DNA of 64,000 bases, taken from NCBI GenBank assembly GCA_035530615.1, contig DATKUL010000001.1, positions 248,001 to 312,000 on the forward strand, given 5' to 3'. This document shows, piece after piece, positions 1 to 64,000 of the stretch. Position 1 is the first letter of the stretch; each line of letters opens with the position of its first letter. A program made the translations under genes and the position numbers. Origin of the DNA: Candidatus Paceibacterota bacterium (GTDB lineage: Bacteria; Actinomycetota; Actinomycetes; Nanopelagicales; Nanopelagicaceae). The notes below the pieces were generated by a model. That model worked only from the letters and a program-made list of their open reading frames with translations. It was not told the DNA's origin and did no database searches.

Positions 1-1
1 A

Positions 2-133
2 GTGGAAGTTGCTGTGGTACCTGGAGAAGCTTTTGGACCTTCCGGATATCTTCGCTTCTCCTACGCGTTAAGCGATGAAGATATTGTGGAAGGAATCGGG
101 CGAATTAAGAAGCTGATCGCTGAAATCCAGTGA
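2..133 (+). CDS. C-terminal end of a class I/II aminotransferase (partial)
   Basis: Only the last 43 codons are in the window; the gene begins upstream. The peptide contains [18 protein letters not shown], which matches the PLP-enzyme fold-type I C-terminus of aspartate/aromatic aminotransferases, where the Arg before FSYA binds the substrate carboxylate. It ends in TGA and is followed by a short convergent gap to murB. A cytosolic transaminase is expected, but the substrate (aspartate, aromatic acids or succinyl-DAP) cannot be decided from this tail. Confidence 0.8.
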
Positions 134-153
134 CTTCAGTTTAAATTGAGGTT

Positions 154-1179
154 TTAGTTAAGGGTCAAGCCCACCAGGTTTACTTCTGGCACCAAATCAA
201 TCCCAAAAACTGCACGGACTTTCTCTTGTGCCTCTTTAGCCAGGGCCGCAATATCTGCAGCGGTTGCATTGCCCGAATTTGTTAATGCCAGTACATGCTT
301 GCTTGAAATTCGTGCACCCGAGTGCGCATCTCCTTTATGTACCCCTGCGTGTTCCATCAACCAAGCCGCTGAGGTCTTTACCTGCCCGTCTTCTTGCACC
401 CAACGAGGTGCTTCTGAGGGGAGTTTCTCTGAAGCCTCTGCCGAAATAATTGGATTGGTAAAGAAAGAACCCGCTGACCACGAATCGTGATCTGAGGGAT
501 TAAGAAGCATTCCCTTACTCGCGCGCAGCCTAAGAGTGGCTTCACGAGTCGCAATGACATTCGCTTTTTCGCCAACAGAAATACCGAGTGCAGTCGCGAG
601 TTCGGCATAGAGAATAGGCGAGGACATCTCCCCGATGCGCAATTGGAATCCGACATCAAGAATGACATAGCGATCACGCTCTGCTTTGAACCTCGAATTC
701 CGATAAGAAAATTCACACTCCCCATTTGTAAATGTTCGAATTTGCTTCTCTTTCCGATCATAAGTTCTCACACGAGTGATGAATTCAGAGGCTTCGTGCC
801 CATACGCGCCAATGTTCTGAATGGGAGCGGCCCCAACTGTGCCTGGAATTCCACTTAATGTTTCTAGCCCGGCGTATCCACGAGCAATAGTGGTTTCAAC
901 AAAGCTATCCCAGACTTCCCCAGCACCAATAGTCAGAGTCGCACCACTACACGCATCTACTTCGCTTTCGACTTTGGCACTTGAAACATGAATAACGACA
1001 CCATCAAATCCGGCATCGCTTACCAGAACATTCGTTCCACTTCCCAAGATAAGGACGCGCTTGCCGGCAGCATCAGCAGCTTGAACCGCAGAAATAATTT
1101 CTGCCTCATTTGATGCATTGACGATTTCTTGTGCGGGGCCACCCACGCGAAGACTGGTGTAGTCGGAAAGTTGGTCCAT
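154..1179 (-). CDS. murB: UDP-N-acetylenolpyruvoylglucosamine reductase (MurB)
   Basis: 341 aa, a normal length for MurB. It catalyses the NADPH- and FAD-dependent reduction that forms UDP-N-acetylmuramate in the cytosolic stage of peptidoglycan synthesis. Visible motifs are YTSLRVGGPA at the N-terminus, the FAD-binding GSGTNVLVSD, ETLSGIPGTVGAAPIQNIGAYG, YRNSRFK, and SAGSFFTNP, which carries the catalytic Ser. The C-terminal part has KTSAAWLMEHAG and HVLALTNSGNAT. It is the last gene of the minus-strand run that starts at rpmG, 10 bp after the glycosyltransferase-like gene. The start begins MDQLSDYTSLRVGG, directly at the first family motif. Confidence 0.95.
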   Translation of the reverse strand: MDQLSDYTSLRVGGPAQEIVNASNEAEIISAVQAADAAGKRVLILGSGTNVLVSDAGFDGVVIHVSSAKVESEVDACSGATLTIGAGEVWDSFVETTIARGYAGLETLSGIPGTVGAAPIQNIGAYGHEASEFITRVRTYDRKEKQIRTFTNGECEFSYRNSRFKAERDRYVILDVGFQLRIGEMSSPILYAELATALGISVGEKANVIATREATLRLRASKGMLLNPSDHDSWSAGSFFTNPIISAEASEKLPSEAPRWVQEDGQVKTSAAWLMEHAGVHKGDAHSGARISSKHVLALTNSGNATAADIAALAKEAQEKVRAVFGIDLVPEVNLVGLTLN

Positions 1180-1189
1180 GTATGAAAGG

Positions 1190-2077
1190 CTACCTACGTA
1201 GACTCAAGATTGCATTCTTTCCGCGGAATCGCTCAAGGATACGATCGTAATTCTTCTTCGATTGAACTTCGCGAAAGTCTGGATCCACATCGTGGTATCC
1301 ATGGTGACGATCTTGCATCAGCGGCAAATCCATTTGGAGCAGGTGTCCCCCTGCGTGCCGCATCCTCAGCGAGAATTCGATATCTGCATTTCGATAGTAG
1401 AGAGCTCGTGCGTTAAATCCACCGACGTCAATGGCCGCCTGTCGATCCAGAGCAAGGAAATAACTAAAGAGAACGTCAACCTCGCCTGGTCCCTTGTCGT
1501 CGACGGAGCGCCACTCGTCATTCACATTGATGAGCCCGCCCTTCCAGCCCACACCAGAGAAGGTGCCTTCCTTCAACTGAGCAAGGACGGGGGTAATCGC
1601 ATCTCCTAAAAACCGCGTGGAAGGATCCATAATGATGAGGAATTGGGAGGGAATATTTTGAAGGAGCGAATTAGCGGCAGGACCCCAGCCACACTCTTCA
1701 ATGACCTTAAGAACCAGAGTTTTCGCATCAATAACATCGACAAGTGGGCCGACCTCGTCCAGCGAGAGCAGAACAATAGGCACATCGGTGAATTGGCGGA
1801 TCGATTGAACGGTTGTAACCGCGTCTTCTTCAAAGCCTTGAATAATCATTGCGATTGCAATCTCGCCGGGCTCAATAATTGAAGTCATCGCACGCAGGTT
1901 TTCAATAACTGTGTATTTGAGTTTCTCGCGCAGTTCAAAAGATCCTGCTTGGTCAAAGATTTCCCAACCCAATTCGGCAAGCTGATCTCTTAAACGATCC
2001 GCGAGCACAAAATCTCTCGCTTCCCTTGCCGCCAGTCTTTCTTCGCCGAGTTTCCAGATCTCCTCTGGAATGTTCAT
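1190..2077 (-). CDS. Glycosyltransferase family 2-like protein with CysRS-like N-terminal helical segment
   Basis: 295 aa. Residues about 1-50 (AAREARDFVLADRLRDQLAEL followed by GWEI.D) closely resemble the C-terminal anticodon-bundle helices of cysteinyl-tRNA synthetase. From about residue 70 the protein looks like a degenerate GT-A fold: AIAMIIQGFEEDAVTTVQSI, a strand ending LIIMDPSTRF in the DXD position, then FLALDRQAAIDVGGFNAR and DIEFSLRMRHAGG. No signal peptide or membrane segment is seen, so it is probably cytosolic. It overlaps the hadB-like start by 4 bp and is followed 10 bp later by murB, so it is transcribed with cell-envelope genes. Sugar donor and acceptor are unknown, and it may be a nucleotide-sugar binding protein without transferase activity. 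The fold assignment is inferred from motifs. Confidence 0.6.
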   Translation of the reverse strand: MNIPEEIWKLGEERLAAREARDFVLADRLRDQLAELGWEIFDQAGSFELREKLKYTVIENLRAMTSIIEPGEIAIAMIIQGFEEDAVTTVQSIRQFTDVPIVLLSLDEVGPLVDVIDAKTLVLKVIEECGWGPAANSLLQNIPSQFLIIMDPSTRFLGDAITPVLAQLKEGTFSGVGWKGGLINVNDEWRSVDDKGPGEVDVLFSYFLALDRQAAIDVGGFNARALYYRNADIEFSLRMRHAGGHLLQMDLPLMQDRHHGYHDVDPDFREVQSKKNYDRILERFRGKNAILSLRR

Positions 2078-2472
2078 GACCTTGCTACCAACGCCTTTGT
2101 CATGCCTAAAACTTTTACACCACCTGATGTCGCGAGAATATTGAGTTGGATTCCATTTTCCGAAATCTCTGCCACGGTTGCCGAGACGGTGAGATCAACT
2201 TTCTCGCCGGCAGGCACGACGACAGGTTTGGTAAATCGCGCAGAAAATTCTTTTACCTTCGCCGGATCGCCGGCCCAATCCGAGACAAACTTGCCGACCA
2301 GTGCCATCGTCAACATTCCGTGGGCGATTACATCTGGAAGCCCGACTGATTTGGCAAAAACTTCATCCTGATGAATCGGGTTCTGATCTCCGCTGGCATC
2401 GGCGTACTTCTTTAGTAATTCGCGATCAATCCAGAAGACACGCTCGTCTATTCGGTCACCAACATTTATCAT
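2074..2472 (-). CDS. MaoC-like hydratase, HadB-like subunit
   Basis: 132 aa hot-dog fold. The hydratase-2 motif is clear: YADASGDQNPIHQDEVFAKSVGLPDVIAHGML, with the Asp/His pair (SGDQNPIH) as the catalytic dyad. Together with the preceding gene it should form a heterodimeric (3R)-hydroxyacyl-thioester dehydratase, as in the HadAB complexes of actinobacteria, working on acyl-ACP or acyl-CoA in fatty acid elongation. It overlaps the upstream hadA-like gene by 4 bp (ATGA), which suggests coupled translation. Whether it serves FAS-II or another acyl pathway here is not shown. Confidence 0.85.
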   Translation of the reverse strand: MINVGDRIDERVFWIDRELLKKYADASGDQNPIHQDEVFAKSVGLPDVIAHGMLTMALVGKFVSDWAGDPAKVKEFSARFTKPVVVPAGEKVDLTVSATVAEISENGIQLNILATSGGVKVLGMTKALVARS

Positions 2473-2858
2473 GCGCGCACCACCAAGGTTGACCAGGAAG
2501 AAACAACCAACTCTTTGCCAGAGTGGAGATCCGATCGAACGGTCACAATCTCATTGCCCGCCACCGACTTGGAGTTTTCGATCGTCGACGAACAACGGAA
2601 AACATCGCCAGCAATTATCGGCCGATAGATTTCAAATCTCTGATCCCCATGGACAACGCGGGACCAGTCCAGGCCGACACTAGGGTCAGAGAGAATGGAT
2701 TGGGATTGCGCAAGGGTGATGCGGATCGAGAATGTGGGAGGGGCAACGCTGGTATCGCTCTCGCCAATGACCGCGGCAAAATCTGCGATTTCAGAAGCTG
2801 TGACAGAAACTGACTCCGCACCGTGAAATGTGCGCCCGACGGAATCGGGATTGAGCAT
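2469..2858 (-). CDS. FAS1-like dehydratase, HadA-like subunit
   Basis: 129 aa. Residues 1-120 fit the MaoC N-terminal (FAS1-like dehydratase) domain: NPDSVGRTFHGAESVSVTASEI, then VAPPTFSIRI, VVHGDQRFEIYRPI and GDVFRCSSTIEN. This subunit normally lacks the catalytic dyad and binds the acyl chain, while the HadB-like partner encoded next carries catalysis. Its ATG overlaps the rpmG stop by one base, and it ends in a 4-bp overlap with the partner gene, so all three are one transcript. This order is conserved in actinobacteria. Confidence 0.85.
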   Translation of the reverse strand: MLNPDSVGRTFHGAESVSVTASEIADFAAVIGESDTSVAPPTFSIRITLAQSQSILSDPSVGLDWSRVVHGDQRFEIYRPIIAGDVFRCSSTIENSKSVAGNEIVTVRSDLHSGKELVVSSWSTLVVRA

Positions 2859-3028
2859 TAGCGAGTTTCGCGGTGGACTGTTGCTGCCTTACAGCGTGGG
2901 CAGAACTTCTTCAGTTCTAGACGGTCAGGATCGTTGCGGCGGTTCTTCTTGGTGATGTAGTTCCGCTCTTTGCACTCGATGCAGGCCATGGTGATCTTTG
3001 GACGGACGTCCGCACTCTTGCTTGCCAT
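2858..3028 (-). CDS. rpmG: 50S ribosomal protein L33
   Basis: 56 aa: [19 protein letters not shown] at the start, then [20 protein letters not shown] and [17 protein letters not shown]. Both zinc CxxC pairs (CIEC, CPRC) are present, so this is the zinc-containing (C+) paralogue. It is the first gene of the minus-strand rpmG-hadA-hadB-GT-murB run. A purine-rich AGGAGCAAGTC stretch precedes the ATG as ribosome-binding site. In many actinobacteria rpmG directly follows tRNA-Thr and tRNA-Met; here those tRNAs lie 2.1 kb upstream because accessory genes sit between. Confidence 0.97.
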
Positions 3029-3165
3029 GACTTGCTCCTAGTTCTGGTTCGTTTACTTGAGAGGGTCAGGGTAGCCGACAGCACCGTAGGACGCGAAATC
3101 CGCCCTTAACCTGACATAAGAATGAGTTATTTGGGGCTAAAACACCGCTTGACTGCGCTACCAGC

Positions 3166-3762
3166 TCACAGGGCGAGTTCCGTCAATTTCTTTCCACGCA
3201 GAGTTCGCCCATCCCTGGCCACCTGCCCGATGAAATCCCCGATTTCGCTCTTTGTAATTGAGTCACGCTCAACCACGGTGATTTCCACTGGTCGGCCAAC
3301 CTTTTGTCGAAGTGCCGTACTCGCCTTATAGGCACGACGTCGAAAGTCCTGCCCTTGCTTATGGTCCTTTGCAATTACAAGGAGATCCACGTCGCTTTTA
3401 GGCCCCGATTCACCTCTAGCGGCAGAGCCGAAGAGCATCACAGATACTGGTTCTGAACCCAACGCATCCACTACAAGTTGGCCCGCCAGCTTGTCTTGAA
3501 TTCTGGCAAAACCTTGCATTTGCACCACAAGGGCGTTGTCCTCTTGGAGAGTCCAAAGATGAGCCCTGCCCTTGGTTTTCGATTTGACGATGCCATGAGT
3601 GGCTAGATCGCCAAGTGCGCCGTTGGTTGTTGTTGGTGACAAGTCAGCCTGACGGGCGATGGCTCTTCCGCTCAGGGCGCTGCGATTAGAGAGCAGCACA
3701 TCCAGCACGCGCGCACGCGTAGCGTCATAAAAAAGAGCTAGTGGTCTATCCAATAGGTTCAT
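3166..3762 (-). CDS. Winged-helix / MNT-type nucleotidyltransferase protein
   Basis: 198 aa. Residues about 15-75 form an ArsR/MarR-like winged helix (ATRARVLDVLLSNRSALSGR followed by ADLSPTTTNGALGDLATHGI). Residues about 105-160 carry a minimal nucleotidyltransferase domain with the signature GSAARGES then SDVDLLVI, the GSx10DxD metal-binding pattern. MNT proteins of this kind either modify partner toxins (HEPN-MNT systems) or tRNA. No HEPN gene follows. Upstream, at 3789-3810 and 3865-3910, lie two inverted repeats sharing the half-site TATGTCCA, so the winged helix probably binds them for autoregulation (inference). It lies between rpmG and tRNA-Met in accessory DNA. Confidence 0.75.
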   Translation of the reverse strand: MNLLDRPLALFYDATRARVLDVLLSNRSALSGRAIARQADLSPTTTNGALGDLATHGIVKSKTKGRAHLWTLQEDNALVVQMQGFARIQDKLAGQLVVDALGSEPVSVMLFGSAARGESGPKSDVDLLVIAKDHKQGQDFRRRAYKASTALRQKVGRPVEITVVERDSITKSEIGDFIGQVARDGRTLRGKKLTELAL

Positions 3763-3788
3763 AGAAACTACCGCCCTTGCTCAAGCAT

Positions 3789-3810
3789 TATGTCCAGTTG
3801 GTTGGACATA
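3789..3810. promoter_or_regulatory. Inverted repeat, candidate operator
   Basis: TATGTCCA, a 6-bp spacer, then TGGACATA: perfect 8-bp arms. It starts 27 bp upstream of the start codon of the winged-helix/MNT gene, where an operator is expected. The same half-sites recur at 3877-3898 with one mismatch, which supports a shared DNA-binding protein. Confidence 0.6.
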
Positions 3811-3864
3811 GGAATAGTAGCATCCGTTTGCCAGTTGCGTTTAGTCCCGCGTGAAATAGCTGTT

Positions 3865-3910
3865 TCTGGCTATTCTATGTCCAATCTGCTGGACTTAGAA
3901 TAGCCAGAAC
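3865..3910. repeat. Long inverted repeat (20-bp arms) containing the TATGTCCA half-site
   Basis: Left arm TTCTGGCTATTCTATGTCCA, a 6-bp loop, and a right arm that is its reverse complement with one mismatch (coordinates could be off by one base). The inner part repeats the operator-like element at 3789-3810. The outer part, CTGGCTATTC, adds 10 bp per arm. It could be a second operator, a cruciform, a transcript hairpin, or the remains of an element end. The surrounding 3763-4169 stretch holds no convincing gene; the 82-codon minus-strand frame over it has no recognisable motif. Confidence 0.6.
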
Positions 3911-4169
3911 CTCTGGAACTAGTCCTGGCTATGCCTCTGCAAATTGAAGATAGGAAGTTTGAAGTGCCGCTTCCTGCAGGTTGAATATGAAAGGATGCAC
4001 CTTGAAAGCAAACAAACCGCCTAAAGTTCAGTAAACCGAATTCGGAAAACGTAGGGCACGCCAGTCTCGAAGAGTCGGGTCGTGCGCCTGGGGAAAACAA
4101 AATCCTGAAGTACGCCATTTCCCTAGCCTCAGGTCATGCGAAAACGAAACACTGAATGGCAAATTAGAT

Positions 4170-4197
4170 TTGACATAATTGTTTACAATTGTAAACT
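4170..4197 (+). promoter_or_regulatory. Promoter with embedded 16-bp palindromic operator
   Basis: A -35 box TTGACA at 4170-4175 and a -10-like TAAACT at about 4192-4197 are spaced 16 bp. The perfect palindrome GTTTACAATTGTAAAC (4181-4196) fills the spacer and touches the -10, so a bound repressor would block RNA polymerase. The toxin-like start codon is at 4204, giving a very short leader. The likely ligand is the ribbon-helix-helix antitoxin encoded second in the pair (inference from usual toxin-antitoxin autoregulation). Confidence 0.65.
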
Positions 4198-4203
4198 AGA
4201 AAC

Positions 4204-4491
4204 ATGATTCGGGAGATTTCCTGGATCTACGGGGAATGGCACATGTGGGTCAACCACGGAGTTGACCTCCAAGCAGCGGGAGAAGTAGTTGAGGATCCGA
4301 ATGCACTTCTTTTCTACCCTGATCCGAAAAGTCAGAGCGGACGAAGTGCACGATTGATTGGCTATTCACCTTCGCTCTATGCGGTTATCGTCCTCATCTT
4401 GGTTCCCAAGATCAACGGCGGCTGGTGGGGGGTAAACGGATGGAGAGCAAACAGCACCGACCGAAGAATCTATCGAGAAGGGGCATCGTGA
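4204..4491 (+). CDS. Putative small toxin of a toxin-antitoxin pair
   Basis: 95 aa, Trp-rich, no signal peptide. It begins MIREISWIYGEWHMWVNHGVD; further features are the segment VVEDPNALLFYPDPKSQSGR, then RLIGYSPSLYAVIVLILV, and a strongly patterned tail NGWRANSTDRRIYREG. Size, layout (short alpha segment, beta-rich middle, conserved C-terminal Arg/Tyr) and coupling to a downstream ribbon-helix-helix gene resemble BrnT-type RNase toxins, but I cannot confirm family membership. Its stop overlaps the next start (TGATG). Expression should be controlled by the palindrome just upstream. Alternative: a conserved non-toxic partner of the DNA-binding protein. Confidence 0.6.
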   Translation: MIREISWIYGEWHMWVNHGVDLQAAGEVVEDPNALLFYPDPKSQSGRSARLIGYSPSLYAVIVLILVPKINGGWWGVNGWRANSTDRRIYREGAS

Positions 4492-4802
4492 TGACGCGCA
4501 ATCAGAAGGTACCCCGCGAATTAAAGGCAATCGCGGAAGAAGCCGAACGGACTCGGGATCTACCGATACCCAAAAGCGCCAAATTCACTAAACCAAACCA
4601 ATCGATCCCGGTTGCCGTCAGGCTCACCCCCACGGATGTGGCTGCGATCGAAGAGTTGGCGCGAAAACTTGATCTGCCTTCATCCGCACTACTACGAGGA
4701 TGGATCGTTGACGGGCTCAATGCGACGCGTGAAGACTCCGTTGCAACTGCGCTTGATCGAATTGAATCTGATGTTCAACGGCTCCGCCAACTCGTCGTGT
4801 AA
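4491..4802 (+). CDS. Ribbon-helix-helix antitoxin-like protein
   Basis: 103 aa using the ATG at 4491, which overlaps the toxin-like stop codon and has the purine-rich GAGAAGGGG upstream. A longer reading from 4425 would run inside the upstream gene and is less likely. Residues about 37-70 (NQSIPVAVRLTPTDVAAIEE, then LARKLDLPSSALLRGWI) fit a CopG/MetJ-like ribbon-helix-helix. The C-terminal helix DSVATALDRIESDVQRLRQL may dimerise or contact the toxin. It presumably neutralises the product of the preceding gene and represses the pair at 4181-4196. Confidence 0.7.
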   Translation: MTRNQKVPRELKAIAEEAERTRDLPIPKSAKFTKPNQSIPVAVRLTPTDVAAIEELARKLDLPSSALLRGWIVDGLNATREDSVATALDRIESDVQRLRQLVV

Positions 4803-4850
4803 AATTAGGCAAGTGGATGATCCACTGCCACAAGGAGTAGAGCGCACTGC

Positions 4851-5102
4851 TCAGAGACGTCGCCCGAGTACGTACCGCTGAATGGCAATGACTGCGGTTG
4901 ATCTATCTCGTATATTCATACCGCGCGAAATAAATCGCTGAATCATTTCAGCAGTGTTTAGAGGCTTTTTGTTAAACCATGATCCTAAGAAATAGAAACC
5001 CGCCTGGTGCGCATCGTAGAGAGGCGTGGCGGGTGTTATTAAGACAAAGGTAACATTCGGTGGAGACAGCCCACAAACACCTTTTAGGGTATCTGTGAAC
5101 AT
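4851..5102 (-). pseudogene. Possible decayed NarL/LuxR-type response regulator fragment
   Basis: The frame reads 83 aa. The middle (VLITPATPLYDAHQAGFYFL) is reminiscent of a receiver-domain end, and the tail (MNIRDRSTAVIAIQRY) resembles the last recognition/dimerisation helices of LuxR-type HTH domains (typically LxVRDRTxAVIxAxRxG). The phosphoacceptor region and most of the HTH are missing, so if the reading is right this is a remnant with an internal deletion. It lies directly 3' of tRNA-Met. Weak resemblance only; the stretch 4803-5109 has no other feature I can see. Confidence 0.25.
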
Positions 5103-5109
5103 TTACTCG

Positions 5110-5183
5110 TAGCGGAGGCCGGATTTGAACCGGCGACACAGCGATTATGAGCCGCTTGCTCTACCAAGCTGAGCTACCCCGCC
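5110..5183 (-). tRNA. tRNA-Met (CAU)
   Basis: The minus-strand sequence begins GGCGGGGTAGCTCAGCTTGG and folds into a full cloverleaf. The anticodon loop centres on CAT (GGCTCATAATC), the T-arm is CCGGTTCAAATCCGG, and the acceptor has two G-U pairs with discriminator A. CCA is not encoded. The elongator-type stem and the lack of the initiator C1-A72 mismatch suggest elongator Met. It sits 1 bp from tRNA-Thr. Confidence 0.93.
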
Positions 5184-5184
5184 G

Positions 5185-5257
5185 AGCCCCCCAACGGAAT
5201 CGAACCGTTGACCTTTTCCTTACCATGGAAACGCTCTACCAACTGAGCTAGGGGGGC
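5185..5257 (-). tRNA. tRNA-Thr (GGU)
   Basis: The minus-strand sequence starts GCCCCCCTAGCTCAGTTGGT. The anticodon stem-loop TTTCC-ATGGTAA-GGAAA gives anticodon GGT. T-arm ACGGTTCGATTCCGT; 7-bp acceptor GCCCCCC/GGGGGGC. CCA is not encoded. Adjacent to tRNA-Met in the usual actinobacterial order tRNA-Thr, tRNA-Met, rpmG. Confidence 0.95.
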
Positions 5258-5310
5258 ACTGAATGTGGGTCAGCGTACAGGCTGTACTCACCAATCAGAA
5301 AATTGCAGGC

Positions 5311-6258
5311 TTAAAGAGCGGGATTGAGAGTCACCTTTCCTGTCGTCTTTCGGGCAAGAACTTGGCGAAGCGCCTCAGTTGCTTGGCTCAACGGGAAGAT
5401 CGGCCCGACGACCGGGCGGAGTTTGCCTGCCTCAATAAGTTTGAAAAGTTCGATGATCACGTCGTTGACTAGCGCTGGATTTCCAAAGCAGTTGCCGAGC
5501 CAGAAACCTGCCACGGTTTTTGTTCCGGCGAGAAGAGCAGTGGGAGCAATAGGAGTTGCCGGAACTCGCGAGGCAGATCCAAATGTGACGAGTCGGCCAA
5601 AGGGAGCAAGCACGGCGAGGCTGGCATCAAATGTCTTCCCGCCCACCATTTCCAAAACCATGTCCACTCTCTTGCCATCATTGGCCGCCAAGATCGCAGC
5701 GCCAAGATCTTCAGAATTGGCATCGACGGTTGCGTCGGCTCCCAAAGACTTCGCCAACTCTCGCTTATCGATTGAAGATGCAACTGCTATCACCCGTGTC
5801 CCCCACATCTTCGCAAGTTGTACTGAGACCGTGCCGACACCTCCAGCCGCAGCATGGACCACCACTGACTCACCGGGTTTGATGTGTCCTACCGTTTTCA
5901 AAATGTGCCAAGCAGTGGTTCCCTGAACCAACATCGCGAGCGCCTGCTCGTCACTCACACCGTCAGGAATGTCAACGCATTGATCGCGATTCGCAACAGC
6001 CTTCTGCGCATATCCGCCAGATACTGAAGCCAAAACCCTCTTTCCAGATGGTGTCGTTCCAACAACCTCAAGCCCCGGGAATAATGGGAGGGTCTGCGGA
6101 ACGCGATAACTATTTTCGATCTGGTGAGTATCCGCGTAATTCACTCCAATGGATGTGACCGTAATCAACTCTTCGTTTGCAGATGGAACTGGATCTGCAC
6201 AATCGACGTACTCCATGACTTCAGGACCACCGAAATGCTCAACTCTGATTGCCTTCAT
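5311..6258 (-). CDS. Zinc-independent quinone oxidoreductase-like MDR protein
   Basis: 315 aa medium-chain dehydrogenase/reductase. The N-terminal GroES-like half begins MKAIRVEHFGGPEVMEYVD and has SIGVNYADTHQIENSYR and LFPGLEVVG. The Rossmann half has VVHAAAGGVGTVSVQLAKMWG, the AAGGVG dinucleotide motif. Structural and catalytic zinc cysteines are absent, so it belongs to the QOR class that uses NADPH to reduce quinones or activated alkenes. Cytosolic. It is divergent from feoA; the 82-bp gap carries a possible DtxR-like box. Physiological substrate unknown. Confidence 0.85.
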   Translation of the reverse strand: MKAIRVEHFGGPEVMEYVDCADPVPSANEELITVTSIGVNYADTHQIENSYRVPQTLPLFPGLEVVGTTPSGKRVLASVSGGYAQKAVANRDQCVDIPDGVSDEQALAMLVQGTTAWHILKTVGHIKPGESVVVHAAAGGVGTVSVQLAKMWGTRVIAVASSIDKRELAKSLGADATVDANSEDLGAAILAANDGKRVDMVLEMVGGKTFDASLAVLAPFGRLVTFGSASRVPATPIAPTALLAGTKTVAGFWLGNCFGNPALVNDVIIELFKLIEAGKLRPVVGPIFPLSQATEALRQVLARKTTGKVTLNPAL

Positions 6259-6259
6259 G

Positions 6260-6303
6260 CTGGGTAGCCTAAACCCGGAGGAAGTGTTATTTACGCAACA
6301 CTT
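6260..6303. promoter_or_regulatory. Possible DtxR/IdeR-like iron box and inverted repeat upstream of feoA
   Basis: TGGGTAGCCTAAACCC at about 6261-6276 keeps the TAGCCTAA core of the actinobacterial DtxR/IdeR consensus (TTAGGTTAGCCTAACCTAA); I count about 11 of 19 matching positions. Just downstream, AAGTGTT and AACACTT (6282-6288, 6297-6303) form a perfect inverted repeat with an 8-bp spacer. Iron control of feoABC is expected on biological grounds; the box itself is weak. Confidence 0.35.
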
Positions 6304-6340
6304 TCATCACTTAAATCAATTTCTCCATTACCGTTTGGCT

Positions 6341-6562
6341 ATGAACATGACGGCTATGGAGCAGAACAGGCGAGCGGTTGTCGTTACCATCGGTGATGAC
6401 AGGCACCTAAACCGACTTCGATCCAGCGGAATCCGAGCTGGGGCGAACATCGAACTGGTCGGTCGAACTTCATCTCGCGGCTTCCTAGTCAAAGTAGATG
6501 ACACTCGCCTCGTTCTGGGTTACGACTTAGCAGAAAAAATTACCTGTGATTACATCTCTTGA
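6341..6562 (+). CDS. feoA: Ferrous iron transport protein A (FeoA)
   Basis: 73 aa from the ATG at 6341 (alternatives at 6347 and 6356). A small SH3-like beta barrel: RRAVVVTIGDDRHLNRLRS, GIRAGANIELVGRTSSRG, and FLVKVDDTRLVLGYDLAEKI, the usual core of FeoA, which acts at the cytosolic face of FeoB. The same frame stays open further upstream, but that part lies over the promoter region and the divergent gene's start, so the short start is preferred. It is followed after 21 bp by feoB. Confidence 0.85.
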   Translation: MNMTAMEQNRRAVVVTIGDDRHLNRLRSSGIRAGANIELVGRTSSRGFLVKVDDTRLVLGYDLAEKITCDYIS

Positions 6563-6583
6563 GCGAGATCGGTAGCCCGAGAT

Positions 6584-8476
6584 ATGTGCTCATCGTGTGA
6601 TCAGAATAAGCATCCTGCGACCGCCCTCAAAACACCGTTGGTCGCTCTCGTAGGTCGGCCAAATGTCGGAAAGTCCACCCTCTTCTCTCGCATTTCGGGA
6701 ATTCATCGCAAGATGGGTAACTGGCCAGCCACGACGGTGGAGGTTGGCTCGGCCGATATTGTCATCAACGGAGAAGAGTTTCGTATTCTTGATCTTCCCG
6801 GGATTTCTAGCCTTTCTCCCACATCCCCCGATGAAGAACTTACCCACGACATTCTCATGGAGGATGACCTAGATCTCATTGTTGCCATCGTCGATGCATC
6901 CAACATCGCACGATGTCTCTTCTTGGTCTCCCAACTCAAGGAACTCAATAAACCAATGGTCGTAGCACTAACCATGACCGACATTGCACGCAGGCGCGGA
7001 ATTCACGTCGACATCGAGGCCCTTTCTCGTGGCTTAGATACCAAAGTGGTCGCGGTACTGCCGCGTTCAAAGAATGGAACCGCGGGGCTCGAAGAACTCC
7101 TGACTCAAACTCTTGCACAATTAAAATCACATGAGATCGACACGACTACGCCATCTCTACCCCTCGATGACGATCAACGAATTAACTTTGTGAGCGATCT
7201 CATCACTTCAGCAGTAACACGAACCAGCACGCGCCCTACGCTTTCAGACCGAGTCGACCGTTTTCTCACGGCACCATTCTCGGGAGCACTCACTCTTCTA
7301 GGTGTGCTTTGGATTGTCTTCCAATCAACAACCACTCTCGCTTCGCCATTTCAAAATTGGATATCCTCATTTATTTCAGGAGTGGTCGTGCCTCCGATAG
7401 AGAGCGCTCTCACTCCCATTCCTTGGCTCAGAGGATTGATCGTCGATGGGGTAATCAGCGGAGTCGGCACTTTGCTTACTTTCTTACCCGTAATGAGCAC
7501 TATGTTCCTACTCCTTAGCTTGCTGGAAGACTCTGGGTATATGGCTCGCGCGGCTGTTGTATCCGATCGGGTGATGCGCTTTGCAGGCTTGCCCGGAAAA
7601 GCATTACTGCCACTCATAGTCGGATTTGGCTGCAATGTTCCAGCGGTGAGTGCAACTCGAGCACTCTCAGATGCTCGACATCGACTCATCGTAGGCTTAT
7701 CAGTTCCGTTCACCGCGTGCTCCGCCCGCCTGGCCGTCTACATATTTGTGGCAGGCATTTTCTTTGGGAAAAACGCCGGGACCGTGGTTTTTGGTATGTA
7801 TATCGTCTCAATCACTTTGGTGATTCTCTTTGCGCTCTTCTTAAAACTCACTTTCATCAGGGGTGCTACGCGTGAGCCGCTATTAATTGAACTACCTCCC
7901 TACCGACTTCCCACAACTACTTTCGTTTTTGCCGATGCCTGGCTGCGGGTCAGAGGTTTTCTCAAAGAGGTCGGTGGGATTGTTGTAATCACGGTTGTGG
8001 CAATTTGGATTTTGATGGCCATTCCAATCGGCGGCGACCATCAATTTGGCAATACACCAGTAAACGAAAGTGCCTACGGCGCAATCGCAAAGGGCATAAC
8101 CCCACTCTTCGCTCCGGCAGGATTCGCTGATTGGCATACCGCCGGCGCCCTCGTCACAGGCTTCGTCGCAAAAGAAGTTGTAATTTCTTCCTGGGCCCAA
8201 AATTATTCGGTGGATTCACCCAATCGCCAACTCATAATTTCGGATCTTGGAAAAGAACTTCAACGCGACTTTGAACGATCGAGTTCTGGACATTCCAGCG
8301 CCGCAGTTCTCGCATTCCTAATTTTCTTAACGAGTTACACACCGTGCGTTGCAACGGTGGCGGCTCAACGTCGAGAGTTTGGCATGAAATGGGCTCTCAC
8401 GGGAGTTGTATCTCAACTTGCCATTGCGTGGCTCTTGGCAGTTGCTGTCTTTCAAACCGGCAGGTTGCTGTTCTGA
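6584..8476 (+). CDS. feoB: Ferrous iron permease FeoB
   Basis: 630 aa, at the short end for FeoB. The N-terminal cytosolic G domain has G1 GRPNVGKST, the switch/G2 area KMGNWPATTVEVG, G3 DLPG, and a G4-position TMTD instead of the more common NxxD. The C-terminal half is a polytopic membrane permease with two Gate-type repeats, including MARAAVVSDRVMRFAGLPGK followed by FGCNVPA, and CSARLAVYIFVAGIFF. It imports Fe(II) across the cytoplasmic membrane. The gene overlaps the next (feoC-like) by one base (TGATG). A short Cys pair near the start (CSSC) is unusual. Confidence 0.95.
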   Translation: MCSSCDQNKHPATALKTPLVALVGRPNVGKSTLFSRISGIHRKMGNWPATTVEVGSADIVINGEEFRILDLPGISSLSPTSPDEELTHDILMEDDLDLIVAIVDASNIARCLFLVSQLKELNKPMVVALTMTDIARRRGIHVDIEALSRGLDTKVVAVLPRSKNGTAGLEELLTQTLAQLKSHEIDTTTPSLPLDDDQRINFVSDLITSAVTRTSTRPTLSDRVDRFLTAPFSGALTLLGVLWIVFQSTTTLASPFQNWISSFISGVVVPPIESALTPIPWLRGLIVDGVISGVGTLLTFLPVMSTMFLLLSLLEDSGYMARAAVVSDRVMRFAGLPGKALLPLIVGFGCNVPAVSATRALSDARHRLIVGLSVPFTACSARLAVYIFVAGIFFGKNAGTVVFGMYIVSITLVILFALFLKLTFIRGATREPLLIELPPYRLPTTTFVFADAWLRVRGFLKEVGGIVVITVVAIWILMAIPIGGDHQFGNTPVNESAYGAIAKGITPLFAPAGFADWHTAGALVTGFVAKEVVISSWAQNYSVDSPNRQLIISDLGKELQRDFERSSSGHSSAAVLAFLIFLTSYTPCVATVAAQRREFGMKWALTGVVSQLAIAWLLAVAVFQTGRLLF

Positions 8477-8691
8477 TGTCCACCCCTCAAAAACTCGTAC
8501 TCGCCGCTTACAGGTCGGGAGCTTCAACACGACGTGAAATTGCTGTGATCACACTTTTAGACCCTGGCATAGTCGACTTGATCGTTGACACAATGATCCA
8601 TTCTGGAGAATTGAATCGGTACGTTCCCCCAAAAGACTGCGGATTCGCAGGATGCCTTGGCTGTCCGCTATCAAAAGGATGTGCTCTGTGA
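8476..8691 (+). CDS. FeoC-like small winged-helix protein with C-terminal cysteines
   Basis: 71 aa. Residues 1-50 look like a small winged helix (LVLAAYRSGASTRREIAVIT, then DLIVDTMIHSGEL). The tail has four cysteines, CGFAGCLGCPLSKGC, matching the iron-sulfur-type cysteine cluster of FeoC proteins. Start and stop overlap both neighbours (TGATG with feoB, GTGA with the GNAT gene), so translation is coupled. FeoC is thought to regulate or stabilise FeoB; that role is inferred from position and cysteines. Confidence 0.7.
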   Translation: MSTPQKLVLAAYRSGASTRREIAVITLLDPGIVDLIVDTMIHSGELNRYVPPKDCGFAGCLGCPLSKGCAL

Positions 8692-9581
8692 CCTACCATG
8701 GCGTCATGGACCAGAATGTGGTTGCTCGCGCTGCTGCTATAGCAACTGAAAAAAGCGCGGCCACCGGCGTATCAATCCGAGTTCTCAAGGGGGTCGACGA
8801 GCAGAACTTAGCCCGGCGAATCTTCGATGAAGTCTGGCCAACAGATGAAGGCATACAAATCACTGCGAATTTACTTCAGGCGATGGTACATAACGGAACG
8901 TACGTTTCCGGCGTTTTTGTCGAAGGTGAAATTGTTGGTGCAGTATTCGCGTTTCCCGGGGTCGATGAGCATCGCCACCTCCACCTCCACTCACATATGG
9001 CTGCAGTGAAAGAGAGGTTTCGTGATCGAAGTATTGGGAGCACACTGAAATGGCACCAACGTGCCTGGGCGTTGGAACACGGATACGAAGTGATTACATG
9101 GACTTTTGATCCACTTGTAAGACGGAATGCACGCCTCAACCTCGTAAAACTAGGCGTTCAGGCCTTTGAATACTTTCCTAATTTTTACGGCGAACTTCCC
9201 GACGCGCTGAATGCTGGCGATCCAACAGACCGCATCATTGCCAGATGGGATCTTCTCTCTGAATCAACACTTGCGGCGGCGAGTTCCCGAAATCTTGAGA
9301 AACGTGCAGATGGGATCCCAGTCGCACTTTCCAACATTGATGGAAGACCAATCCGCCATGAGATAGATCCATCTCAACCGCAAGTTCTGTGCTACCTACC
9401 CAACGACATTATTGAAATCCGATCGCAAGACAATGCTCTCGCTCTTGAGTGGCGCTTGGCACTTCGCGCCGAACTTCATCCACGACTCGAATCCGATTGG
9501 CACATTTCTGGCTTTACTCAAGATGGTGCCTACTTGGTTACAAACCAGGCAAATAGTCAAACAGAAGAAAGGGCGAAGTAA
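8688..9581 (+). CDS. GNAT-family N-acyltransferase (partner of an N-acylamino-acid racemase-like enzyme)
   Basis: 297 aa from the GTG at 8688, which overlaps the feoC-like stop (GTGA) and has AAAAGGA about 8 bp upstream; a later ATG at 8706 is possible. The GNAT core is visible: VSGVFVEGEIVGAVFAFPG, then the acyl-CoA pyrophosphate loop RDRSIGSTLKWHQRAWAL, and VRRNARLNLVKLGV. The C-terminal 100 aa are less conserved. The next gene starts immediately at its stop (TAAATG). In Geobacillus-type pathways a GNAT N-succinyltransferase works with an N-succinylamino acid racemase to convert D- to L-amino acids, and this pairing suggests the same (inference). Confidence 0.75.
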   Translation: MTYHGVMDQNVVARAAAIATEKSAATGVSIRVLKGVDEQNLARRIFDEVWPTDEGIQITANLLQAMVHNGTYVSGVFVEGEIVGAVFAFPGVDEHRHLHLHSHMAAVKERFRDRSIGSTLKWHQRAWALEHGYEVITWTFDPLVRRNARLNLVKLGVQAFEYFPNFYGELPDALNAGDPTDRIIARWDLLSESTLAAASSRNLEKRADGIPVALSNIDGRPIRHEIDPSQPQVLCYLPNDIIEIRSQDNALALEWRLALRAELHPRLESDWHISGFTQDGAYLVTNQANSQTEERAK

Positions 9582-10691
9582 ATGCGGATCAAAGATGTCG
9601 AATTGCGCATTATTAAATTGCCACTAGTGAGACCTTTCCGCACTTCTTTCGGCACACAGTACGAACGCGAACTGCTCTTAATGAAAATAACCACACATGA
9701 AGGCGCGGAAGGATGGTCGGAGTGCGTCGCCATGTCCGAACCCCTCTACTCGCCCGAATACACGCACGCAAGCCAAGATGTCATGGAGCGTTTTCTCTTG
9801 CCCAAGATTTTCGAGTACGGAGATATCCGGGCCGAAGAAGTCGCTGATGTACTCAGGCCGTTCCTTGGTCACCAGATGTCCAAAGCCAGCGTTGAAAGTG
9901 CGATCTTGGATGCACAGTTGAAATTGGAAGGCATCTCTTTCGGTTCCTACTTAGGTTCGTCCCGCGACGAGGTGGATTGCGGAGTCTCAGTTGGAATCAC
10001 ACCGACGATCGACAAATTGGTGGAAGAAGTCTCCCTCTACATCTCTGAGGGCTACCGTCGAATCAAGCTAAAAATAGAGCCGGGCTGGGATATTGAGCCT
10101 GTCCGAGTGATCCGAGAGATGTGGCCAGATATTCCATTACAGGTGGATGCAAATCAGGCTTACACACGTGCCGACAGCGCACACCTCAAAGAACTTGATC
10201 CATTTAGTCTCTTGTTAATTGAGCAACCGCTGGATGAACATGACATCCTCGGGCATGCAATGTTGGCTAAGGAAGTTGCCACACCAATCTGCTTGGATGA
10301 ATCAATTACTTCGCTCGAATCAGCAAGAGATGCGCTCGCCTTAAAGGCCACGACAATTATCAATGTTAAGCCAGGCCGAGTCGGAGGTTATCTCGAATCG
10401 ATAAAGATTCATGACCTCTGCGTAGAAAACAATATTGCGGTCTGGTGTGGTGGAATGTTGGAAACAGGAATAGGTCGTGCGGCCAATGTTGCCCTCGCAT
10501 CACTTCCTGGGTTCACACTTCCCGGAGATACAAGTGCATCATCACGTTATTACCACCGGGATATCACCACACCATTTGTAATGGAACACGGTCGCTTGCG
10601 AGTTCCTACCGAACCTGGCATCGGTGTTGCCATCGACTTGGATTTCATCGAAGAACTGACGACGTCTAGAAAAGTGGTAGTAGCCCCGTAG
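9582..10691 (+). CDS. menC: Enolase-superfamily N-acylamino acid racemase / o-succinylbenzoate synthase
   Basis: 369 aa, the length of the MenC type 2/NSAR family. Capping domain about 1-130 (LPLVRPFRTSFGTQYER). The barrel shows the KxK acid/base motif (RIKLKIEPG), metal ligands in VDANQAY, IEQPL and CLDESI, and the second-side Lys in NVKPGRVGG. These fit muconate lactonising-subgroup enzymes acting as OSB synthase and/or N-succinylamino acid racemase. The coupled upstream GNAT gene, with no other menaquinone genes in view, favours racemase activity, so the symbol is tentative. Confidence 0.85.
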   Translation: MRIKDVELRIIKLPLVRPFRTSFGTQYERELLLMKITTHEGAEGWSECVAMSEPLYSPEYTHASQDVMERFLLPKIFEYGDIRAEEVADVLRPFLGHQMSKASVESAILDAQLKLEGISFGSYLGSSRDEVDCGVSVGITPTIDKLVEEVSLYISEGYRRIKLKIEPGWDIEPVRVIREMWPDIPLQVDANQAYTRADSAHLKELDPFSLLLIEQPLDEHDILGHAMLAKEVATPICLDESITSLESARDALALKATTIINVKPGRVGGYLESIKIHDLCVENNIAVWCGGMLETGIGRAANVALASLPGFTLPGDTSASSRYYHRDITTPFVMEHGRLRVPTEPGIGVAIDLDFIEELTTSRKVVVAP

Positions 10692-10716
10692 GCTCTCAAC
10701 CAAGAGAGTTCGAACG

Positions 10717-11229
10717 CTAATTCCCGGATTGCAGCCTGGAGTTAAAGAATGTTTCTATCTCTTGAGGGTCCTCAACTTCCATCAGTTTCTTCATAAAATC
10801 AAGATCTTGCACCGCCGTAACTACCTTCATCAGTAGATCAACTTGCTCCTTCGGATCAGTGATGAGAAGCGGGATGATGATTGAAACTTCTACTGTGCCA
10901 TCAGTTGATCCCATTTCGCCAAAAGTAACCGGTTGGGCTAACCGAAAGAATCCGATCCCACTGGCTTTCACGTGAATTGAATCTGTATGAGGAATTGCAA
11001 CAGGAATGGGCGTTGGCAGGCCAGTCGGAAACTCTTTCTCCCTATCCACCACTGCGGCGAGCCAAGATTGCTCCACCAAATCCAACTTGTACCCGCTAGT
11101 AGCAATCTTTCCTAGGGCATCGGCCGCTGAAATCACATCTAGCGAGGTAGCGCAGAATCCGCTTAAGAATTTTGGGGTTGCCGACATGGGACTCAGGATA
11201 GCGCTCACGAGAACAGGGTTGTAATACAC
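10717..11229 (-). CDS. PTS EIIA component, fructose/mannitol/galactitol type
   Basis: 170 aa from a GTG at 11229; an internal ATG at 11187 (MSATPKFLSGFCATSLD) would give 156 aa and leave more room for divergent promoters, and I consider it equally likely. The phospho-acceptor His is in PVAIPHTDSIHV. Other type-2 EIIA features are DREKEFPTGLPT, GFFRLAQPVTFGEMG and VSIIIPLLITDPKEQV. It receives phosphate from HPr and passes it to EIIB. Divergent from EIIB-EIIC, which begin 49 bp away. EI and HPr are not in the window. Confidence 0.85.
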   Translation of the reverse strand: MYYNPVLVSAILSPMSATPKFLSGFCATSLDVISAADALGKIATSGYKLDLVEQSWLAAVVDREKEFPTGLPTPIPVAIPHTDSIHVKASGIGFFRLAQPVTFGEMGSTDGTVEVSIIIPLLITDPKEQVDLLMKVVTAVQDLDFMKKLMEVEDPQEIETFFNSRLQSGN

Positions 11230-11277
11230 TAAAAAGCAGAATAACCCACGCCGATTGTTCGATGCATGGAGGTATCT

Positions 11278-11556
11278 ATGACGAAAAAAATCTTGGTGAT
11301 TTGTGGAACGGGAATTGCTACCTCAACAGTTGTTGCAATTAAGATTCGAGAATTTTGCGCAACAAGAAAAATTCCTGTCGAAGTGTCCCAAGGCAAAGTC
11401 ATGGATATTGTGCGAGGAATCGAAGGTTACGACCTGATCGTTGCCACAACTCCAATTCCATCGAAAGTAAACATTCCCGTTATCCAAGGCTTGCCTTTCT
11501 TAACTGGAGTTGGTGTTGAAGCAACCTTGGAGAAGATTGCGCAAGCATTGAGCTAA
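11278..11556 (+). CDS. PTS EIIB component, galactitol type
   Basis: 92 aa from the ATG at 11278, chosen because GGAGG lies 5 bp before it; the ATG at 11266 overlaps that ribosome-binding site. The phosphorylatable Cys is in ILVICGTGIATSTVVA near the N-terminus, the typical P-loop-like site of galactitol EIIB. The rest, VMDIVRGIEGYDLIVATTPI, matches the family. It transfers phosphate from EIIA to the sugar carried by EIIC. Followed after 40 bp by EIIC. Confidence 0.88.
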   Translation: MTKKILVICGTGIATSTVVAIKIREFCATRKIPVEVSQGKVMDIVRGIEGYDLIVATTPIPSKVNIPVIQGLPFLTGVGVEATLEKIAQALS

Positions 11557-11596
11557 CTCGAATTTCCCGTTAGCAGACAACTCAACGAGGAGAAAA

Positions 11597-12967
11597 ATGA
11601 ACGGAACTCTTGAAGCAATAAGTAAACTCTTTCTAGATCTAGGCGCATCAATCGCACTTCCGATTCTGATTACGATATTTGGCGTCGCACTCGGCGAAAA
11701 ATTACCTCGTGCTTTCCGAGCAGGTATCCTGATCGGAATCGGCTTTATCGGCATTAATCTCATTATCGGCCTGCTCTTTGGCCAAGTGGGTCCAGCCGCA
11801 GAGGGCCTTGCCCATCGATTTAATGTGGACCTCAGTATCGTCGATGTCGGCTGGCCGGCAAGTGCCGCCATTGCCTTTGGTTCTAAAGTGGGTGCAATTA
11901 TCATCCCAGTCTGCCTGCTACTCAATGTAGTTCTACTCTTTTTAGGACTAACAAAGACATTTGATATTGACCTTTGGAACTATTGGCACTTCGCATTCAT
12001 CGGTGGCCTGGTCGGAAGCATCACCCATAGTTATGCCAAGGGAATTGCAACTGCGTGCATCGCGATGGTTCTTACCCTGGCTTTGGCCGACTGGGCCGCG
12101 CCACGGATTCAGGCGCACTACGACTATCCGGATATATCTTTTCCACACGGAACTTCCGCCCCATATGCGCTTCTGGCATTCCCGCTGAACTGGGTTTTCG
12201 ACCGCATCCCCGGATTTAGGGATCTCAAAGCAGATCCGGATTCAATTCAAAAACGCTTCGGAATTTTTGGTGAATCCATGATGCTGGGTCTTGGTATTGG
12301 ATTGCTTCTCGGAATCGCTGGCTTTGGCTTAAGCGACCCACGCACTGACATCATCAAGATTCTTGGCCTTGGTATCAACTTGGCCGCAGTCATGTTGCTA
12401 CTTCCGCGAATGGTCGCAATCTTGATGGAAGGTCTAATGCCTATCTCCGAGGCTGCCCGCAATTTCGTGCAGAAGCGCTTCCCTGGTCGTAAGTTCTACA
12501 TCGGCTTGGATTCTGCAGTAGTGATTGGACAACCCGCCGTTATTGCAACCTCACTTATTCTCGTTCCAGTAAGTCTATTGACTGCGATCGCCTTAGCTCC
12601 TCTTGGAAACAAGGTGCTACCGCTGGTTGACTTAGCGACCATTCCGTTCATTGTCGCACTGATGGTTCCGATTTTCCGTGGAAACATCATTCGCGCTGTA
12701 GTCGGCGGAGCAATTGCAATCGGTGCTGGCTTATTCATCGCCACTGCAATTGGGCCAACTCTCACCTCAGTGGCTGTTGAATCTGGATTCGAGAATACAA
12801 CTGGCGGAACCATTTCCTCTCTCGTCGACGGCGCCAACCCAATGACGGGATTGTTCTATTGGCTCGGCAATGTAGGCGGCTGGTTTGGCATTGGCGCACT
12901 TGGCGTAGCCAGCCTGGCTTTTGCTTTCTGGGTAAAAATGAAAGTCAAGAGCACAGTCTCCGCATAA
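11597..12967 (+). CDS. PTS EIIC permease, galactitol type
   Basis: 456 aa polytopic membrane protein with about 10-12 hydrophobic segments and a family-typical start, ALPILITIFGVALGEKLPRA, then FRAGILIGIGFIGINLIIGL. The loop DISFPHGTSAPYALLAFPLN and DSAVVIGQPAVIATSLIL match the GatC/SgcC group. It is expected to import and phosphorylate a polyol or pentose-like sugar; the substrate is not decidable. A clear ribosome-binding site (GAGGAG) precedes the ATG. No polyol-phosphate dehydrogenase lies next to it, unlike classical gat operons. Ends before a strong terminator. Confidence 0.88.
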   Translation: MNGTLEAISKLFLDLGASIALPILITIFGVALGEKLPRAFRAGILIGIGFIGINLIIGLLFGQVGPAAEGLAHRFNVDLSIVDVGWPASAAIAFGSKVGAIIIPVCLLLNVVLLFLGLTKTFDIDLWNYWHFAFIGGLVGSITHSYAKGIATACIAMVLTLALADWAAPRIQAHYDYPDISFPHGTSAPYALLAFPLNWVFDRIPGFRDLKADPDSIQKRFGIFGESMMLGLGIGLLLGIAGFGLSDPRTDIIKILGLGINLAAVMLLLPRMVAILMEGLMPISEAARNFVQKRFPGRKFYIGLDSAVVIGQPAVIATSLILVPVSLLTAIALAPLGNKVLPLVDLATIPFIVALMVPIFRGNIIRAVVGGAIAIGAGLFIATAIGPTLTSVAVESGFENTTGGTISSLVDGANPMTGLFYWLGNVGGWFGIGALGVASLAFAFWVKMKVKSTVSA

Positions 12968-12976
12968 GTAATTAGA

Positions 12977-13019
12977 AAAGACCAGAGGACCTCGAATGTG
13001 AGGACCTCTGGTCTTTTTC
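12977..13019 (+). terminator. Intrinsic terminator after the PTS operon
   Basis: Arms AAAGACCAGAGGACCTC (12977-12993) and GAGGACCTCTGGTCTTT (13000-13016) pair over 17 bp with one mismatch around a 6-nt loop, and the 3' arm runs into a T stretch. The A-rich 5' flank would also make it work on the other strand. Confidence 0.9.
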
Positions 13020-13074
13020 TATGGACCCGAGATAGGCCACTGAAATAAGACCTAGTATTGCCATGTAAGAAGGG

Positions 13075-16000
13075 ATGACAGCGTTGTCAAAGCCGTTTGA
13101 AACACGTGGTGATATCGACCACCTCGCACAGAGCACTACTTCATTAGTTGCCGAACTCCTCACCAAATCTAATCAGAGAAGAAATCGACGAGACCAAACA
13201 AACCGAAAGCGATTTGCTCGCCTCCTGGAGGATCCTGCAGCAGTCGCACTCACAATGTCGCTGACTGACGAAGTAATGCGGATGAGTTCGATGAAACACG
13301 CAGCGCGCACTCTGCGCAGGAGTGCCAAGACTGCGAGCCGCTCCGGCCTTGGAACATTCGACTACATTGGCATCAAAGCGGCAAGTCTCATGTCCTATTT
13401 TTTCCCAACGCTCGTTATGAAGGTCGTGCATAAGCGGGTCCGCATGGCAGCAAACGGAATCATTCTCCCAGCTGAAAATTCACTTCTGAGTCGCCATATC
13501 AATAAGCGGAATAAGGAAGAGGCTCGACTCAACATAAATGTCTTAGGTGAAGCAGTTCTTGGTGAGCATGAGGCGAAGCAGCGTCTTGCATCGGTCATCG
13601 AAATGATCCAACGCCCTGAAGTCAATTACGCTTCCGTGAAAATCTCCTCGATTGCTAGCCAGTTGATTACCATTGATTACCTCGGCTCAATCGAGCGCGT
13701 CTCGGAGAGATTGAGAGATCTTTATCGCGCGGCATTGAGGACAGATACTTTTATCAATCTGGATATGGAAGAATTCCGAGACCTTGAAATCACGGTTGCA
13801 GTTTTCAAAAAATTGCTCAGCGAGCCTGAATTCGCGCAAATCAACGCAGGCATCGTGCTGCAGGCCTATCTTCCTGAGTCGCACAGCGTTTTCGCCGACC
13901 TCGTCACTTGGGCGCAAGCGCGATTCGCCAAAAGCGGTGGCACAATCAAGATTCGCCTGGTAAAAGGGGCAAATTTGGCCATGGAGAAGGCCGAAGCCGA
14001 ACTCCATGGATGGGTGCCAGCTCCCTACCCGACCAAATCGGATGTGGATGCGAGTTACGCACGTCTTATCGACGTCGCACTCAGCTCGGACCATTCCAAA
14101 GCAGTACGGATCGGAATTGCCAGCCACAACCTCTTCCACCTGGCGTGGGCGATCGAAGTGGCAAAGGTCCGTGGAGTCCTCGATCAATTAGATATTGAAA
14201 TGCTCGAGGGAATGGCAAATGCCGAAGCTCTCGCGGTTGCGGCCCAAACGGGTAGCGTCCTCCTCTACACGCCAGTCACTAAGCATGATGACTTTCCAGC
14301 AGCTGTCGCATACCTCGTCCGTCGTCTCGATGAGAACACCTCGAGCGAGAATTACCTGCGCGCTTCCTTTGATATGGAACTCAACAACGATCAGTACAAA
14401 GAGCAAGAAAAACGCTTCCTCGAATCGGTGGCCAAGCGCCACCCAGTCTCCACCAAGTCGCGTAGACATCTCTTGATCAGAGAGGATAGTTTGAAATCTT
14501 TCGATGAAGAACATTTCCGCAATCAGAGCGATGGAGATGCGACCAATCCAAAGTTTCGAGCCGACCTCGAATCGGCATACGTTCAAAAATACATGGACCT
14601 CGGTTTTCGCATTCCGCTTCAAATCAATGGAGAGGAGATTTTCCGAACTGAAAGAGAAGAGGGAACGGACCCAAGTGAGAACGGAAAGCCTTGGTACACA
14701 TACTCCATCGCGAATAGAAGCGATATCAATCTAGCAGTTTCAACCGCTCACATAAGTATTGCTGCGTGGGAATCACTGGGTGCAAAGGGACGAGCCAAGA
14801 TATTTGGCGAGGCCGCACAACTGATGGAACGCGAGCGGGCAGAGACCATTGCTCTCATGTCACGCGACTCGGGGAAAACGGTCTCTGAAGGGGATCCTGA
14901 GGTAAGTGAAGGTATTGATTTTGCCCGCTATTACGCCCTTTCTGCCCTCAACCGATTTGAAGGATCCACGCCCCTTGGAGTCGTACTTGTTGTGCCACCA
15001 TGGAACTTCCCGTACGCGATTCCAATGGGTGGCGTCTGCGCCGCACTCGCGGCCGGAAATGCCGTGATCCTCAAGCCTGCTCCTGAGAGCGTCGCCACCG
15101 CGTGGCAGATCGTCAATCAACTCTGGCGAGCCGGAGTGCCGCGGCAAGTACTTCAGTTTGTGACGACCCGCGATGATGAAGATGGCAAACACCTTGTGGC
15201 ACATAAGGGTGTCAATGGAGTCATCCTCACCGGTTCCTTTGATACTGCGGCAATGTTTACTTCATGGAAGCCAGAGATTCGCCTCATGGCTGAGACAAGT
15301 GGAAAGAATGCAATTCTCATATCGGCAAGTGCCGATATTGATAGCGCCGTGAAAGATCTCGTCCAATCTGCATTTGGTCACGCCGGACAGAAATGCAGCG
15401 CCGCTAGTTTGGCGATCGTCGAGAAGAGCATCTACGAAAATCCCGCCTTCTTCGCACAACTCAAAGATGCAGTGGAGAGTTTGAGTGTTGGTGCTGGAAG
15501 AAATTATTCAACGGCCGTAGGTCCCATCATCCATCCTCCAACAGGTTCGCTACTTCGTGCATTCACCACCCTTGATGATGGAGAAAGTTGGCTGGTTGCT
15601 CCAAAGCAGTTGGATGCAACTGGGCATCTCTGGAGCCCCGGCGTGAAGTTAGGGGTAACACCAGGATCGTGGAGTCATCAAAATGAATGGTTCGGCCCTG
15701 TTCTTGGAGTTATGGCTGCTCCCGACTTTGAGACTGCCCTTCACTGGCAGAACACAGTGCCTTACGGATTAACAGCGGGAGTGCACTCACTTGATGAGCG
15801 AGAGTGCGAAAAGTGGATTGCCGAAGTTGAGGCGGGAAATCTTTATGTTAACCGCGGCATCACTGGTGCCGTCGTCAATCGTCAACCATTTGGCGGTTGG
15901 AAGCGCAGTAGCGTGGGGCCAACCTCAAAAGCCGGCGGTCCTAACTACCTCAACAATCTCCGCAATTGGGATTCACTCTCCTCGTCCTTCGACACCATCT

Positions 16001-16479
16001 CGACATCAGAGAGATGGTGGAACTCCATCGGTGATAACGCAATTGATCGCGCTGGTCTCAATGTCGAGCGAAACTATCAACGCCATCTTCCATCTCGACG
16101 CGGTATCGTGGTACGGATCGATTCGGCGGTTTCAAAAGAGTGGATTACCTACATCAATTGGGTCATTAAAGAGAGTGCAACTTCGATCGAATTCAGTGCT
16201 TCAGAAAAGACCCCACTCTGTCCATCGGCACGGATTGAAACCGAGGACGAATTGATTTCCAGAATTGGTTCAAAGGAGAAAGTCCGTTGGCTCGCACATT
16301 CAAATCCTCCGACACTAAGATTCCTAGAAATGGGAGTCAGTGTTGATTCACGTCCGCTCGCGCAGAACGGTCTCGTCGAAATGCCGCGCTGGCTCCTGGA
16401 GCAGAGTGTCTCGATTACCAATCACCGATACGGAAATGTTGGAGCCGGTCCGCGCCCACATGTTCCACATGCCAGGTAG
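13075..16479 (+). CDS. putA: Bifunctional proline dehydrogenase / L-glutamate gamma-semialdehyde dehydrogenase
   Basis: 1134 aa. Oxidises proline to P5C (FAD) and then to glutamate (NAD+). Residues about 130-440 are the ProDH TIM barrel, with FINLDMEEFRDLEITVAVF, IRLVKGANLAMEKAEAELHG and RRLDENTSSENYL at the FAD/substrate site. Residues about 520-1010 are the ALDH domain: PPWNFPYAIPMGG, LMAETSGKNAILI with the catalytic Glu, and GHAGQKCSA with the catalytic Cys near residue 774. About 100 C-terminal residues are a family tail. There is no N-terminal ribbon-helix-helix, so unlike E. coli PutA it should not repress itself. AAGAAGG lies before the ATG. Confidence 0.95.
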   Translation: MTALSKPFETRGDIDHLAQSTTSLVAELLTKSNQRRNRRDQTNRKRFARLLEDPAAVALTMSLTDEVMRMSSMKHAARTLRRSAKTASRSGLGTFDYIGIKAASLMSYFFPTLVMKVVHKRVRMAANGIILPAENSLLSRHINKRNKEEARLNINVLGEAVLGEHEAKQRLASVIEMIQRPEVNYASVKISSIASQLITIDYLGSIERVSERLRDLYRAALRTDTFINLDMEEFRDLEITVAVFKKLLSEPEFAQINAGIVLQAYLPESHSVFADLVTWAQARFAKSGGTIKIRLVKGANLAMEKAEAELHGWVPAPYPTKSDVDASYARLIDVALSSDHSKAVRIGIASHNLFHLAWAIEVAKVRGVLDQLDIEMLEGMANAEALAVAAQTGSVLLYTPVTKHDDFPAAVAYLVRRLDENTSSENYLRASFDMELNNDQYKEQEKRFLESVAKRHPVSTKSRRHLLIREDSLKSFDEEHFRNQSDGDATNPKFRADLESAYVQKYMDLGFRIPLQINGEEIFRTEREEGTDPSENGKPWYTYSIANRSDINLAVSTAHISIAAWESLGAKGRAKIFGEAAQLMERERAETIALMSRDSGKTVSEGDPEVSEGIDFARYYALSALNRFEGSTPLGVVLVVPPWNFPYAIPMGGVCAALAAGNAVILKPAPESVATAWQIVNQLWRAGVPRQVLQFVTTRDDEDGKHLVAHKGVNGVILTGSFDTAAMFTSWKPEIRLMAETSGKNAILISASADIDSAVKDLVQSAFGHAGQKCSAASLAIVEKSIYENPAFFAQLKDAVESLSVGAGRNYSTAVGPIIHPPTGSLLRAFTTLDDGESWLVAPKQLDATGHLWSPGVKLGVTPGSWSHQNEWFGPVLGVMAAPDFETALHWQNTVPYGLTAGVHSLDERECEKWIAEVEAGNLYVNRGITGAVVNRQPFGGWKRSSVGPTSKAGGPNYLNNLRNWDSLSSSFDTISTSERWWNSIGDNAIDRAGLNVERNYQRHLPSRRGIVVRIDSAVSKEWITYINWVIKESATSIEFSASEKTPLCPSARIETEDELISRIGSKEKVRWLAHSNPPTLRFLEMGVSVDSRPLAQNGLVEMPRWLLEQSVSITNHRYGNVGAGPRPHVPHAR

Positions 16480-16500
16480 TTCTTCTCAGAACTTGCGCAA

Positions 16501-17475
16501 CTAGCGAGTGTGGGTGATCTTCTCCTGACCCGCTGCTTTGAGATCTTTGCGAAGTTCGGGAGGCAGCGCAAAAAGTAAAGACTCCTCCTTCGCTGTGACG
16601 GTCTCAATCTCGCCAAAGCCGCGCTCGGCCAACCAAGTCAGGAGGTCCCTCACCAATATCTCCGGGACCGACGCACCACTCGTGACGCCGACCGTATCCA
16701 CACCGACAAGCCACTCATCTTTGGCCTCTGCTGCGAAATCGATCAAATAAGCATGTGGAGTGCCGTACTCCTTGGCAACCTCCACCAGGCGCACAGAGTT
16801 TGAGGAGTTGGTCGACCCAACAACGAGGACCAAGTCAGCCCGCGGTGCGATCTCCTTGATCGCAACCTGGCGGTTCTGAGTCGCGTAGCAAATGTCATCA
16901 CTGGGTGGATCAATAATGTCGGGGAATCGCTCGCGCAGAGCCCGCACCGTTTCTAGGGTTTCATCAACGCTCAATGTGGTCTGCGAAAGCCAGGCCACCT
17001 TCTTCTCGTCTTTCACTTTAATATCTTGAATGTGTTCAAGTCCGTCAATTAACTGGACTTTGCCCACAGCTTCGCCAGCCGTGCCTTCCACCTCTTCGTG
17101 ACCTTCGTGTCCGATAAGCAAAATCTCAATATCTTCAGATGCAAACCGCTTCGCTTCGTGGTGGACCTTGGTCACCAAAGGGCACGTTGCGTCAATTGTC
17201 CGTAGGTTTCGTGCAGCAGCATCAATATGAACTTGCGGAGAGACTCCATGAGCCGAGAAAACCACCAAGGCGCCTTCCGGGACCTGGTCGGTCTCCTCGA
17301 CAAATATCGCGCCCCGCGCTTCCAAAGTGGCAACCACATGCTTGTTATGGACAATTTGCTTGCGGACATAAACCGGGGCGCCGTATAGATCAAGTGCCTT
17401 CTCCACCGAGATCACTGCGCGATCCACGCCCGCGCAGTATCCACGGGGAGCCGCGAGCAGAACCTTCTTTGACAT
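16501..17475 (-). CDS. ispH: 4-hydroxy-3-methylbut-2-enyl diphosphate reductase (IspH)
   Basis: 324 aa, full length. Last step of the MEP isoprenoid pathway, making IPP and DMAPP. The three [4Fe-4S] cysteines are in [23 protein letters not shown] and [10 protein letters not shown]. Conserved histidines and the E-x-T region are also present ([24 protein letters not shown]). Divergent from xseA with only 25 bp between the start codons, so the two promoters must overlap or the mRNAs be nearly leaderless. It feeds isoprenoid units to UppS (encoded near 33 kb). Confidence 0.96.
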
Positions 17476-17500
17476 GGCGCGAGTCTATTAGGATCACTTC

Positions 17501-18700
17501 GTGCTCGAAACTTCAGCCGAATCCCCCGCCCCAGTACGCGTAGTTTCCGAAGCCCTTAAAGGATACGTAGATCGGTTAGGTCCCATCTGGATCGAGGGCG
17601 AAATCTCAGAAATTAACGAACGCGCTGGCATGGCCTTTATGCGCCTGCGAGACACCAGCGTCGACATGAGCCTTTCAGTAATGTGCCACCGAACCGTCCT
17701 GGCTCCCGTCTCGCCCCTTCCGCCCAATGCGCGAGTTGTGATGCTGGCCAAGGTTTCCTTCTACACAAAAAATGGATCTCTCGGGCTCTCGGTGAAAGAG
17801 ATCAGACAGATCGGAATCGGTGAATTACTTGCTCGCCTTGAACACCTCAAACAACTCCTTGCCTCCGAAGGATTATTTGCGCTGGATCTAAAAAAAGAGC
17901 TTCCGCTTCTGCCCCGACGCGTTGGCCTGATCTGCGGGAGAAATAGCGCCGCCGAAAAAGATGTTGTAGAGAATGCCAAACGTCGCTGGCCGGCAGTTCA
18001 GTTTGAAATCCGTGAAGTAGCCGTCCAAGGATCAGCGGCAGTAATAGAGGTATCTGCGGCCCTTCGCGAACTCGAAGCAAATTCAGAAGTCGATGTCATC
18101 ATCATCACCCGCGGTGGCGGCTCTTTCGAAGACCTCCTGCCATTTTCGGATGAGGGATTGGTCCGACTGGCGGCGTCGTGTGAGACGCCCATCGTGAGTG
18201 CCATCGGCCATGAGCAGGATGCGCCACTTCTCGACCTGGTCGCCGACGTCCGAGCATCAACGCCGACTGATGCGGCCAAGAAAGTTGTTCCGGATATTGA
18301 AGAAGAATTTGTAATGATCAATCAGTTGCGGGCGCGGGCATATCGCCACCTCTCCAGTTTCATCGAACTTGAATCCGGTCGGATTGAATCCTTGAAAGAG
18401 CGCCCAGTTATAAAAGAGCCGATGGTGCTGGTCACCTCACGAGCAGACGTAATCCAAGGATTGCGTGATAGATCACACCGCAGCACCATCCATGCCCTCA
18501 ATCTGGCTCGCGAAGAATTACTCCATATTTATGCACGAGTTCGCTCACTCTCACCACAGTCCACCCTTGATCGCGGATACGCCGTGGTTCAACTTTTGGA
18601 TGGTCGGATTGCGCGAGATCCCAAGGATCTTGCGGTCGGAGAGAAACTCCGCCTCCGCCTTGCTCTGGGTGAAATCGGTGCGGTTGTAACGCAAAGTTGA
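17501..18700 (+). CDS. xseA: Exodeoxyribonuclease VII large subunit
   Basis: 399 aa with a GTG start. The N-terminal OB fold is visible (PVRVVSEALKGYVDRLGPIW). The catalytic region has GLICGRNSAAEKDVVENAKR, then DVIIITRGGGSFEDLLPFSD and PIVSAIGHEQDAPLLDLVAD, followed by RASTPTDAAK and a helical coiled-coil C-terminus. The enzyme degrades single-stranded DNA from both ends in repair and mutagenesis. Followed after 15 bp by xseB, its small subunit. Divergent from ispH, a common actinobacterial arrangement. Confidence 0.96.
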   Translation: MLETSAESPAPVRVVSEALKGYVDRLGPIWIEGEISEINERAGMAFMRLRDTSVDMSLSVMCHRTVLAPVSPLPPNARVVMLAKVSFYTKNGSLGLSVKEIRQIGIGELLARLEHLKQLLASEGLFALDLKKELPLLPRRVGLICGRNSAAEKDVVENAKRRWPAVQFEIREVAVQGSAAVIEVSAALRELEANSEVDVIIITRGGGSFEDLLPFSDEGLVRLAASCETPIVSAIGHEQDAPLLDLVADVRASTPTDAAKKVVPDIEEEFVMINQLRARAYRHLSSFIELESGRIESLKERPVIKEPMVLVTSRADVIQGLRDRSHRSTIHALNLAREELLHIYARVRSLSPQSTLDRGYAVVQLLDGRIARDPKDLAVGEKLRLRLALGEIGAVVTQS

Positions 18701-18715
18701 GAGTAGATTTGCTCC

Positions 18716-18937
18716 ATGGCCACTGAGAAGTCCGCTGGAAAAACAACTGATAACAAATTGTCGTATGAAGCCGCCAGAGATGAATTAATGCAGGTAGTAA
18801 ATAACCTCGAAACTGGAGGCGCCACCCTTGAGGAATCACTGGCACTCTGGCAACGCGGCGAAGAATTAGCAAATATCTGCCAAGAATGGCTAGATGGTGC
18901 GCGCGCAAAACTCGAAGGGATTAAGCCAAACTCATGA
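18716..18937 (+). CDS. xseB: Exodeoxyribonuclease VII small subunit
   Basis: 73 aa, the usual size. Core motif: [20 protein letters not shown], then [18 protein letters not shown], and [14 protein letters not shown]. It binds the large subunit helices to form exonuclease VII. Overlaps the fumarase start by 4 bp (ATGA), so fumarase translation is coupled to it. Confidence 0.95.
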
Positions 18938-20601
18938 GCCCAGAATTTACATACTCGGACATTCTTCCGCTAGGCAAAGACAAGACTGAATATCGCTCAC
19001 TTGGCTCCGCCGGCGTATCAACCGTTCGACTCGGCGATAAGGAATTTCTCCAAGTCAGTCCGGAAGCGATTACTCATCTCTCTGAAGTTGCGATGCACGA
19101 TATTTCACATTATCTAAGAAGTGCCCACTTGCAGCAGTTGTCAAATATTCTCGATGATCCAGAGAGTTCGCCCAATGATCGCTTCGTCGCTCTAGACCTA
19201 TTGAAGAACGCCAACATTTCTGCTGGTGGCGTTCTTCCGATGTGCCAGGACACCGGAACTGCGATTGTCATGGGCAAGAAAGGTCAGCACGTCCTAACAG
19301 AGACAAAAGATGAGAAAGCGATTGCGGAAGGAATTTACAACGCTTACACCCGCCTTAATTTGCGGTATTCGCAGATGGCTCCCATAACGATGTGGGAAGA
19401 GAAGAACACCGGAAATAATCTGCCGGCCCAGGTTGAGATTTATGCCGACACGGATCATCCTGATGAGTACTCATTTCTCTTCATCGCGAAAGGCGGCGGA
19501 AGTGCCAACAAATCTTTCCTTTACCAAGAAACCAGAGCGATCCTCAATCCAAAGAGTTTCTACGTCTGGCTCGAAGAGAAATTGCGATCACTCGGCACCT
19601 CTGCCTGCCCTCCGTACCACTTAGCAATAGTCATCGGTGGCACAAGCGCCGAATACACCGTGAAGACGTCAAAGTTGGCCAGCACCAAATATCTCGATTC
19701 CCTCCCGACAACGGGGGACGCCAAGGACGCGCACGGCTTCCGCGATCTTGAGATGGAGCAGGAAGTTCTCAAACTCACGCGGACTCTGGGCATTGGCGCA
19801 CAATTTGGTGGCAAGTACTTCTGCCATGATGTTCGGGTCATTCGTCTGCCTCGACACGGTGCATCACTTCCGATCGCCATTGCAGTTTCCTGTTCGGCTG
19901 ACCGCCAGGCAAAGGCCAAGATCACCAAGGATGGGATCTTCCTCGAAAACCTGGAGCGCGAACCAGCTCACTTTCTGCCCGACCCGACCACAGCCCATCT
20001 CATAGAAGGCGATGAAAATGTCGTCAAGATTGACCTCAACCAAGGGATGGATAAGGTCCGAGCCGAACTGCGCAAGTACCCCGTCAAGACCCGACTCTCT
20101 CTGTCCGGAACCCTCGTAGTAGCGCGAGATATGGTCCACGCCAAGATCAAGGCGGCAATGGATGCAGGCGAGTCAATGCCAAGCTATTTCCGTGATTACC
20201 CGGTCTACTACGCCGGACCGGCCAAGACGCCGACAGGCTATGCCTCCGGCTCCTTCGGCCCAACCACCGCCGGGCGGATGGATTCCTACGTCGAATACTT
20301 CCAATCCCAGGGCGGATCTCTGGTGATGTTAGCCAAGGGCAACCGCTCCAAGGCGGTGGCCGATGCCTGCAAAACCTATGGGGGTTTCTATCTCGGTTCT
20401 ATTGGCGGCCCAGCCGCTCGCCTCGCCCAGGATTGCATTAAGAAAGTGGAAGTCCTGGATTACGAGGATCTCGGAATGGAAGCTGTCTGGAAAATTGAGA
20501 TTGTAGACTTCCCGGCCTTCATTGTCATCGACGATAAGGGCAATGATTTCTACGCCGAGACCTCAAAGCCTCTGTCGATCGGTAAGGGACCTACCTCTTA
20601 A
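18934..20601 (+). CDS. Class I (iron-sulfur) fumarate hydratase
   Basis: 555 aa, alpha and beta domains fused as in FumA/FumB. It interconverts fumarate and malate in the TCA cycle. The three [4Fe-4S] cysteines are likely those in [30 protein letters not shown] and [13 protein letters not shown]. The C-terminal beta domain has [16 protein letters not shown], then [20 protein letters not shown] and [20 protein letters not shown]. An oxygen-labile fumarase in a probably aerobic organism is slightly notable but known in actinobacteria. Translationally coupled to xseB. Confidence 0.95.
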
Positions 20602-20625
20602 TTAACCGCTCTTATCGGTTGGCAG

Positions 20626-21243
20626 TTAGTACGAGTTGCTCCTACCAAATTTGGAGAGGGCCCTGCAAGGGGTGTCGTATCGAACATCGATGTAATGCAG
20701 TCCCCAACGGATCTGCGTCAAGGGGTTGGTCCGCCAGTCAGTGGCGATCGTCTCCATCTTGCTGGCAGGTAGCGCTTGTGGAATCCCATGTGCGCCAGAA
20801 CTGTAATTATGCGCCCGGTAATTCCAGTGGCTCTCGTAAGTCCACAAAGTTTTGAGGCATCCGAACTGATAGGTATTCCAGTCGTACTCCTCCGCCATAA
20901 TCGTCTTGGCCACGGTTTGCGCGCCAAATTGAGTTCGCGCCATTTCAACTCGAGCACTCTCAAGGGATGCTTGGGCAATCTCATCGGAGGAGACCAGGGC
21001 TTTGGTACGCAGTTGCGTGAAAAGGGCTTCGGTCGTAATCGGGACAGCAGTCAGTGCGGCCGAGTCAGGGAGAACTACGCGGCCGACCATGGGAAATTCC
21101 AGGGCGCTGGCACTGGGCTGGATACTGGCCACCAAAATAAGGGCGGCAATACTCAACCAGGCGCCAATGGAACGGTTGATAAGTCGGCGCAGGTGGCCTT
21201 TGACAGTGGCGATCTTGGTCAATCGGTTCCTCAAACTCTTCAT
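20626..21243 (-). CDS. Secreted lytic-transglycosylase-like (aggregation-promoting-factor type) protein
   Basis: 205 aa from the ATG at 21243, chosen because AAAGGAG sits 7 bp upstream; a GTG two codons earlier is less likely. Residues 1-50 are a long signal sequence (KGHLRRLINRSIGAWLSIAA, then LILVASIQPSASALE). The C-terminal about 85 residues form a compact lysozyme-like domain: FGCLKTLWTYESHWNYRAHN with the candidate catalytic Glu, SSGAHGIPQALPASKM, and QIRWGLHYIDVRY. It probably cleaves peptidoglycan outside the cell. Cys pair (FGC ... TPC) may form a disulfide. Convergent with fumarase. Confidence 0.8.
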   Translation of the reverse strand: MKSLRNRLTKIATVKGHLRRLINRSIGAWLSIAALILVASIQPSASALEFPMVGRVVLPDSAALTAVPITTEALFTQLRTKALVSSDEIAQASLESARVEMARTQFGAQTVAKTIMAEEYDWNTYQFGCLKTLWTYESHWNYRAHNYSSGAHGIPQALPASKMETIATDWRTNPLTQIRWGLHYIDVRYDTPCRALSKFGRSNSY

Positions 21244-21557
21244 CGTCACTCTCCTTTCAGTGCATCTATCGCTGTCCGGTCAACCCGATAGGAGCCCGAA
21301 TTGGGCTTGAGGGGTTGGGGGAAGGGCTTTAGGGTCGCAAGATGGGCTGATGAGTGCAAATCTATTTACGCATACGCCACAATTTTTAAAAAAGATCATC
21401 CTCTGTGGATAATTAAAACCCCAGGTCGCACAGGGGGAAGTCCAATATGTCCGAAATGTGAGTGTGAAGTTGTTCTTGAACCTTTTTCTGGCCAATTGGT
21501 GCCAATGGGTGACTGCCGAATCCTCAGACGAATCTTCCACACCTGACCAAAGCCGAC
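21244..21557. other. Intergenic stretch with no supported gene
   Basis: About 314 bp between the transglycosylase-like start and the phoH stop. It should hold the transglycosylase promoter; an AT-rich patch (TTTTTAAAAAAGATC) is near 21390. A plus-strand frame at 21301-21546 encodes an 81-aa peptide with a CPKCEC pair followed by EVVLEPFSGQLVP, faintly like a zinc-ribbon tail, but it has no convincing ribosome-binding site and I do not call it a gene. Confidence 0.4.
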
Positions 21558-22868
21558 TTAGGTCGTGATCGGTCCCTCCAGAAGTTCGGTGACTAGGGCG
21601 GCAATCGGCGAGCGCTCGCTCCGGGTCAAGGTGACGTGAGCAAAAAGCGGATGCCCTTTCAATGTTTCCACTACTGCAACGACGCCATCGTGGCGACCCA
21701 CTCGCAAGTTGTCCCGTTGGGCGACATCGTGGGTCAGGACCACCCTGGACCCCTGCCCAATCCGAGACAGGACGGTTAGCAAGACGCCTCTTTCCAGGGA
21801 TTGAGCTTCATCAACGATGACATACGAGTCGTGAAGTGAACGACCACGGATGTGAGTCAGAGGCAGAACTTCAATCAGACCACGATCAAGAATTTCATCG
21901 ATTACTGCCTGACTTACCAGCGCGCCCAGTGTGTCAAAAACTGCCTGCGCCCATGGCGACATTTTTTCGCCTTCACTTCCGGGCAAGTATCCGAGCTCCT
22001 GTCCGCCGACTGGATAGAGCGGACGGAAGACAAGGACCTTTTTCTGTTGACGTCTCTCCATCACTGCCTCGAGTCCGGCACAGAGTGCCAGTGCACTCTT
22101 GCCGGTTCCGGCGCGGCCGCCCATTGAAACAATTCCGATTTCCGGATCGAGAAGTAAATCCAAGGCGACTCGTTGTTCGGCACTTCTACCGTGGAGCCCA
22201 AAGGCGGTTCGGTCACCTCGGACCAACTGCAAATTCTTTTCTGGGGTCACCCGCGCCAGTGCGCTGCCTTTTTCGGAGTGAAGGACGACACCGGTATGGC
22301 AGGGCAGGCTCTGGGCAATTTCGTGTTCGGCTCTGTCCGAGGAATAGAGGTCGTCGATAAGACTGGCCCCGACGCTAAGTTCAGTCATCCCGGTCCACCC
22401 GCTGGAGGCCGCGAGTTCGGCCAAGTACTCCTGGGCTTCGACCCCGACGGCCGAGGCCTTGACTCGCAGGGGTAGATCCTTGCTGACCAGAATCACGGTC
22501 CGGCCATCGGCCATGAGGTTGCGGGCGATGGCCAGAATGCGAGAGTCGTTGCTCCCATCGCGGAGGAACCCCTGTGGCAGAGAGCTGAGGTCGGAATGGT
22601 TGAGTTCGACCGAAAGGGTCCCACCTGCGGGGGTAACGCGGATTGGCTGGTCGAGGCGTCCATGGGTAACCCGCAGGTCATCGAGGGCGCGCAGGGCAGC
22701 GCGGGCAAAAAATCCAAGTTCGGGGTGGTCGCGTTTGGTCTCTAACTCTCCGATAACGACGATCGGGATGATGACTTCATGTTCGGCAAATCGGGTGAGC
22801 GCACCTGGGTCAGCCAGCAAAACGCTGGTATCGAGGACGTAGGTTTTCTTACTGGTCTGAGAGGACAA
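21558..22868 (-). CDS. PhoH family protein with N-terminal PIN domain (PhoH2)
   Basis: 436 aa. Residues about 8-150 are a PIN ribonuclease-like domain with acidic residues in [23 protein letters not shown] and the late [12 protein letters not shown] / [12 protein letters not shown]. The C-terminal half is the PhoH ATPase: Walker [32 protein letters not shown], Walker [10 protein letters not shown] and [14 protein letters not shown]. PhoH2 proteins are reported RNA helicase/RNases in actinobacteria. Cytosolic, single gene. Its ATG lies 202 bp from the divergent surface-protein gene. Confidence 0.9.
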
Positions 22869-23070
22869 ACCGGCTCCGAATCATGTGTAGTTGTGCTCGT
22901 AGGGACCTGATGAGAAAACCGTAGAACTAGGACTCGCTCAAGGATTCGCGACACGCTCTAACGAAACCCAAAATTCATATGACTCATTCCCTGAGAGCGC
23001 CGTTCACTTCTATTGGACTCCCTTTGGAGTACTGTCGCAAATTCCCAGTCCCCTATGAAGAGCGAGACCC

Positions 23071-24870
23071 ATGAAAAATCAATATATCTTGCGACTTCAG
23101 AGAGCAATTCCGCTGGCAGTGGTCTTGGGTCTTCTCACTTCAGTCTTTGTTGGAGTACCGAGCGCCATGGCTACCGTAACTATTACCGTTGTATCGCCAA
23201 ATTCGGGTCCAACTGCGGGTGGCACTTCCGTCACAATTACAGGCTCGGGTTTTTCTGCTCCACATTTCTCGCTCAAAATAGATGGCGTTGAATTGAGTAC
23301 CACACCCTCATCAGACACATCTGTCACGGTAGTGACATTGGCTCATGCAGCCGGAACGGTTGTTGTTTCAGCTCAGTCAGACCTTGGAAGCGAAAATTCA
23401 TCTTTCACTTACATCGCTACCACCTACTCAGTCACATACAACGGCAATGGGCAGACCGGTGGTACTCCTCCCTCAGATCCGGGGGCATATGCGTCAAGTG
23501 ACACCGTCAATGTCTTGGGACAGAACGGTTTATATAAAACTGGTTATGCATTTGGTGGTTGGCAAACAGGTGGAGGAGCCAGCCCGCTCGTCACATACTC
23601 ACCTGGTGGTTCATTCTCCATCCTTAGAAATACGACACTCACGGCGGTGTGGACTCCAGTCACCACCTACACGGTTACATACGTTGGAAATGGAAACACC
23701 GGAGGTAGCGCACCGATCGATGGCAGTGCATATACAAACGGTGCGACAGTCACTGTTCTCGGGCAGAACGGACTGCTAAAAACCGGCTATACATTCGGCG
23801 GTTGGGCTACCGGAGGGGGTGCTGGCCCCGTCGTTACATATTCTCCCGGCGCAACTTTCACAATTGTCGGAAACACAACCCTCACGGCCGTATGGACTCT
23901 CGCGCCAACGCCAACGCCAACGCCATCTCCGACGCCAACGCCAACGCCAACCCCTACGCCAACCCCTACGCCAACCCCGAGTGCTAGTCCAACCACTGGA
24001 ACCAAGGTGGTATTCACAATTACCTACGATGGAAATGGCTCAACGGGCGGCACTGCTCCTCCTCCAACAACAGGAATAGGTACATTGATTCTCAGTACCA
24101 ATTCCGGGGATCTAGTTGAGACTGGTGAAACTTTTTACGGCTGGAATACTAAAGCGGATGGATCAGGCACTTCATATCGCGTTGCTGGAACTTTCCTGCT
24201 CTCACAAAATGTCATCCTCTACGCAACCTTCGTTCCGTTCGTAGTAGCGAAGAATCCGCCGAGCCTCATAGTCAATGGCAGGATAGCCAACACCGCGCCC
24301 CCGAAGAAGATTGCGCTCAACCAGATAGTCCCCGTCCATCAGCAATTTTTAACGGTCTTGCCAAAAAACGCGGTCGGATTTCAACTCTACGAAAATGGAA
24401 AATTCATACTTGCCGGCAAATCCAATAGCGCAAACCTCAAGTCACTTGTCGGGCCAAAAGATCGAGTGGACGTAATCGCCGTTGGCAAAGATGGTTCGAA
24501 ATCGGCACCTTCACCAGTGAAACTCTCAAAGGACCCTATTTCATTGGCAAATATCAATTTCAACACTGATTCCTATGCATTCATTGGGCCCGCCACCAAG
24601 ATTCTGGATCAAGTAGCCTCAGTGATGGTGAAGCATGGTTATACAAAACTGGAAATCTGGGGATATGTCGACACGCAAGGAAGTAAGGCATCCTCGATCG
24701 TCCTTTCAAGAAATCGTGCCCTCGCCGTCAAGAACTACATGACAAAAAAGCTCCTTGGCAGTGGGATAACAATTAAGAATGCCGGTCGAGCCCAGACCCA
24801 GGCAGTCGGCAATAACAACACGGCGGCGGGAAGAGCACTCAATCGACGAGTCGAAATTCGGGTTTCCTAG
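23071..24870 (+). CDS. Secreted IPT / InlB-type repeat / OmpA-domain surface protein
   Basis: 599 aa. Signal peptide about 1-34 (AVVLGLLTSVFVGVPSAMA). Residues 36-115 are an IPT/TIG domain (VVSPNSGPTAGGTSVTITGS). Two InlB B-repeat-like units at about 118-195 and 199-276 (VTYNGNGQTGG, FGGWQTGGG, NTTLTAVWT) are close copies of each other. A Thr-Pro linker follows at 278-303, then a third unit at 313-387 (ITYDGNGSTGG, ILYATFVP). After a spacer, residues 490-599 are an OmpA-like domain (INFNTDSYAF, LSRNRALAVKNYM, GRALNRRVEIRVS) that should bind peptidoglycan. It probably displays an adhesive arm on the wall (inference). Confidence 0.82.
   Translation: MKNQYILRLQRAIPLAVVLGLLTSVFVGVPSAMATVTITVVSPNSGPTAGGTSVTITGSGFSAPHFSLKIDGVELSTTPSSDTSVTVVTLAHAAGTVVVSAQSDLGSENSSFTYIATTYSVTYNGNGQTGGTPPSDPGAYASSDTVNVLGQNGLYKTGYAFGGWQTGGGASPLVTYSPGGSFSILRNTTLTAVWTPVTTYTVTYVGNGNTGGSAPIDGSAYTNGATVTVLGQNGLLKTGYTFGGWATGGGAGPVVTYSPGATFTIVGNTTLTAVWTLAPTPTPTPSPTPTPTPTPTPTPTPTPSASPTTGTKVVFTITYDGNGSTGGTAPPPTTGIGTLILSTNSGDLVETGETFYGWNTKADGSGTSYRVAGTFLLSQNVILYATFVPFVVAKNPPSLIVNGRIANTAPPKKIALNQIVPVHQQFLTVLPKNAVGFQLYENGKFILAGKSNSANLKSLVGPKDRVDVIAVGKDGSKSAPSPVKLSKDPISLANINFNTDSYAFIGPATKILDQVASVMVKHGYTKLEIWGYVDTQGSKASSIVLSRNRALAVKNYMTKKLLGSGITIKNAGRAQTQAVGNNNTAAGRALNRRVEIRVS
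23902..23980 (+). repeat. Thr-Pro-encoding hexanucleotide repeat
   Basis: In-frame repetition of ACGCCA with ACCCCT variants encodes (Thr-Pro)n inside the surface protein, between its second and third InlB-type units. Such microsatellites change length by slippage; multiples of 6 bp keep the frame, so only the linker length would vary. Confidence 0.85.
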
Positions 24871-24933
24871 CGGTGGCCGAACTCTAATCAGTCGGTGATT
24901 TATTTGAAGTCAGAAATTGGCTATTGTCCAGAG

Positions 24934-25956
24934 ATGAAACTCGGTGGCTTCACAAGAACGAAAACAGCCCTGACCCTCTTCACTATCTCTATCTTCCTTC
25001 TTGCCACGGCGAGCGCCGATGCTGCTGCGCCAAAGCCTGGCACGACATGCAAAAAAGCGGGTACCAAAGTCACTAGTAATGGATATGTCTTTACCTGCTT
25101 GAAGTCAGGTAAGAAATTAATCTGGTCTAAAGGTATTCCAACCAAAAAGGTTCTGCCAAAGCCCAGACCGACTCCATCGCAATCGGGTCAGAACAATCCA
25201 ACTCCATCGCCTTCTTCAAGCAACAACCCATCTAATAACAACGCCTCGAGCAACAATCAGGTGACATGGGAGTGGATGGATAACCAAGGCAAATGGGTTG
25301 CAAATGGCACGCCGCCAGCGTGCACCTTTCCGATTATTCCTGCCGGTTCACTGCTTGATTTCACAAAACCACTTTCACTTCTTCAACCAGGGCAAGTTCG
25401 CGGTGGAAGTTATAAACCCCACGGTGGATTCCGTTGGTCCGCGTACGGAACCTACATAGAGAACACAAGGATAAGCGTCCCCTTTGACGGAGTAGTGAGC
25501 GTTGCTTGGCAATATAAGACGGAAGGGGCTTATCAATTCGGTGTAAATATCGTTCATCCATGCGGTTTTATGCTCCGCCTTGGTCACCTGCACGTCGCTT
25601 CGCCGCAATTTGCAGCGATTCTCGAGAAGCTTCCGCCCGCTATCGAAATGGACTCGAGAGAGAATTACATCAATCCACCTGTGGCGGTTAAAGCGGGCGA
25701 TGTCATCGCCACCGCCGTTGGGATACCGCCACCCGCATCAGCTGATGCGATGGGAACATTCTTTGACTTCGGCCTTCTGGATTTAAGGGCTCCAAACCCA
25801 GCTGTTCCCACTGATTTTAATTCCAACGCTGACGCGAAATATGCGAAGTACTCGCTCTGCTGGTATCAGGGAAATTATCTATCCGATAGCGACAAGGCTC
25901 TCGTTGCGAAACTACCTCTATCAAATGGAGATTCGACGAGTACGTACTGCAAGTAG
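24934..25956 (+). CDS. Secreted protein with degenerate M23-like C-terminal domain
   Basis: 340 aa from the ATG at 24934, which places a signal peptide at once (TALTLFTISIFLLATASADA); a GTG at 24895 adds 13 unlikely residues. After cleavage comes a small domain with two cysteines (CKKAGTKVTSNGYVFTCLKS), then a long Pro/Ser/Asn linker about residues 75-120. The C-terminal 200 aa (HGGFRWSAYGTYI, VSVAWQYKT, FMLRLGHLHV, VKAGDVIATAV) has the barrel pattern of M23/LytM metallopeptidases, but the zinc ligands HxxxD and HxH are not clearly intact. It may bind rather than cut peptidoglycan. Confidence 0.65.
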   Translation: MKLGGFTRTKTALTLFTISIFLLATASADAAAPKPGTTCKKAGTKVTSNGYVFTCLKSGKKLIWSKGIPTKKVLPKPRPTPSQSGQNNPTPSPSSSNNPSNNNASSNNQVTWEWMDNQGKWVANGTPPACTFPIIPAGSLLDFTKPLSLLQPGQVRGGSYKPHGGFRWSAYGTYIENTRISVPFDGVVSVAWQYKTEGAYQFGVNIVHPCGFMLRLGHLHVASPQFAAILEKLPPAIEMDSRENYINPPVAVKAGDVIATAVGIPPPASADAMGTFFDFGLLDLRAPNPAVPTDFNSNADAKYAKYSLCWYQGNYLSDSDKALVAKLPLSNGDSTSTYCK

Positions 25957-25959
25957 TTA

Positions 25960-26835
25960 TTACTCAAGAGTTGCGTTGTGCGTGTCTTGCGCGACGAGGG
26001 ATCCATCTTTGGCTGAGTATTCCGCAGCCATGAAGAAGTACTTACCTGGCGAAAGTCCAGGAATCTTTACGCTCCACTTTGTCCATGCGGGGGCGGCTTC
26101 TGCCGCTGTCGTAGATCCTTCCTTGACTAACTTTCCGTCTTTGTAGACTTTCCATGCAACATTTGCTTCAAAAGTGGATGCCATTCCTTCAAGCGTGAAT
26201 CCATCGACGTAAGCCGTATATCCCTCACCTGGATAGGTAATCCAAACCGGGGCAACAACCTCGTAGGCGGGACCGCGAGTGAATGGCCTTGTCGCGTCAA
26301 CATGACCTGCAAGTGATTCGACAGTTTTCCCATCTCTTGTAATCGCAACTCTTGTGACTTTGTAATTTGCGGCAGTTGCTGTCCAGACTAACTGGGCAAT
26401 GGCAAGCGACTCTCCCTCGCCGCCGACATTGAGTTTGCTGAAAGTGAGATCAATCGTTGCCAGATTGCCCACCACCTTTACCGAATTTATTTTAGTGTCC
26501 GCTGGCCAGAGCGAAACGTAATCTGGATCCACTGGCTTTTTCGAAACAAGGTTGGTCAACGCCGCCGTCAGGGCATCCGGTTCGAAATAGACCCCAAGGA
26601 ATTCACGATACAAACGAAAACCCCGTGCAGTGTCGGCAACCCAATACTGAGCCAGCGCTCCCGATGTGCGAGTTGGACTTGGGTTTACAGAGGTGGTCGA
26701 TGTCGGGGTGGGCGTGACTGTCTGCGTTGGCGTCGGAGTAGGAGTGGGACTCAAAGATTTACCGCACCCGGTTAAGAGAACCATCGCCACCAGCGCAGAA
26801 ACACCGGTAAGTGCGGTAAATCTTCGAATCTTCAT
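25960..26835 (-). CDS. Lipoprotein with GerMN and Gmad2 domains
   Basis: 291 aa. Lipobox LLTGCGKS with Cys at about residue 24, then a Thr/Pro-rich linker (PTPTPTPTQTVTPTPTSTT). Residues about 62-165 fit the sporulation/germination GerMN domain (YWVADTARGFRLYREF, INSVKVVGNLATIDLTF). Residues about 190-290 fit the Gmad2 immunoglobulin-like domain (TYPGEGYTAYVDGFTLEGMA, then EANVAWKVYKDG). Anchored on the outside of the cytoplasmic membrane. In non-sporulating actinobacteria such lipoproteins have unknown roles. It is convergent with the preceding secreted gene, 3 bp apart. Confidence 0.8.
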   Translation of the reverse strand: MKIRRFTALTGVSALVAMVLLTGCGKSLSPTPTPTPTQTVTPTPTSTTSVNPSPTRTSGALAQYWVADTARGFRLYREFLGVYFEPDALTAALTNLVSKKPVDPDYVSLWPADTKINSVKVVGNLATIDLTFSKLNVGGEGESLAIAQLVWTATAANYKVTRVAITRDGKTVESLAGHVDATRPFTRGPAYEVVAPVWITYPGEGYTAYVDGFTLEGMASTFEANVAWKVYKDGKLVKEGSTTAAEAAPAWTKWSVKIPGLSPGKYFFMAAEYSAKDGSLVAQDTHNATLE

Positions 26836-26887
26836 AATTTCATTCTTCTCTTTGGAGGATCAATCGGAGTATAACTCCCTTTTTTGC

Positions 26888-27943
26888 CTAAGAAGTAATA
26901 ATTACCTTAAGTGCTTTGGTCTCAGCTGCTCGAGAGAAGGTGTCGTAAGCATCAATCATTTGATCAAATGTGAAGCGATGCGTCACTAATTTTTCAGCAT
27001 GGATCTTCTTCTCTGCCACCAACTTGAGCAACATCGGCGTGGTATTGGTATTTACCAATCCCATGCTGATCGTGATGTTCTGAATCCAGAGGTTTTCAAT
27101 ATGAAGATCTACAGATTTTCCATGAACTCCAACGTTGGCCAGATGACCACCTGGGCGGACTAATTCACTAGCCATGGTGAAGGTTTGAGGTGTTCCAACA
27201 GCCTCAATCGCCACGTCAACACCAGCGCCATCTGTAAGAGCCATCACTTGCTCTTTCCAGTTGGAGGTTCCCGAAAGAACAGTATCGGTTGCACCGAAGT
27301 CTTTTGAGCGCTCAAGACGGTTCGCATCCAGATCAATCGCAATGACTTTTGCCGCACCGTAAAGTCCGGCAGTTGCGATCGCAGAAAGACCAACAGGTCC
27401 AGCTCCGATTACGGCAACAACATCTCCTGGTTTGACCTGACCATACTGCACGCCAATTTCAAAGCCAGTTGGCAGGATGTCGGAGAGCATTACACCCTCT
27501 TCATCTGTAACACCTGCAGGCAATTTGTAAAGGGAGTTGTCAGCAAATGGGACACGAACGAATTCGGCCTGTGTTCCATCAATCAAGTGTCCAAAGATCC
27601 ACCCGATTCCAGAAACGCCCTCGTCGGCCAAGCAATGGGAGTACAACCCCATCTTGCAATTGGGGCAATGACCACAGGATTTGATGCAGGAAATGATTAC
27701 TCGATCGCCAACTTTGAAGCTACTTACCGAGGAACCTATCTCAGTAATTGTTCCGACGCCCTCGTGACCTAAAATGCGGCCCTTTGTAACGGCGGGGACA
27801 TCGCCTTTAAGAATATGTAGATCTGTACCGCAGATGGTGGTCGTATCAACTTTGACGATTACATCTGTAGAGTGAATAATCTTGGGATCTGGTACTTCCG
27901 TCCAGGATTTCTTACCAGGACCTTCATAAACAAGTGCTTTCAT
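26888..27943 (-). CDS. Zinc-dependent alcohol dehydrogenase
   Basis: 351 aa MDR. Catalytic zinc ligands in TTICGTDLHI (Cys) and GRILGHEGVGTITEIG (His-Glu); structural zinc lobe CIKSCGHCPNCKMGLYSHC. Rossmann motif VAVIGAGPVGLSAIATAGL. The closest general match is the secondary-alcohol / threonine-dehydrogenase-like class. GGAGGAG precedes the ATG. Upstream (27944-28287) is a 344-bp gap that also carries the promoter of the divergent SDR gene. Substrate unknown; it might work with the adjacent SDR and aldo/keto reductase. Confidence 0.9.
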   Translation of the reverse strand: MKALVYEGPGKKSWTEVPDPKIIHSTDVIVKVDTTTICGTDLHILKGDVPAVTKGRILGHEGVGTITEIGSSVSSFKVGDRVIISCIKSCGHCPNCKMGLYSHCLADEGVSGIGWIFGHLIDGTQAEFVRVPFADNSLYKLPAGVTDEEGVMLSDILPTGFEIGVQYGQVKPGDVVAVIGAGPVGLSAIATAGLYGAAKVIAIDLDANRLERSKDFGATDTVLSGTSNWKEQVMALTDGAGVDVAIEAVGTPQTFTMASELVRPGGHLANVGVHGKSVDLHIENLWIQNITISMGLVNTNTTPMLLKLVAEKKIHAEKLVTHRFTFDQMIDAYDTFSRAAETKALKVIITS

Positions 27944-28125
27944 GATTCTCCTCCATGTCGTAACCGGCTACTCGCGAATGTCGCTGTGTCGGGCTGACAG
28001 AAGGTGGCTGACTTCTCAGAGAAAACAGAACTCACTAGGAGTGAGCTTAGACGAAAAGAGGGTCACCCTCTGTCTTGCGCATGAGTCTCACACATTTCTA
28101 GTGCGGTGTCGAAACGAAAGCCTCT

Positions 28126-28148
28126 AAAACGTTGAAAAATAACGTTTT
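28126..28148. promoter_or_regulatory. Inverted repeat in the adh-SDR intergenic gap
   Basis: AAAACGTT, a 7-bp spacer, then AACGTTTT: perfect 8-bp arms near the centre of the 27944-28287 gap between two divergent dehydrogenase genes. It fits a shared operator. The 3' T run means a weak terminator is also possible. I see no gene in the gap. Confidence 0.45.
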
Positions 28149-28287
28149 TTCATCGAAAAGAGACCAGTCTCACGCTCCGAACTGACGACGCCAAGTCAAG
28201 AGTCAACCCGAAATCTCACTATTACCCACTCCAAGAAAAATCGGTAAGTTGGACTAATGGTAAAGAAGAATTTAGGGAGAACAAGTC

Positions 28288-29049
28288 ATGTTTGATCTAA
28301 CAGGAAAGCGCTTTCTCATAACCGGGGCTGGTTCTTCTCAAGGAATTGGTTTCGCCGCTGCTCGTGCGCTCAAGGGCCTTGGTGCCTCGGTCTTCCTTAC
28401 ATCTCTTTCTCCACGGGCTCTCGAACGCGCGAGTGAATTGAGCGCCTTTGGTGCGACGGCGGATCTCACCAATCCCGACGAAGTGATAACACTCGTGGAA
28501 ACCGCGGTGGCCACACTCGGTGGCCTAGATGGCGTTATCAATAATGCCGGAATGACGAGCGTCGTTGATAAAGCCGAAGGCGAGTTCGATTCGATCGATT
28601 CTATTTCGCTCGGTACTTGGCGAAAATCTTTTGCGCGAAATGTTGAATCTACATTTTTGGTCACCAAGGTTGCCTTGCCTCATCTTCGACAACATCCAAA
28701 TGGCCGAATCGTCATGGTTTCCAGCACCACGGGAAATGTGAATGCTACTCATAATGACGTTGCATACGCATCATCAAAGGCATCACTCGTGGGAATGGTT
28801 CGGGCACTTGCCATCGATGAGGCGACCCATGGCATCACCGTTAACGCGGTCGCACCTGGATGGATTGAAACTGAATCTCAAACAGATTCCGAATATCGGC
28901 ATGGACTCGCTTCACCTATGGGTCGATCGGGAATCCCCGATGAAGTTGCCAGCGCGATTGCCTGGCTCTGCTCGCCAGGGGCTTCTTATATAACGGGCCA
29001 GATGATCGTGGTTGATGGAGGAAATTCACTTGCGGAGGAGCGGGCGTAA
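28288..29049 (+). CDS. Short-chain dehydrogenase/reductase
   Basis: 253 aa classical SDR. Cofactor motif [22 protein letters not shown] motif (INNAGMTS), catalytic Ser in [16 protein letters not shown] active site ([14 protein letters not shown]), and PGWIETE. C-terminus [13 protein letters not shown] is typical of FabG-like oxidoreductases. Ribosome-binding site AGGGAG before the ATG. It is followed 48 bp later by an aldo/keto reductase gene. Substrate unknown. Confidence 0.9.
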
Positions 29050-29097
29050 GCACCACCAAGTGTTTATTCCCTTCCACATGTTGTGTAGATTGAGAAC

Positions 29098-30069
29098 ATG
29101 AAATATAAGAATCTAGGTCGTTCAGGACTCTCTGTAAGCCGCATTTGTCTAGGAACAATGAATTTCGGACCAGAAACTGATGAAAATACTGCGCATTCGA
29201 TTATGGACGCTGCCATTTCAAGTGGAGTGAATTTCATTGATACCGCCAATCGCTATGGCGGAGACGGTCATTGGGGTCGCACAGAGGAGATTATTGGCAA
29301 CTGGTTTGCAAAGGGTGGAGCACGTCGAGAGAAAGTAGTTCTCGCATCCAAACTCTATGGAGAGATGGACGCTTGGCCAAACAATAAAGGTGTCTCTGCA
29401 CTGAATATTCGCCGTGCCTGCGACGCGAGTTTGAAGCGCCTTAAGACTGATTACATTGATCTTTATCAGATGCACCACATCGACCGCGCAACCCCTTGGG
29501 AAGAAGTATGGCAAGCAATGGAAGTGCTTGTGGCCCAAGGAAAGATCCTTTATGTAGGCAGCAGTAATTTTGGTGGGTGGCATCTAGCCCAGGCACAGGA
29601 GAAAGCGGCGGCGCGTAATTTCATGGGACTTGTTTCCGAACAATCAATTTACAATCTTTTCCAACGAGATATCGAACGAGAAGTTATCCCCGCAGCTCTT
29701 CAATACGGAATTGGTATCCTGCCCTGGTCTCCGCTTCATGGCGGACTACTAGGCGGAGTTATCAAGAAGGCGAGTGAAGGAAGTCGTCGCCTGCAGGGCC
29801 GTTCATCTGAAGCACTCGAAGCGAATCGCTCGAAAGTCGAGGCGTACGAAGATTTCTGCGCGCAAATTAACCAAGAACCTGGAGAGGTGGCACTTGCCTG
29901 GCTCCTCGCTCAACCAGCAGTGACAGCAACCATCGTTGGACCAAGGACACAGGAACAATTTGATTCGGCACTTCGTGCGCTAAATATTGATCTCAGCGCC
30001 GATGATCTAGCAAAACTCGATGAAATCTTCCCTGGATACAAGACATCCCCCGAGGACTACGCCTGGTAA
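29098..30069 (+). CDS. Aldo/keto reductase
   Basis: 323 aa TIM barrel. MKYKNLGRSGLSVSRICLGT start, catalytic Asp/Tyr in FIDTANRYGG, Lys in VVLASKLYGE, His in YQMHHIDRATP. Motif GILPWSPLHGGLLGG and the C-terminal NADPH site TATIVGPRTQEQFDSAL place it with the YghZ / voltage-gated K-channel beta-subunit-like branch. It probably reduces aldehydes with NADPH in the cytosol. Its stop abuts the convergent DUF4143 ATPase gene with no spacer. Confidence 0.9.
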   Translation: MKYKNLGRSGLSVSRICLGTMNFGPETDENTAHSIMDAAISSGVNFIDTANRYGGDGHWGRTEEIIGNWFAKGGARREKVVLASKLYGEMDAWPNNKGVSALNIRRACDASLKRLKTDYIDLYQMHHIDRATPWEEVWQAMEVLVAQGKILYVGSSNFGGWHLAQAQEKAAARNFMGLVSEQSIYNLFQRDIEREVIPAALQYGIGILPWSPLHGGLLGGVIKKASEGSRRLQGRSSEALEANRSKVEAYEDFCAQINQEPGEVALAWLLAQPAVTATIVGPRTQEQFDSALRALNIDLSADDLAKLDEIFPGYKTSPEDYAW

Positions 30070-31320
30070 TTAAGGTTTTAAGTTTCCTACTGGCAGAACA
30101 TAGACGCCATCTTGGCGTTTGTATCCATAACCAGTTGCCGTTATGACCGCAAGAAATGTTGGGGAGCCATGACGATCCGTATTCACCTTGGAAGCAAATT
30201 TTAGTAAGTTTGCGGCTCCCTCATCGACCTGTCCACTACCAAGTTTCACTTCTATGGCAGCCCACTTATCATCATCGCTCTCCAAAATCACATCTACTTC
30301 AAGATCTTCGCTATCTCGGTAGTGGGAAAGCCCTCCTCCGAGATTCTGCATAAAGACGCGAAGATCTCTTACGACGAGGCTTTCAAAAAGAAAACCTAAG
30401 AATTTTGGATCTTTTATCAATTTTCTAGGCGACGCCTTCAACGCAGCAACTGCTAATGACGGATCCACAAAGTAACGGGTGGGAGCTGTTCTCAAAGTAG
30501 CCCTGGATCGTAATTCTGGTTTCCAAGCAGGGAGATCTTCGACAATCATCAGTTGTTCTAAAGTATGCAAGTAGCGGGTAATGGTCTGGCGATCAATCTG
30601 ACCTTCTGAGCCACCCGTGTCTTTAGCAATTGTTTCAACTTTAACTGCAGTTCCTATGTTGCGAGCAAGAGACTGGAGTACTCGTTCAAGTTTTACTGGG
30701 TCGTGAGTCTTACCGCTCAACAAAATTATATCGGTTCGAATAATTTCATTTAAGTATGAACGCATAGCTGCCATCGCTTCGTTAACTTCGAGAACTATAA
30801 ATTTAGGCCAGCCGCCAATGCATATTCGGTCGATCAGATTATTCAATGTCAAGCCCGAATCGGTGGCTCTGGGTTCATCACCTTCAAACAATGCTGCGAT
30901 GGAGATGTCTCCCGTGCTCTGACCCATTTCGTATAACGTCATTGGTCGCATCCGCAACCTTGAAAAGCGCCCTGCACCGGAGTGCCGTGTCACATCATCA
31001 GCAGGTGTTGCCGATCCCGTCAGAATGAACTGTCCGAGAATCTGTCGATTATCGACTTCTCTCCTCACATGGTTCCAAATCTCTGGCACCATTTGCCATT
31101 CATCAATCAACAGCGGCGTAGAACCTGTTAGTAGCAAAGCAGGGTCGATTTTCGCCATTTCTTGCGCATTCTTATCTATGTCGAGATAGACACGGCTCTT
31201 GGCTAACCTGCTTGCGGTTTCTGTCTTTCCTACAGCCTTCGGGCCTTCGATCAGAACCGCGCCACTGGACTTCAAAAGCGTTTTCAGTTCTGAATCGACT
31301 ACCCGTGCGCGGTATTCCAT
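30070..31320 (-). CDS. AAA+ ATPase with DUF4143 domain
   Basis: 416 aa from the ATG at 31320, chosen because GAAGG lies 5 bp upstream and the family usually starts just before this point (MEYRARVVDSEL); the frame is open to a GTG at 31380. Walker A GPKAVGKTETA, Walker B PLLIDEWQMV, sensor-like FILTGSATPADDVTRHSGAG. The C-terminal DUF4143 part has LRTAPTRYFVDPSLAVAAL, GFLFESLVVRDLRV and the PD-(D/E)XK-like VDVILE ... AAIEVKLGSG. Cellular role of this widespread family is unknown; the genes behave as accessory. Three 23-bp repeats lie just upstream. Confidence 0.85.
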   Translation of the reverse strand: MEYRARVVDSELKTLLKSSGAVLIEGPKAVGKTETASRLAKSRVYLDIDKNAQEMAKIDPALLLTGSTPLLIDEWQMVPEIWNHVRREVDNRQILGQFILTGSATPADDVTRHSGAGRFSRLRMRPMTLYEMGQSTGDISIAALFEGDEPRATDSGLTLNNLIDRICIGGWPKFIVLEVNEAMAAMRSYLNEIIRTDIILLSGKTHDPVKLERVLQSLARNIGTAVKVETIAKDTGGSEGQIDRQTITRYLHTLEQLMIVEDLPAWKPELRSRATLRTAPTRYFVDPSLAVAALKASPRKLIKDPKFLGFLFESLVVRDLRVFMQNLGGGLSHYRDSEDLEVDVILESDDDKWAAIEVKLGSGQVDEGAANLLKFASKVNTDRHGSPTFLAVITATGYGYKRQDGVYVLPVGNLKP

Positions 31321-31389
31321 CTCTTCCTTCGTCGTATTCCTTCTCATGTGGCAGAGCTGAAAACTGGGTTCCGTGGCCACGAATAGGCA

Positions 31390-31464
31390 TCATACCGCAG
31401 TTTAGGGCTGTTTCATACCACAGTTTAGGGCTATTTCATACCACAGTTTAGGGCTATTTCATAC
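31390..31464. repeat. Three tandem 23-bp repeats plus partial fourth
   Basis: The unit TCATACCACAGTTTAGGGCT + ATT occurs at about 31390-31412 (two changes), 31413-31435 and 31436-31458 (identical), with a partial copy to 31464. It lies 70 bp upstream of the DUF4143 ATPase start. A diverged single copy is at 32949-32969. No spacers, so not CRISPR. The rest of 31465-31645 shows no gene I can support. Confidence 0.8.
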
Positions 31465-31645
31465 TGCTACTTGCAAGATGAGCGGGGGAATTTTTACCAG
31501 CCGCTTTTGGCGCTAAGGCACCTCGACCAATCACCGTCAAGAAAAGTTCAAACTCCGAAACGACGATGACGATAAGTTCAGGTTGCGTTATTACTAAGTC
31601 GCTCATCCTTGTGGCCCACCGCGAGTCCCCCTTGTCGAACACTAC

Positions 31646-32101
31646 CTAGCTCTGAGATCGCCGAAGTGCGATTGCATCTCCCGAGGATCGATTTGCGAGA
31701 AGTCCGAGTAGGGCTTTGTTAAGTGTCAGAATTTGGTTGGCTGGTATTAGAGTTCGAATAACTTTATAGATCGCCTCTTCTGCCTTAATAACCTTAACTG
31801 CTTTGGCTTTCCCAGTTCGTGTAAGTGAGAGATCCACCCGCCTTCGATCTTCAGAGGCTGTCTTCCGATCGACCAAACCAGCTTTTACTAATCCATCTAC
31901 CAACCGACTTGGAGAGCCGCTTTCGCAAACGAGTCGTTGCCCGAGTTCGAGTAGCGAGAGTGAACCATAATCATTAAGCAACGTAATGACCTCAGCTTGT
32001 GAAGGGGTGACGTCGTAAATCTGAAGGGCTTCGGCAAAAATTCGATTCCCTTCTCGCTGAGCCCCAAGAATCAGATAACGAAATTCCTCCTCTGGCTTCA
32101 T
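31646..32101 (-). CDS. MarR-family transcriptional regulator
   Basis: 151 aa. MarR winged helix about residues 30-100: IYDVTPSQAEVITLLNDYGS, LSLLELGQRLVCESGSPSRL for the recognition helix, and wing DRKTASEDRRRVDLSLTRTG. Dimerising helices at both ends. It lies downstream of the alpha/beta hydrolase on the same strand (36-bp gap), so the two are probably co-transcribed and the regulator may control the pair from the palindrome at 32872-32883. Inducer unknown. Confidence 0.88.
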   Translation of the reverse strand: MKPEEEFRYLILGAQREGNRIFAEALQIYDVTPSQAEVITLLNDYGSLSLLELGQRLVCESGSPSRLVDGLVKAGLVDRKTASEDRRRVDLSLTRTGKAKAVKVIKAEEAIYKVIRTLIPANQILTLNKALLGLLANRSSGDAIALRRSQS

Positions 32102-32137
32102 CGCCTAAATGTAACTCGCTTCCCCATGATTTCTTCG

Positions 32138-32878
32138 CTATGCAATGTCGTAGTCCAGAAAATCTGCAATTGTTTGACCATAAAGACTTGGGTGCGTAAA
32201 ACGGAACATATGACCAGTGCCCGGAAGAGTAATTTCTCGTACGCGAGGGATCCCAAGAAGCATGTCGCTTGAGGCTTCAGAGCCCACCAGTTTGTCATCT
32301 TCGGGGGTAATAAGGAGCGTAGGAACAGCAACCTTCGGGAGAAGGTTTCGCACATCAAAACGGATTACCGAGTTGACTCTCGAACTGTAAGTGAGGCGGG
32401 GTGTGCTGGCAATAAATAGGTTCCGATAATCTTTCCGTGTATGCGGAAACTCAGAAGTCGCATCGAACTTTGAGGAAAGCTGGTAGGCATGGAAACGAAG
32501 CGTGCCTTGACGATATAGAGAACCCGCGGCAAAGCGAGAGGCACTTGCTGCAATCCCTTTCCATGCGGGCAAGGGATTGGAGGCAAAACCACCAGAGAGT
32601 ATCAACCCACGGAGTCCTTCGGGCATCCGAGTTGCTAAAGCCAAACTAATAACAGCTCCGAAGGAGTCGCCTGCCAGTACAAATGAATCTAAATCAGAGA
32701 CTTCCTGCGCCACAAAATCTGCATATTCCTCAACCGTGGAAAGGTCTTCAGGGAGTCTCATAGTTCGCATCGGGCGACCAGTTAAAGGAGTTAGTTTCTC
32801 CAGTTGCCAAGGAGCTCCTGAGAAACAAGGAACAGTGACAAGGGTTGGATTATTGAGTGTTGTATCATTTGATGACAT
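32138..32878 (-). CDS. Alpha/beta hydrolase
   Basis: 246 aa. Nucleophile elbow LAGDSFGAVIS (GDSFG, Ser near residue 94), acid Asp in TPEDDKLVG, and catalytic His in LPGTGHMFRFTHPSLYG. The oxyanion region VTVPCFSGAPW is near the N-terminus. No signal peptide; cytosolic esterase-like enzyme with unknown substrate. First gene of a probable two-gene operon with the MarR regulator. Confidence 0.88.
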   Translation of the reverse strand: MSSNDTTLNNPTLVTVPCFSGAPWQLEKLTPLTGRPMRTMRLPEDLSTVEEYADFVAQEVSDLDSFVLAGDSFGAVISLALATRMPEGLRGLILSGGFASNPLPAWKGIAASASRFAAGSLYRQGTLRFHAYQLSSKFDATSEFPHTRKDYRNLFIASTPRLTYSSRVNSVIRFDVRNLLPKVAVPTLLITPEDDKLVGSEASSDMLLGIPRVREITLPGTGHMFRFTHPSLYGQTIADFLDYDIA

Positions 32879-32883
32879 GTCAT
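32872..32883. promoter_or_regulatory. 12-bp palindrome over the hydrolase start
   Basis: ATGACATGTCAT, a perfect palindrome that overlaps the hydrolase start codon on the minus strand. It could be the MarR operator, although a palindrome containing the start codon may be coincidence. Confidence 0.3.
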
Positions 32884-32948
32884 GTATTTTAACTCAGTCG
32901 ATACCAAAAATCAAATACACCATCATTGCGTGCTGCCTGGCGGTCTCT

Positions 32949-32969
32949 ATTTCATACCGCAGTCTGGGG
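32949..32969. repeat. Isolated diverged copy of the 23-bp repeat
   Basis: TATTTCATACCGCAGTCTGG here matches the tandem unit at 31390-31464 except for about two or three changes. It lies between uppS and the hydrolase operon, upstream of the hydrolase. Copies in front of two separate minus-strand units hint at a shared binding site. Confidence 0.6.
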
Positions 32970-32987
32970 AAAAAGATGAAGGAGGAT

Positions 32988-33782
32988 TCAGGCACCAAAG
33001 CGTCGGTGCCGCAGAGAGTAGGAGCGTAAGGCACGCAAAAAATCTACCCTTCTAAAGTCGGGCCAGTACGCCTCACAGAAGTAAAACTCTGACTGGGCAC
33101 TCTGCCAGAGCAAGAATCCGCCCAGGCGTTGCTCGCCAGAAGTGCGGATCAACAACTCTGGATCAGGCTGGCCTGCCGTGTAGAGGTGATCAGCAATTGC
33201 ATCCACTGATATTTTTTCGGCTGCCTCATGAATTGTCTCTCCGTGGTTTTCGGCGTCTTCCAAATATCCCTTAACCGCGTCAACGATCTCGCGACGCCCT
33301 CCATAACCAATGGCAACATTGACTTCAATTGCGTTTGGGTTAGAGGATTTTGATTCCTTCAATTTCCCGCGAAGAGATTCGGGCAATAATTCGAGCGAGC
33401 CAACGGGTTTGATATTCCAGCGACCTGTCGCCTGCAAACTATCAACCGCATCGCCAATGATTTCGATCAGCGCGCTTAATTCCTCTTCAGATCGCTTAAA
33501 GTTTTCGGTCGACAAGAGCCAGATCGTGACAACTCGAACTTTTGCCTCTTCGCACCATCCCAGAAATTCAATGATTTTCTGTGCTCCCGCACGGTGACCG
33601 CGAGCGGCGGATGTACGACCTTGCTCATCCGGATTCTCTTTTGCCCAACGGCGATTACCGTCAAGGATCACTCCGACGTGATGCGGGGTTTGGTTGAAAT
33701 CCAATGCACGAACTAGACGACGCTCATAGAGCGGATAAAGAATTGACTTGATAGTTCGCCGTAAAAAGGACCTACGTTTCAT
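32988..33782 (-). CDS. uppS: Isoprenyl (undecaprenyl/decaprenyl) diphosphate synthase, cis-type
   Basis: 264 aa from MKRRSFLRRT; five further residues are possible upstream. Cis-prenyltransferase motifs: HHVGVILDGNRRWA with the catalytic Asp, RGHRAGAQKIIEFLGWC, VTIWLLSTENFKRS, then PELLIRTSGEQRLGGFLLWQ and SEFYFCEAYWPDF. Makes the C50-C55 lipid carrier for peptidoglycan and other wall polymers, at the membrane face. Its N-terminal region nearly abuts the DUF3817 gene, and it is transcribed with it. Confidence 0.94.
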   Translation of the reverse strand: MKRRSFLRRTIKSILYPLYERRLVRALDFNQTPHHVGVILDGNRRWAKENPDEQGRTSAARGHRAGAQKIIEFLGWCEEAKVRVVTIWLLSTENFKRSEEELSALIEIIGDAVDSLQATGRWNIKPVGSLELLPESLRGKLKESKSSNPNAIEVNVAIGYGGRREIVDAVKGYLEDAENHGETIHEAAEKISVDAIADHLYTAGQPDPELLIRTSGEQRLGGFLLWQSAQSEFYFCEAYWPDFRRVDFLRALRSYSLRHRRFGA

Positions 33783-33793
33783 TACCGATGAGA

Positions 33794-34144
33794 TCAAATC
33801 TGCTTAGGTGTCTTCTTCGGAAGGAATTGCGCGACAACTCGGCGTTCAGCAATCAACGAGGCAATCGGCAGTGTCCCAGCAAGAATGAATCCCAGCATTT
33901 TTGGAAGCGCCCACTTTGCTTTGACCGAAAGTTGAATCGCGGTAATCACATAGATGGGATAGAGGTATCCGTGGACCATGGGAATCCAGACCAATTTGCT
34001 ATGAACATCTGGACTGAAATCGAAAAATGCCACATGCACATATTTAACTGGAAGGTAGGCAAACCATAGGAGCAGGGACATGATGCCGGCAATGATTGCC
34101 ATTACTCGGAATCGCAGAACTGTTCCATCGCTAGTTCGCGCCAT
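33794..34144 (-). CDS. DUF3817 membrane protein
   Basis: 116 aa with three hydrophobic segments: RVMAIIAGIMSLLLWFAYLP, VHGYLYPIYVITAIQL and MLGFILAGTLPIASLIAER. The pattern HSKLVWIPMVHGYLYPIYV is characteristic of DUF3817 (integral membrane protein often next to SURF1 and cytochrome oxidase genes). It overlaps the end of the SURF1 gene by 14 bp, so the two are coupled. Role in respiratory complex assembly is suspected from context only. Confidence 0.85.
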   Translation of the reverse strand: MARTSDGTVLRFRVMAIIAGIMSLLLWFAYLPVKYVHVAFFDFSPDVHSKLVWIPMVHGYLYPIYVITAIQLSVKAKWALPKMLGFILAGTLPIASLIAERRVVAQFLPKKTPKQI

Positions 34145-34877
34145 TATCGCTCGCTTTCTCTTCCCTGATCTCTACAGACTCAAATTCACTAGGGGCAACT
34201 CTACGTTGATAAAAAGGCAGATAAAGCACCACCAGGGCCATGAACCACCAGATGACGACATAGGAGACGTGCTGCCAGTAGAAACCCGGCACCGCGGTCC
34301 TGGGTGCGGGTGGTGCGATCTTCGCTCGGCTGATTTCTATACGGCCAATCTTTTCGGTCTCAGCGATCACATAGCCGTCATAGAGATCTAACGATGTCTG
34401 ACCCACGATGACACTGCTATCGAGACGCGGCAGAACACCTCTGCTCGCGAGCGCATGATCATCGCTCTGATGGGGCATGAGCTTGCCGATCACGATGACA
34501 CTTTCGTCGGGATTGACTGGGTGAAGGTCACGGTCTGACCAGAGACCGCGGACAACAAGCATCCCTGCGCCAGTTTCGGTTTGAAGAAGGCCGACACCCC
34601 AATCACGCCTTTGACCCTTGGCATCCACTTGGTTTGGTGCCTTGAAATCTCTAACGTAGGTACCCGCAACAGAGACACGGCGCAAGGTTGCTTTTTCTGG
34701 AAGTGCTATCCGTGGCTTTGTAATCGAATCGAGGGATACAAGTTTGGTATCGACAACGACGAGTATGCGAGAGTCCTGCGCCCGGTTCCACTGCCACATT
34801 CCTAAACTTATGAAAGCAAGTGCGATGGCGCAAACACCTAAATATGCAAGCGCGCGCTGAGTACTACTTCGACTCAT
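34131..34877 (-). CDS. SURF1-family cytochrome oxidase assembly protein
   Basis: 248 aa with N-terminal TM (ALAYLGVCAIALAFISLGMW, then QWNRAQDSR, the family GxWQxxR motif) and C-terminal TM (YVVIWWFMALVVLYLPFYQR). The middle extracellular part has VSVAGTYVRDF, GVGLLQTETGAGMLVVRG and VIVIGKLMPHQS. SURF1 aids heme insertion into cytochrome c oxidase. It overlaps the preceding 45-aa membrane peptide gene by 14 bp and the following DUF3817 gene by 14 bp. Confidence 0.9.
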   Translation of the reverse strand: MSRSSTQRALAYLGVCAIALAFISLGMWQWNRAQDSRILVVVDTKLVSLDSITKPRIALPEKATLRRVSVAGTYVRDFKAPNQVDAKGQRRDWGVGLLQTETGAGMLVVRGLWSDRDLHPVNPDESVIVIGKLMPHQSDDHALASRGVLPRLDSSVIVGQTSLDLYDGYVIAETEKIGRIEISRAKIAPPAPRTAVPGFYWQHVSYVVIWWFMALVVLYLPFYQRRVAPSEFESVEIREEKASDNGAN

Positions 34878-35001
34878 CTTCCTCGCGCTTCTGCATGCGG
34901 GTATAACGCTTATAAAAACTGCGCAATAAGAAGGTTACTGCGACCATAAGGAGGGCAACGGTAAGAGAGCCAGCGCCCCCAATTTCAACATCTTTAGACA
35001 T
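34864..35001 (-). CDS. 45-aa single-pass membrane peptide upstream of SURF1
   Basis: Reads MSKDVEIGGAGSLTVALLMV then AVTFLLRSFYKRYTRMQKRE and EDESK. One TM helix followed by a positive then charged tail, cytosolic C-terminus expected. It overlaps the SURF1 gene by 14 bp. Size, topology and place suggest a small assembly or structural partner of the respiratory oxidase, but I do not recognise a family. Confidence 0.65.
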   Translation of the reverse strand: MSKDVEIGGAGSLTVALLMVAVTFLLRSFYKRYTRMQKREEDESK

Positions 35002-35054
35002 ATTCGCCCCTTCTCCATACAAAACAATGACCCTAACTCTGCAACAATCATCCC

Positions 35055-35438
35055 ATGTCCGAACTCGACCTTTCTGACCGATATGGCCAAAAGCCAGTGC
35101 GTTGGAAACCCGTTGCTGCCGCGCTGCTCATTCTTGGCGGTGTCTGGTTGGTCTGGGCAGGGGTTCACCACTCCCGGCCCGCTGTCCGCAGTTCTCTCAT
35201 CTCATTCTCAATTCCCTCCGACCGCGCCATTAGCGTGAGATACACGATTGATCGTCGCAACCCGCAGGAGGCGGCAATCTGCACCCTGGTGGCCCACGAT
35301 CTGGATAAGAACGTGGTCGGTGAGATCGAGGATGAGATCCCACCTGGGACCGCCCACGTAGAAATGACCACCCTCCTTCCCACGCGGACTCAGGCTGTGA
35401 GCGCAGGGATCTCGCGCTGTCGTACCAGTTCCAAGTAA
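35055..35438 (+). CDS. DUF4307 membrane protein
   Basis: 127 aa. N-terminal LSDRYGQKPVRW, then one TM (VAAALLILGGVWLVWAGVHH), then an extracytoplasmic beta domain (VRYTIDRRNPQEAAICTLVA, VGEIEDEIPP, VSAGISRCRTS). The DRYG start and AxCxLVA motif are those of DUF4307, a conserved actinobacterial protein usually beside greA. Two cysteines could pair outside. Function unknown. Divergent from the SURF1 group, 12 bp before greA. Confidence 0.85.
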   Translation: MSELDLSDRYGQKPVRWKPVAAALLILGGVWLVWAGVHHSRPAVRSSLISFSIPSDRAISVRYTIDRRNPQEAAICTLVAHDLDKNVVGEIEDEIPPGTAHVEMTTLLPTRTQAVSAGISRCRTSSK

Positions 35439-35450
35439 CCTATCCCTCTT

Positions 35451-35927
35451 ATGACAACCCAGACCTGGCTCACGCAAGAAGCCGCCGACCGCCTCCAAGC
35501 CGAGCTCGAACTCTTGGAGAGCACTGGCCGTGTGGAAATCATTAAGAAGATCGAAATCGCCCGCTCTGAGGGCGACCTCAAGGAGAACGGCGGCTACCAC
35601 GCTGCCCGCGAAGAGCAGGGCAAAATGGAGGCAAGGATCCGCCAGCTCAAGCACATGCTCGAGCACGCACATATCGGCGCCCCACCGGTTGGGGAGTCAG
35701 GCTTTGTCGGTGCCGGAATGGTCATCACCGTCGATATCGGCGGAGAGGAAATGAAATTCCTCCTTGGATCCAGAGAGATTTCCAGCGGTGACCTCGATGT
35801 CTACAGTGAGAACTCTCCCCTTGGGGCCGCCGTGCTCGGCAAGAAGATTGGCGAGACAGTGACGTATGTCGCTCCTAATAAGCGTGAGATCAGTGTTGCC
35901 ATATTAGAAGCCGAGTTTTACGCGTAA
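35451..35927 (+). CDS. greA: Transcription elongation factor GreA
   Basis: 158 aa. N-terminal coiled coil: TWLTQEAADRLQAELELLES, then IARSEGDLKENGGYHAAREE with the acidic tip DLKEN that enters the RNA polymerase secondary channel. C-terminal FKBP-like half: LGSREISSGDLDVYSENSPL and GAAVLGKKIGETVTYVAPN. It rescues backtracked polymerase. Adjacent to the DUF4307 gene as in other actinobacteria; the following 115 bp contain the MFS promoter. Confidence 0.95.
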   Translation: MTTQTWLTQEAADRLQAELELLESTGRVEIIKKIEIARSEGDLKENGGYHAAREEQGKMEARIRQLKHMLEHAHIGAPPVGESGFVGAGMVITVDIGGEEMKFLLGSREISSGDLDVYSENSPLGAAVLGKKIGETVTYVAPNKREISVAILEAEFYA

Positions 35928-36042
35928 GTATTCTTTAAATTTCGAAACGCGCCCGAAACACCTATCAGAGTAAAGTAGGGCCATTGTCTTGGCTTTCGGT
36001 AGCGCCAATTCCACTCGATTGTTTCCATGAGAGGGAACGTTT

Positions 36043-37653
36043 TTGTCTAATTCTTCTGCAACTGGTGCCCCAATAAAAGCTCATACGCACCGCGAAATCA
36101 TGATCATTATGAGCGGTTTGATGACTGGTCTTTTATTAGCCGCACTCGATCAAACTATTGTTTCTACCGCACTAAAAACTATCGTTATTGATCTACACGG
36201 ATTAAATGAATACACGTGGGTTGTTACTGCGTATCTCTTAACTTCAACTGCCTCGACACCTCTCTACGGAAAGATCTCTGATCTCTACGGCCGTCGCGTT
36301 GTGTTCCAATTTGCAATTCTTACTTTTTTGCTCGGTTCCCTTCTTGCCGGTCTTTCCCAGAACATGTCCCAACTAATTGCTACACGCGCGCTGCAAGGGC
36401 TCGGCGCTGGCGGTCTCATGGCATTGACCTTCGTCATCATCGGCGACATTGTTCCGCCACGCGAACGCGGTAAGTACCAGGGTTATTTCGGCGCGGTATG
36501 GGGTCTCTCATCCGTGGCGGGCCCACTCCTTGGCGGATTCTTCTCTGACCATCAGCACATCCTTGGAATCACTGGCTGGCGTTGGATCTTCTACATCAAC
36601 CTACCCTTCGGCATTCTTGCTCTAATTATTACTTCCGCAGTACTCCATATCCCAAAGGTAAAACGCGAGCATTCAATTGATTATTTTGGCGCTCTTCTTT
36701 TGGTAGTTGCAGTCACGACGACCTTGCTCGCCATTGCTGTTTATGGACCAGAGAACGGCTGGGCGGATGTGCGCACCATTTCCTATCTCGTGGCGGGTGG
36801 CGTGCTTTCTGTTCTTTTCGTCCTCTGGGAAGGAAAGGCAAAAGAGCCAATTCTGCCTATGCGACTCTTCAAAAACCACACCTTTATGCTCACCTCAATC
36901 CTTGGCGCGGTCATTGGTGCCGGGATGTTCGGTGCCATCATTATGTTGCCTCTTTACTTGCAGATTGTAAAAGTAAATACGGCCACAACCGCTGGCCTGA
37001 AATTGATTCCACTGATGCTCGGCATCGTCAGCATGTCTATTTTCAGCGGAAAACGCATTACGCACCATGGCAAATACAAAAAATTCCCTGTTATCGGTAC
37101 CGCAATTATGACCGTCGGAATTCTTCTCATGTCCACCTTGACGAGAGAGACTCCGTACTGGCAACTTTCGATTTATGCCATCATCGTTGGCGCAGGTCTT
37201 GGTCTATCCATGCAGACAATTGTTATTGCACTACAGAATTCAGTCGACTACCAAGACATGGGAGTTGCAACGAGCGCTAATACATTCTTCCGCTCCCTCG
37301 GAAGCGTCTTTGGTTCTGCGATTTTCGGCGCAGTTCTCAATAACCGCCTGGCCCACTATATGCATAATGGGTTCACCGACCTGGCGAAATCAGACCCTGC
37401 TGCAATGGCTGGAGTGGATCTCTCGCCTAAGGGCGTTACAAGCATTATTGCGAGTCCACAAAATTTTGCGTCCGTAGTCCATAACACCGCGTTGGATGCA
37501 TATGTAAATGCATTCCACATCGTCTTCTACACGGCGGCTCCGATTACCGCGCTAGGATTCATTATTGCGCTCTCACTTCGCGAACTTCCGCTTCGTACAT
37601 CTCATGATTACGCGGTGGCTCGTGAGGAGGCGGCGGGAGAGGCTATTGGTTGA
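36043..37653 (+). CDS. MFS drug exporter, DHA2 (14-TMS, EmrB/QacA) family
   Basis: 536 aa with a TTG start preceded by [29 protein letters not shown] with the family Asp in TM1; motif A SDLYGRR; motif C-like [17 protein letters not shown]; about 14 hydrophobic helices. It should export hydrophobic compounds by proton antiport at the cytoplasmic membrane. Last codons overlap the next MFS gene by 4 bp (TTGA), so the two transporters are co-translated. The exported compound is not deducible. Confidence 0.9.
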
Positions 37654-38900
37654 GTCGATTTAAGGTTCTCGCGGGACTCCCTCGGGAGGTAAAGGTCCTC
37701 ACTACGGCGGGGTTTTTTGTCGCAGTAGGATTTGGAGTCATCGTTCCTGCCATGCCCCTCTACGCAAAATCTTTTGGTGCAACTAATACCGCTGTTGGGC
37801 TGATCGTCTCGATGTTTGCAGTCGCGCGATTCTCATCGGGTCTCTTCTCTGGAAAACTGGTCGATAGATTTGGCGAACGTCTCGTCTTTGCCGTTGGAAT
37901 CACCATGGTTTCGTTCTTCACCTTACTCTGTGCACTCGCACATAGTTTCACGCAATTATTGATTTTTCGCTCAGCGGGCGGGCTTGGTTCATCCATGTTC
38001 TCCGTCGCAGCCGCTTCCATCATTATGCGTTCGGTATCTGATGATCAACGCGGTCGGGCTCAATCAATCTATAATGGCTCTTTCCTCCTTGGCGGAATCA
38101 CTGGACCTGCAATTGGTGGAGTGCTCACTGCAATCTCTTTACGTGCGCCTTTCTTCACTTACTCCATCACGCTCTTTTTAGCCGGAGCGACTGGCTACTT
38201 CTTTCTTACTCCCGGGAAGCCGGCATCACATCCAAAAATCAAAGAGAGCACAAACTTGTCAATGGCTGAGGCATTGAAGATGCTGCCTTATCGAACGGCG
38301 CTCCTCCTCGCCTTTGTAACCAACTGGATTCTCTTCGGAATGCGCTCTTCGATATTGCCCCTCTTTGTTACCGAAGAACTGCACTCCACAACCGCCATTG
38401 TCGGTCTCGGATTTACCCTTGCGGCACTATTTCAAGGTGCGCTTCTGCTTCCAGCAGGAACGCTCTCGGACCTGCGAGGCAGGCGAGTGGCACTAAGTAT
38501 CGGTACCACCGTGGTGATGGCAGGCGTGCTCATTTTGATTTTCGCGATTCATCCGTGGATGTATCTCGCGGCCATGTGCGTCACCGGACTCGGAGGAGCA
38601 TTTCTCTCGACAACTCCGGCAAATATCGTTGGCGATATCATTCGCGGAAAGAGCGGCCAAGTGATCGCACTCTGGCAGATGGCCGGAGATGCAGGCATGA
38701 TCATTGGACCAATAACCGTCGGATTTTTATCAGACGTCTACTCTTTCCGCGCCGCTTTTGTCGTCAGTGCAGCAGTCTTCTCAATCTCGATACTGCTGGC
38801 GTATCAGTTGCCTGAAACGCGCCAGTCGCACTTAATTGTTGCGCAGGATGGAGAGCAAGCGCAAGACCTCCATATAGAGCCAGACTACGGTGACCATTAG
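37650..38900 (+). CDS. MFS transporter, 12 TMS
   Basis: 416 aa with TTG start overlapping the previous stop. [20 protein letters not shown] at TM1, motif [13 protein letters not shown], the second-half motif [13 protein letters not shown], and [12 protein letters not shown]. Resembles drug:H+ antiporter-1 (12-TMS) exporters. Its last 69 bp overlap the opposite-strand yccA-like gene, so the tail ([18 protein letters not shown]) is shared coding DNA. Substrate unknown. Confidence 0.88.
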
Positions 38901-39632
38901 ACCGAAGCCGGCACGCCATGATTCTTGCTCAGGAAGACCGGCGTTAATTCCCTTTTGAATCTGATCGAAATCGAGAATCAGGAAGATGCTGGCAATGCCA
39001 ACACCAGCAAGGGCAAGGAGAAGCCCGAGGCCTGAGACTCCGTAGAGACCCATTCCATCGCCGGCACCAGACATTGCAGCGATCATGCTGACGAGACCAA
39101 GTATTAGGTAACCAATTGCGGCACCCATCACCATACGGGTGAAACGTGGGGTGACACGTACGCGACCACTGCGGTAAGCAATAAGCACACCGACGAAAGC
39201 TGCCAAGGTGCCGAGAATTGCCTGGCTCACGATGCCTGGGTAGATGGTGTTGTAGACGTGGCTCAATGTTCCAAGGGCAAGACCCTCAAATGCGGCGTAG
39301 GCCATGATGAGTACTGGACGGACCGTCTTGCTAAATACATTGACCATGGCAAGTGCGAAACCACCAAAGAAGCCGAGCATCAAAGCGCCGACGCCCAGGT
39401 TGAGGGTCCAAGCAGCCGCGCCTGTAATGACGAGGATGCCGAAAAGAATTCCGGTACGGGTTACGACGTCATCAATTGTCATACGCCCTGTTCGAAGAGA
39501 GGAAGCCGCTGGGGCGTTGTATAGATCCTCGAGAGTCGCTGAAGTGTCCTGAGTTGCCGTAGCCGTATTACCCATCGCGGCAAAACCACGTTGGTTAAAA
39601 GCTTTTCCTAAGACAGGATTTGAACTTTGCAT
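38832..39632 (-). CDS. Bax inhibitor-1 / YccA family membrane protein
   Basis: 266 aa. N-terminus MQSSNPVLGKAFNQRGFAAM is the typical actinobacterial YccA start. Seven hydrophobic segments follow, including TGILFGILVITGAAAWTLNL, ALMLGFFGGFALAMVN, FEGLALGTLSH and the end FLILDFDQIQKGINAGLPEQ, with acidic residues of the pH-sensitive pore. A Ca2+-leak-like function is known for BsYetJ in this family; bacterial roles are unclear. AAGGAGAT lies before the ATG. Overlaps the convergent MFS gene by 69 bp. Confidence 0.9.
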   Translation of the reverse strand: MQSSNPVLGKAFNQRGFAAMGNTATATQDTSATLEDLYNAPAASSLRTGRMTIDDVVTRTGILFGILVITGAAAWTLNLGVGALMLGFFGGFALAMVNVFSKTVRPVLIMAYAAFEGLALGTLSHVYNTIYPGIVSQAILGTLAAFVGVLIAYRSGRVRVTPRFTRMVMGAAIGYLILGLVSMIAAMSGAGDGMGLYGVSGLGLLLALAGVGIASIFLILDFDQIQKGINAGLPEQESWRAGFGLMVTVVWLYMEVLRLLSILRNN

Positions 39633-39836
39633 AGAACTCGTATCTCCTTGTAGGACTAACCGCTAATGGAATCTCCATTGACAGTGGAACAATCGTAGGT
39701 CGTGCAATCTTCCCGTCCACCCGAATTGAGGCAAGATTGCTGTGAGAAGGCATAGAGATTGAGCGTGGGGATCGGTTGAACTTCGATTTAGCCCACTCAC
39801 TAGTGTATCCATAATGTTGAGAGTACTATCCACTTT

Positions 39837-40430
39837 ATGAGAACCTCTCCTGTGCTTCCAATTCCCTTATTTCGGTCGGAGAATCAAGCCACGCTCCTGT
39901 CCGCGCTCTTTTTATCGGAGAAAAAATTCTCAGTCCAGGACCTAAGTTCCAACCTCGAAATTCCCTACCCAACCGTCCACCGGGAGATTGGTCGATTACT
40001 TAAATCAGGATTGATCACTGAAGAAAGAATTGGAAACTATCGCTACTTTGAGCCAAATCGTATATCGCCTTTTTTCTCTCCGGTTCGCGATCTCTTGCTG
40101 GTCCTCTCGGGTCCTGTTCCATTGCTTCAACGAGAACTAATCCACATACCGGGAATTGAATGGGCCGCTCTTTTTGGCTCATGGGCCCATCGCCTGTTGG
40201 GTACAGAGGGCAAAATTCCACATGATGTTGATGTTTTGGTTGTGGGTAATCCTGATGTGCGTCAGGTCAATAAGGCATGCTCTCTAGTCGGGAAAAAACT
40301 TGGGTGGGAAGTCAACCCGGTGATCCTGACTCTGCACGAATGGGATAAGGACACTCCATTCCTAAGACAGGTCCGAAGCGGCGGTCTTGTCCCAGTCATC
40401 GGTACCGCAGAAAGGAATATCTCCCATTAA
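39837..40430 (+). CDS. Winged-helix / nucleotidyltransferase protein (second copy of this architecture)
   Basis: 197 aa. Residues about 15-75 are a winged helix (LLSALFLSEKKFSVQDLSSN, PYPTVHREIGRLLKSGLI). Residues about 105-170 are a nucleotidyltransferase domain with ALFGSWAHRLLG and HDVDVLVVG. Same layout as the gene at 3166-3762 but only distantly similar. Downstream to 40509 another frame reads LLTADAAVRCAEELLKQAQQ, which could be a frameshifted tail or a tiny partner. The 204-bp gap upstream has an inverted repeat GCAATCTT / AAGATTGC (39704-39740). It lies next to tRNA-Leu. Target unknown. Confidence 0.72.
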   Translation: MRTSPVLPIPLFRSENQATLLSALFLSEKKFSVQDLSSNLEIPYPTVHREIGRLLKSGLITEERIGNYRYFEPNRISPFFSPVRDLLLVLSGPVPLLQRELIHIPGIEWAALFGSWAHRLLGTEGKIPHDVDVLVVGNPDVRQVNKACSLVGKKLGWEVNPVILTLHEWDKDTPFLRQVRSGGLVPVIGTAERNISH

Positions 40431-40536
40431 TCCAATACTCTTAACTGCAGATGCCGCAGTGAGATGTGCGGAAGAATTACTGAAACAGGCGCAGCAACTT
40501 CTTAGATAACGTATAGATTCACCATCCAGCGGAAAT

Positions 40537-40612
40537 TGGTGCCCTCGGTGGGGGTCGAACCCACACTTGGAGGATTTTAAGTCCTCTGCCTCTGCCATTG
40601 GGCTACGAGGGC
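40537..40612 (-). tRNA. tRNA-Leu (UAA), short variable arm, CCA encoded
   Basis: The minus-strand sequence starts GCCCTCGTAGCCCAATGGCA. Acceptor GCCCTCG/CGAGGGC; anticodon stem GAGGA/TCCTC with loop CTTAAAA, giving anticodon TAA; T-arm GTGGG-TTCGACC-CCCAC. The variable loop is only about 5 nt (CAAGT), whereas most leucine tRNAs have a long variable arm. The 3' CCA is encoded (40537-40539). The gene lies between the winged-helix/MNT gene and UDG. Confidence 0.88.
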
Positions 40613-40633
40613 CACATTCGTTATTTACTTGCG

Positions 40634-41350
40634 CTACTCAATAACGGAAGCAAATCTACCTGCTTTCTGGAGGACCGAATCCAACTGTTTCTGTGTGAGT
40701 TTGCCCGTAAAGGTGTTCTGCTGGCTGGGGTGATAACTGGCTATAAGGAGGTAATCCACGCCCTCGTGGCGGTACTTCAGCTCAACACCGTGCGCGAATT
40801 TCACCTTTGTCACGGGGTGACCGAGATCGACTAGTGCTTTACTCAATGCAGTCAGAGCGAAAGCGCCGAGGGCAACAAAAGCGCGGGCAGTGGGCATCGA
40901 CAACTCAAGTTCCCTGCGCAGGAATGGCGCACAGGTATCGCGCTCGGAAATCTCGGGCGCATTTCCCGGAGGGGCGCACCTCACTGCGGTTGTCACTCGT
41001 GTGAATTTCAATTCTTGTCCGTCATCCCTGGAGGTACTTGTTGGAATTTTCGCAATTCCGATTCGGTACAAAGACCCGTAGAGCCAATCCCCCGATGAAT
41101 CCCCCGTGAAGACTCTTCCCGTGCGGTTCGCCCCATGAGCACCCGGAGCAAGTCCAACAATGATCATCCGCGGTTCTTCGGAGCCAAATCCTGTGACGGG
41201 CTTGCCCCAATAATCTTCGTCGATGTACGCCTTCCGTTTCGTGATGGCGACCTCTTCGCGCCATTGCACCAATCGTGGGCATGCGTTGCAGCCGACAATA
41301 TTTTCGTTGAGGACCTTAATCGATTGAGAAAGTGCACTGACTTTTGCCAC
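40634..41350 (-). CDS. Family 5-type uracil-DNA glycosylase
   Basis: 238 aa from a GTG at 41350, 10 nt after the ppx stop; a longer frame starts at 41440 but would overlap ppx by 80 bp. Fe-S cluster cysteines start with VGCNACPRLVQWREEVA. Active-site motif 1 is GLAPGAHGANRTGRVFTGDS and motif 2 YHPSQQNTFTGKL; VTTAVRCAPPGNAP contains further Cys. It removes uracil and related deaminated bases, including hypoxanthine, from DNA. Ends 22 bp before tRNA-Leu. Part of the eno-divIC-DUF501-ppx-UDG run. Confidence 0.88.
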   Translation of the reverse strand: MAKVSALSQSIKVLNENIVGCNACPRLVQWREEVAITKRKAYIDEDYWGKPVTGFGSEEPRMIIVGLAPGAHGANRTGRVFTGDSSGDWLYGSLYRIGIAKIPTSTSRDDGQELKFTRVTTAVRCAPPGNAPEISERDTCAPFLRRELELSMPTARAFVALGAFALTALSKALVDLGHPVTKVKFAHGVELKYRHEGVDYLLIASYHPSQQNTFTGKLTQKQLDSVLQKAGRFASVIE

Positions 41351-41360
41351 GTCAGTTCTT

Positions 41361-42275
41361 TTAACTCTTGGCAAGTGACCAAACCATTCCGTCGAGAATG
41401 TCACTTTCGGAGGCGACAAATTCATCTGCACCAGTCGCAATCATGATCCGAGAAAGGACGAGGGAGCCAGCGGTAATGACATCGACTCGACCCGCGTGCA
41501 TGTAGGGAAGGGCTTTGCGTCGGTCATGAGTCATCTCCAAGAAGACTTTTGAAATCTCATGGACTCTTTCGGCCGAAACGCGTGAAAGATGAATTGCACG
41601 CGGGTCGTACTCACTTAAGCCCAGGGCTGCTGCTGCCACTGTAGTCGCGGTACCGGCCACTGCAATCAGCGTTCTGGCTTTCTTTATTGGAACCACTTTT
41701 GCTGCCTCTTCGATCGCCGCATCAATATCAGCGGTTGCCAGAGCAATCTCTTCGGCACTCGGTGGATCGAAGTGAAAATGACGCTCTGACATGCGGACAC
41801 AGCCGATATTGACACTCTTGGCCGCCTCCACATCGGTGCGTCCGAAGACGAATTCTGTTGACCCGCCGCCAATATCTACGACTAGGAAGGGTGCTTCATT
41901 GGCAGGTAATTCTTTGGATGCACCTTGAAAGGAGAGCGCGGCTTCTTCATCACCTGAGATGACTTCTGGATAAATACCTAGTCGGTCATGGACTCCTTCG
42001 AGAAATAAATCGCGGTTTTTTGCATCACGTGTGGCACTTGTGGCGACGAAACGAAGTTTCTCTACTCCACGTCGGCGAAGTTCGACGGAGAAGTTATCAA
42101 CGGCCTTGAGTGTTCGCGCGATTGCATCCGGATGAAATTGTCCTGTCTTATCGACTCCCTGTCCCAAGCGGACAATCTCCATCCCACGATAAAGCTCCCG
42201 AAAGTTATTACCTTCAATATCGGCAATCAGCAAACGTATGGAATTTGTTCCGCAATCAAATGCCGCGACTCTCAT
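41361..42275 (-). CDS. Exopolyphosphatase / Ppx-GppA family phosphatase
   Basis: 304 aa, the short two-domain form. ASKHA nucleotide/phosphate motifs: VAAFDCGTNSIRLLIAD, VATSATRDAKN, the second phosphate motif FLVVDIGGGSTEFVFG, and VAGTATTVAAAALGL. It should hydrolyse polyphosphate or (p)ppGpp. Overlaps the DUF501 gene by 4 bp. DUF501-Ppx adjacency is well conserved in actinobacteria and suggests a common function. Confidence 0.92.
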   Translation of the reverse strand: MRVAAFDCGTNSIRLLIADIEGNNFRELYRGMEIVRLGQGVDKTGQFHPDAIARTLKAVDNFSVELRRRGVEKLRFVATSATRDAKNRDLFLEGVHDRLGIYPEVISGDEEAALSFQGASKELPANEAPFLVVDIGGGSTEFVFGRTDVEAAKSVNIGCVRMSERHFHFDPPSAEEIALATADIDAAIEEAAKVVPIKKARTLIAVAGTATTVAAAALGLSEYDPRAIHLSRVSAERVHEISKVFLEMTHDRRKALPYMHAGRVDVITAGSLVLSRIMIATGADEFVASESDILDGMVWSLAKS

Positions 42276-42775
42276 TCATCGCCCTCCACCGTGCAGGGTT
42301 GATCCAGCCACCACTTGGGCAAGAGTGCGAGGGCTTCATCACCGAGTGGATTTACTCCAGGTCCTGTAGCCAGTGAATGCGCGACAAGTGAATGTAGGCA
42401 CTTCACGCGATCTGGCATTCCGCCCGCCGAAATATCTTCGATCTCATCGACAACTATTCCGAGGGCCGCACGCGCCGCCAAATAATCATCGTGGGCGGCG
42501 GCATATTCACCTGCAAGTACCGGATCAATCGCCAACCGGCGATTCATATCTGTCATCAGACCGGAGGATTCCAGCGTTGAAATCGCACCCGTGAGTCGCG
42601 GGCAGGTTGCATAAAAGAAAGTTGGGAATGGGGTTCCGTCGCCCAGACGCGGAGGCGTCTCGACAACTGCAGGATTTCCGCAGGGACAGCGATATGCGAT
42701 GGCATGCACGTCACGGGGCTTGCGTCCCAACTGATTTCCAATGCACTTCAAATCATCCGAGGTTGGTTGCCTCAC
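42272..42775 (-). CDS. DUF501 protein
   Basis: 167 aa from a GTG at 42775 that overlaps the divIC stop (GTGA); earlier start sites would run into divIC. Family signatures: GRKPRDVHAIAYRCPCGNPA with a CxC pair, PFPTFFYATCPRLTGAISTL, and MNRRLAIDPVLAGEYAAAHD. It ends with a 4-bp overlap with ppx. Function unknown; conserved across actinobacteria between divIC and ppx. Confidence 0.9.
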   Translation of the reverse strand: MRQPTSDDLKCIGNQLGRKPRDVHAIAYRCPCGNPAVVETPPRLGDGTPFPTFFYATCPRLTGAISTLESSGLMTDMNRRLAIDPVLAGEYAAAHDDYLAARAALGIVVDEIEDISAGGMPDRVKCLHSLVAHSLATGPGVNPLGDEALALLPKWWLDQPCTVEGDE

Positions 42776-43176
42776 TTGACACCTGTCTCGGAAATCGAGG
42801 CGATGAGTCGATTGTACCAAGGAAGACCGCGTGGAATATCTTTTGCCACCGCAGTGGTGGGTGCCACAGATGACGGCTCGCTCGGATCAGTCACGATGTA
42901 CTGCCGTTCGCCGGGCAGGATGAAGTGGAGGCGTTCGCGGGCCTGCGTCTTGATGTATTCAGGATCGCGCCACTTCTCCAACTCCTTGGCCGCATCCGCG
43001 AGAGCCTGATTATTCGATGCCACTTGCGCCAGCACCGAGTTGATCTGGGCTTTCTGAGCGAAATACCGCTGCGCCGGAGGGGCCAAGGTCCACGCCAGAA
43101 TGAAGAGGACCAGGGCAAAAGTCATAGCGCGCCCCGAACCTCGGGTCTGAGATTTCGGGCTGCGCTGTGATGCCAT
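42772..43176 (-). CDS. Septum formation initiator family protein (DivIC/FtsB-like)
   Basis: 134 aa. Short cytosolic N-terminus with basic residues, one TM (MTFALVLFILAWTLAPPAQR), then a coiled coil (QINSVLAQVASNNQALADAA, ELEKWRDPEYIKTQARERLH) and FILPGERQYIV. This is the FtsB/DivIC fold that links FtsQ and FtsL in the divisome. Directly follows eno after 9 bp, as in mycobacteria. Extracytoplasmic C-terminal tail is low complexity. Confidence 0.9.
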   Translation of the reverse strand: MASQRSPKSQTRGSGRAMTFALVLFILAWTLAPPAQRYFAQKAQINSVLAQVASNNQALADAAKELEKWRDPEYIKTQARERLHFILPGERQYIVTDPSEPSSVAPTTAVAKDIPRGLPWYNRLIASISETGVK

Positions 43177-43185
43177 ATCGGAAAT

Positions 43186-44478
<1,293 letters not shown>

Positions 44479-44493
44479 TCATATTCATTTGGC

Positions 44494-44521
44494 ATATTAA
44501 TTTGGATCAAATTCAGGTCAA
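44494..44521 (-). promoter_or_regulatory. Promoter of the eno operon
   Basis: On the minus strand TTGACC (44521-44516), a 16-bp spacer, then TAATAT (44499-44494), about 31 bp before the enolase GTG. The 110-bp gap between mazG and eno separates two transcripts in the same direction. Confidence 0.6.
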
Positions 44522-44573
44522 TGTTGTGGATCAATTAGGACGCAATTGAGCGCAAAATCAACGTTGATAGCAA

Positions 44574-45227
44574 TTATCCTACCGTGCTTTCTAATTCCTC
44601 TATCTGAGCGATAAGTCGGCGAGCGGCTAACCTCAATGCTCCTTCTGGGTCAATGCTATTCGCACTTGCCCACGCGATTGTTGCGAGCAGAACGTCACCA
44701 ACGGCAGCTTCGGTCGCCTCCGATGGTTCGGCAATGACCGAGGGAAGGTCGAGCATCAAACGATTCTTCTCGGCGCGATAGAGCAACTTCGAAACGAGCG
44801 GAAGCGCCGGTTGAGCAAGTGGCACCCCATCAACCGCAGAAGTGCGACCTTTCTCTGCAGCTTTGATCGCTTCCCAATTTTCTAGGACTTGATCGCTGGA
44901 AAGATCTTCCACCTCACCGAAAACATGCGGATGACGACGGACCAATTTCTCAGCCACTGTCTGCGCGACATCCTCAATAGAGAATGGATCGGTTGGGTGC
45001 TCCTGCGCCATGCGTGCGTGAAAATAAACTTGGAGAAGCACATCCCCAAGTTCTTCACGCATCGCTTCACGGTCACCCGTTTCGACCGCTTCGATAAATT
45101 CATACGACTCTTCCAAGAGATACTTGATCAACGACTCGTGAGTCTGCTCTGCATCCCAAGGACAACCGCCCGGTGAGCGGAGCCGATCCATCACCGCAAC
45201 AAGTTGTTGCAAGTGAGAAGAGGTCAT
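44574..45227 (-). CDS. mazG: Nucleoside triphosphate pyrophosphohydrolase MazG
   Basis: 217 aa. MazG motif 1 LRSPGGCPWDAEQTHESL, EExxE-type metal site LLEESYEFIEAVETGD, and REELGDVLLQVYFHARMA. Second region FDVA-equivalent KLVRRHPHVFGEVEDLSSDQ and ENWEAIKAAEKGRTSAVDGV. It hydrolyses NTPs to NMP and pyrophosphate, cleaning damaged nucleotides. Overlaps the SurA-like lipoprotein stop by 4 bp (ATGA). The second catalytic half is shortened, as in the actinobacterial form. Confidence 0.93.
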   Translation of the reverse strand: MTSSHLQQLVAVMDRLRSPGGCPWDAEQTHESLIKYLLEESYEFIEAVETGDREAMREELGDVLLQVYFHARMAQEHPTDPFSIEDVAQTVAEKLVRRHPHVFGEVEDLSSDQVLENWEAIKAAEKGRTSAVDGVPLAQPALPLVSKLLYRAEKNRLMLDLPSVIAEPSEATEAAVGDVLLATIAWASANSIDPEGALRLAARRLIAQIEELESTVG

Positions 45228-45832
45228 GGAGTCTGTGCGGGAGTTGCTGCAGGACTTGCCGCATCAAGTGCAAGTACATCACCTGTGGCTGGATCCCATT
45301 TACCGTATTTAGGATTGACGGTTACGCCAATCTTCTCTGCCTTGTCGACGACCAACTTCTGAATGGCGGTTCCGGTGTCGGCTTCTGCAACACCAGCAGC
45401 AACTTCTGCCTTGGCCAACTTCTCACTGTAGAGAATGAGTTGTAGGTACTCATCAAAATCAGCAGATGCAATTCCTGCGCCAACTAGTGCCTTAGGCAAG
45501 TTCGCTTCGCCGCCGAGCTGGGTCAAGATCTCTGCCCGACGCGCATCGATCTCGGCCTTGGTTACGGAAATCTTCATGTCAGCAACTACTTCGCCAACGA
45601 GCACGGAGATGAGATGGAAACGGAGTTGGTTGCGGTTGAAGTTCGCGCCCGTCTCCAACTGCATCCCTGCGGTATCGACCTGCTTGCGTTCGGAAAGGGC
45701 GGCATCAATGCTCTTCTGTATCTGAGCTTCGGTGATCTTGGTGTCTCCAACGGTTGCGGCGGCACCGACCTGCGAGCATCCAGTCAGTACTAATGCACTT
45801 GCTACCGTAATTACGGCGATGATTCTTTTCAC
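45224..45832 (-). CDS. SurA-N-domain lipoprotein
   Basis: 202 aa with a GTG start that overlaps the mfd stop (GTGA). Lipobox LVLTGCSQVG. The mature part begins ATVGDTKITEAQIQKSI, the pattern of SurA/PrsA N-terminal chaperone domains, with KISVTKAEIDARRAEIL and the helix FDEYLQLILYSEKLAKAEV. There is no PPIase parvulin domain; the tail KYGKWDPATGDVLAL is a short domain. Possibly a membrane-anchored folding helper outside the cell. The mfd-lipoprotein-mazG order is common in actinobacteria. Confidence 0.85.
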   Translation of the reverse strand: MKRIIAVITVASALVLTGCSQVGAAATVGDTKITEAQIQKSIDAALSERKQVDTAGMQLETGANFNRNQLRFHLISVLVGEVVADMKISVTKAEIDARRAEILTQLGGEANLPKALVGAGIASADFDEYLQLILYSEKLAKAEVAAGVAEADTGTAIQKLVVDKAEKIGVTVNPKYGKWDPATGDVLALDAASPAATPAQTP

Positions 45833-48800
45833 GTCTTGCTCGCTTTCATTGGCGTCGTCGGATTCACTAAAGTCTCAATGGCCTCGGTTGCCCAGGTCAG
45901 TAGAGAAGTATCCACCATCTGCACACCTCCTGATGACGGACCCCATGTCTGGGCACTCGGTAGAGCAACGAGCACCGTATTTGTGGCGGGTTTATTGAGA
46001 GAGCCTGGATAGATCCGATTCATTCGAAGTTGCATCGACTCAGGCAATTTGATTGGTCCTATACGTAAATACTTGCCTTGCAGGACAACTTCAGTGAGTT
46101 TGACCCCCTTGGCCAAGGCACGCAATGTGGCGACTCCCAGCAGAGCCTCGGCTTCATGAGGTAGATCACCAAAGCGGTCTATCAACTCGGCGCGAATCTC
46201 CTCAACCTGCTCACGCGATGCGACATCGGCAAGGCGGCGATAGAGGTCAAGACGCAGGCGCTCACCCGGCACATATTCAGGGGAAAGGTGAGCATTGATA
46301 GGAAGCTCGACCTTGCACTCAAGATTCTTATCCTCCACTTCCATGATCCCGGTCTTGTAGTCCGCAACCGCCTCGCCCACCATCCGCATATAGAGGTCAA
46401 AACCAACATCGGCGATATGACCCGATTGTTCGCCACCCAAGAGATTTCCTGCCCCGCGGATTTCTAGATCCTTCAGCGCCACTCGCATACCCGATCCAAG
46501 ATCAGTATTGGCCGCGATTGTCTTGAGACGATCCAACGCGACTTCGGTCAGTGGTTGATCGGTTGGATAGAGGAAATAGGCGTACGCGCGCTCGCGACCA
46601 CGGCCCACCCGTCCCCGCAACTGATGAAGTTGGGAAAGACCAAAACGATCTGCCCGCTCCACAATCAAGGTATTGGCATTAGCGATATCAAGACCGCTCT
46701 CAACAATTGTCGTACAAACCAACACATCGAAGTCGCGTTCCCAGAATCCCAAGATCACATCTTCGAGCATGTGCTCACTCATCTGTCCGTGCGCGACGCG
46801 GATACGTGCTTCCGGAATGAGTTCTTGCAGATGCGATGCTGCGCGATCGATGGATTCCACGCGGTTGTGAATGTAAAAAACTTGGCCGTCCCTAAGTAAC
46901 TCACGACGGATCGCCGCGGCAATCTGCGGCTCTTCACTCGGTCCCACATAAGTAAGAATCGGATGACGCTCCTCCGGCGGAGTCGTGATCGTCGACATTT
47001 CGCGAATTCCCGTCACTGCCATTTCCAAGGTGCGCGGAATCGGAGTCGCAGACATCGCCAGAACGTCAACAGTGGTTCGCATCTTCTTCAGCGATTCCTT
47101 CTGCTCAACACCAAAGCGCTGCTCTTCATCGACAATGACAAGACCGAGATCTCTGAAAGTGACATCAGAGGAGAGCAAGCGATGAGTTCCGATGACCACA
47201 TCGATGGATCCGGCAGCGAGTTCGTTGAGAATGTCTTTACTTTCCTTGGCCGTGTTGAAGCGCGAAAGGCCGGCGACTTTCACTGGGAATCCTGAGTACC
47301 GCTCGGCGAAGGTTGTCGTGTGCTGCTGCACCAACAACGTGGTCGGCACCAAGACGGCGACCTGCTTGCCGTCTTGCACGGCTTTAAAGGCGGCCCGGAT
47401 GGCGATTTCAGTCTTTCCATATCCCACATCGCCGCAGATAATGCGGTCCATCGGATAGGGGCGCTCCATATCCCGCTTCACTTCTTCAATGGTTGAAAGC
47501 TGATCCGGTGTCTCCGTATAAGAGAAGGCGTCCTCCAATTCGCGCTGCCACGGAGTGTCAGGTGAGAAAGCAAAGCCCGGCGCACTCGTCCGTGCGGCAT
47601 AAAGGCGGATGAGTTCGCCCGCGATCTGGCGCACGGCTTTTCGCGCGCGCCCCTTTGCCTTCTGCCAATCACCACTTCCAATGCGGTGCACGGTTGGTGC
47701 TTCACCACCCACATATTTGCTGACTTGCTCCAATGAATCTGTCGGGACGAAGATGCGATCTCCGGGTTGTCCGCGCTTTGCCGATGCGTACTCAATAACA
47801 AGGTATTCGCGAGTGATTGTTCCAACGGTGCGGTGTACCAATTCGATGTAGCGACCGATTCCGTGCTGTTCGTGAACAACGTAATCACCCGCCTTCAATT
47901 CCAGCGGATCAATCGTCGCCTTACGGCGCGATGGAAGCGAATCTCCATCCTTCCCGCTTCCCTTATGTCCGGAGAGATCTCTCTCGGTCATAAAGAGCAG
48001 GGATGCAGTATGTGAAAGGAAACCGTGACTCAACTTCGAAGTCGTGACATAGACCGTGCCGCGCAATGGCTGGCTCTGTAAATCGGCAACCATCCGCACC
48101 GGCAAATCTGCATTGCGGAAAATGTCAGCAAAGCGCTCGGCCATACCTGCGCCAAGTGCCGAGAAGACAACAGCGTGATTCTGCAACAGCGAATCAGTAA
48201 TGATTGCGACTGCTTTATCCGTATTGCCACGCAACGGCTCTATCGGTGAGCAGTCAACAAAAATCGTCTCCTCATCCAAATCACTTCCAAATGAGTTGAA
48301 ATTCCGTGAGCCGATTTCTAAAGAAACAAGCTCCGCCTGCAATTCGTCCCACGTGAGGTAAGTGCCCTCTCCGTCATAAAGGGGTGCATCTGCCCCAAAT
48401 GCGGCATTCGACCATGAGGCAGCAAGAAATTCTTGGTTGGTGGCAAGCAGATCCGCCGACCTTGAGCGAATCCGCTCCTCCTCAATAAAGATCAATTCCG
48501 TATTCGGTAATGCCCGATGAAGGATGCTCTCCTGGCTATCCACCAGCAATGGAATCAGCGACTCCATCCCCTCCGTCACAATTCCCTCAGCCAGACGCTC
48601 GCAAATCTCTTTGGCCGCTGGATATCTTGCTGGCAATTCCGCCGCCTTCGCCCTGACCGTGGCGGTTAAAAGCAGTTCGCGACAGGGATAAATAGGCAGT
48701 GCGCCTTCGACAGGTTTGTAGCTCCGCTGGTCTGCGACTTCAAAATAACTCAGCTCTTCAATCTCATCGCCAAAGAAATCCACTCGGACGGGGTGATTGG

Positions 48801-49416
48801 AGAGAGGCAGGAAGATATCCACGATTCCGCCGCGCACCGCGAATTCTCCGCGGCGCTCGACCAGATCGGTCCTCGTATAAGCCAGCGCAGATAAATGGAC
48901 AACGAGGTTCTCCAGCCCTATCTCTTGTCCACGTTCCAACTCCATCAGGGGAGACTTGGCAAGATCGGAGATGAACCGGTGAATCAATCCCCGCGAAGGT
49001 GTGACGATGATCGGATGCATTGAGGCACCTTCTCGTCGTAGTTTCTCCATTTGATAGAGGACATGAATCCGTTTTGCCACGGTGTCGCTGCGTGGACTGA
49101 GTCTTTCGTGGGGCAATGTCTCCCAAGCGGGAAATTCAAAGACGTTATCGTGCAGAGTTCGAAGCTCTGAGGCGAGATCTTCAGCCCCACGACTCGATGA
49201 TGTGACAACAATGAGAGGATGCTCACTGGCCTTCATCGCGAGAAGGAATGGATAGAGAGCCGCAGGTGCAACCAATGTGCCAGTGCCGGTGAGTGCATCA
49301 GCAATGTCCGGTGTCTGAGACAGAGCAGGAAGAAGTCCGCGCACTTGACCACTCCCGTCCTGGCATGAAACGCCAATATGCCCCAACTCCGAAAACCCGG
49401 AGGGGGCAAGCGTCAT
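45829..49416 (-). CDS. mfd: Transcription-repair coupling factor Mfd
   Basis: 1195 aa, full length. N-terminal UvrB-homology part (LSPRSDTVAKRIHVLYQMEK, RRGEFAVRGGIVDIFLPLSN), RNAP-interaction CarD-like domain (LKAGDYVVHEQHGIGRYIEL), then the RecG-like translocase with DRIICGDVGYGKTEIAIRAA (Walker A), DEEQRFGV (DEEQ box), LAMSATPIPRTLEMA, and VCTTIVESGLDIANANTLIV. It displaces stalled RNA polymerase and recruits UvrA. Divergent from ppc with only 31 bp between starts. Confidence 0.97.
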   Translation of the reverse strand: MTLAPSGFSELGHIGVSCQDGSGQVRGLLPALSQTPDIADALTGTGTLVAPAALYPFLLAMKASEHPLIVVTSSSRGAEDLASELRTLHDNVFEFPAWETLPHERLSPRSDTVAKRIHVLYQMEKLRREGASMHPIIVTPSRGLIHRFISDLAKSPLMELERGQEIGLENLVVHLSALAYTRTDLVERRGEFAVRGGIVDIFLPLSNHPVRVDFFGDEIEELSYFEVADQRSYKPVEGALPIYPCRELLLTATVRAKAAELPARYPAAKEICERLAEGIVTEGMESLIPLLVDSQESILHRALPNTELIFIEEERIRSRSADLLATNQEFLAASWSNAAFGADAPLYDGEGTYLTWDELQAELVSLEIGSRNFNSFGSDLDEETIFVDCSPIEPLRGNTDKAVAIITDSLLQNHAVVFSALGAGMAERFADIFRNADLPVRMVADLQSQPLRGTVYVTTSKLSHGFLSHTASLLFMTERDLSGHKGSGKDGDSLPSRRKATIDPLELKAGDYVVHEQHGIGRYIELVHRTVGTITREYLVIEYASAKRGQPGDRIFVPTDSLEQVSKYVGGEAPTVHRIGSGDWQKAKGRARKAVRQIAGELIRLYAARTSAPGFAFSPDTPWQRELEDAFSYTETPDQLSTIEEVKRDMERPYPMDRIICGDVGYGKTEIAIRAAFKAVQDGKQVAVLVPTTLLVQQHTTTFAERYSGFPVKVAGLSRFNTAKESKDILNELAAGSIDVVIGTHRLLSSDVTFRDLGLVIVDEEQRFGVEQKESLKKMRTTVDVLAMSATPIPRTLEMAVTGIREMSTITTPPEERHPILTYVGPSEEPQIAAAIRRELLRDGQVFYIHNRVESIDRAASHLQELIPEARIRVAHGQMSEHMLEDVILGFWERDFDVLVCTTIVESGLDIANANTLIVERADRFGLSQLHQLRGRVGRGRERAYAYFLYPTDQPLTEVALDRLKTIAANTDLGSGMRVALKDLEIRGAGNLLGGEQSGHIADVGFDLYMRMVGEAVADYKTGIMEVEDKNLECKVELPINAHLSPEYVPGERLRLDLYRRLADVASREQVEEIRAELIDRFGDLPHEAEALLGVATLRALAKGVKLTEVVLQGKYLRIGPIKLPESMQLRMNRIYPGSLNKPATNTVLVALPSAQTWGPSSGGVQMVDTSLLTWATEAIETLVNPTTPMKASKT

Positions 49417-49447
49417 TCTAATAGCAAAGACCTGGCAGGATTAAGCC

Positions 49448-52159
49448 ATGTCTGTCGAGCACAATCCTGCAAATGATGACGCTGAACTCCGCAGTGATGT
49501 CCGCAAACTCGGCGACCTCTTGGGACAGACACTCGTCCGACAAGAAGGGATAGCCCTCCTCGAACTTGTCGAAGCAGTCCGCCTGGCCGTGCGCGAAGGC
49601 GGTGGAGAAGAACTCCTGGCCAACGTAAGCGTCGATCAATCCGTACAACTCGTACGAGCCTTCAGCACCTACTTTCACTTGGCCAACATTGCAGAGCAAG
49701 TTCACCGCTCAAGACTTCTCGCAGCAGAGAGAGAGGCAGTCGGCTCTTGGCTATCTCGCGCCGTCGACAAAATCATCGCCGCTCAAAAAAATCCAACCCC
49801 GGGTCACGAATTTACCAACGCAGATATTGCACATTGGCTTGAGGATTTCATGGTCCGCCCGGTCTTCACCGCCCACCCCACCGAAGCCGCCCGCCGATCC
49901 ATCCTTAGCAAGTTACGACAGGTCGCAGATCTTCTCGATCAAGACGATTCATCAGTACAGACACGCAGGCTCGGTGAAATTGTCGATCTCCTCTGGCAGA
50001 CCGACGAACTCCGTCTCGAACAACCAAGACCACTTGATGAAGCAATGAACGCAATGTTCTACTTGGATGATCTCTTCACTCTCACCGTCCCAGAAGTCCT
50101 CGATGAATTCGCCCGCGAACTCAGAAGAGTGGATGTAGAAATTTCACCCACATCTCGCCCACTCTCATTCGGCACCTGGATCGGTGGCGACCGCGACGGC
50201 AATCCAAATGTCACACCGGACGTCACCCGAGAAACAATGGTCCTTCAAGTCGGTCACGCAATCCGGGTCACCCTCGCCGCCATGAATGAAATCCGCCAGC
50301 TTCTTTCGGTATCAACGCGGATCGCAGGCACCTCTAGCGAACTACAGGAGTCCGTCAAACTTGACTTAAAACTTATTCCAGAAATCGAAGCGCGCTACCG
50401 CAGGCAAAACGTTGAAGAGCCTTACCGTCTCAAGGCCACCGCAATCGTGCACCGTCTCAACTTCACCCGTGCCCGTCACGCCGCAGGCACCGAGCACGTT
50501 CCTCACCGCGATTACCAAGACACTCACGAACTTCTCGCAGACCTCACCCTCATGCGCGATTCACTTTTCGAACACCGCGGCGAACTCATCGCCACCGGCC
50601 TGCTTGAGCGCACAATCCGCGCCGTATCAACTTTCGGTCTCACCCACGCGACGATGGATATCCGCGAGCACGCAAATGCGCACCATCACGCACTTGCCCA
50701 ACTACTCGGAGTTCCAAATTACAAAGAGCTCACATCAGAACAACGCTTCGACGTACTGGCCAAGGAACTCGACCACCCTTATTACTACCTCGCCGACGGC
50801 CTCGATGCTCCAGGCAAAAAGACATTGGATACCTTCAAAGCGATCGGCGATCTCATTGATCGCTTCGGCCCTGAATCCATTGAGACCTACATCGTCTCCA
50901 TGACCAAGAACGGCGATGACCTTCTTGCGGCAGTCGTCCTCGCCAAAGAAGCAGGACTCGTCAACATCGCAAAAGGCAAGGCGCTCATTGGCTTCGCACC
51001 ACTCCTTGAAACTGTAGCCGAACTCCGTTCAGCCGATGTCATATTGGAATCACTTCTGAGCCAACCCACCTACAGAAAACTTGTTGCGCTCCGCGGCGAT
51101 GTACAAGAAGTGATGTTGGGATATTCAGATTCCAATAAGGATGCCGGAATCACAACTAGCCAGTGGGAAATTCATCGCGCACAGCGCAGACTCCGCGATG
51201 TCGCAATGAAGTACGGCGTGAAGTTGCGCCTCTTCCATGGTCGCGGTGGTTCTGTCGGTCGCGGTGGCGGCCCAACATATGACGCACTCGTTGCTCTGCC
51301 CTGGGGTTCCATCGACGGCCAGATCAAAATGACCGAGCAGGGCGAAGTCATCAGCGACAAATATTCTCTTCCCGCACTTGCGCGAGAGAACATCGAGCTC
51401 ACACTCGCCGCGGCATTAGAAGCAACTGTTCTCAACCGTGGTCCCCGTCAAAATCCAGAGGATTTGAAAAAGTGGGATGAGTGCATGGACTTCGTAAGCG
51501 AGAGTTCATTCAAGCAATACCGGACATTAATCGATCATCCTGATCTACCCGCGTATTTCTACGCTTCAACCCCAGTTGAACAACTTGGGGATCTCTTCCT
51601 TGGTTCTCGTCCTTCTCGTCGCCCTGACGCGAGTATTGGTCTAGAAGGTCTTCGTGCGATTCCCTGGGTATTTGGCTGGACTCAATCTCGGCAGATCGTC
51701 CCAGGTTGGTTCGGCGTTGGTAGCGGCATCAAAGCCGCCCGTGAATCTGGCAAGAGTGAAGTCCTCGCGCAGATGTTAAGGGAATGGCACTTTTTCCGCA
51801 CATTCATAAGCAACGTCGAAATGACATTGACTAAAACAGATTTGGATACCGCGCGCCGATACGTTTCGCGCCTGACGCCAGAGCCACTTCACCACTTCTT
51901 AGACACGATTACCGAAGAATTCGAACTGACAAAGTCGGAAATCTTGAAATTGACCGGGAAGAGCGAATTGCTGGGTGATCAACCTCTGTTGGCGAGAACT
52001 CTCGGGGTTCGCGATGCCTACCTCGCCCCGTTGCATCTGCTTCAGGTCAACTTGTTGGAGCGGGTGCGCTCTGCAGAAGCAAGTACCGATCCTCTGCTCC
52101 GACGAGCATTACTCCTGACAATCAACGGCATCGCGGCAGGCCTTCGAAACACTGGTTAA
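49448..52159 (+). CDS. ppc: Phosphoenolpyruvate carboxylase
   Basis: 903 aa. Anaplerotic carboxylation of PEP to oxaloacetate. Catalytic His in VFTAHPTEAARRSIL; GGDRDGNPNVTPDVT; LFHGRGGSVGRGGGP phosphate loop with the catalytic Arg; GYSDSNKDAGITTSQWE with the catalytic Lys; RAIPWVFGWTQSR; and the C-terminal TINGIAAGLRNTG that ends at the strictly conserved Gly. Its substrate comes from enolase encoded nearby. Divergent from mfd, with tight spacing. Confidence 0.98.
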   Translation: MSVEHNPANDDAELRSDVRKLGDLLGQTLVRQEGIALLELVEAVRLAVREGGGEELLANVSVDQSVQLVRAFSTYFHLANIAEQVHRSRLLAAEREAVGSWLSRAVDKIIAAQKNPTPGHEFTNADIAHWLEDFMVRPVFTAHPTEAARRSILSKLRQVADLLDQDDSSVQTRRLGEIVDLLWQTDELRLEQPRPLDEAMNAMFYLDDLFTLTVPEVLDEFARELRRVDVEISPTSRPLSFGTWIGGDRDGNPNVTPDVTRETMVLQVGHAIRVTLAAMNEIRQLLSVSTRIAGTSSELQESVKLDLKLIPEIEARYRRQNVEEPYRLKATAIVHRLNFTRARHAAGTEHVPHRDYQDTHELLADLTLMRDSLFEHRGELIATGLLERTIRAVSTFGLTHATMDIREHANAHHHALAQLLGVPNYKELTSEQRFDVLAKELDHPYYYLADGLDAPGKKTLDTFKAIGDLIDRFGPESIETYIVSMTKNGDDLLAAVVLAKEAGLVNIAKGKALIGFAPLLETVAELRSADVILESLLSQPTYRKLVALRGDVQEVMLGYSDSNKDAGITTSQWEIHRAQRRLRDVAMKYGVKLRLFHGRGGSVGRGGGPTYDALVALPWGSIDGQIKMTEQGEVISDKYSLPALARENIELTLAAALEATVLNRGPRQNPEDLKKWDECMDFVSESSFKQYRTLIDHPDLPAYFYASTPVEQLGDLFLGSRPSRRPDASIGLEGLRAIPWVFGWTQSRQIVPGWFGVGSGIKAARESGKSEVLAQMLREWHFFRTFISNVEMTLTKTDLDTARRYVSRLTPEPLHHFLDTITEEFELTKSEILKLTGKSELLGDQPLLARTLGVRDAYLAPLHLLQVNLLERVRSAEASTDPLLRRALLLTINGIAAGLRNTG

Positions 52160-52192
52160 AGAAAGTGTTAAGAATTTCCTAAACTGCACGAA

Positions 52193-53833
52193 CTACGCAC
52201 TGGGTTTGATTTCAAGGCCTGATTGGTAGGCACGATGTATGTGAAAATACATTGCCTTGGCGAACGTAGTGCTTCGACTTATAAAGTGACGATCCTCAAA
52301 GTAATAGGTAGGAAGTGCTCGCTCTTTGGTTGCGCATCCAAGTAGGCCTGTCGAAAAAAGTATCTCCAACAACGGTTGGTAAATAGTGAAATCGTAGACT
52401 CCGGGTGGAGAATTCCACATTTCACTGCTAACGGCGGTCAGCCATCCAACGCCATCGATCTTGGGATCACTCACAAGAAGTAAAATCTCGTCGAGTCGAG
52501 GGGTCAACTCTTCCCGAGACATCTTCATTGGGCTCCCTCTAAATTTCTCGACCGCCTTGTCGATGCTCGGGTAAGTGCCCTTCCATTCGTCTCGCAGCGA
52601 AAGGAGCATTTTGCTCGAGTAAATCGGTTCGGCCGACTGGATTTCTTCCCAACCGAGACGATTCTTATCCGCCCCAGCTATAAAACACTCGTTAGCAAAC
52701 GAGATCGCATCTCGTGGTCTCATTAGGGTGCGATCCAAAATATAGTCGAGAGCATTTCCGCGGGTCTTATTGGGATTTGGAAGCAGGTCGTCCAATGTTT
52801 TCGCCACTATTCCCGACTTTGCCGCGGCAACTGCAACTCTCTCATCCAGCATCTCCTCGAGATCCGCGGGCGACCACTTTAAGTCCAGGACAAGTCCTCG
52901 GAATTTCTCTTCTTGGCCGCCGCTCTTTCGCCCAAAATCTAACTCCTGAAAGATATTCGATCTAAGCGCCACCAGAATCTTTAGATTGCCCACTCGCTTC
53001 AAATCTAGAACTGTCCGGAAGAGGCATCGAATCAAGTCATTTGCTATTCCTTCATCGACCCACTCCCTATCTAAATCATCAATTACCACGTAAGTAAAAT
53101 TACGGTCGTCATCCAATATGTATTCGTCAAGCACATCCAACATCGCATTTAGCCGAGTTAGTTGGGTGTCATTCACAATCCTTTGATACCTATCGGCTTC
53201 TTCACGCCGCGTCTCTACGTAGTTTTCTACTTCTGTTCCGCCATCTGCGCCTACGCCGACGCCCGCGGTCATCAGATGGACGCTTGCCGCCTCGTCCACC
53301 TTTTGTCGAAAAGACTCCGTAATACCGCGGATTCGGACGTCCGTATCTTCCCAAAAGCGATCTTCGAACTGTTCAAGATAATCTAGCGCCTGCTTCTTTG
53401 TATGGTCAGAAGTAATCTTTTCACGCAGAATCGTAAAAAAATTTTGCTTCGCGATGGCAGAATTTACATGGTATCGGTGCTTTATTATTTCAACCAACAA
53501 TACGTGCTTCCAAAGCATGGACCAGAAAAGGTCAAGGTTAACTCCAAGTCCATCTAACTTCTGAATTAGTTGCAGATTTGTGATGTATGGCAATGCGAGA
53601 TTCTCTGGATTGATTCTAATAACGTGTTCTGGATGCTCGTCTTCGAGTCTTTGTAAAGAGGCCGATTTTCCGGAGCCAGTCCTACCAATGATGAAACACC
53701 GACGGTCGGACTTTGAAGAGATCACGTTATAGTCGCTTGAATTGTAAAATGCCTCCTCCAGCAAATTATCGGTTTCGGCAGCAATGCCTCCTAGGGTAAA
53801 TACACTCTTAAATTTCGGAGATTTGGTCGCCAT
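52193..53833 (-). CDS. P-loop ATPase, Sll1717-like (KAP/STAND-type) protein
   Basis: 546 aa from the ATG at 53833 (a start 33 bp further upstream is possible). Walker A in CFIIGRTGSGKSASLQRLED, Walker B in FTYVVIDDLDREWVDEGIAN, sensor-like LKILVALRSNIFQELDFG, and MRPRDAISFANECF in the helical part. There is no TM helix. These fit the P-loop ATPase Sll1717 family; its role is not established, and it turns up near phage-defence genes (my recollection). It sits between ppc and the trpB 3'-end fragment, with the start of the restriction-modification genes 0.6 kb away, convergent with ppc. Confidence 0.75.
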   Translation of the reverse strand: MATKSPKFKSVFTLGGIAAETDNLLEEAFYNSSDYNVISSKSDRRCFIIGRTGSGKSASLQRLEDEHPEHVIRINPENLALPYITNLQLIQKLDGLGVNLDLFWSMLWKHVLLVEIIKHRYHVNSAIAKQNFFTILREKITSDHTKKQALDYLEQFEDRFWEDTDVRIRGITESFRQKVDEAASVHLMTAGVGVGADGGTEVENYVETRREEADRYQRIVNDTQLTRLNAMLDVLDEYILDDDRNFTYVVIDDLDREWVDEGIANDLIRCLFRTVLDLKRVGNLKILVALRSNIFQELDFGRKSGGQEEKFRGLVLDLKWSPADLEEMLDERVAVAAAKSGIVAKTLDDLLPNPNKTRGNALDYILDRTLMRPRDAISFANECFIAGADKNRLGWEEIQSAEPIYSSKMLLSLRDEWKGTYPSIDKAVEKFRGSPMKMSREELTPRLDEILLLVSDPKIDGVGWLTAVSSEMWNSPPGVYDFTIYQPLLEILFSTGLLGCATKERALPTYYFEDRHFISRSTTFAKAMYFHIHRAYQSGLEIKPSA

Positions 53834-53982
53834 CGGTAGCCCCCGCAATCCAAAGCATTGAATCAATGTTGAACGCTAGCGTAGGTTCTCCGCACCATGG
53901 TCTTCCAGCCCACCAGGACGCTGGCGCGTCGTAATATTATGAGCCTCTCCCAGAACGAACTAGAGGCCATTGTCCCTTCGAA

Positions 53983-54091
53983 TCAGATCCTTGGCACTGT
54001 CTCCAAGGTCGCTTGGATCGAAGCATCAAAAAACTCACGATCAATCATCGTGCCGCCGAGGAATGCGTCGTAAGCAACGAGGTTGAAGTGG
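53983..54091 (-). pseudogene. Duplicated, diverged 3' end of the TrpB2 gene (left copy of direct repeat)
   Basis: The minus strand encodes NLVAYDAFLGGTMIDREFFD followed by ASIQATLETVPRI and a stop, matching the C-terminal end of the intact TrpB2 at 58653-60017. The DNA aligns without gaps over 109 bp at about 81% identity (about 20 differences counted by eye), and both copies point the same way. Upstream of the match the frame is unrelated. It is therefore a fragment, not a gene, and marks the left edge of a 4.67-kb segment. The rest of 53867-54420 shows no gene. Confidence 0.85.
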
Positions 54092-54392
54092 TCACCGCTA
54101 TAGACTGGGTAAAAAGGCCTTGCCCTGCGCCAGTAACGCTGCTTCCATGGCGTCACGGATGCTATCGGCGAGTCGTCCATATCTTTACTCAGAGCCTTTC
54201 CATAAATTTCAAGCCTATCGGTTAAAATGCACTCGCGGCTCACAAGAAAGTACCGCCAACTTGGCAGGATGTACATTCCCACTATTAAATTATCGGCATC
54301 GCCGCCAGGTTCACCCTGTGTATTGCTTAGGAGGCATAGCGGCAGGTTTCACTCTACTTTCGCATTCATTTTTTGCATAATATCACTACGAT

Positions 54393-54407
54393 TTCGTTAG
54401 CAACGAA
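54393..54407. promoter_or_regulatory. Inverted repeat before the candidate endonuclease gene
   Basis: TTCGTT, AGC, AACGAA: perfect 6-bp arms, ending 13 bp before the start codon, just after an AT-rich TGCATAATAT stretch that could be the -10 region. A plausible control site for restriction endonuclease expression. Confidence 0.4.
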
Positions 54408-54420
54408 CTAGAAAGGCGCC

Positions 54421-55149
54421 ATGGAACTCGACAAAATCTTGGAGAGATTTGCCGAAGGCTTGGTCAAAGTTGACCAACATACTCAGCATGAATCTTCAAA
54501 TCAACGAACGGGCGAGGTCTATCTCCCAGGCGTGAAGACGATGCGCGAGCCCAAATTTGTCGAAGAATTGTTGAATTGGTGGAGGGGTGACCATTCATCA
54601 GATTTCAATCCATCAAACGCAAGCCAACGTGAGGTTCCATACCCCAATATTCCTAGAGCAAGTTGCGACTTAGTTCTATCCACAGATGGATCACCTCTTG
54701 AAACACCAGAATGGGCAATCGAAATCAAGCATATTGCTCTTGTTGGGAATAATGGAAAAAACAATGACTACGGTGTTCAAAAAATTCTTTCTCCATATCT
54801 CAAGGATCGGTCTTTGATTCACGACATAAAAAGAATGCGATCTGCCCCAATGGGCCGAAGACAGGCAGTTGTCGGATATTGCTTTGAATATAATTTTGAT
54901 ACTTGTATCGAAGCGCTGCTACTGCATCCTACTCACTCAGAATATGTGCTGAATGTTCGCGAGGTATGCAGAAAAAATGACCCCAGCAAGGGTGAACTAG
55001 GTATTACTCCAATGATTGAATTTGCCAACCAGATTTTCACTTCCAGAAACTTGGTGAAAGAAGTAATTACCAAGGATTTCGAAGGAGCGTGGAGACACCC
55101 TTGCGGAGGCAAGGGAAAGATATTTGGTTGGGAAGTCTTACCGACCTAA
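54421..55149 (+). CDS. Candidate type II restriction endonuclease
   Basis: 242 aa with AGAAAGG before the ATG. A PD-(D/E)XK-type core is suggested by CDLVLSTDGSPLE ... EWAIEIKHIALVGNNGKNND: an Asp in the first strand, then E-x-K in the second, followed by a helix with QKILSPYLKDRSLIHDIKRM. RRQAVVGYCFEYNFDT forms a later strand. It is convergent with the 5-methylcytosine methyltransferase gene, 7 bp apart, the classic arrangement for a cognate pair. Recognition site unknown. Alternative: a non-restriction nuclease-fold protein. Confidence 0.65.
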   Translation: MELDKILERFAEGLVKVDQHTQHESSNQRTGEVYLPGVKTMREPKFVEELLNWWRGDHSSDFNPSNASQREVPYPNIPRASCDLVLSTDGSPLETPEWAIEIKHIALVGNNGKNNDYGVQKILSPYLKDRSLIHDIKRMRSAPMGRRQAVVGYCFEYNFDTCIEALLLHPTHSEYVLNVREVCRKNDPSKGELGITPMIEFANQIFTSRNLVKEVITKDFEGAWRHPCGGKGKIFGWEVLPT

Positions 55150-55156
55150 TTCAGAT

Positions 55157-56557
55157 TTACTTCACTAATTTGAGTGGAATATCAAAATCCAAATGGTACT
55201 TCTTGGATTCGACAGACAACTCATGAAACCTGGCGTGGTTGGCTAGCACTAGATCAGGACTCGGTGGGGCACCTAAAATCGATCTAACTAATACATGATG
55301 ATCTCCAAGTAAATCTAAATCACGCAGAACTTGTGCTCTAATTACGTTATAAACAGCACCAACATTTACACCATTGCCAAGTTGCTTAAAGGTAAGGGCG
55401 TCGGGTTGATCGACAAAGTCGAACCAATCAGGAAGGCCCTGCAACCTGGCACCTTCGCGCGTGCTAATTCGGCGCCTTTGCTGTCCGACAATGGAGGTCT
55501 GTGTAATTGCAACCAGGGCAGGTAAATATGTGGCACGTTTCGCACGAATTCCCGAAGGGCGAAAGTGCATCACCGTTTCCCATAGATTCGTGGCATTTTG
55601 TGCCTGCCATTCAAATTTTCTACGGCTTGGAGGGAAATCTGCAAGGTTGTTCCAACGCTTGAGCCACTTATCAAGAACTGTTTTGTGCTCCGTATAGAAC
55701 TGAGCGTTTTTGGTTAAGAAATTGGATTTCCAATCAGGCGTGCCTGCCGGGATGTAAAGATCCTCAATATGCACCCAATCATCAGCCCAGATCGGGAACC
55801 CAGGTAGAGATGCTCCACTTAAGCGCTCACGCATAATCTCAACAAATTCGTTCCATGCTTCAATCCAGATCACTTCCGCATCACCAAGTGCGACCGCATC
55901 CTTCGCCTTCGCAGTTTTGGGTTTTTCCAACGGTAAATCAACTTTAAGATTCCAATTCTGAGGATCCCAATTCAAGGTTACCGAATCTAAATTAGGAATA
56001 TCAGTGTGCAAGGCATGCTCCCTCCTCCCCTTTGGAATTTTGGTAGCCGCGATGAAAACACGATCCCTTACTTGAGGACGTCCGCCGAATTCAGGACGGA
56101 TTAGATGGGGTGACACAACCATCGGCGCATCGCTAACTCGATAGCCCAATTGGCGGAGAGTAGAAGTAATCACATCCCATTCATGAATATGCCTTGGCCC
56201 TGCAATGTTCCTAACATTTTCAAGGAGCACGAGAGTTGGACGATGCACCTCAACAATTTTCGCAATGTTCCAAAATAGTGTGCCACGCGCTTCTTCCATA
56301 CCATGCTGTTTTCCCGACTTGCTGAATGGCTGACAAGGAAATCCACCAACCAAAACATCATGTGCCGGGACTTCCATAGTGTCATCGTTCGCAGCCAGAG
56401 TGATATCTCCATCTGGCTTCAATCCCCAATTGCGCTGGTAAATCCTTGCTGCATCTTTATCTATCTCGGAGGCATAAACACAGTTTCCGCCCATCGCTCC
56501 CAATGCTGCGTGGAACCCTCCAATCCCTGCAAAGAGATCAACAAAGGTGAAGGCCAT
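55157..56557 (-). CDS. DNA (cytosine-5-)-methyltransferase
   Basis: 466 aa. The conserved C5-MTase motifs are in order: I FVDLFAGIGGFHAAL, IV GGFPCQPFSKSGKQHG with the catalytic Cys, VI LLENVRNIAG, VIII RPQVRDRVFIAA, IX REGARLQGLPDWF, X QLGNGVNVGAVYNVI. The region between VIII and IX (about residues 175-360) is long and contains the target-recognition part ending with SGIRAKRATYLPALVAITQT. It protects host DNA from the convergent candidate endonuclease. The C-terminal 45 residues after motif X are extra. Confidence 0.93.
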   Translation of the reverse strand: MAFTFVDLFAGIGGFHAALGAMGGNCVYASEIDKDAARIYQRNWGLKPDGDITLAANDDTMEVPAHDVLVGGFPCQPFSKSGKQHGMEEARGTLFWNIAKIVEVHRPTLVLLENVRNIAGPRHIHEWDVITSTLRQLGYRVSDAPMVVSPHLIRPEFGGRPQVRDRVFIAATKIPKGRREHALHTDIPNLDSVTLNWDPQNWNLKVDLPLEKPKTAKAKDAVALGDAEVIWIEAWNEFVEIMRERLSGASLPGFPIWADDWVHIEDLYIPAGTPDWKSNFLTKNAQFYTEHKTVLDKWLKRWNNLADFPPSRRKFEWQAQNATNLWETVMHFRPSGIRAKRATYLPALVAITQTSIVGQQRRRISTREGARLQGLPDWFDFVDQPDALTFKQLGNGVNVGAVYNVIRAQVLRDLDLLGDHHVLVRSILGAPPSPDLVLANHARFHELSVESKKYHLDFDIPLKLVK

Positions 56558-56832
56558 AGGAATACTTTAGGCGATGAGGCTGACAAAAAGAATTTTCAGG
56601 TTCGGTTATCATGGAAAGTTGAAGATCTAGCCAGTGCGAGTTAAATATATAGTGAAGCAAGCCCGAGGTCAGGGGCGATATTGCAAGAGTTTCTGGTCAG
56701 GGATGGGCAGGCACTTATTTCGATGGTACCGTCATGGCGGCTCCGTCAAAAATGACCATTCTGCATGTTCAATAACATTGGACCACTAAACACTAAATAG
56801 CATCTAGTACTTTCGTAGCCATTTGTCTAAGG

Positions 56833-57831
56833 TTGCCTAATAAACAAGGGTTGGCACTACGAGATGAGGTGGATACAGTGCCGGGTGAGGCGAAAGATAA
56901 GTCAAATGTTAACCGCGACGCCAGCGAAATCGGGAAACCCTGGTTTAGCGGTCGCACCGTCGAAGTGCTAATTTATAAAATCAACCGACGCCCGATGACG
57001 GGCGATCCCTCTCTATTCAAGGCTCCAGAGGATCTCCTTGCACACATAAAAAGTGTGCTTGAAAAAGGCGAGCCAGCCACCAGCGGCCGGAACCCAAAAC
57101 GAACTTGGCAAATAGGAAATCTTGAATATGACCACAAGAGGCGCGAGTTCACTGGACACTTGGGTTGGGCGCGAACCGCCGAAGCACTATCTCAATCTTG
57201 GGATCCCATAAATCAAATGTGGATTGACAAGGTCGTTGAGAGAGAAGATTCAGCAGTTGCGCCACTTGTATTTATTGAAAAAGGACGTCTTCTTGGCATC
57301 TTAAAACACCCTACGTTCACAACGGAAATAGTTCTAGATAAGGTACTCACTGAGATATTTAACCGAGGGGAACGAAACTCGGGTTCTTACGCTACAGCGT
57401 GGGATATCGAACCAGTGGGAGACGAGCACGAATTCCTTACGTGGATGAGTGACCTCGACCAACTCACAAGCCTGACTTTAACTTTTCAACGCCCAAATCC
57501 CGATGGAGAGGAGTTGTTCAATGATCTATTCGCGCGACTAGATGCGCTTAGGGCAAAATCGATCACAGAGAAGTACACCGCACTGGACCGAGAAGAAGGA
57601 CTTGATAGACAGGCAATCTCGAATGACAAAACCAGCCAAGGTTTCATACGGGCCGCCATGATCGCATTCGGAAGAGTCTTGGCCAGAGGAAATAAAGATG
57701 GTGCTAGAGTAAAATATGATCAGCGTGAAAGCGTCTTGCGTGCGCCGATCACGGATGTCGGAGATGACTGGAATACTGCAACCACGAACGTGCTAAGGGC
57801 AGTCAGGAACATTGGCAAGGAGCAGGATTAG
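56833..57831 (+). CDS. Uncharacterised soluble protein, first gene of a two-gene module
   Basis: 332 aa with a TTG start in this reading; later GTG codons (about 56869 or 56878) are equally possible since no clear ribosome-binding site is seen. No TM helix, signal peptide or known motif. The body has strand-rich parts (RTVEVLIYKINRRPMTGDPS, WQIGNLEYDHKRREFTGHLG, SLTLTFQRPNPDGEELFNDL) and a charged helical C-terminus. An acidic/aromatic mix without cysteines. It is followed 15 bp later by a 4-TM membrane protein gene and lies inside the trpB-flanked segment next to restriction-modification genes. No function is assigned. Confidence 0.7.
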   Translation: MPNKQGLALRDEVDTVPGEAKDKSNVNRDASEIGKPWFSGRTVEVLIYKINRRPMTGDPSLFKAPEDLLAHIKSVLEKGEPATSGRNPKRTWQIGNLEYDHKRREFTGHLGWARTAEALSQSWDPINQMWIDKVVEREDSAVAPLVFIEKGRLLGILKHPTFTTEIVLDKVLTEIFNRGERNSGSYATAWDIEPVGDEHEFLTWMSDLDQLTSLTLTFQRPNPDGEELFNDLFARLDALRAKSITEKYTALDREEGLDRQAISNDKTSQGFIRAAMIAFGRVLARGNKDGARVKYDQRESVLRAPITDVGDDWNTATTNVLRAVRNIGKEQD

Positions 57832-57846
57832 AGGAGCGCGATAGAA

Positions 57847-58404
57847 ATGGGAAAACTTAGAAGGAAAGTTGGGTTCTGGGGTTCCGTTGGGCGCCTTAAG
57901 TTATCTGAACTATTCTCCTTCGAATTTCTTTCAAGCGCTCTGCTTGCAACTATCGCGACCGTATTTCTGGTGCGCCTTGTCAATGTCAGCGAACGAGTGA
58001 GCATTTCCGGCGATTTTCTCTCAATTTCTGCTGCCCTTCTCGGTGTCGTCGCGGCTTCCATGGCCCTTGTAGTCGCACTCATCTCTGAGTCGTACATGAG
58101 GCTCCTAGCAGCAAGCAACTCAGGAGTCCTAGGATTTTTGAGTCCTTTCGTAATTGCAATTGGCATACAGTTGACGACCGTTATTGGAGCAGTCGGATAC
58201 CGGGCATTCGCAGAACTGGTCCCGCCGAAATTGGAACACTGGCTGTTCGGAATACTTTGCGCACTTTTTCTTGATTCTTGTTTCGAAGTCGTCACTTTAG
58301 CCAGGAGTATTCTGATGCATGCATTGCTTCGTGCCGGACAATTGGAAGTCACAGATTTAGAGGTTCAACGAATAAAAAAGCATCGAGATTCCCTGAATCA
58401 ATAA
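57847..58404 (+). CDS. Uncharacterised 4-TM membrane protein, second gene of the module
   Basis: 185 aa. Hydrophobic helices: FEFLSSALLATIATVFLVRL, SISAALLGVVAASMALVVAL, FVIAIGIQLTTVIGAVGY and WLFGILCALFLDSCFEVVTL, then a cytosolic tail with RIKKHRDSLNQ. The N-terminus is basic (GKLRRKV). No known domain. Co-directional with, and 15 bp from, the preceding soluble protein gene, the usual arrangement for a sensor plus membrane effector, but that is conjecture. It is the last gene before the intact trpB copy. Confidence 0.72.
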   Translation: MGKLRRKVGFWGSVGRLKLSELFSFEFLSSALLATIATVFLVRLVNVSERVSISGDFLSISAALLGVVAASMALVVALISESYMRLLAASNSGVLGFLSPFVIAIGIQLTTVIGAVGYRAFAELVPPKLEHWLFGILCALFLDSCFEVVTLARSILMHALLRAGQLEVTDLEVQRIKKHRDSLNQ

Positions 58405-58559
58405 GCCAATTGACTACGGCAATAATCCAAATTGCCTAGAGAGAGACATTAGAATTACACGCTATCAAGACGCATCAGTACCGCTTTTGCTGCTGGAAAG
58501 TATTATTGACATTGACCAAAATAGATTAGGTATCCTTATGCGCGCTTTATCCAAGTTCC

Positions 58560-58573
58560 TTGTTGCGCAACAA
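58560..58573. promoter_or_regulatory. 14-bp perfect palindrome at the right edge of the island
   Basis: TTGTTGCGCAACAA, followed by an imperfect AAAAGTGC / ACTTTT hairpin. It lies in the 248-bp gap 58405-58652 between the membrane protein gene and trpB, about 80 bp from the repeat boundary. It could be a terminator-associated structure, an operator, or the scar of an element end. No gene is seen in the gap. Confidence 0.4.
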
Positions 58574-58652
58574 AAGTGCAAAAACTTTTTGTTGTGATGC
58601 CACATCTGTCGGGATTACCAACAATTCGAATAGAGTGATTGAGTCCCATCCT

Positions 58653-58761
58653 CTAAATCCTTGGCACCGTCTCCAAAGCCGCTTGAATCGATGCCTCTGA
58701 TAGTTCGTGATCAATCATCGTTCCACCGAGGAATGCGTCGTAAGCGGCCAAGTCGAAGTGG
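58653..58761 (-). repeat. Right copy of the 109-bp trpB direct repeat
   Basis: The last 109 bp of the intact TrpB2 gene, stop codon included, match 53983-54091 without gaps. The two copies bracket the restriction-modification and two-gene modules in direct orientation, 4,670 bp apart. Confidence 0.85.
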
Positions 58762-60017
58762 CCGTGACCACAGAGGGCGGTGAGAAGAACTTTCTCTTCG
58801 CCTGTCTCTTTGCACTCTTTGGCTTGGCGAATGATTTCCGCAAGTGCGTGAGTTGGTTCTGGTGCGGGCACAATTCCTTCAGTGCGGGCAAATTGAACTC
58901 CTGCTGCGAAGCAATCGAGTTGCCCCATCGCAACAGCATCCATGAGACCAAGTTCGTAAACATGTGAGATCAACGGAGCCATGCCGTGATAGCGGAGGCC
59001 ACCGGCGTGAATTGGGTCTGGTACGAAATCGTGACCGAGAGTGTGCATCTTCATAAGTGGCGTCATTCCAGCGGTGTCGCCGAAGTCGTATCGGTATTCG
59101 CCGCGTGTGAGTGATGGGCATGATGCAGGTTCTACTCCGCGGATCTTTGTGTTTTTGCCGTTCTTGAGATTTTCGCGAATGAACGGGAACGAGAGGCCTG
59201 CGAAGTTGGATCCGCCGCCGGTACAACCGACGATGACGTCTGGATAGTCGCCGATCTTTGCGAATTGTTTGAGTGCTTCTTCGCCAATGATTGTCTGGTG
59301 CAGAAGCACGTGGTTGAGAACGCTACCGAGTGCGTAGTTGATTGCGGGATCTTGCGCGGCGACTTCAACTGCTTCGCTGATTGCGATGCCGAGTGAGCCG
59401 GTGTGATTTGGGTTGAGTGCCAACTGATTGCGACCAGCTTGGGTGAGCATTGACGGCGAACGATGAACGTTCGCGCCGAAAACTTCCATCATCATGCGGC
59501 GGTAGGGCTTCTGATCGTAGGAGGCTCCTACTTGCCAGACCTCGACATCGATTCCAAAGAGAGCACCTGCGAATGCGAGGGCTGTGCCCCACTGGCCGGC
59601 ACCAGTCTCGGTTGTTAATTTCTTTATTCCTGCTTTGGCGTTGTAGTAGGCCTGAGGAACTGCGGTGTTTGGCTTGTGCGAACCAGCGGGGCTTACGCCT
59701 TCGTACTTGTAGTAGATACGGGCGGGTGTGCCAAGTGCCTTCTCGAGACGGTGGGCGCGAAATAGCGGGGATGGCCGCCAGAGTTTGTAGATGTCCTGGA
59801 CTTCTTGCGGAATATCAACGTATCGATCAGTGGTGACTTCCTGCATGATCAAATCCATCGGGAACAACGGGGCGAGCGCTTCAGGGCCGATCGGCTCGTG
59901 AGTTCCTGGGTGAAGTGGCGGTGGCGGCGGTGATGGCAGATCTGCAATCAGGTTGTACCACTGCGTGGGCATTTCGGATTCTTCGAGGATGATTTTGTGA
60001 TCGGCGCGTGAAGTCAT
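58653..60017 (-). CDS. TrpB2-type tryptophan synthase beta chain-like protein
   Basis: 454 aa, the longer TrpB2 form. PLP Lys in SPAGSHKPNTAVPQAYYNA, glycine-rich phosphate loop CTGGGSNFAGLSFPF, ETGAGQWGTALAFAGALFG, and PDPIHAGGLRYHGMAPLISH, a TrpB2 feature. It condenses indole (or released indole) with serine. No other trp genes are near. Its 3' end is duplicated at 53983-54091, so it appears to be the attachment point of the neighbouring island. Confidence 0.92.
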   Translation of the reverse strand: MTSRADHKIILEESEMPTQWYNLIADLPSPPPPPLHPGTHEPIGPEALAPLFPMDLIMQEVTTDRYVDIPQEVQDIYKLWRPSPLFRAHRLEKALGTPARIYYKYEGVSPAGSHKPNTAVPQAYYNAKAGIKKLTTETGAGQWGTALAFAGALFGIDVEVWQVGASYDQKPYRRMMMEVFGANVHRSPSMLTQAGRNQLALNPNHTGSLGIAISEAVEVAAQDPAINYALGSVLNHVLLHQTIIGEEALKQFAKIGDYPDVIVGCTGGGSNFAGLSFPFIRENLKNGKNTKIRGVEPASCPSLTRGEYRYDFGDTAGMTPLMKMHTLGHDFVPDPIHAGGLRYHGMAPLISHVYELGLMDAVAMGQLDCFAAGVQFARTEGIVPAPEPTHALAEIIRQAKECKETGEEKVLLTALCGHGHFDLAAYDAFLGGTMIDHELSEASIQAALETVPRI

Positions 60018-60088
60018 GTCGGGGAGTTTATGCCTGGGATTCCCAACCCGTCTAGAGAAGTCTTAAAGCGCCTATGCCTCTTCCCAAG

Positions 60089-60292
60089 TTACTTCGAGGG
60101 CTTTGCTGTCACGCTTGGTGTCGCCCCGGGAATCTTCGAAAAAAGGTGTTCCATGGACGCAACGTATTTATTCGCGACCCAGTGGCTGGCGCTCATATAT
60201 ACGTGTTGTCCAACAGGCGTCATCACAAATAGTAGGACCGCGAGGATGGCAAAGGCTTTCTTCCACTCGGGCTTAGCTTGTGCTTTCGACAC
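60089..60292 (-). CDS. Small membrane protein, 67 aa
   Basis: MSKAQAKPEWKKAFAILAVL with one TM (KAFAILAVLLFVMTPVGQHV) and a mostly polar, basic C-terminus (FSKIPGATPSVTAKPSK). It is upstream of trpB on the same strand, 71 bp before it. No family recognised, but the amphipathic composition is protein-like. Confidence 0.5.
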   Translation of the reverse strand: MSKAQAKPEWKKAFAILAVLLFVMTPVGQHVYMSASHWVANKYVASMEHLFSKIPGATPSVTAKPSK

Positions 60293-60478
60293 AAATTCTC
60301 TCCGCTCTAATCGGTTAGGTCTCTTCCTGGTTCAGTGTAGATCGACCAACTGACATCTGGGCAGGCTAGTAGCGGCCCTCAAATCTCCCGTCATCTGAAT
60401 AGGGGAGGTGGCTACGAGGCACCTACATGCGAGTATCTAGTGTTACCGTTCCATGAATCTGGGAAGAAGGCCGACAGT

Positions 60479-62890
60479 ATGCTCGCGTGGCTCAAGAAAC
60501 TCTTCTGGTCGAAAAAGAAGACTGTCGAGTATCAAGCGGTTCAACAAATGAGCGCTTATCAGGCTTCTCTCGAACGCATAGATATCGAGCGGTTCAGTGA
60601 ACTTGTCGACCTTCCCGACAACTTAGAACTATCGTTAACTCAAGTAATCGCCGCCACCTCCCACGCACAGGAAACTTTGGTTGTGGCGGGAGCGGGATCT
60701 GGGAAGACATCTCTCCTTGTCGGTAGAGCCAAGTATTTAGTCGAATCCGGAAGAGCCAAGGAGGACGAAATCCTGATGCTCGCTTACAACAAGGCTGCTG
60801 CTGAAGAGTTGTCAGTTAGAACGAAAATTTCGAACATAAATATTTCTGCGCAGACATTTCATGGTTTTGGTAATTCGATTATCAAGAGTGAGGGAGAGCG
60901 AACCGGCGTCGCCTTCGGTGAGAGTGGCGAAGTGGCCAGTTTCCTCCGAAAACAAATGGATGATGTCCTTGACGAGAGAGCTCTGCAATCTCTTTCAATG
61001 TACTTTTCTGAGGAACTAGTACCTAAAAGACCATATGAAGACTTTCATAACCTCTCTGAATACAGGGCATACGTTCAAGCCACCATTCTCAAATCCTTGA
61101 TGGACGAGAACGTGAAAAGCCATGGAGAATGGTTGATCGCCAACTTCCTTTTTACACACAATCTTGAGTACAAATACGAAGCCCTTTATGACGTTTCTGG
61201 TATCCCCAGAGAACGCCATACACCGGACTTCACCGTATATCTTCCAGATGAGAGAGAAATTTACATTGAATACTTCGGTATCGATCGACAAGGAAATACC
61301 GCTCCAGGAATTGGTCAAGACGCCTACCTAGCGGGAATAGAATGGAAAAAGAACGTTCACGCTAGCAACGAGACTCATTGCATTTCTCTGTACTATTACG
61401 ATCTGATGGAAGGGAATCTCCTAAGCAAATTGGAGAACGCTCTTCGTGCCATAAGCGCCATTCAAGATCAAAGAGATTACAAAGAAGTCCTTGCTCAAGC
61501 TAACAAACTTGGTTACTACTCGAGATTCCTGAAGATCTGCGACCAATTCTTGATTCATGTGCGTGCGCAGCGCCTTTCAGGTAGTGACCTGCTAGCCCTT
61601 TCAAAGAATGATAAAAGGAGTCTCGCCTTTCTCAATGTCTTTAACATCTTCTTGGCTAACTATGAAATGGAACTTAAAAAGAGGAATTTGCCAGATTTTT
61701 CAGAACTGATCAATGGCGCGGCAGATTCGATCCTGAGAGGCGAGTATGAGTTCAAATTTACTCATTTACTTGTTGATGAGTTTCAGGATATTTCGAAGGA
61801 CCGCTTCAGGCTGATAGAAGCCATGAAGAGCGCAAATCCGAATTTGGAGGTGATGTGCGTAGGGGATGACTGGCAATCGATCTATCGGTTCGGTGGCAGT
61901 GATATCTCCATTATGAGGGCTGCAAGCACACCAAAGTTGAATCGGAAACGTGTGGACCTCGCCGAGACCTATCGGCTCCCCCAAGAAATCGCAGACTTAT
62001 CGCGGAAATTTATCCTAAGGAATCCGCTGCAACTTCAAAAGACGGTGACATCAAAATCCGATTTGGACGCTCCCGGGAAAGTTGTCATCCATTGGGACAC
62101 CGAGCAAGCGGAAAATATGGAGAATCTGAAAAAAGTCATCTCGCGAATTGGTTCCGCATCAACCGATCCAACAAAAAGTCTTCGTGTGTTGGCCAGGTAC
62201 ACCGATAATCTGCCTGACAAACGCATTTTGGCTTCGTTATGGAAAGGACCGGCGGAAGTAAGCACGATCCACGCAGCCAAGGGATTGGAGGCGGATTATG
62301 TGATTGTCATGGATATGATCCAAGATTTTCGAGGTTTTCCGTCCACCATTGAAGATGATCCAGTGATGGCACTTGTAATGCCAGAGAAGGAGCCACATCA
62401 GTACGGGGAAGAGCGTCGACTTTTTTACGTCGCGCTTACCCGTGCACGTCGTGAATGCCACCTAATATCTCCAATTTCCTCTCCGTCATTATTCACGCTG
62501 GAACTACTAGATACGAAGCTCGGCGAACATGTCGGATTAACGGTCGATCAAAACCGCCCTTGCCCCGTCTGCAAGAGTGGGCAAATCTTGGTGAGTCCCA
62601 AGGGAAACGGCTCCTACTGCAGCAACATCCCACTTTGCGATTTCTTGCCACCGCGGTGTCCCACATGTTCGAAGCCCATGATCATTCATAAAAACGAATC
62701 TCTCCGCTTTATATGTCCCACTCATTCCAACATCAGACTCAAATCATGTCCAGTGTGCGAATGGGGAGTTCTGATTCCCAGAGCAGCTGTAAACAAAACT
62801 ACCGGAAAGGAATCTACATTTTTTTCCTGCCATACGTGGGCGAAGACTGGATGTACAGGCAAGCCCTCGCGAGTGAACGGTGGTAGATAG
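60479..62890 (+). CDS. Helicase IV-like SF1 DNA helicase with PD-(D/E)XK-like insert and zinc ribbons
   Basis: 803 aa from the ATG at 60479, which has AAGAAGG 8 bp upstream (an upstream GTG at 60440 lacks one). UvrD/Rep motifs: Walker A VVAGAGSGKTSLL, Walker B LLVDEFQDISKDRFR, DDWQSIYRFGGSD, AETYRLPQEIADLS, STIHAAKGLEADYVIVMDM and FYVALTRARRECHL. Between motifs Ia and II there is an insert with RHTPDFTVY ... IYIEYFGIDR, like the E. coli helicase IV (HelD) nuclease-fold insert. The C-terminal 110 residues carry several CxxC pairs (CPVCKSG, CPTCSKP, CPVCEWG), i.e. topoisomerase-type zinc ribbons. It likely acts in recombination or defence. Confidence 0.88.
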   Translation: MLAWLKKLFWSKKKTVEYQAVQQMSAYQASLERIDIERFSELVDLPDNLELSLTQVIAATSHAQETLVVAGAGSGKTSLLVGRAKYLVESGRAKEDEILMLAYNKAAAEELSVRTKISNINISAQTFHGFGNSIIKSEGERTGVAFGESGEVASFLRKQMDDVLDERALQSLSMYFSEELVPKRPYEDFHNLSEYRAYVQATILKSLMDENVKSHGEWLIANFLFTHNLEYKYEALYDVSGIPRERHTPDFTVYLPDEREIYIEYFGIDRQGNTAPGIGQDAYLAGIEWKKNVHASNETHCISLYYYDLMEGNLLSKLENALRAISAIQDQRDYKEVLAQANKLGYYSRFLKICDQFLIHVRAQRLSGSDLLALSKNDKRSLAFLNVFNIFLANYEMELKKRNLPDFSELINGAADSILRGEYEFKFTHLLVDEFQDISKDRFRLIEAMKSANPNLEVMCVGDDWQSIYRFGGSDISIMRAASTPKLNRKRVDLAETYRLPQEIADLSRKFILRNPLQLQKTVTSKSDLDAPGKVVIHWDTEQAENMENLKKVISRIGSASTDPTKSLRVLARYTDNLPDKRILASLWKGPAEVSTIHAAKGLEADYVIVMDMIQDFRGFPSTIEDDPVMALVMPEKEPHQYGEERRLFYVALTRARRECHLISPISSPSLFTLELLDTKLGEHVGLTVDQNRPCPVCKSGQILVSPKGNGSYCSNIPLCDFLPPRCPTCSKPMIIHKNESLRFICPTHSNIRLKSCPVCEWGVLIPRAAVNKTTGKESTFFSCHTWAKTGCTGKPSRVNGGR

Positions 62891-63048
62891 GCCCTAGTCG
62901 GTGAATTTCCCGAATCTCGACCGCTCGATCGGCGGGTGACACCTCAGCGGGAATTAAATCGCCCCCTCGCAACCTTCCTACACATCACCCTTGTCGCGCC
63001 ACCCGCTGGGTCGCCTGGCAGAACACTCTTTAGGAGGAGCAAAAGAAG

Positions 63049-63513
63049 ATGACAAATCAAACTATTTCACGGAAGAACAACGGCATCACCTGTTCGTGCA
63101 CCCCAACCCAGCGAGTCATGGTCGGAGCAATGGGCGGTGTGGTCGCCGGAATCGTCTTCGGAATGATGATGAATATGCTCGACATGATCGGCACAATCGC
63201 GATGCTCGTTGGAAGCACGTCGAATGCAGTCGGGTGGGCGGTTCACATCGTTATTTCCATGATGATCGGAATCGCATTCAGTCTGCTTCTAGAGAAGAAA
63301 CTAACAAACATCTCTGCGGGCCTCGGCTACGGCATGGCTTACGGCATCTTCTGGTGGGTTCTGGGCGGACTCATTCTGATGCCAGCAAAACTGAATATGC
63401 CACTTTTCGACTTCAACACTATGGCTTGGCAGTCATTAATGGGCCACGTTGTATTTGGGTTGATCCTGGGTGCATTGACCGTGGCTCTGCCAAGTCGGAT
63501 GCACAAGTCCTAG
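63049..63513 (+). CDS. Four-TM membrane protein of unknown function
   Basis: 154 aa with AGGAGGAG ribosome-binding site before the ATG. Four hydrophobic stretches: VMVGAMGGVVAGIVFGMMMN, AVHIVISMMIGIAFSLLLE, LGYGMAYGIFWWVLGGLILM and SLMGHVVFGLILGALTVALP. A short Cys pair (ITCSCTP) precedes TM1. Met-rich TM1 (MMMNMLDMIG) is unusual. No family recognised. Transcribed toward the ECF sigma factor gene 65 bp downstream, so it might share its regulon. Confidence 0.8.
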   Translation: MTNQTISRKNNGITCSCTPTQRVMVGAMGGVVAGIVFGMMMNMLDMIGTIAMLVGSTSNAVGWAVHIVISMMIGIAFSLLLEKKLTNISAGLGYGMAYGIFWWVLGGLILMPAKLNMPLFDFNTMAWQSLMGHVVFGLILGALTVALPSRMHKS

Positions 63514-63578
63514 AAACCTCCTCCTAGGAACAAGGTGCTACGTTGGAAGCGTGCCAGTGACTCATTGGGGAAATGACG

Positions 63579-64000
63579 ATGAGTAAATCCGAATCATTTC
63601 GGCTCTTTGTCGAACCGGAAATTCCGGTCCTACTTAGAGTGGCACGCTCTCTAACTGGTAATTCCGCCGACGCCGAAGATCTAGTGCAAGAGACGTTGAT
63701 CAAGGCCTTTGGAGCTTTGGATAGTTTCGACGGGGCCAATCCAAGGGCGTGGTTATTGACCATTCTTCGTAATACCTCCCGCAACGCGTGGAGAAAGAAG
63801 AAGCCGACCTACGTCGATGACTGGACACTGCTACCGGAGAGCAAACCCGCCTTCGGAGCGGAATCTCCCCGGTCAGCCGAAGAAGATGCCTTACGCAAAG
63901 TGGTGGATCCAGCACTGACTGCGGCCGTTAACGGCCTGGCGGAGGAGTTTCGATCAGTTCTGATACTCGTGGATGTTGAGGGTTTTTCTTATTCGGAGTG
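63579..64000 (+). CDS. ECF sigma-70 family RNA polymerase sigma factor (partial, runs off window)
   Basis: About 140 codons before the window ends. Region 2: FVEPEIPVLLRVARSLTGNS, ADAEDLVQETLIKAFGALDS and RAWLLTILRNTSRN with the -10 recognition helix, then a loop with WRKKKPTYVDDW. The start of region 4 is AAVNGLAEEFRSVLILVDVE followed by GFSYSE at the edge. The ATG at 63579 has GGGGA 7 bp upstream; an ATG 6 bp earlier is possible. A regulator of extracytoplasmic stress is likely; an anti-sigma gene may follow outside the window. Confidence 0.9.
   Translation, partial: MSKSESFRLFVEPEIPVLLRVARSLTGNSADAEDLVQETLIKAFGALDSFDGANPRAWLLTILRNTSRNAWRKKKPTYVDDWTLLPESKPAFGAESPRSAEEDALRKVVDPALTAAVNGLAEEFRSVLILVDVEGFSYSE

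Follow-up and report, generated by a model that had tools for sequence, protein, structure and literature searches.

A convergent C5-cytosine methyltransferase and candidate endonuclease as a probable mobile restriction-modification pair

Two genes of the window, the 64,000-nucleotide stretch of DNA analysed here, meet tail to tail: one encodes a cytosine methyltransferase (MTase) and the other a 242-amino-acid protein that belongs to no family we could name. What do these two genes do together, and is the smaller one a nuclease? The original prediction had taken them for a candidate restriction endonuclease with its 5-methylcytosine MTase. We arrive at a similar reading, that the pair is a mobile two-gene type II restriction-modification system, and give it a probability of about 0.85 on the basis of gene structure, conservation, linkage, the MTase family, the conservation of catalytic residues and the differing genomic sites of the pair. 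The MTase would methylate C5 of cytosine within a short target read by its residues 223–330, and the 242-amino-acid protein, a putative PD-(D/E)XK nuclease that probably acts as a homodimer, would cut the same target when it is unmethylated, for example in incoming phage or plasmid DNA, giving the pair a role in defence. The pair is ordinary in kind and unfamiliar in one part, a candidate nuclease family without a name.

The two genes and their products

The candidate restriction endonuclease (family P1) is encoded at 54421–55149 on the forward strand and the 466-amino-acid C5-cytosine DNA MTase at 55157–56557 on the reverse strand, both from ATG starts; from stop to stop they are separated by the 7 bp at 55150–55156, and the open reading frame listing gives exactly the coordinates and the convergence that had been described. 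All key C5 motifs can be read directly in the MTase sequence, as had been claimed (DLFAGIGGF, GFPCQPFS, LLENVRNI, QVRDR, RLQGLPDWF and KQLGNGVNV), and the protein matches PF00145 (E = 2.7e-70), with M.HhaI as its best match among PDB sequences. Its long target-recognition region, also noted before, comprises residues 223–330 (55568–55891, reverse strand). As a mobile and closely linked combination of a single MTase with a small candidate endonuclease, the pair resembles type II restriction-modification systems with an M.HhaI-like C5-MTase, from which it differs in that its endonuclease has no match in four profile libraries.

We searched these libraries (Pfam, PADLOC, NCBIfam and PHROGs) with the 242-amino-acid protein and found no family at E ≤ 0.1, in agreement with the earlier statement that the endonuclease could not be named; a non-nuclease family, which the original prediction had listed as evidence against itself, was likewise not matched. 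Among PDB sequences no match was convincing, the best having an E value of 1.1 for the protein alone and 0.92 with a profile. Six full-length members of the family were collected, from the window, four further genomes (G297, G316, G346 and G449) and an Omnitrophota metagenome-assembled genome (L003), and the five relatives are 76, 68, 66, 66 and 45% identical to the window protein. All six aligned sequences keep D83, E101 and K103 (codons 54667–54669, 54721–54723 and 54727–54729, forward strand), and so the predicted D...ExK motif, a PD-(D/E)XK-like catalytic core of the form D83-x17-E101-x-K103 encoded by 54667–54729, is more than chance. Besides this triad, the stretches LPGVKT, VGNNGKNND and LSPYLKDRSLIHD are invariant in the six members. 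Across the family dN is 0.045–0.28 with saturated synonymous sites (for G346 against G449, dN is 0.045 and synonymous sites lie beyond the NG86 range), which indicates that the gene is under purifying selection.

Relatives of the 242-amino-acid protein were found in 2 of 21 genomes of the genus and 5 of 201 of the order; a six-sequence profile recovered the family in 5 of 394 genomes of the class, one of them with a partial match (G750), and a single-sequence search of a phylum sample returned only the window's own genome (1/296). The GTDB contig collection contained two loci; the coordinates of one, L002, identify it as contig C78 of G297. None was found in viral contigs, plasmids or phages. 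The partial match in G750 covers 96 residues (L081 6412–6699) in an open frame of 150 amino acids and is perhaps a remnant; no C5 MTase is present among the listed open reading frames of its 8.2-kb contig.

An AlphaFold2 model built from the six sequences reached a pLDDT of 80.7 and a pTM of 0.84. The PD-(D/E)XK core runs in the order helix-strand-strand-strand-helix-strand. The predicted helices and strands of the model follow this order (helix 45–57; strands 68–73, 81–86 and 98–104; helix 132–141; strand 147–155), with D83 placed in strand 81–86 and E101 and K103 in strand 98–104, and residues 110–116, within the conserved GNNGKNND loop, are modelled at a pLDDT below 50. Foldseek returned nothing at E ≤ 0.001 for this model; its top match, a weak one, was R.EcoRV (E = 0.07, probability 0.44). 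In a VIA alignment list, from which the absence of a family does not exclude that family, 7et0_C (the CinA–CinB complex) scored Z 6.0 and R.SwaI Z 5.6, with methyltransferases at about Z 5. R.EcoRV and R.SwaI are thus the highest-ranked restriction-enzyme folds, at scores too weak to assign membership. The modelled fold is consistent with a nuclease, though weakly, and conservation and linkage carry the case. The prediction of a candidate endonuclease with a 5-methylcytosine MTase is accordingly backed by the linkage of the two genes in all six loci and the invariant triad, along with the predicted fold.

The small inverted repeat that had been reported upstream of the endonuclease start does exist, at 54393–54407 (6-bp arms, 3-nt loop), and its standing as a feature did not hold up: a repeat of this kind occurs in 19% of shuffled 100-bp stretches and was seen at the same place in none of five relatives, and we judge it to be chance.

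Linkage and genomic setting of the pair

An MTase of one family lies beside the 242-amino-acid gene in all six full-length members. The two genes converge with a gap of 7 bp in the window and 3 bp in G297 and with an 8-bp overlap in G316; in G346 and G449 they also converge, with a 192-amino-acid gene in between, and in the Omnitrophota genome they are codirectional with a Vsr-like gene between them. We saw no further gene common to all six P1 loci, and no helicase or ATPase gene present in all six.

The genomic sites of the pair differ. It lies between ppc and trpB in the window and in other places in G297, G316, G346/G449 and the Omnitrophota genome. The pair of G297 adjoins what we take to be a pth-like gene, and in G316 the MTase is immediately preceded by a DndB/DpdB-like gene of 515 amino acids and an HNH gene (L060 2242–4344). 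In G346 and G449 the pair and the intervening 192-amino-acid gene are carried by an element with RepSA (PF20199, E = 2.1e-40) and FtsK/SpoIIIE genes (L061 1023–9612 and L062 1180–9241) and a further gene that resembles that of a serine recombinase. This element adjoins full copies of a tRNA_edit (YbaK-like) gene, and in G346 broken copies as well.

In the window, comparison of the ppc–trpB region with relatives showed that the pair sits in an insertion of 6.5 kb (52160–58652). The genes ppc and trpB are convergent neighbours in most of the genus relatives examined, and their matches end 7–26 bp apart in 10 of 17 relative stretches, all 10 from the genus; G301 has about 480 bp between the two matches and G312 about 2.7 kb, with other genes, and the other five stretches show trpB without ppc. 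The ppc–trpB gap is therefore an insertion hotspot, split both in the window and in G312 (L053), where two genes (L053 509–2236) appear to us to resemble Gp37/Gp68-type and TcmP-type proteins. Beside the pair lies an insertion scar, a relic of the 3' end of trpB at 53983–54091 on the reverse strand, of which 105 nt (53987–54091) are 81% identical to 58657–58761; it corresponds to the last 36 codons (TrpB residues 419–454, 78% identity) and divides the insertion into two parts. No recombinase gene was seen within the 6.5 kb.

Several other genes lie in or near this insertion. On the far side of the relic, 52193–53866 encodes a 557-amino-acid P-loop ATPase of the Sll1717 family (NF047389, E = 2.6e-62) that weakly resembles an NCBIfam anti-phage model. 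Genes for proteins of 332 and 185 amino acids stand in tandem beside the pair (56833–58404); the 332-amino-acid protein has weak similarity to DUF4747 (E = 0.015), and its gene was rejected as a core part of the system, being found in 1 of 201 order genomes. Just beyond trpB, 60440–62890 encodes an 816-amino-acid UvrD-family helicase resembling DNA helicase IV.

Other partners of the methyltransferase family and rival explanations

The MTase family extends beyond the 242-amino-acid protein. It occurs in 9 of 201 genomes of the order sample (E ≤ 1e-60), five with this protein and four without, and in those four other genes stand tail to tail with the MTase. A protein that we call P2 adjoins it in G484 (321 amino acids) and G363 (325 amino acids). 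The MTase of G441, 66% identical to that of the window, is tail to tail with P3 (258 amino acids) and has DruE2 and DruF2 on its other side, and in G342 the MTase lies beside Z1 and GHKL genes. Of the 394 genomes in the class sample, 26 contain the MTase (E ≤ 1e-80), at 28 places in all; three places found only in the order sample bring the total in actinomycetes to 31. Their partners, matched with profiles that were built from these same loci and so recover their members by construction, are P1 at five places, P2 at three, P3 at three, MTaX1 (PADLOC REase_II) at five, P5 at three, Z1 or GHKL at five, RE_SacI-like at two and DruK at one; at two (G586 and G062) HNH_2 is accompanied at most by Vsr or a weak DruK match, and at two (G594b and G526) no partner was recognised. 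HNH also accompanies other partners in G342, G816 and G723. Because many loci extend only 1.5 kb past the MTase, more distant partners will have been missed. Leaving Vsr aside, the MTase and a convergent partner are no more than 30 bp apart, or overlap, at 17 of the 31 places, the window included; in G062 and G723 the overlap amounts to 72–93 bp.

This gives eight or nine kinds of partner beside one MTase family, the count depending on whether the MTaX1-type (P4) and P5 proteins are distantly related, as weak BLAST matches through L084 and L035 may indicate. Comparison of P1, P2 and P3 by hhalign found no homology (probability 0.1–0.2%), with profiles of 3–6 sequences that leave room for distant kinship. 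P2 (about 320 amino acids) and P3 (about 255 amino acids) each conserve a D...SxK motif, which to us recalls the active sites of Cfr10I/NgoMIV-type enzymes; the structure prediction for P2 had a pLDDT of 42.9.

These neighbours bear on whether the window pair is complete in itself. The 242-amino-acid protein could be part of a larger defence system, Druantia-like or MORC/Z1-like, in which the MTase only marks self. The window MTase matches the DruM2 profile of PADLOC (PDLC00034, E = 7.5e-186), a likeness to Druantia type II, and relatives of it adjoin the Druantia genes of G441 or the Z1 and GHKL genes just described; the likeness to MORC/paraMORC (GHKL) restriction-modification systems with Z1 (PMC2292703) lies in related C5-MTases, often accompanied by Vsr-like genes. 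However, searches around the window pair gave no DruE, DruF, GHKL or Z1 gene: six window proteins scanned gave no DruE or DruF match, there being a single small nuclease candidate instead, and no GHKL or Z1 match lies within 50–60 kb or among the proteins searched against Pfam. As we also saw no additional gene shared by the six P1 loci, we consider membership in a larger system unlikely.

Two further explanations would deny the pair its activity in restriction. The MTase could be an epigenetic regulator whose partner, the 242-amino-acid protein, binds DNA and does not cut it; the fold matches are weak, and the nuclease role of the protein is after all a prediction. Yet the invariant D...ExK residues sit in the expected strands, the pair occupies different genomic sites, and related MTases are paired with annotated restriction families (REase_II, RE_SacI and HNH), which makes this account quite improbable. 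The decayed trpB tail next to the pair could instead mark a scarred island in which the two genes are a decayed, non-working remnant. Both frames are intact, however, the conserved residues are kept, and dN is low where synonymous sites are saturated, and we regard decay as the least probable of these accounts, with very little in its favour. A mobile type II restriction-modification system thus remains our preferred reading, and it adds a candidate restriction-endonuclease family, from small-genome actinobacteria, to those for which the four libraries hold profiles.

Partner exchange and the target sequence

The variety of partners raised the possibility that nucleases are exchanged beside the MTase. 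A maximum-likelihood MTase tree was built from 25 of 32 rows (the 31 places and the Omnitrophota locus), omitting the two rows without a recognised partner and G822, G586, G327, G628 and G536. Three pairs of sister MTases starred on this tree have unlike partners: G620 (P2) and G611 (SacI-like), G363 (P2) and G441 (P3), and G816 (P3) and G758 (MTaX1). The MTases of G816 and G758 have 75% identity as whole proteins and 71% within the target region, as do those of G316 (P1) and G484 (P2), a pair with support of 89/88 that is not starred; such similar MTases with unrelated partners in the same slot amount to a natural experiment. For the 21 rows whose kind of partner has at least two members, each given one label (G723 among them, although it carries both P3 and HNH), the partner label changes 11 times on the tree, against a minimum of 5 and an average of 13.3 for shuffled labels, and 44 of 1,000 shuffles gave 11 changes or fewer. 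Partner kind therefore keeps a little phylogenetic signal, far below that of strict co-inheritance, and this loose fit to the MTase tree suggests partner exchange. A single clade of the MTases paired with P1 was rejected (AU test, P = 3.65e-5), with the caveat that the Omnitrophota sequence has an unusual composition and a very long branch; the two genes may thus not have moved as one unit in every case.

It is an even call whether we see here a conserved 'address' module, the MTase, beside a slot that has repeatedly taken exchangeable, non-homologous cutters, often convergent and only a few bases away. The occupants of such a slot, with the same balance of doubt, would be P1, P2, P3, P5, MTaX1-type, SacI-like, HNH and DruK proteins and the Druantia and Z1 modules. 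The idea has a precedent in PMC2292703, where MORC operons are described as containing DNA methylases, Vsr and nucleases of the restriction fold, and where genes of an operon are said to be displaced by others of equivalent function. In a literature search that covered few of the subscription journals, neither this pair nor this slot was the subject of any title or abstract.

The target-recognition region of the window MTase is 56–81% identical to those of seven order relatives with P1, P2 or P3 as partner and only 39% identical to that of the Z1-linked order relative. MTases alike in this region probably share a target, and from this similarity different partners may use the same one. On this view, new effectors would be fitted in turn to a single methylation code as restriction evolves, with the protection of host DNA never lost; if the targets are shared, the slot would show nuclease change with the code kept, and one methylome would predict the targets of several unnamed nuclease families. 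The window pair is a good entry to this possible slot.

A lead to the target itself came from the SacI restriction-modification system, as two relatives of the MTase (G611 and G811) have RE_SacI-like partners (PF09566), whereas the 242-amino-acid protein has no RE_SacI match in Pfam at E ≤ 0.1. We counted GAGCTC sites in partial genomes (464 kb of the window genome, G000, and 400 kb of each of four others) and obtained observed-to-expected ratios of 1.05 (G000; 58 sites seen, 55.2 expected), 1.19 (G346) and 0.77 (G316) in carriers and of 1.08 (G334) and 0.53 (G349) in non-carriers. At a strong RE_SacI locus (G246, E = 9.4e-34), the MTase is 24% identical to that of the window, in the first catalytic part only. 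With no avoidance in the window genome and no close relationship to the G246 MTase, GAGCTC is not supported as the target.

Within the sampled stretches, no palindrome of 4–6 bases showed clear avoidance confined to carriers; CCTAGG had the lowest ratio, from 22–34 sites per sample. AGCT is under-represented in the window genome (0.62) and hardly depleted in the other genomes sampled (0.93–1.05). It is also depleted, at 0.75, in same-genus stretches without the 242-amino-acid gene (176 kb pooled; L114–L133), and is thus uninformative about the system.

MTases of the same family are also encoded on viral contigs (L104–L108), where they are 52–57% identical and have no recognised adjacent partner; a possible role of these partnerless enzymes is the protection of phage DNA.
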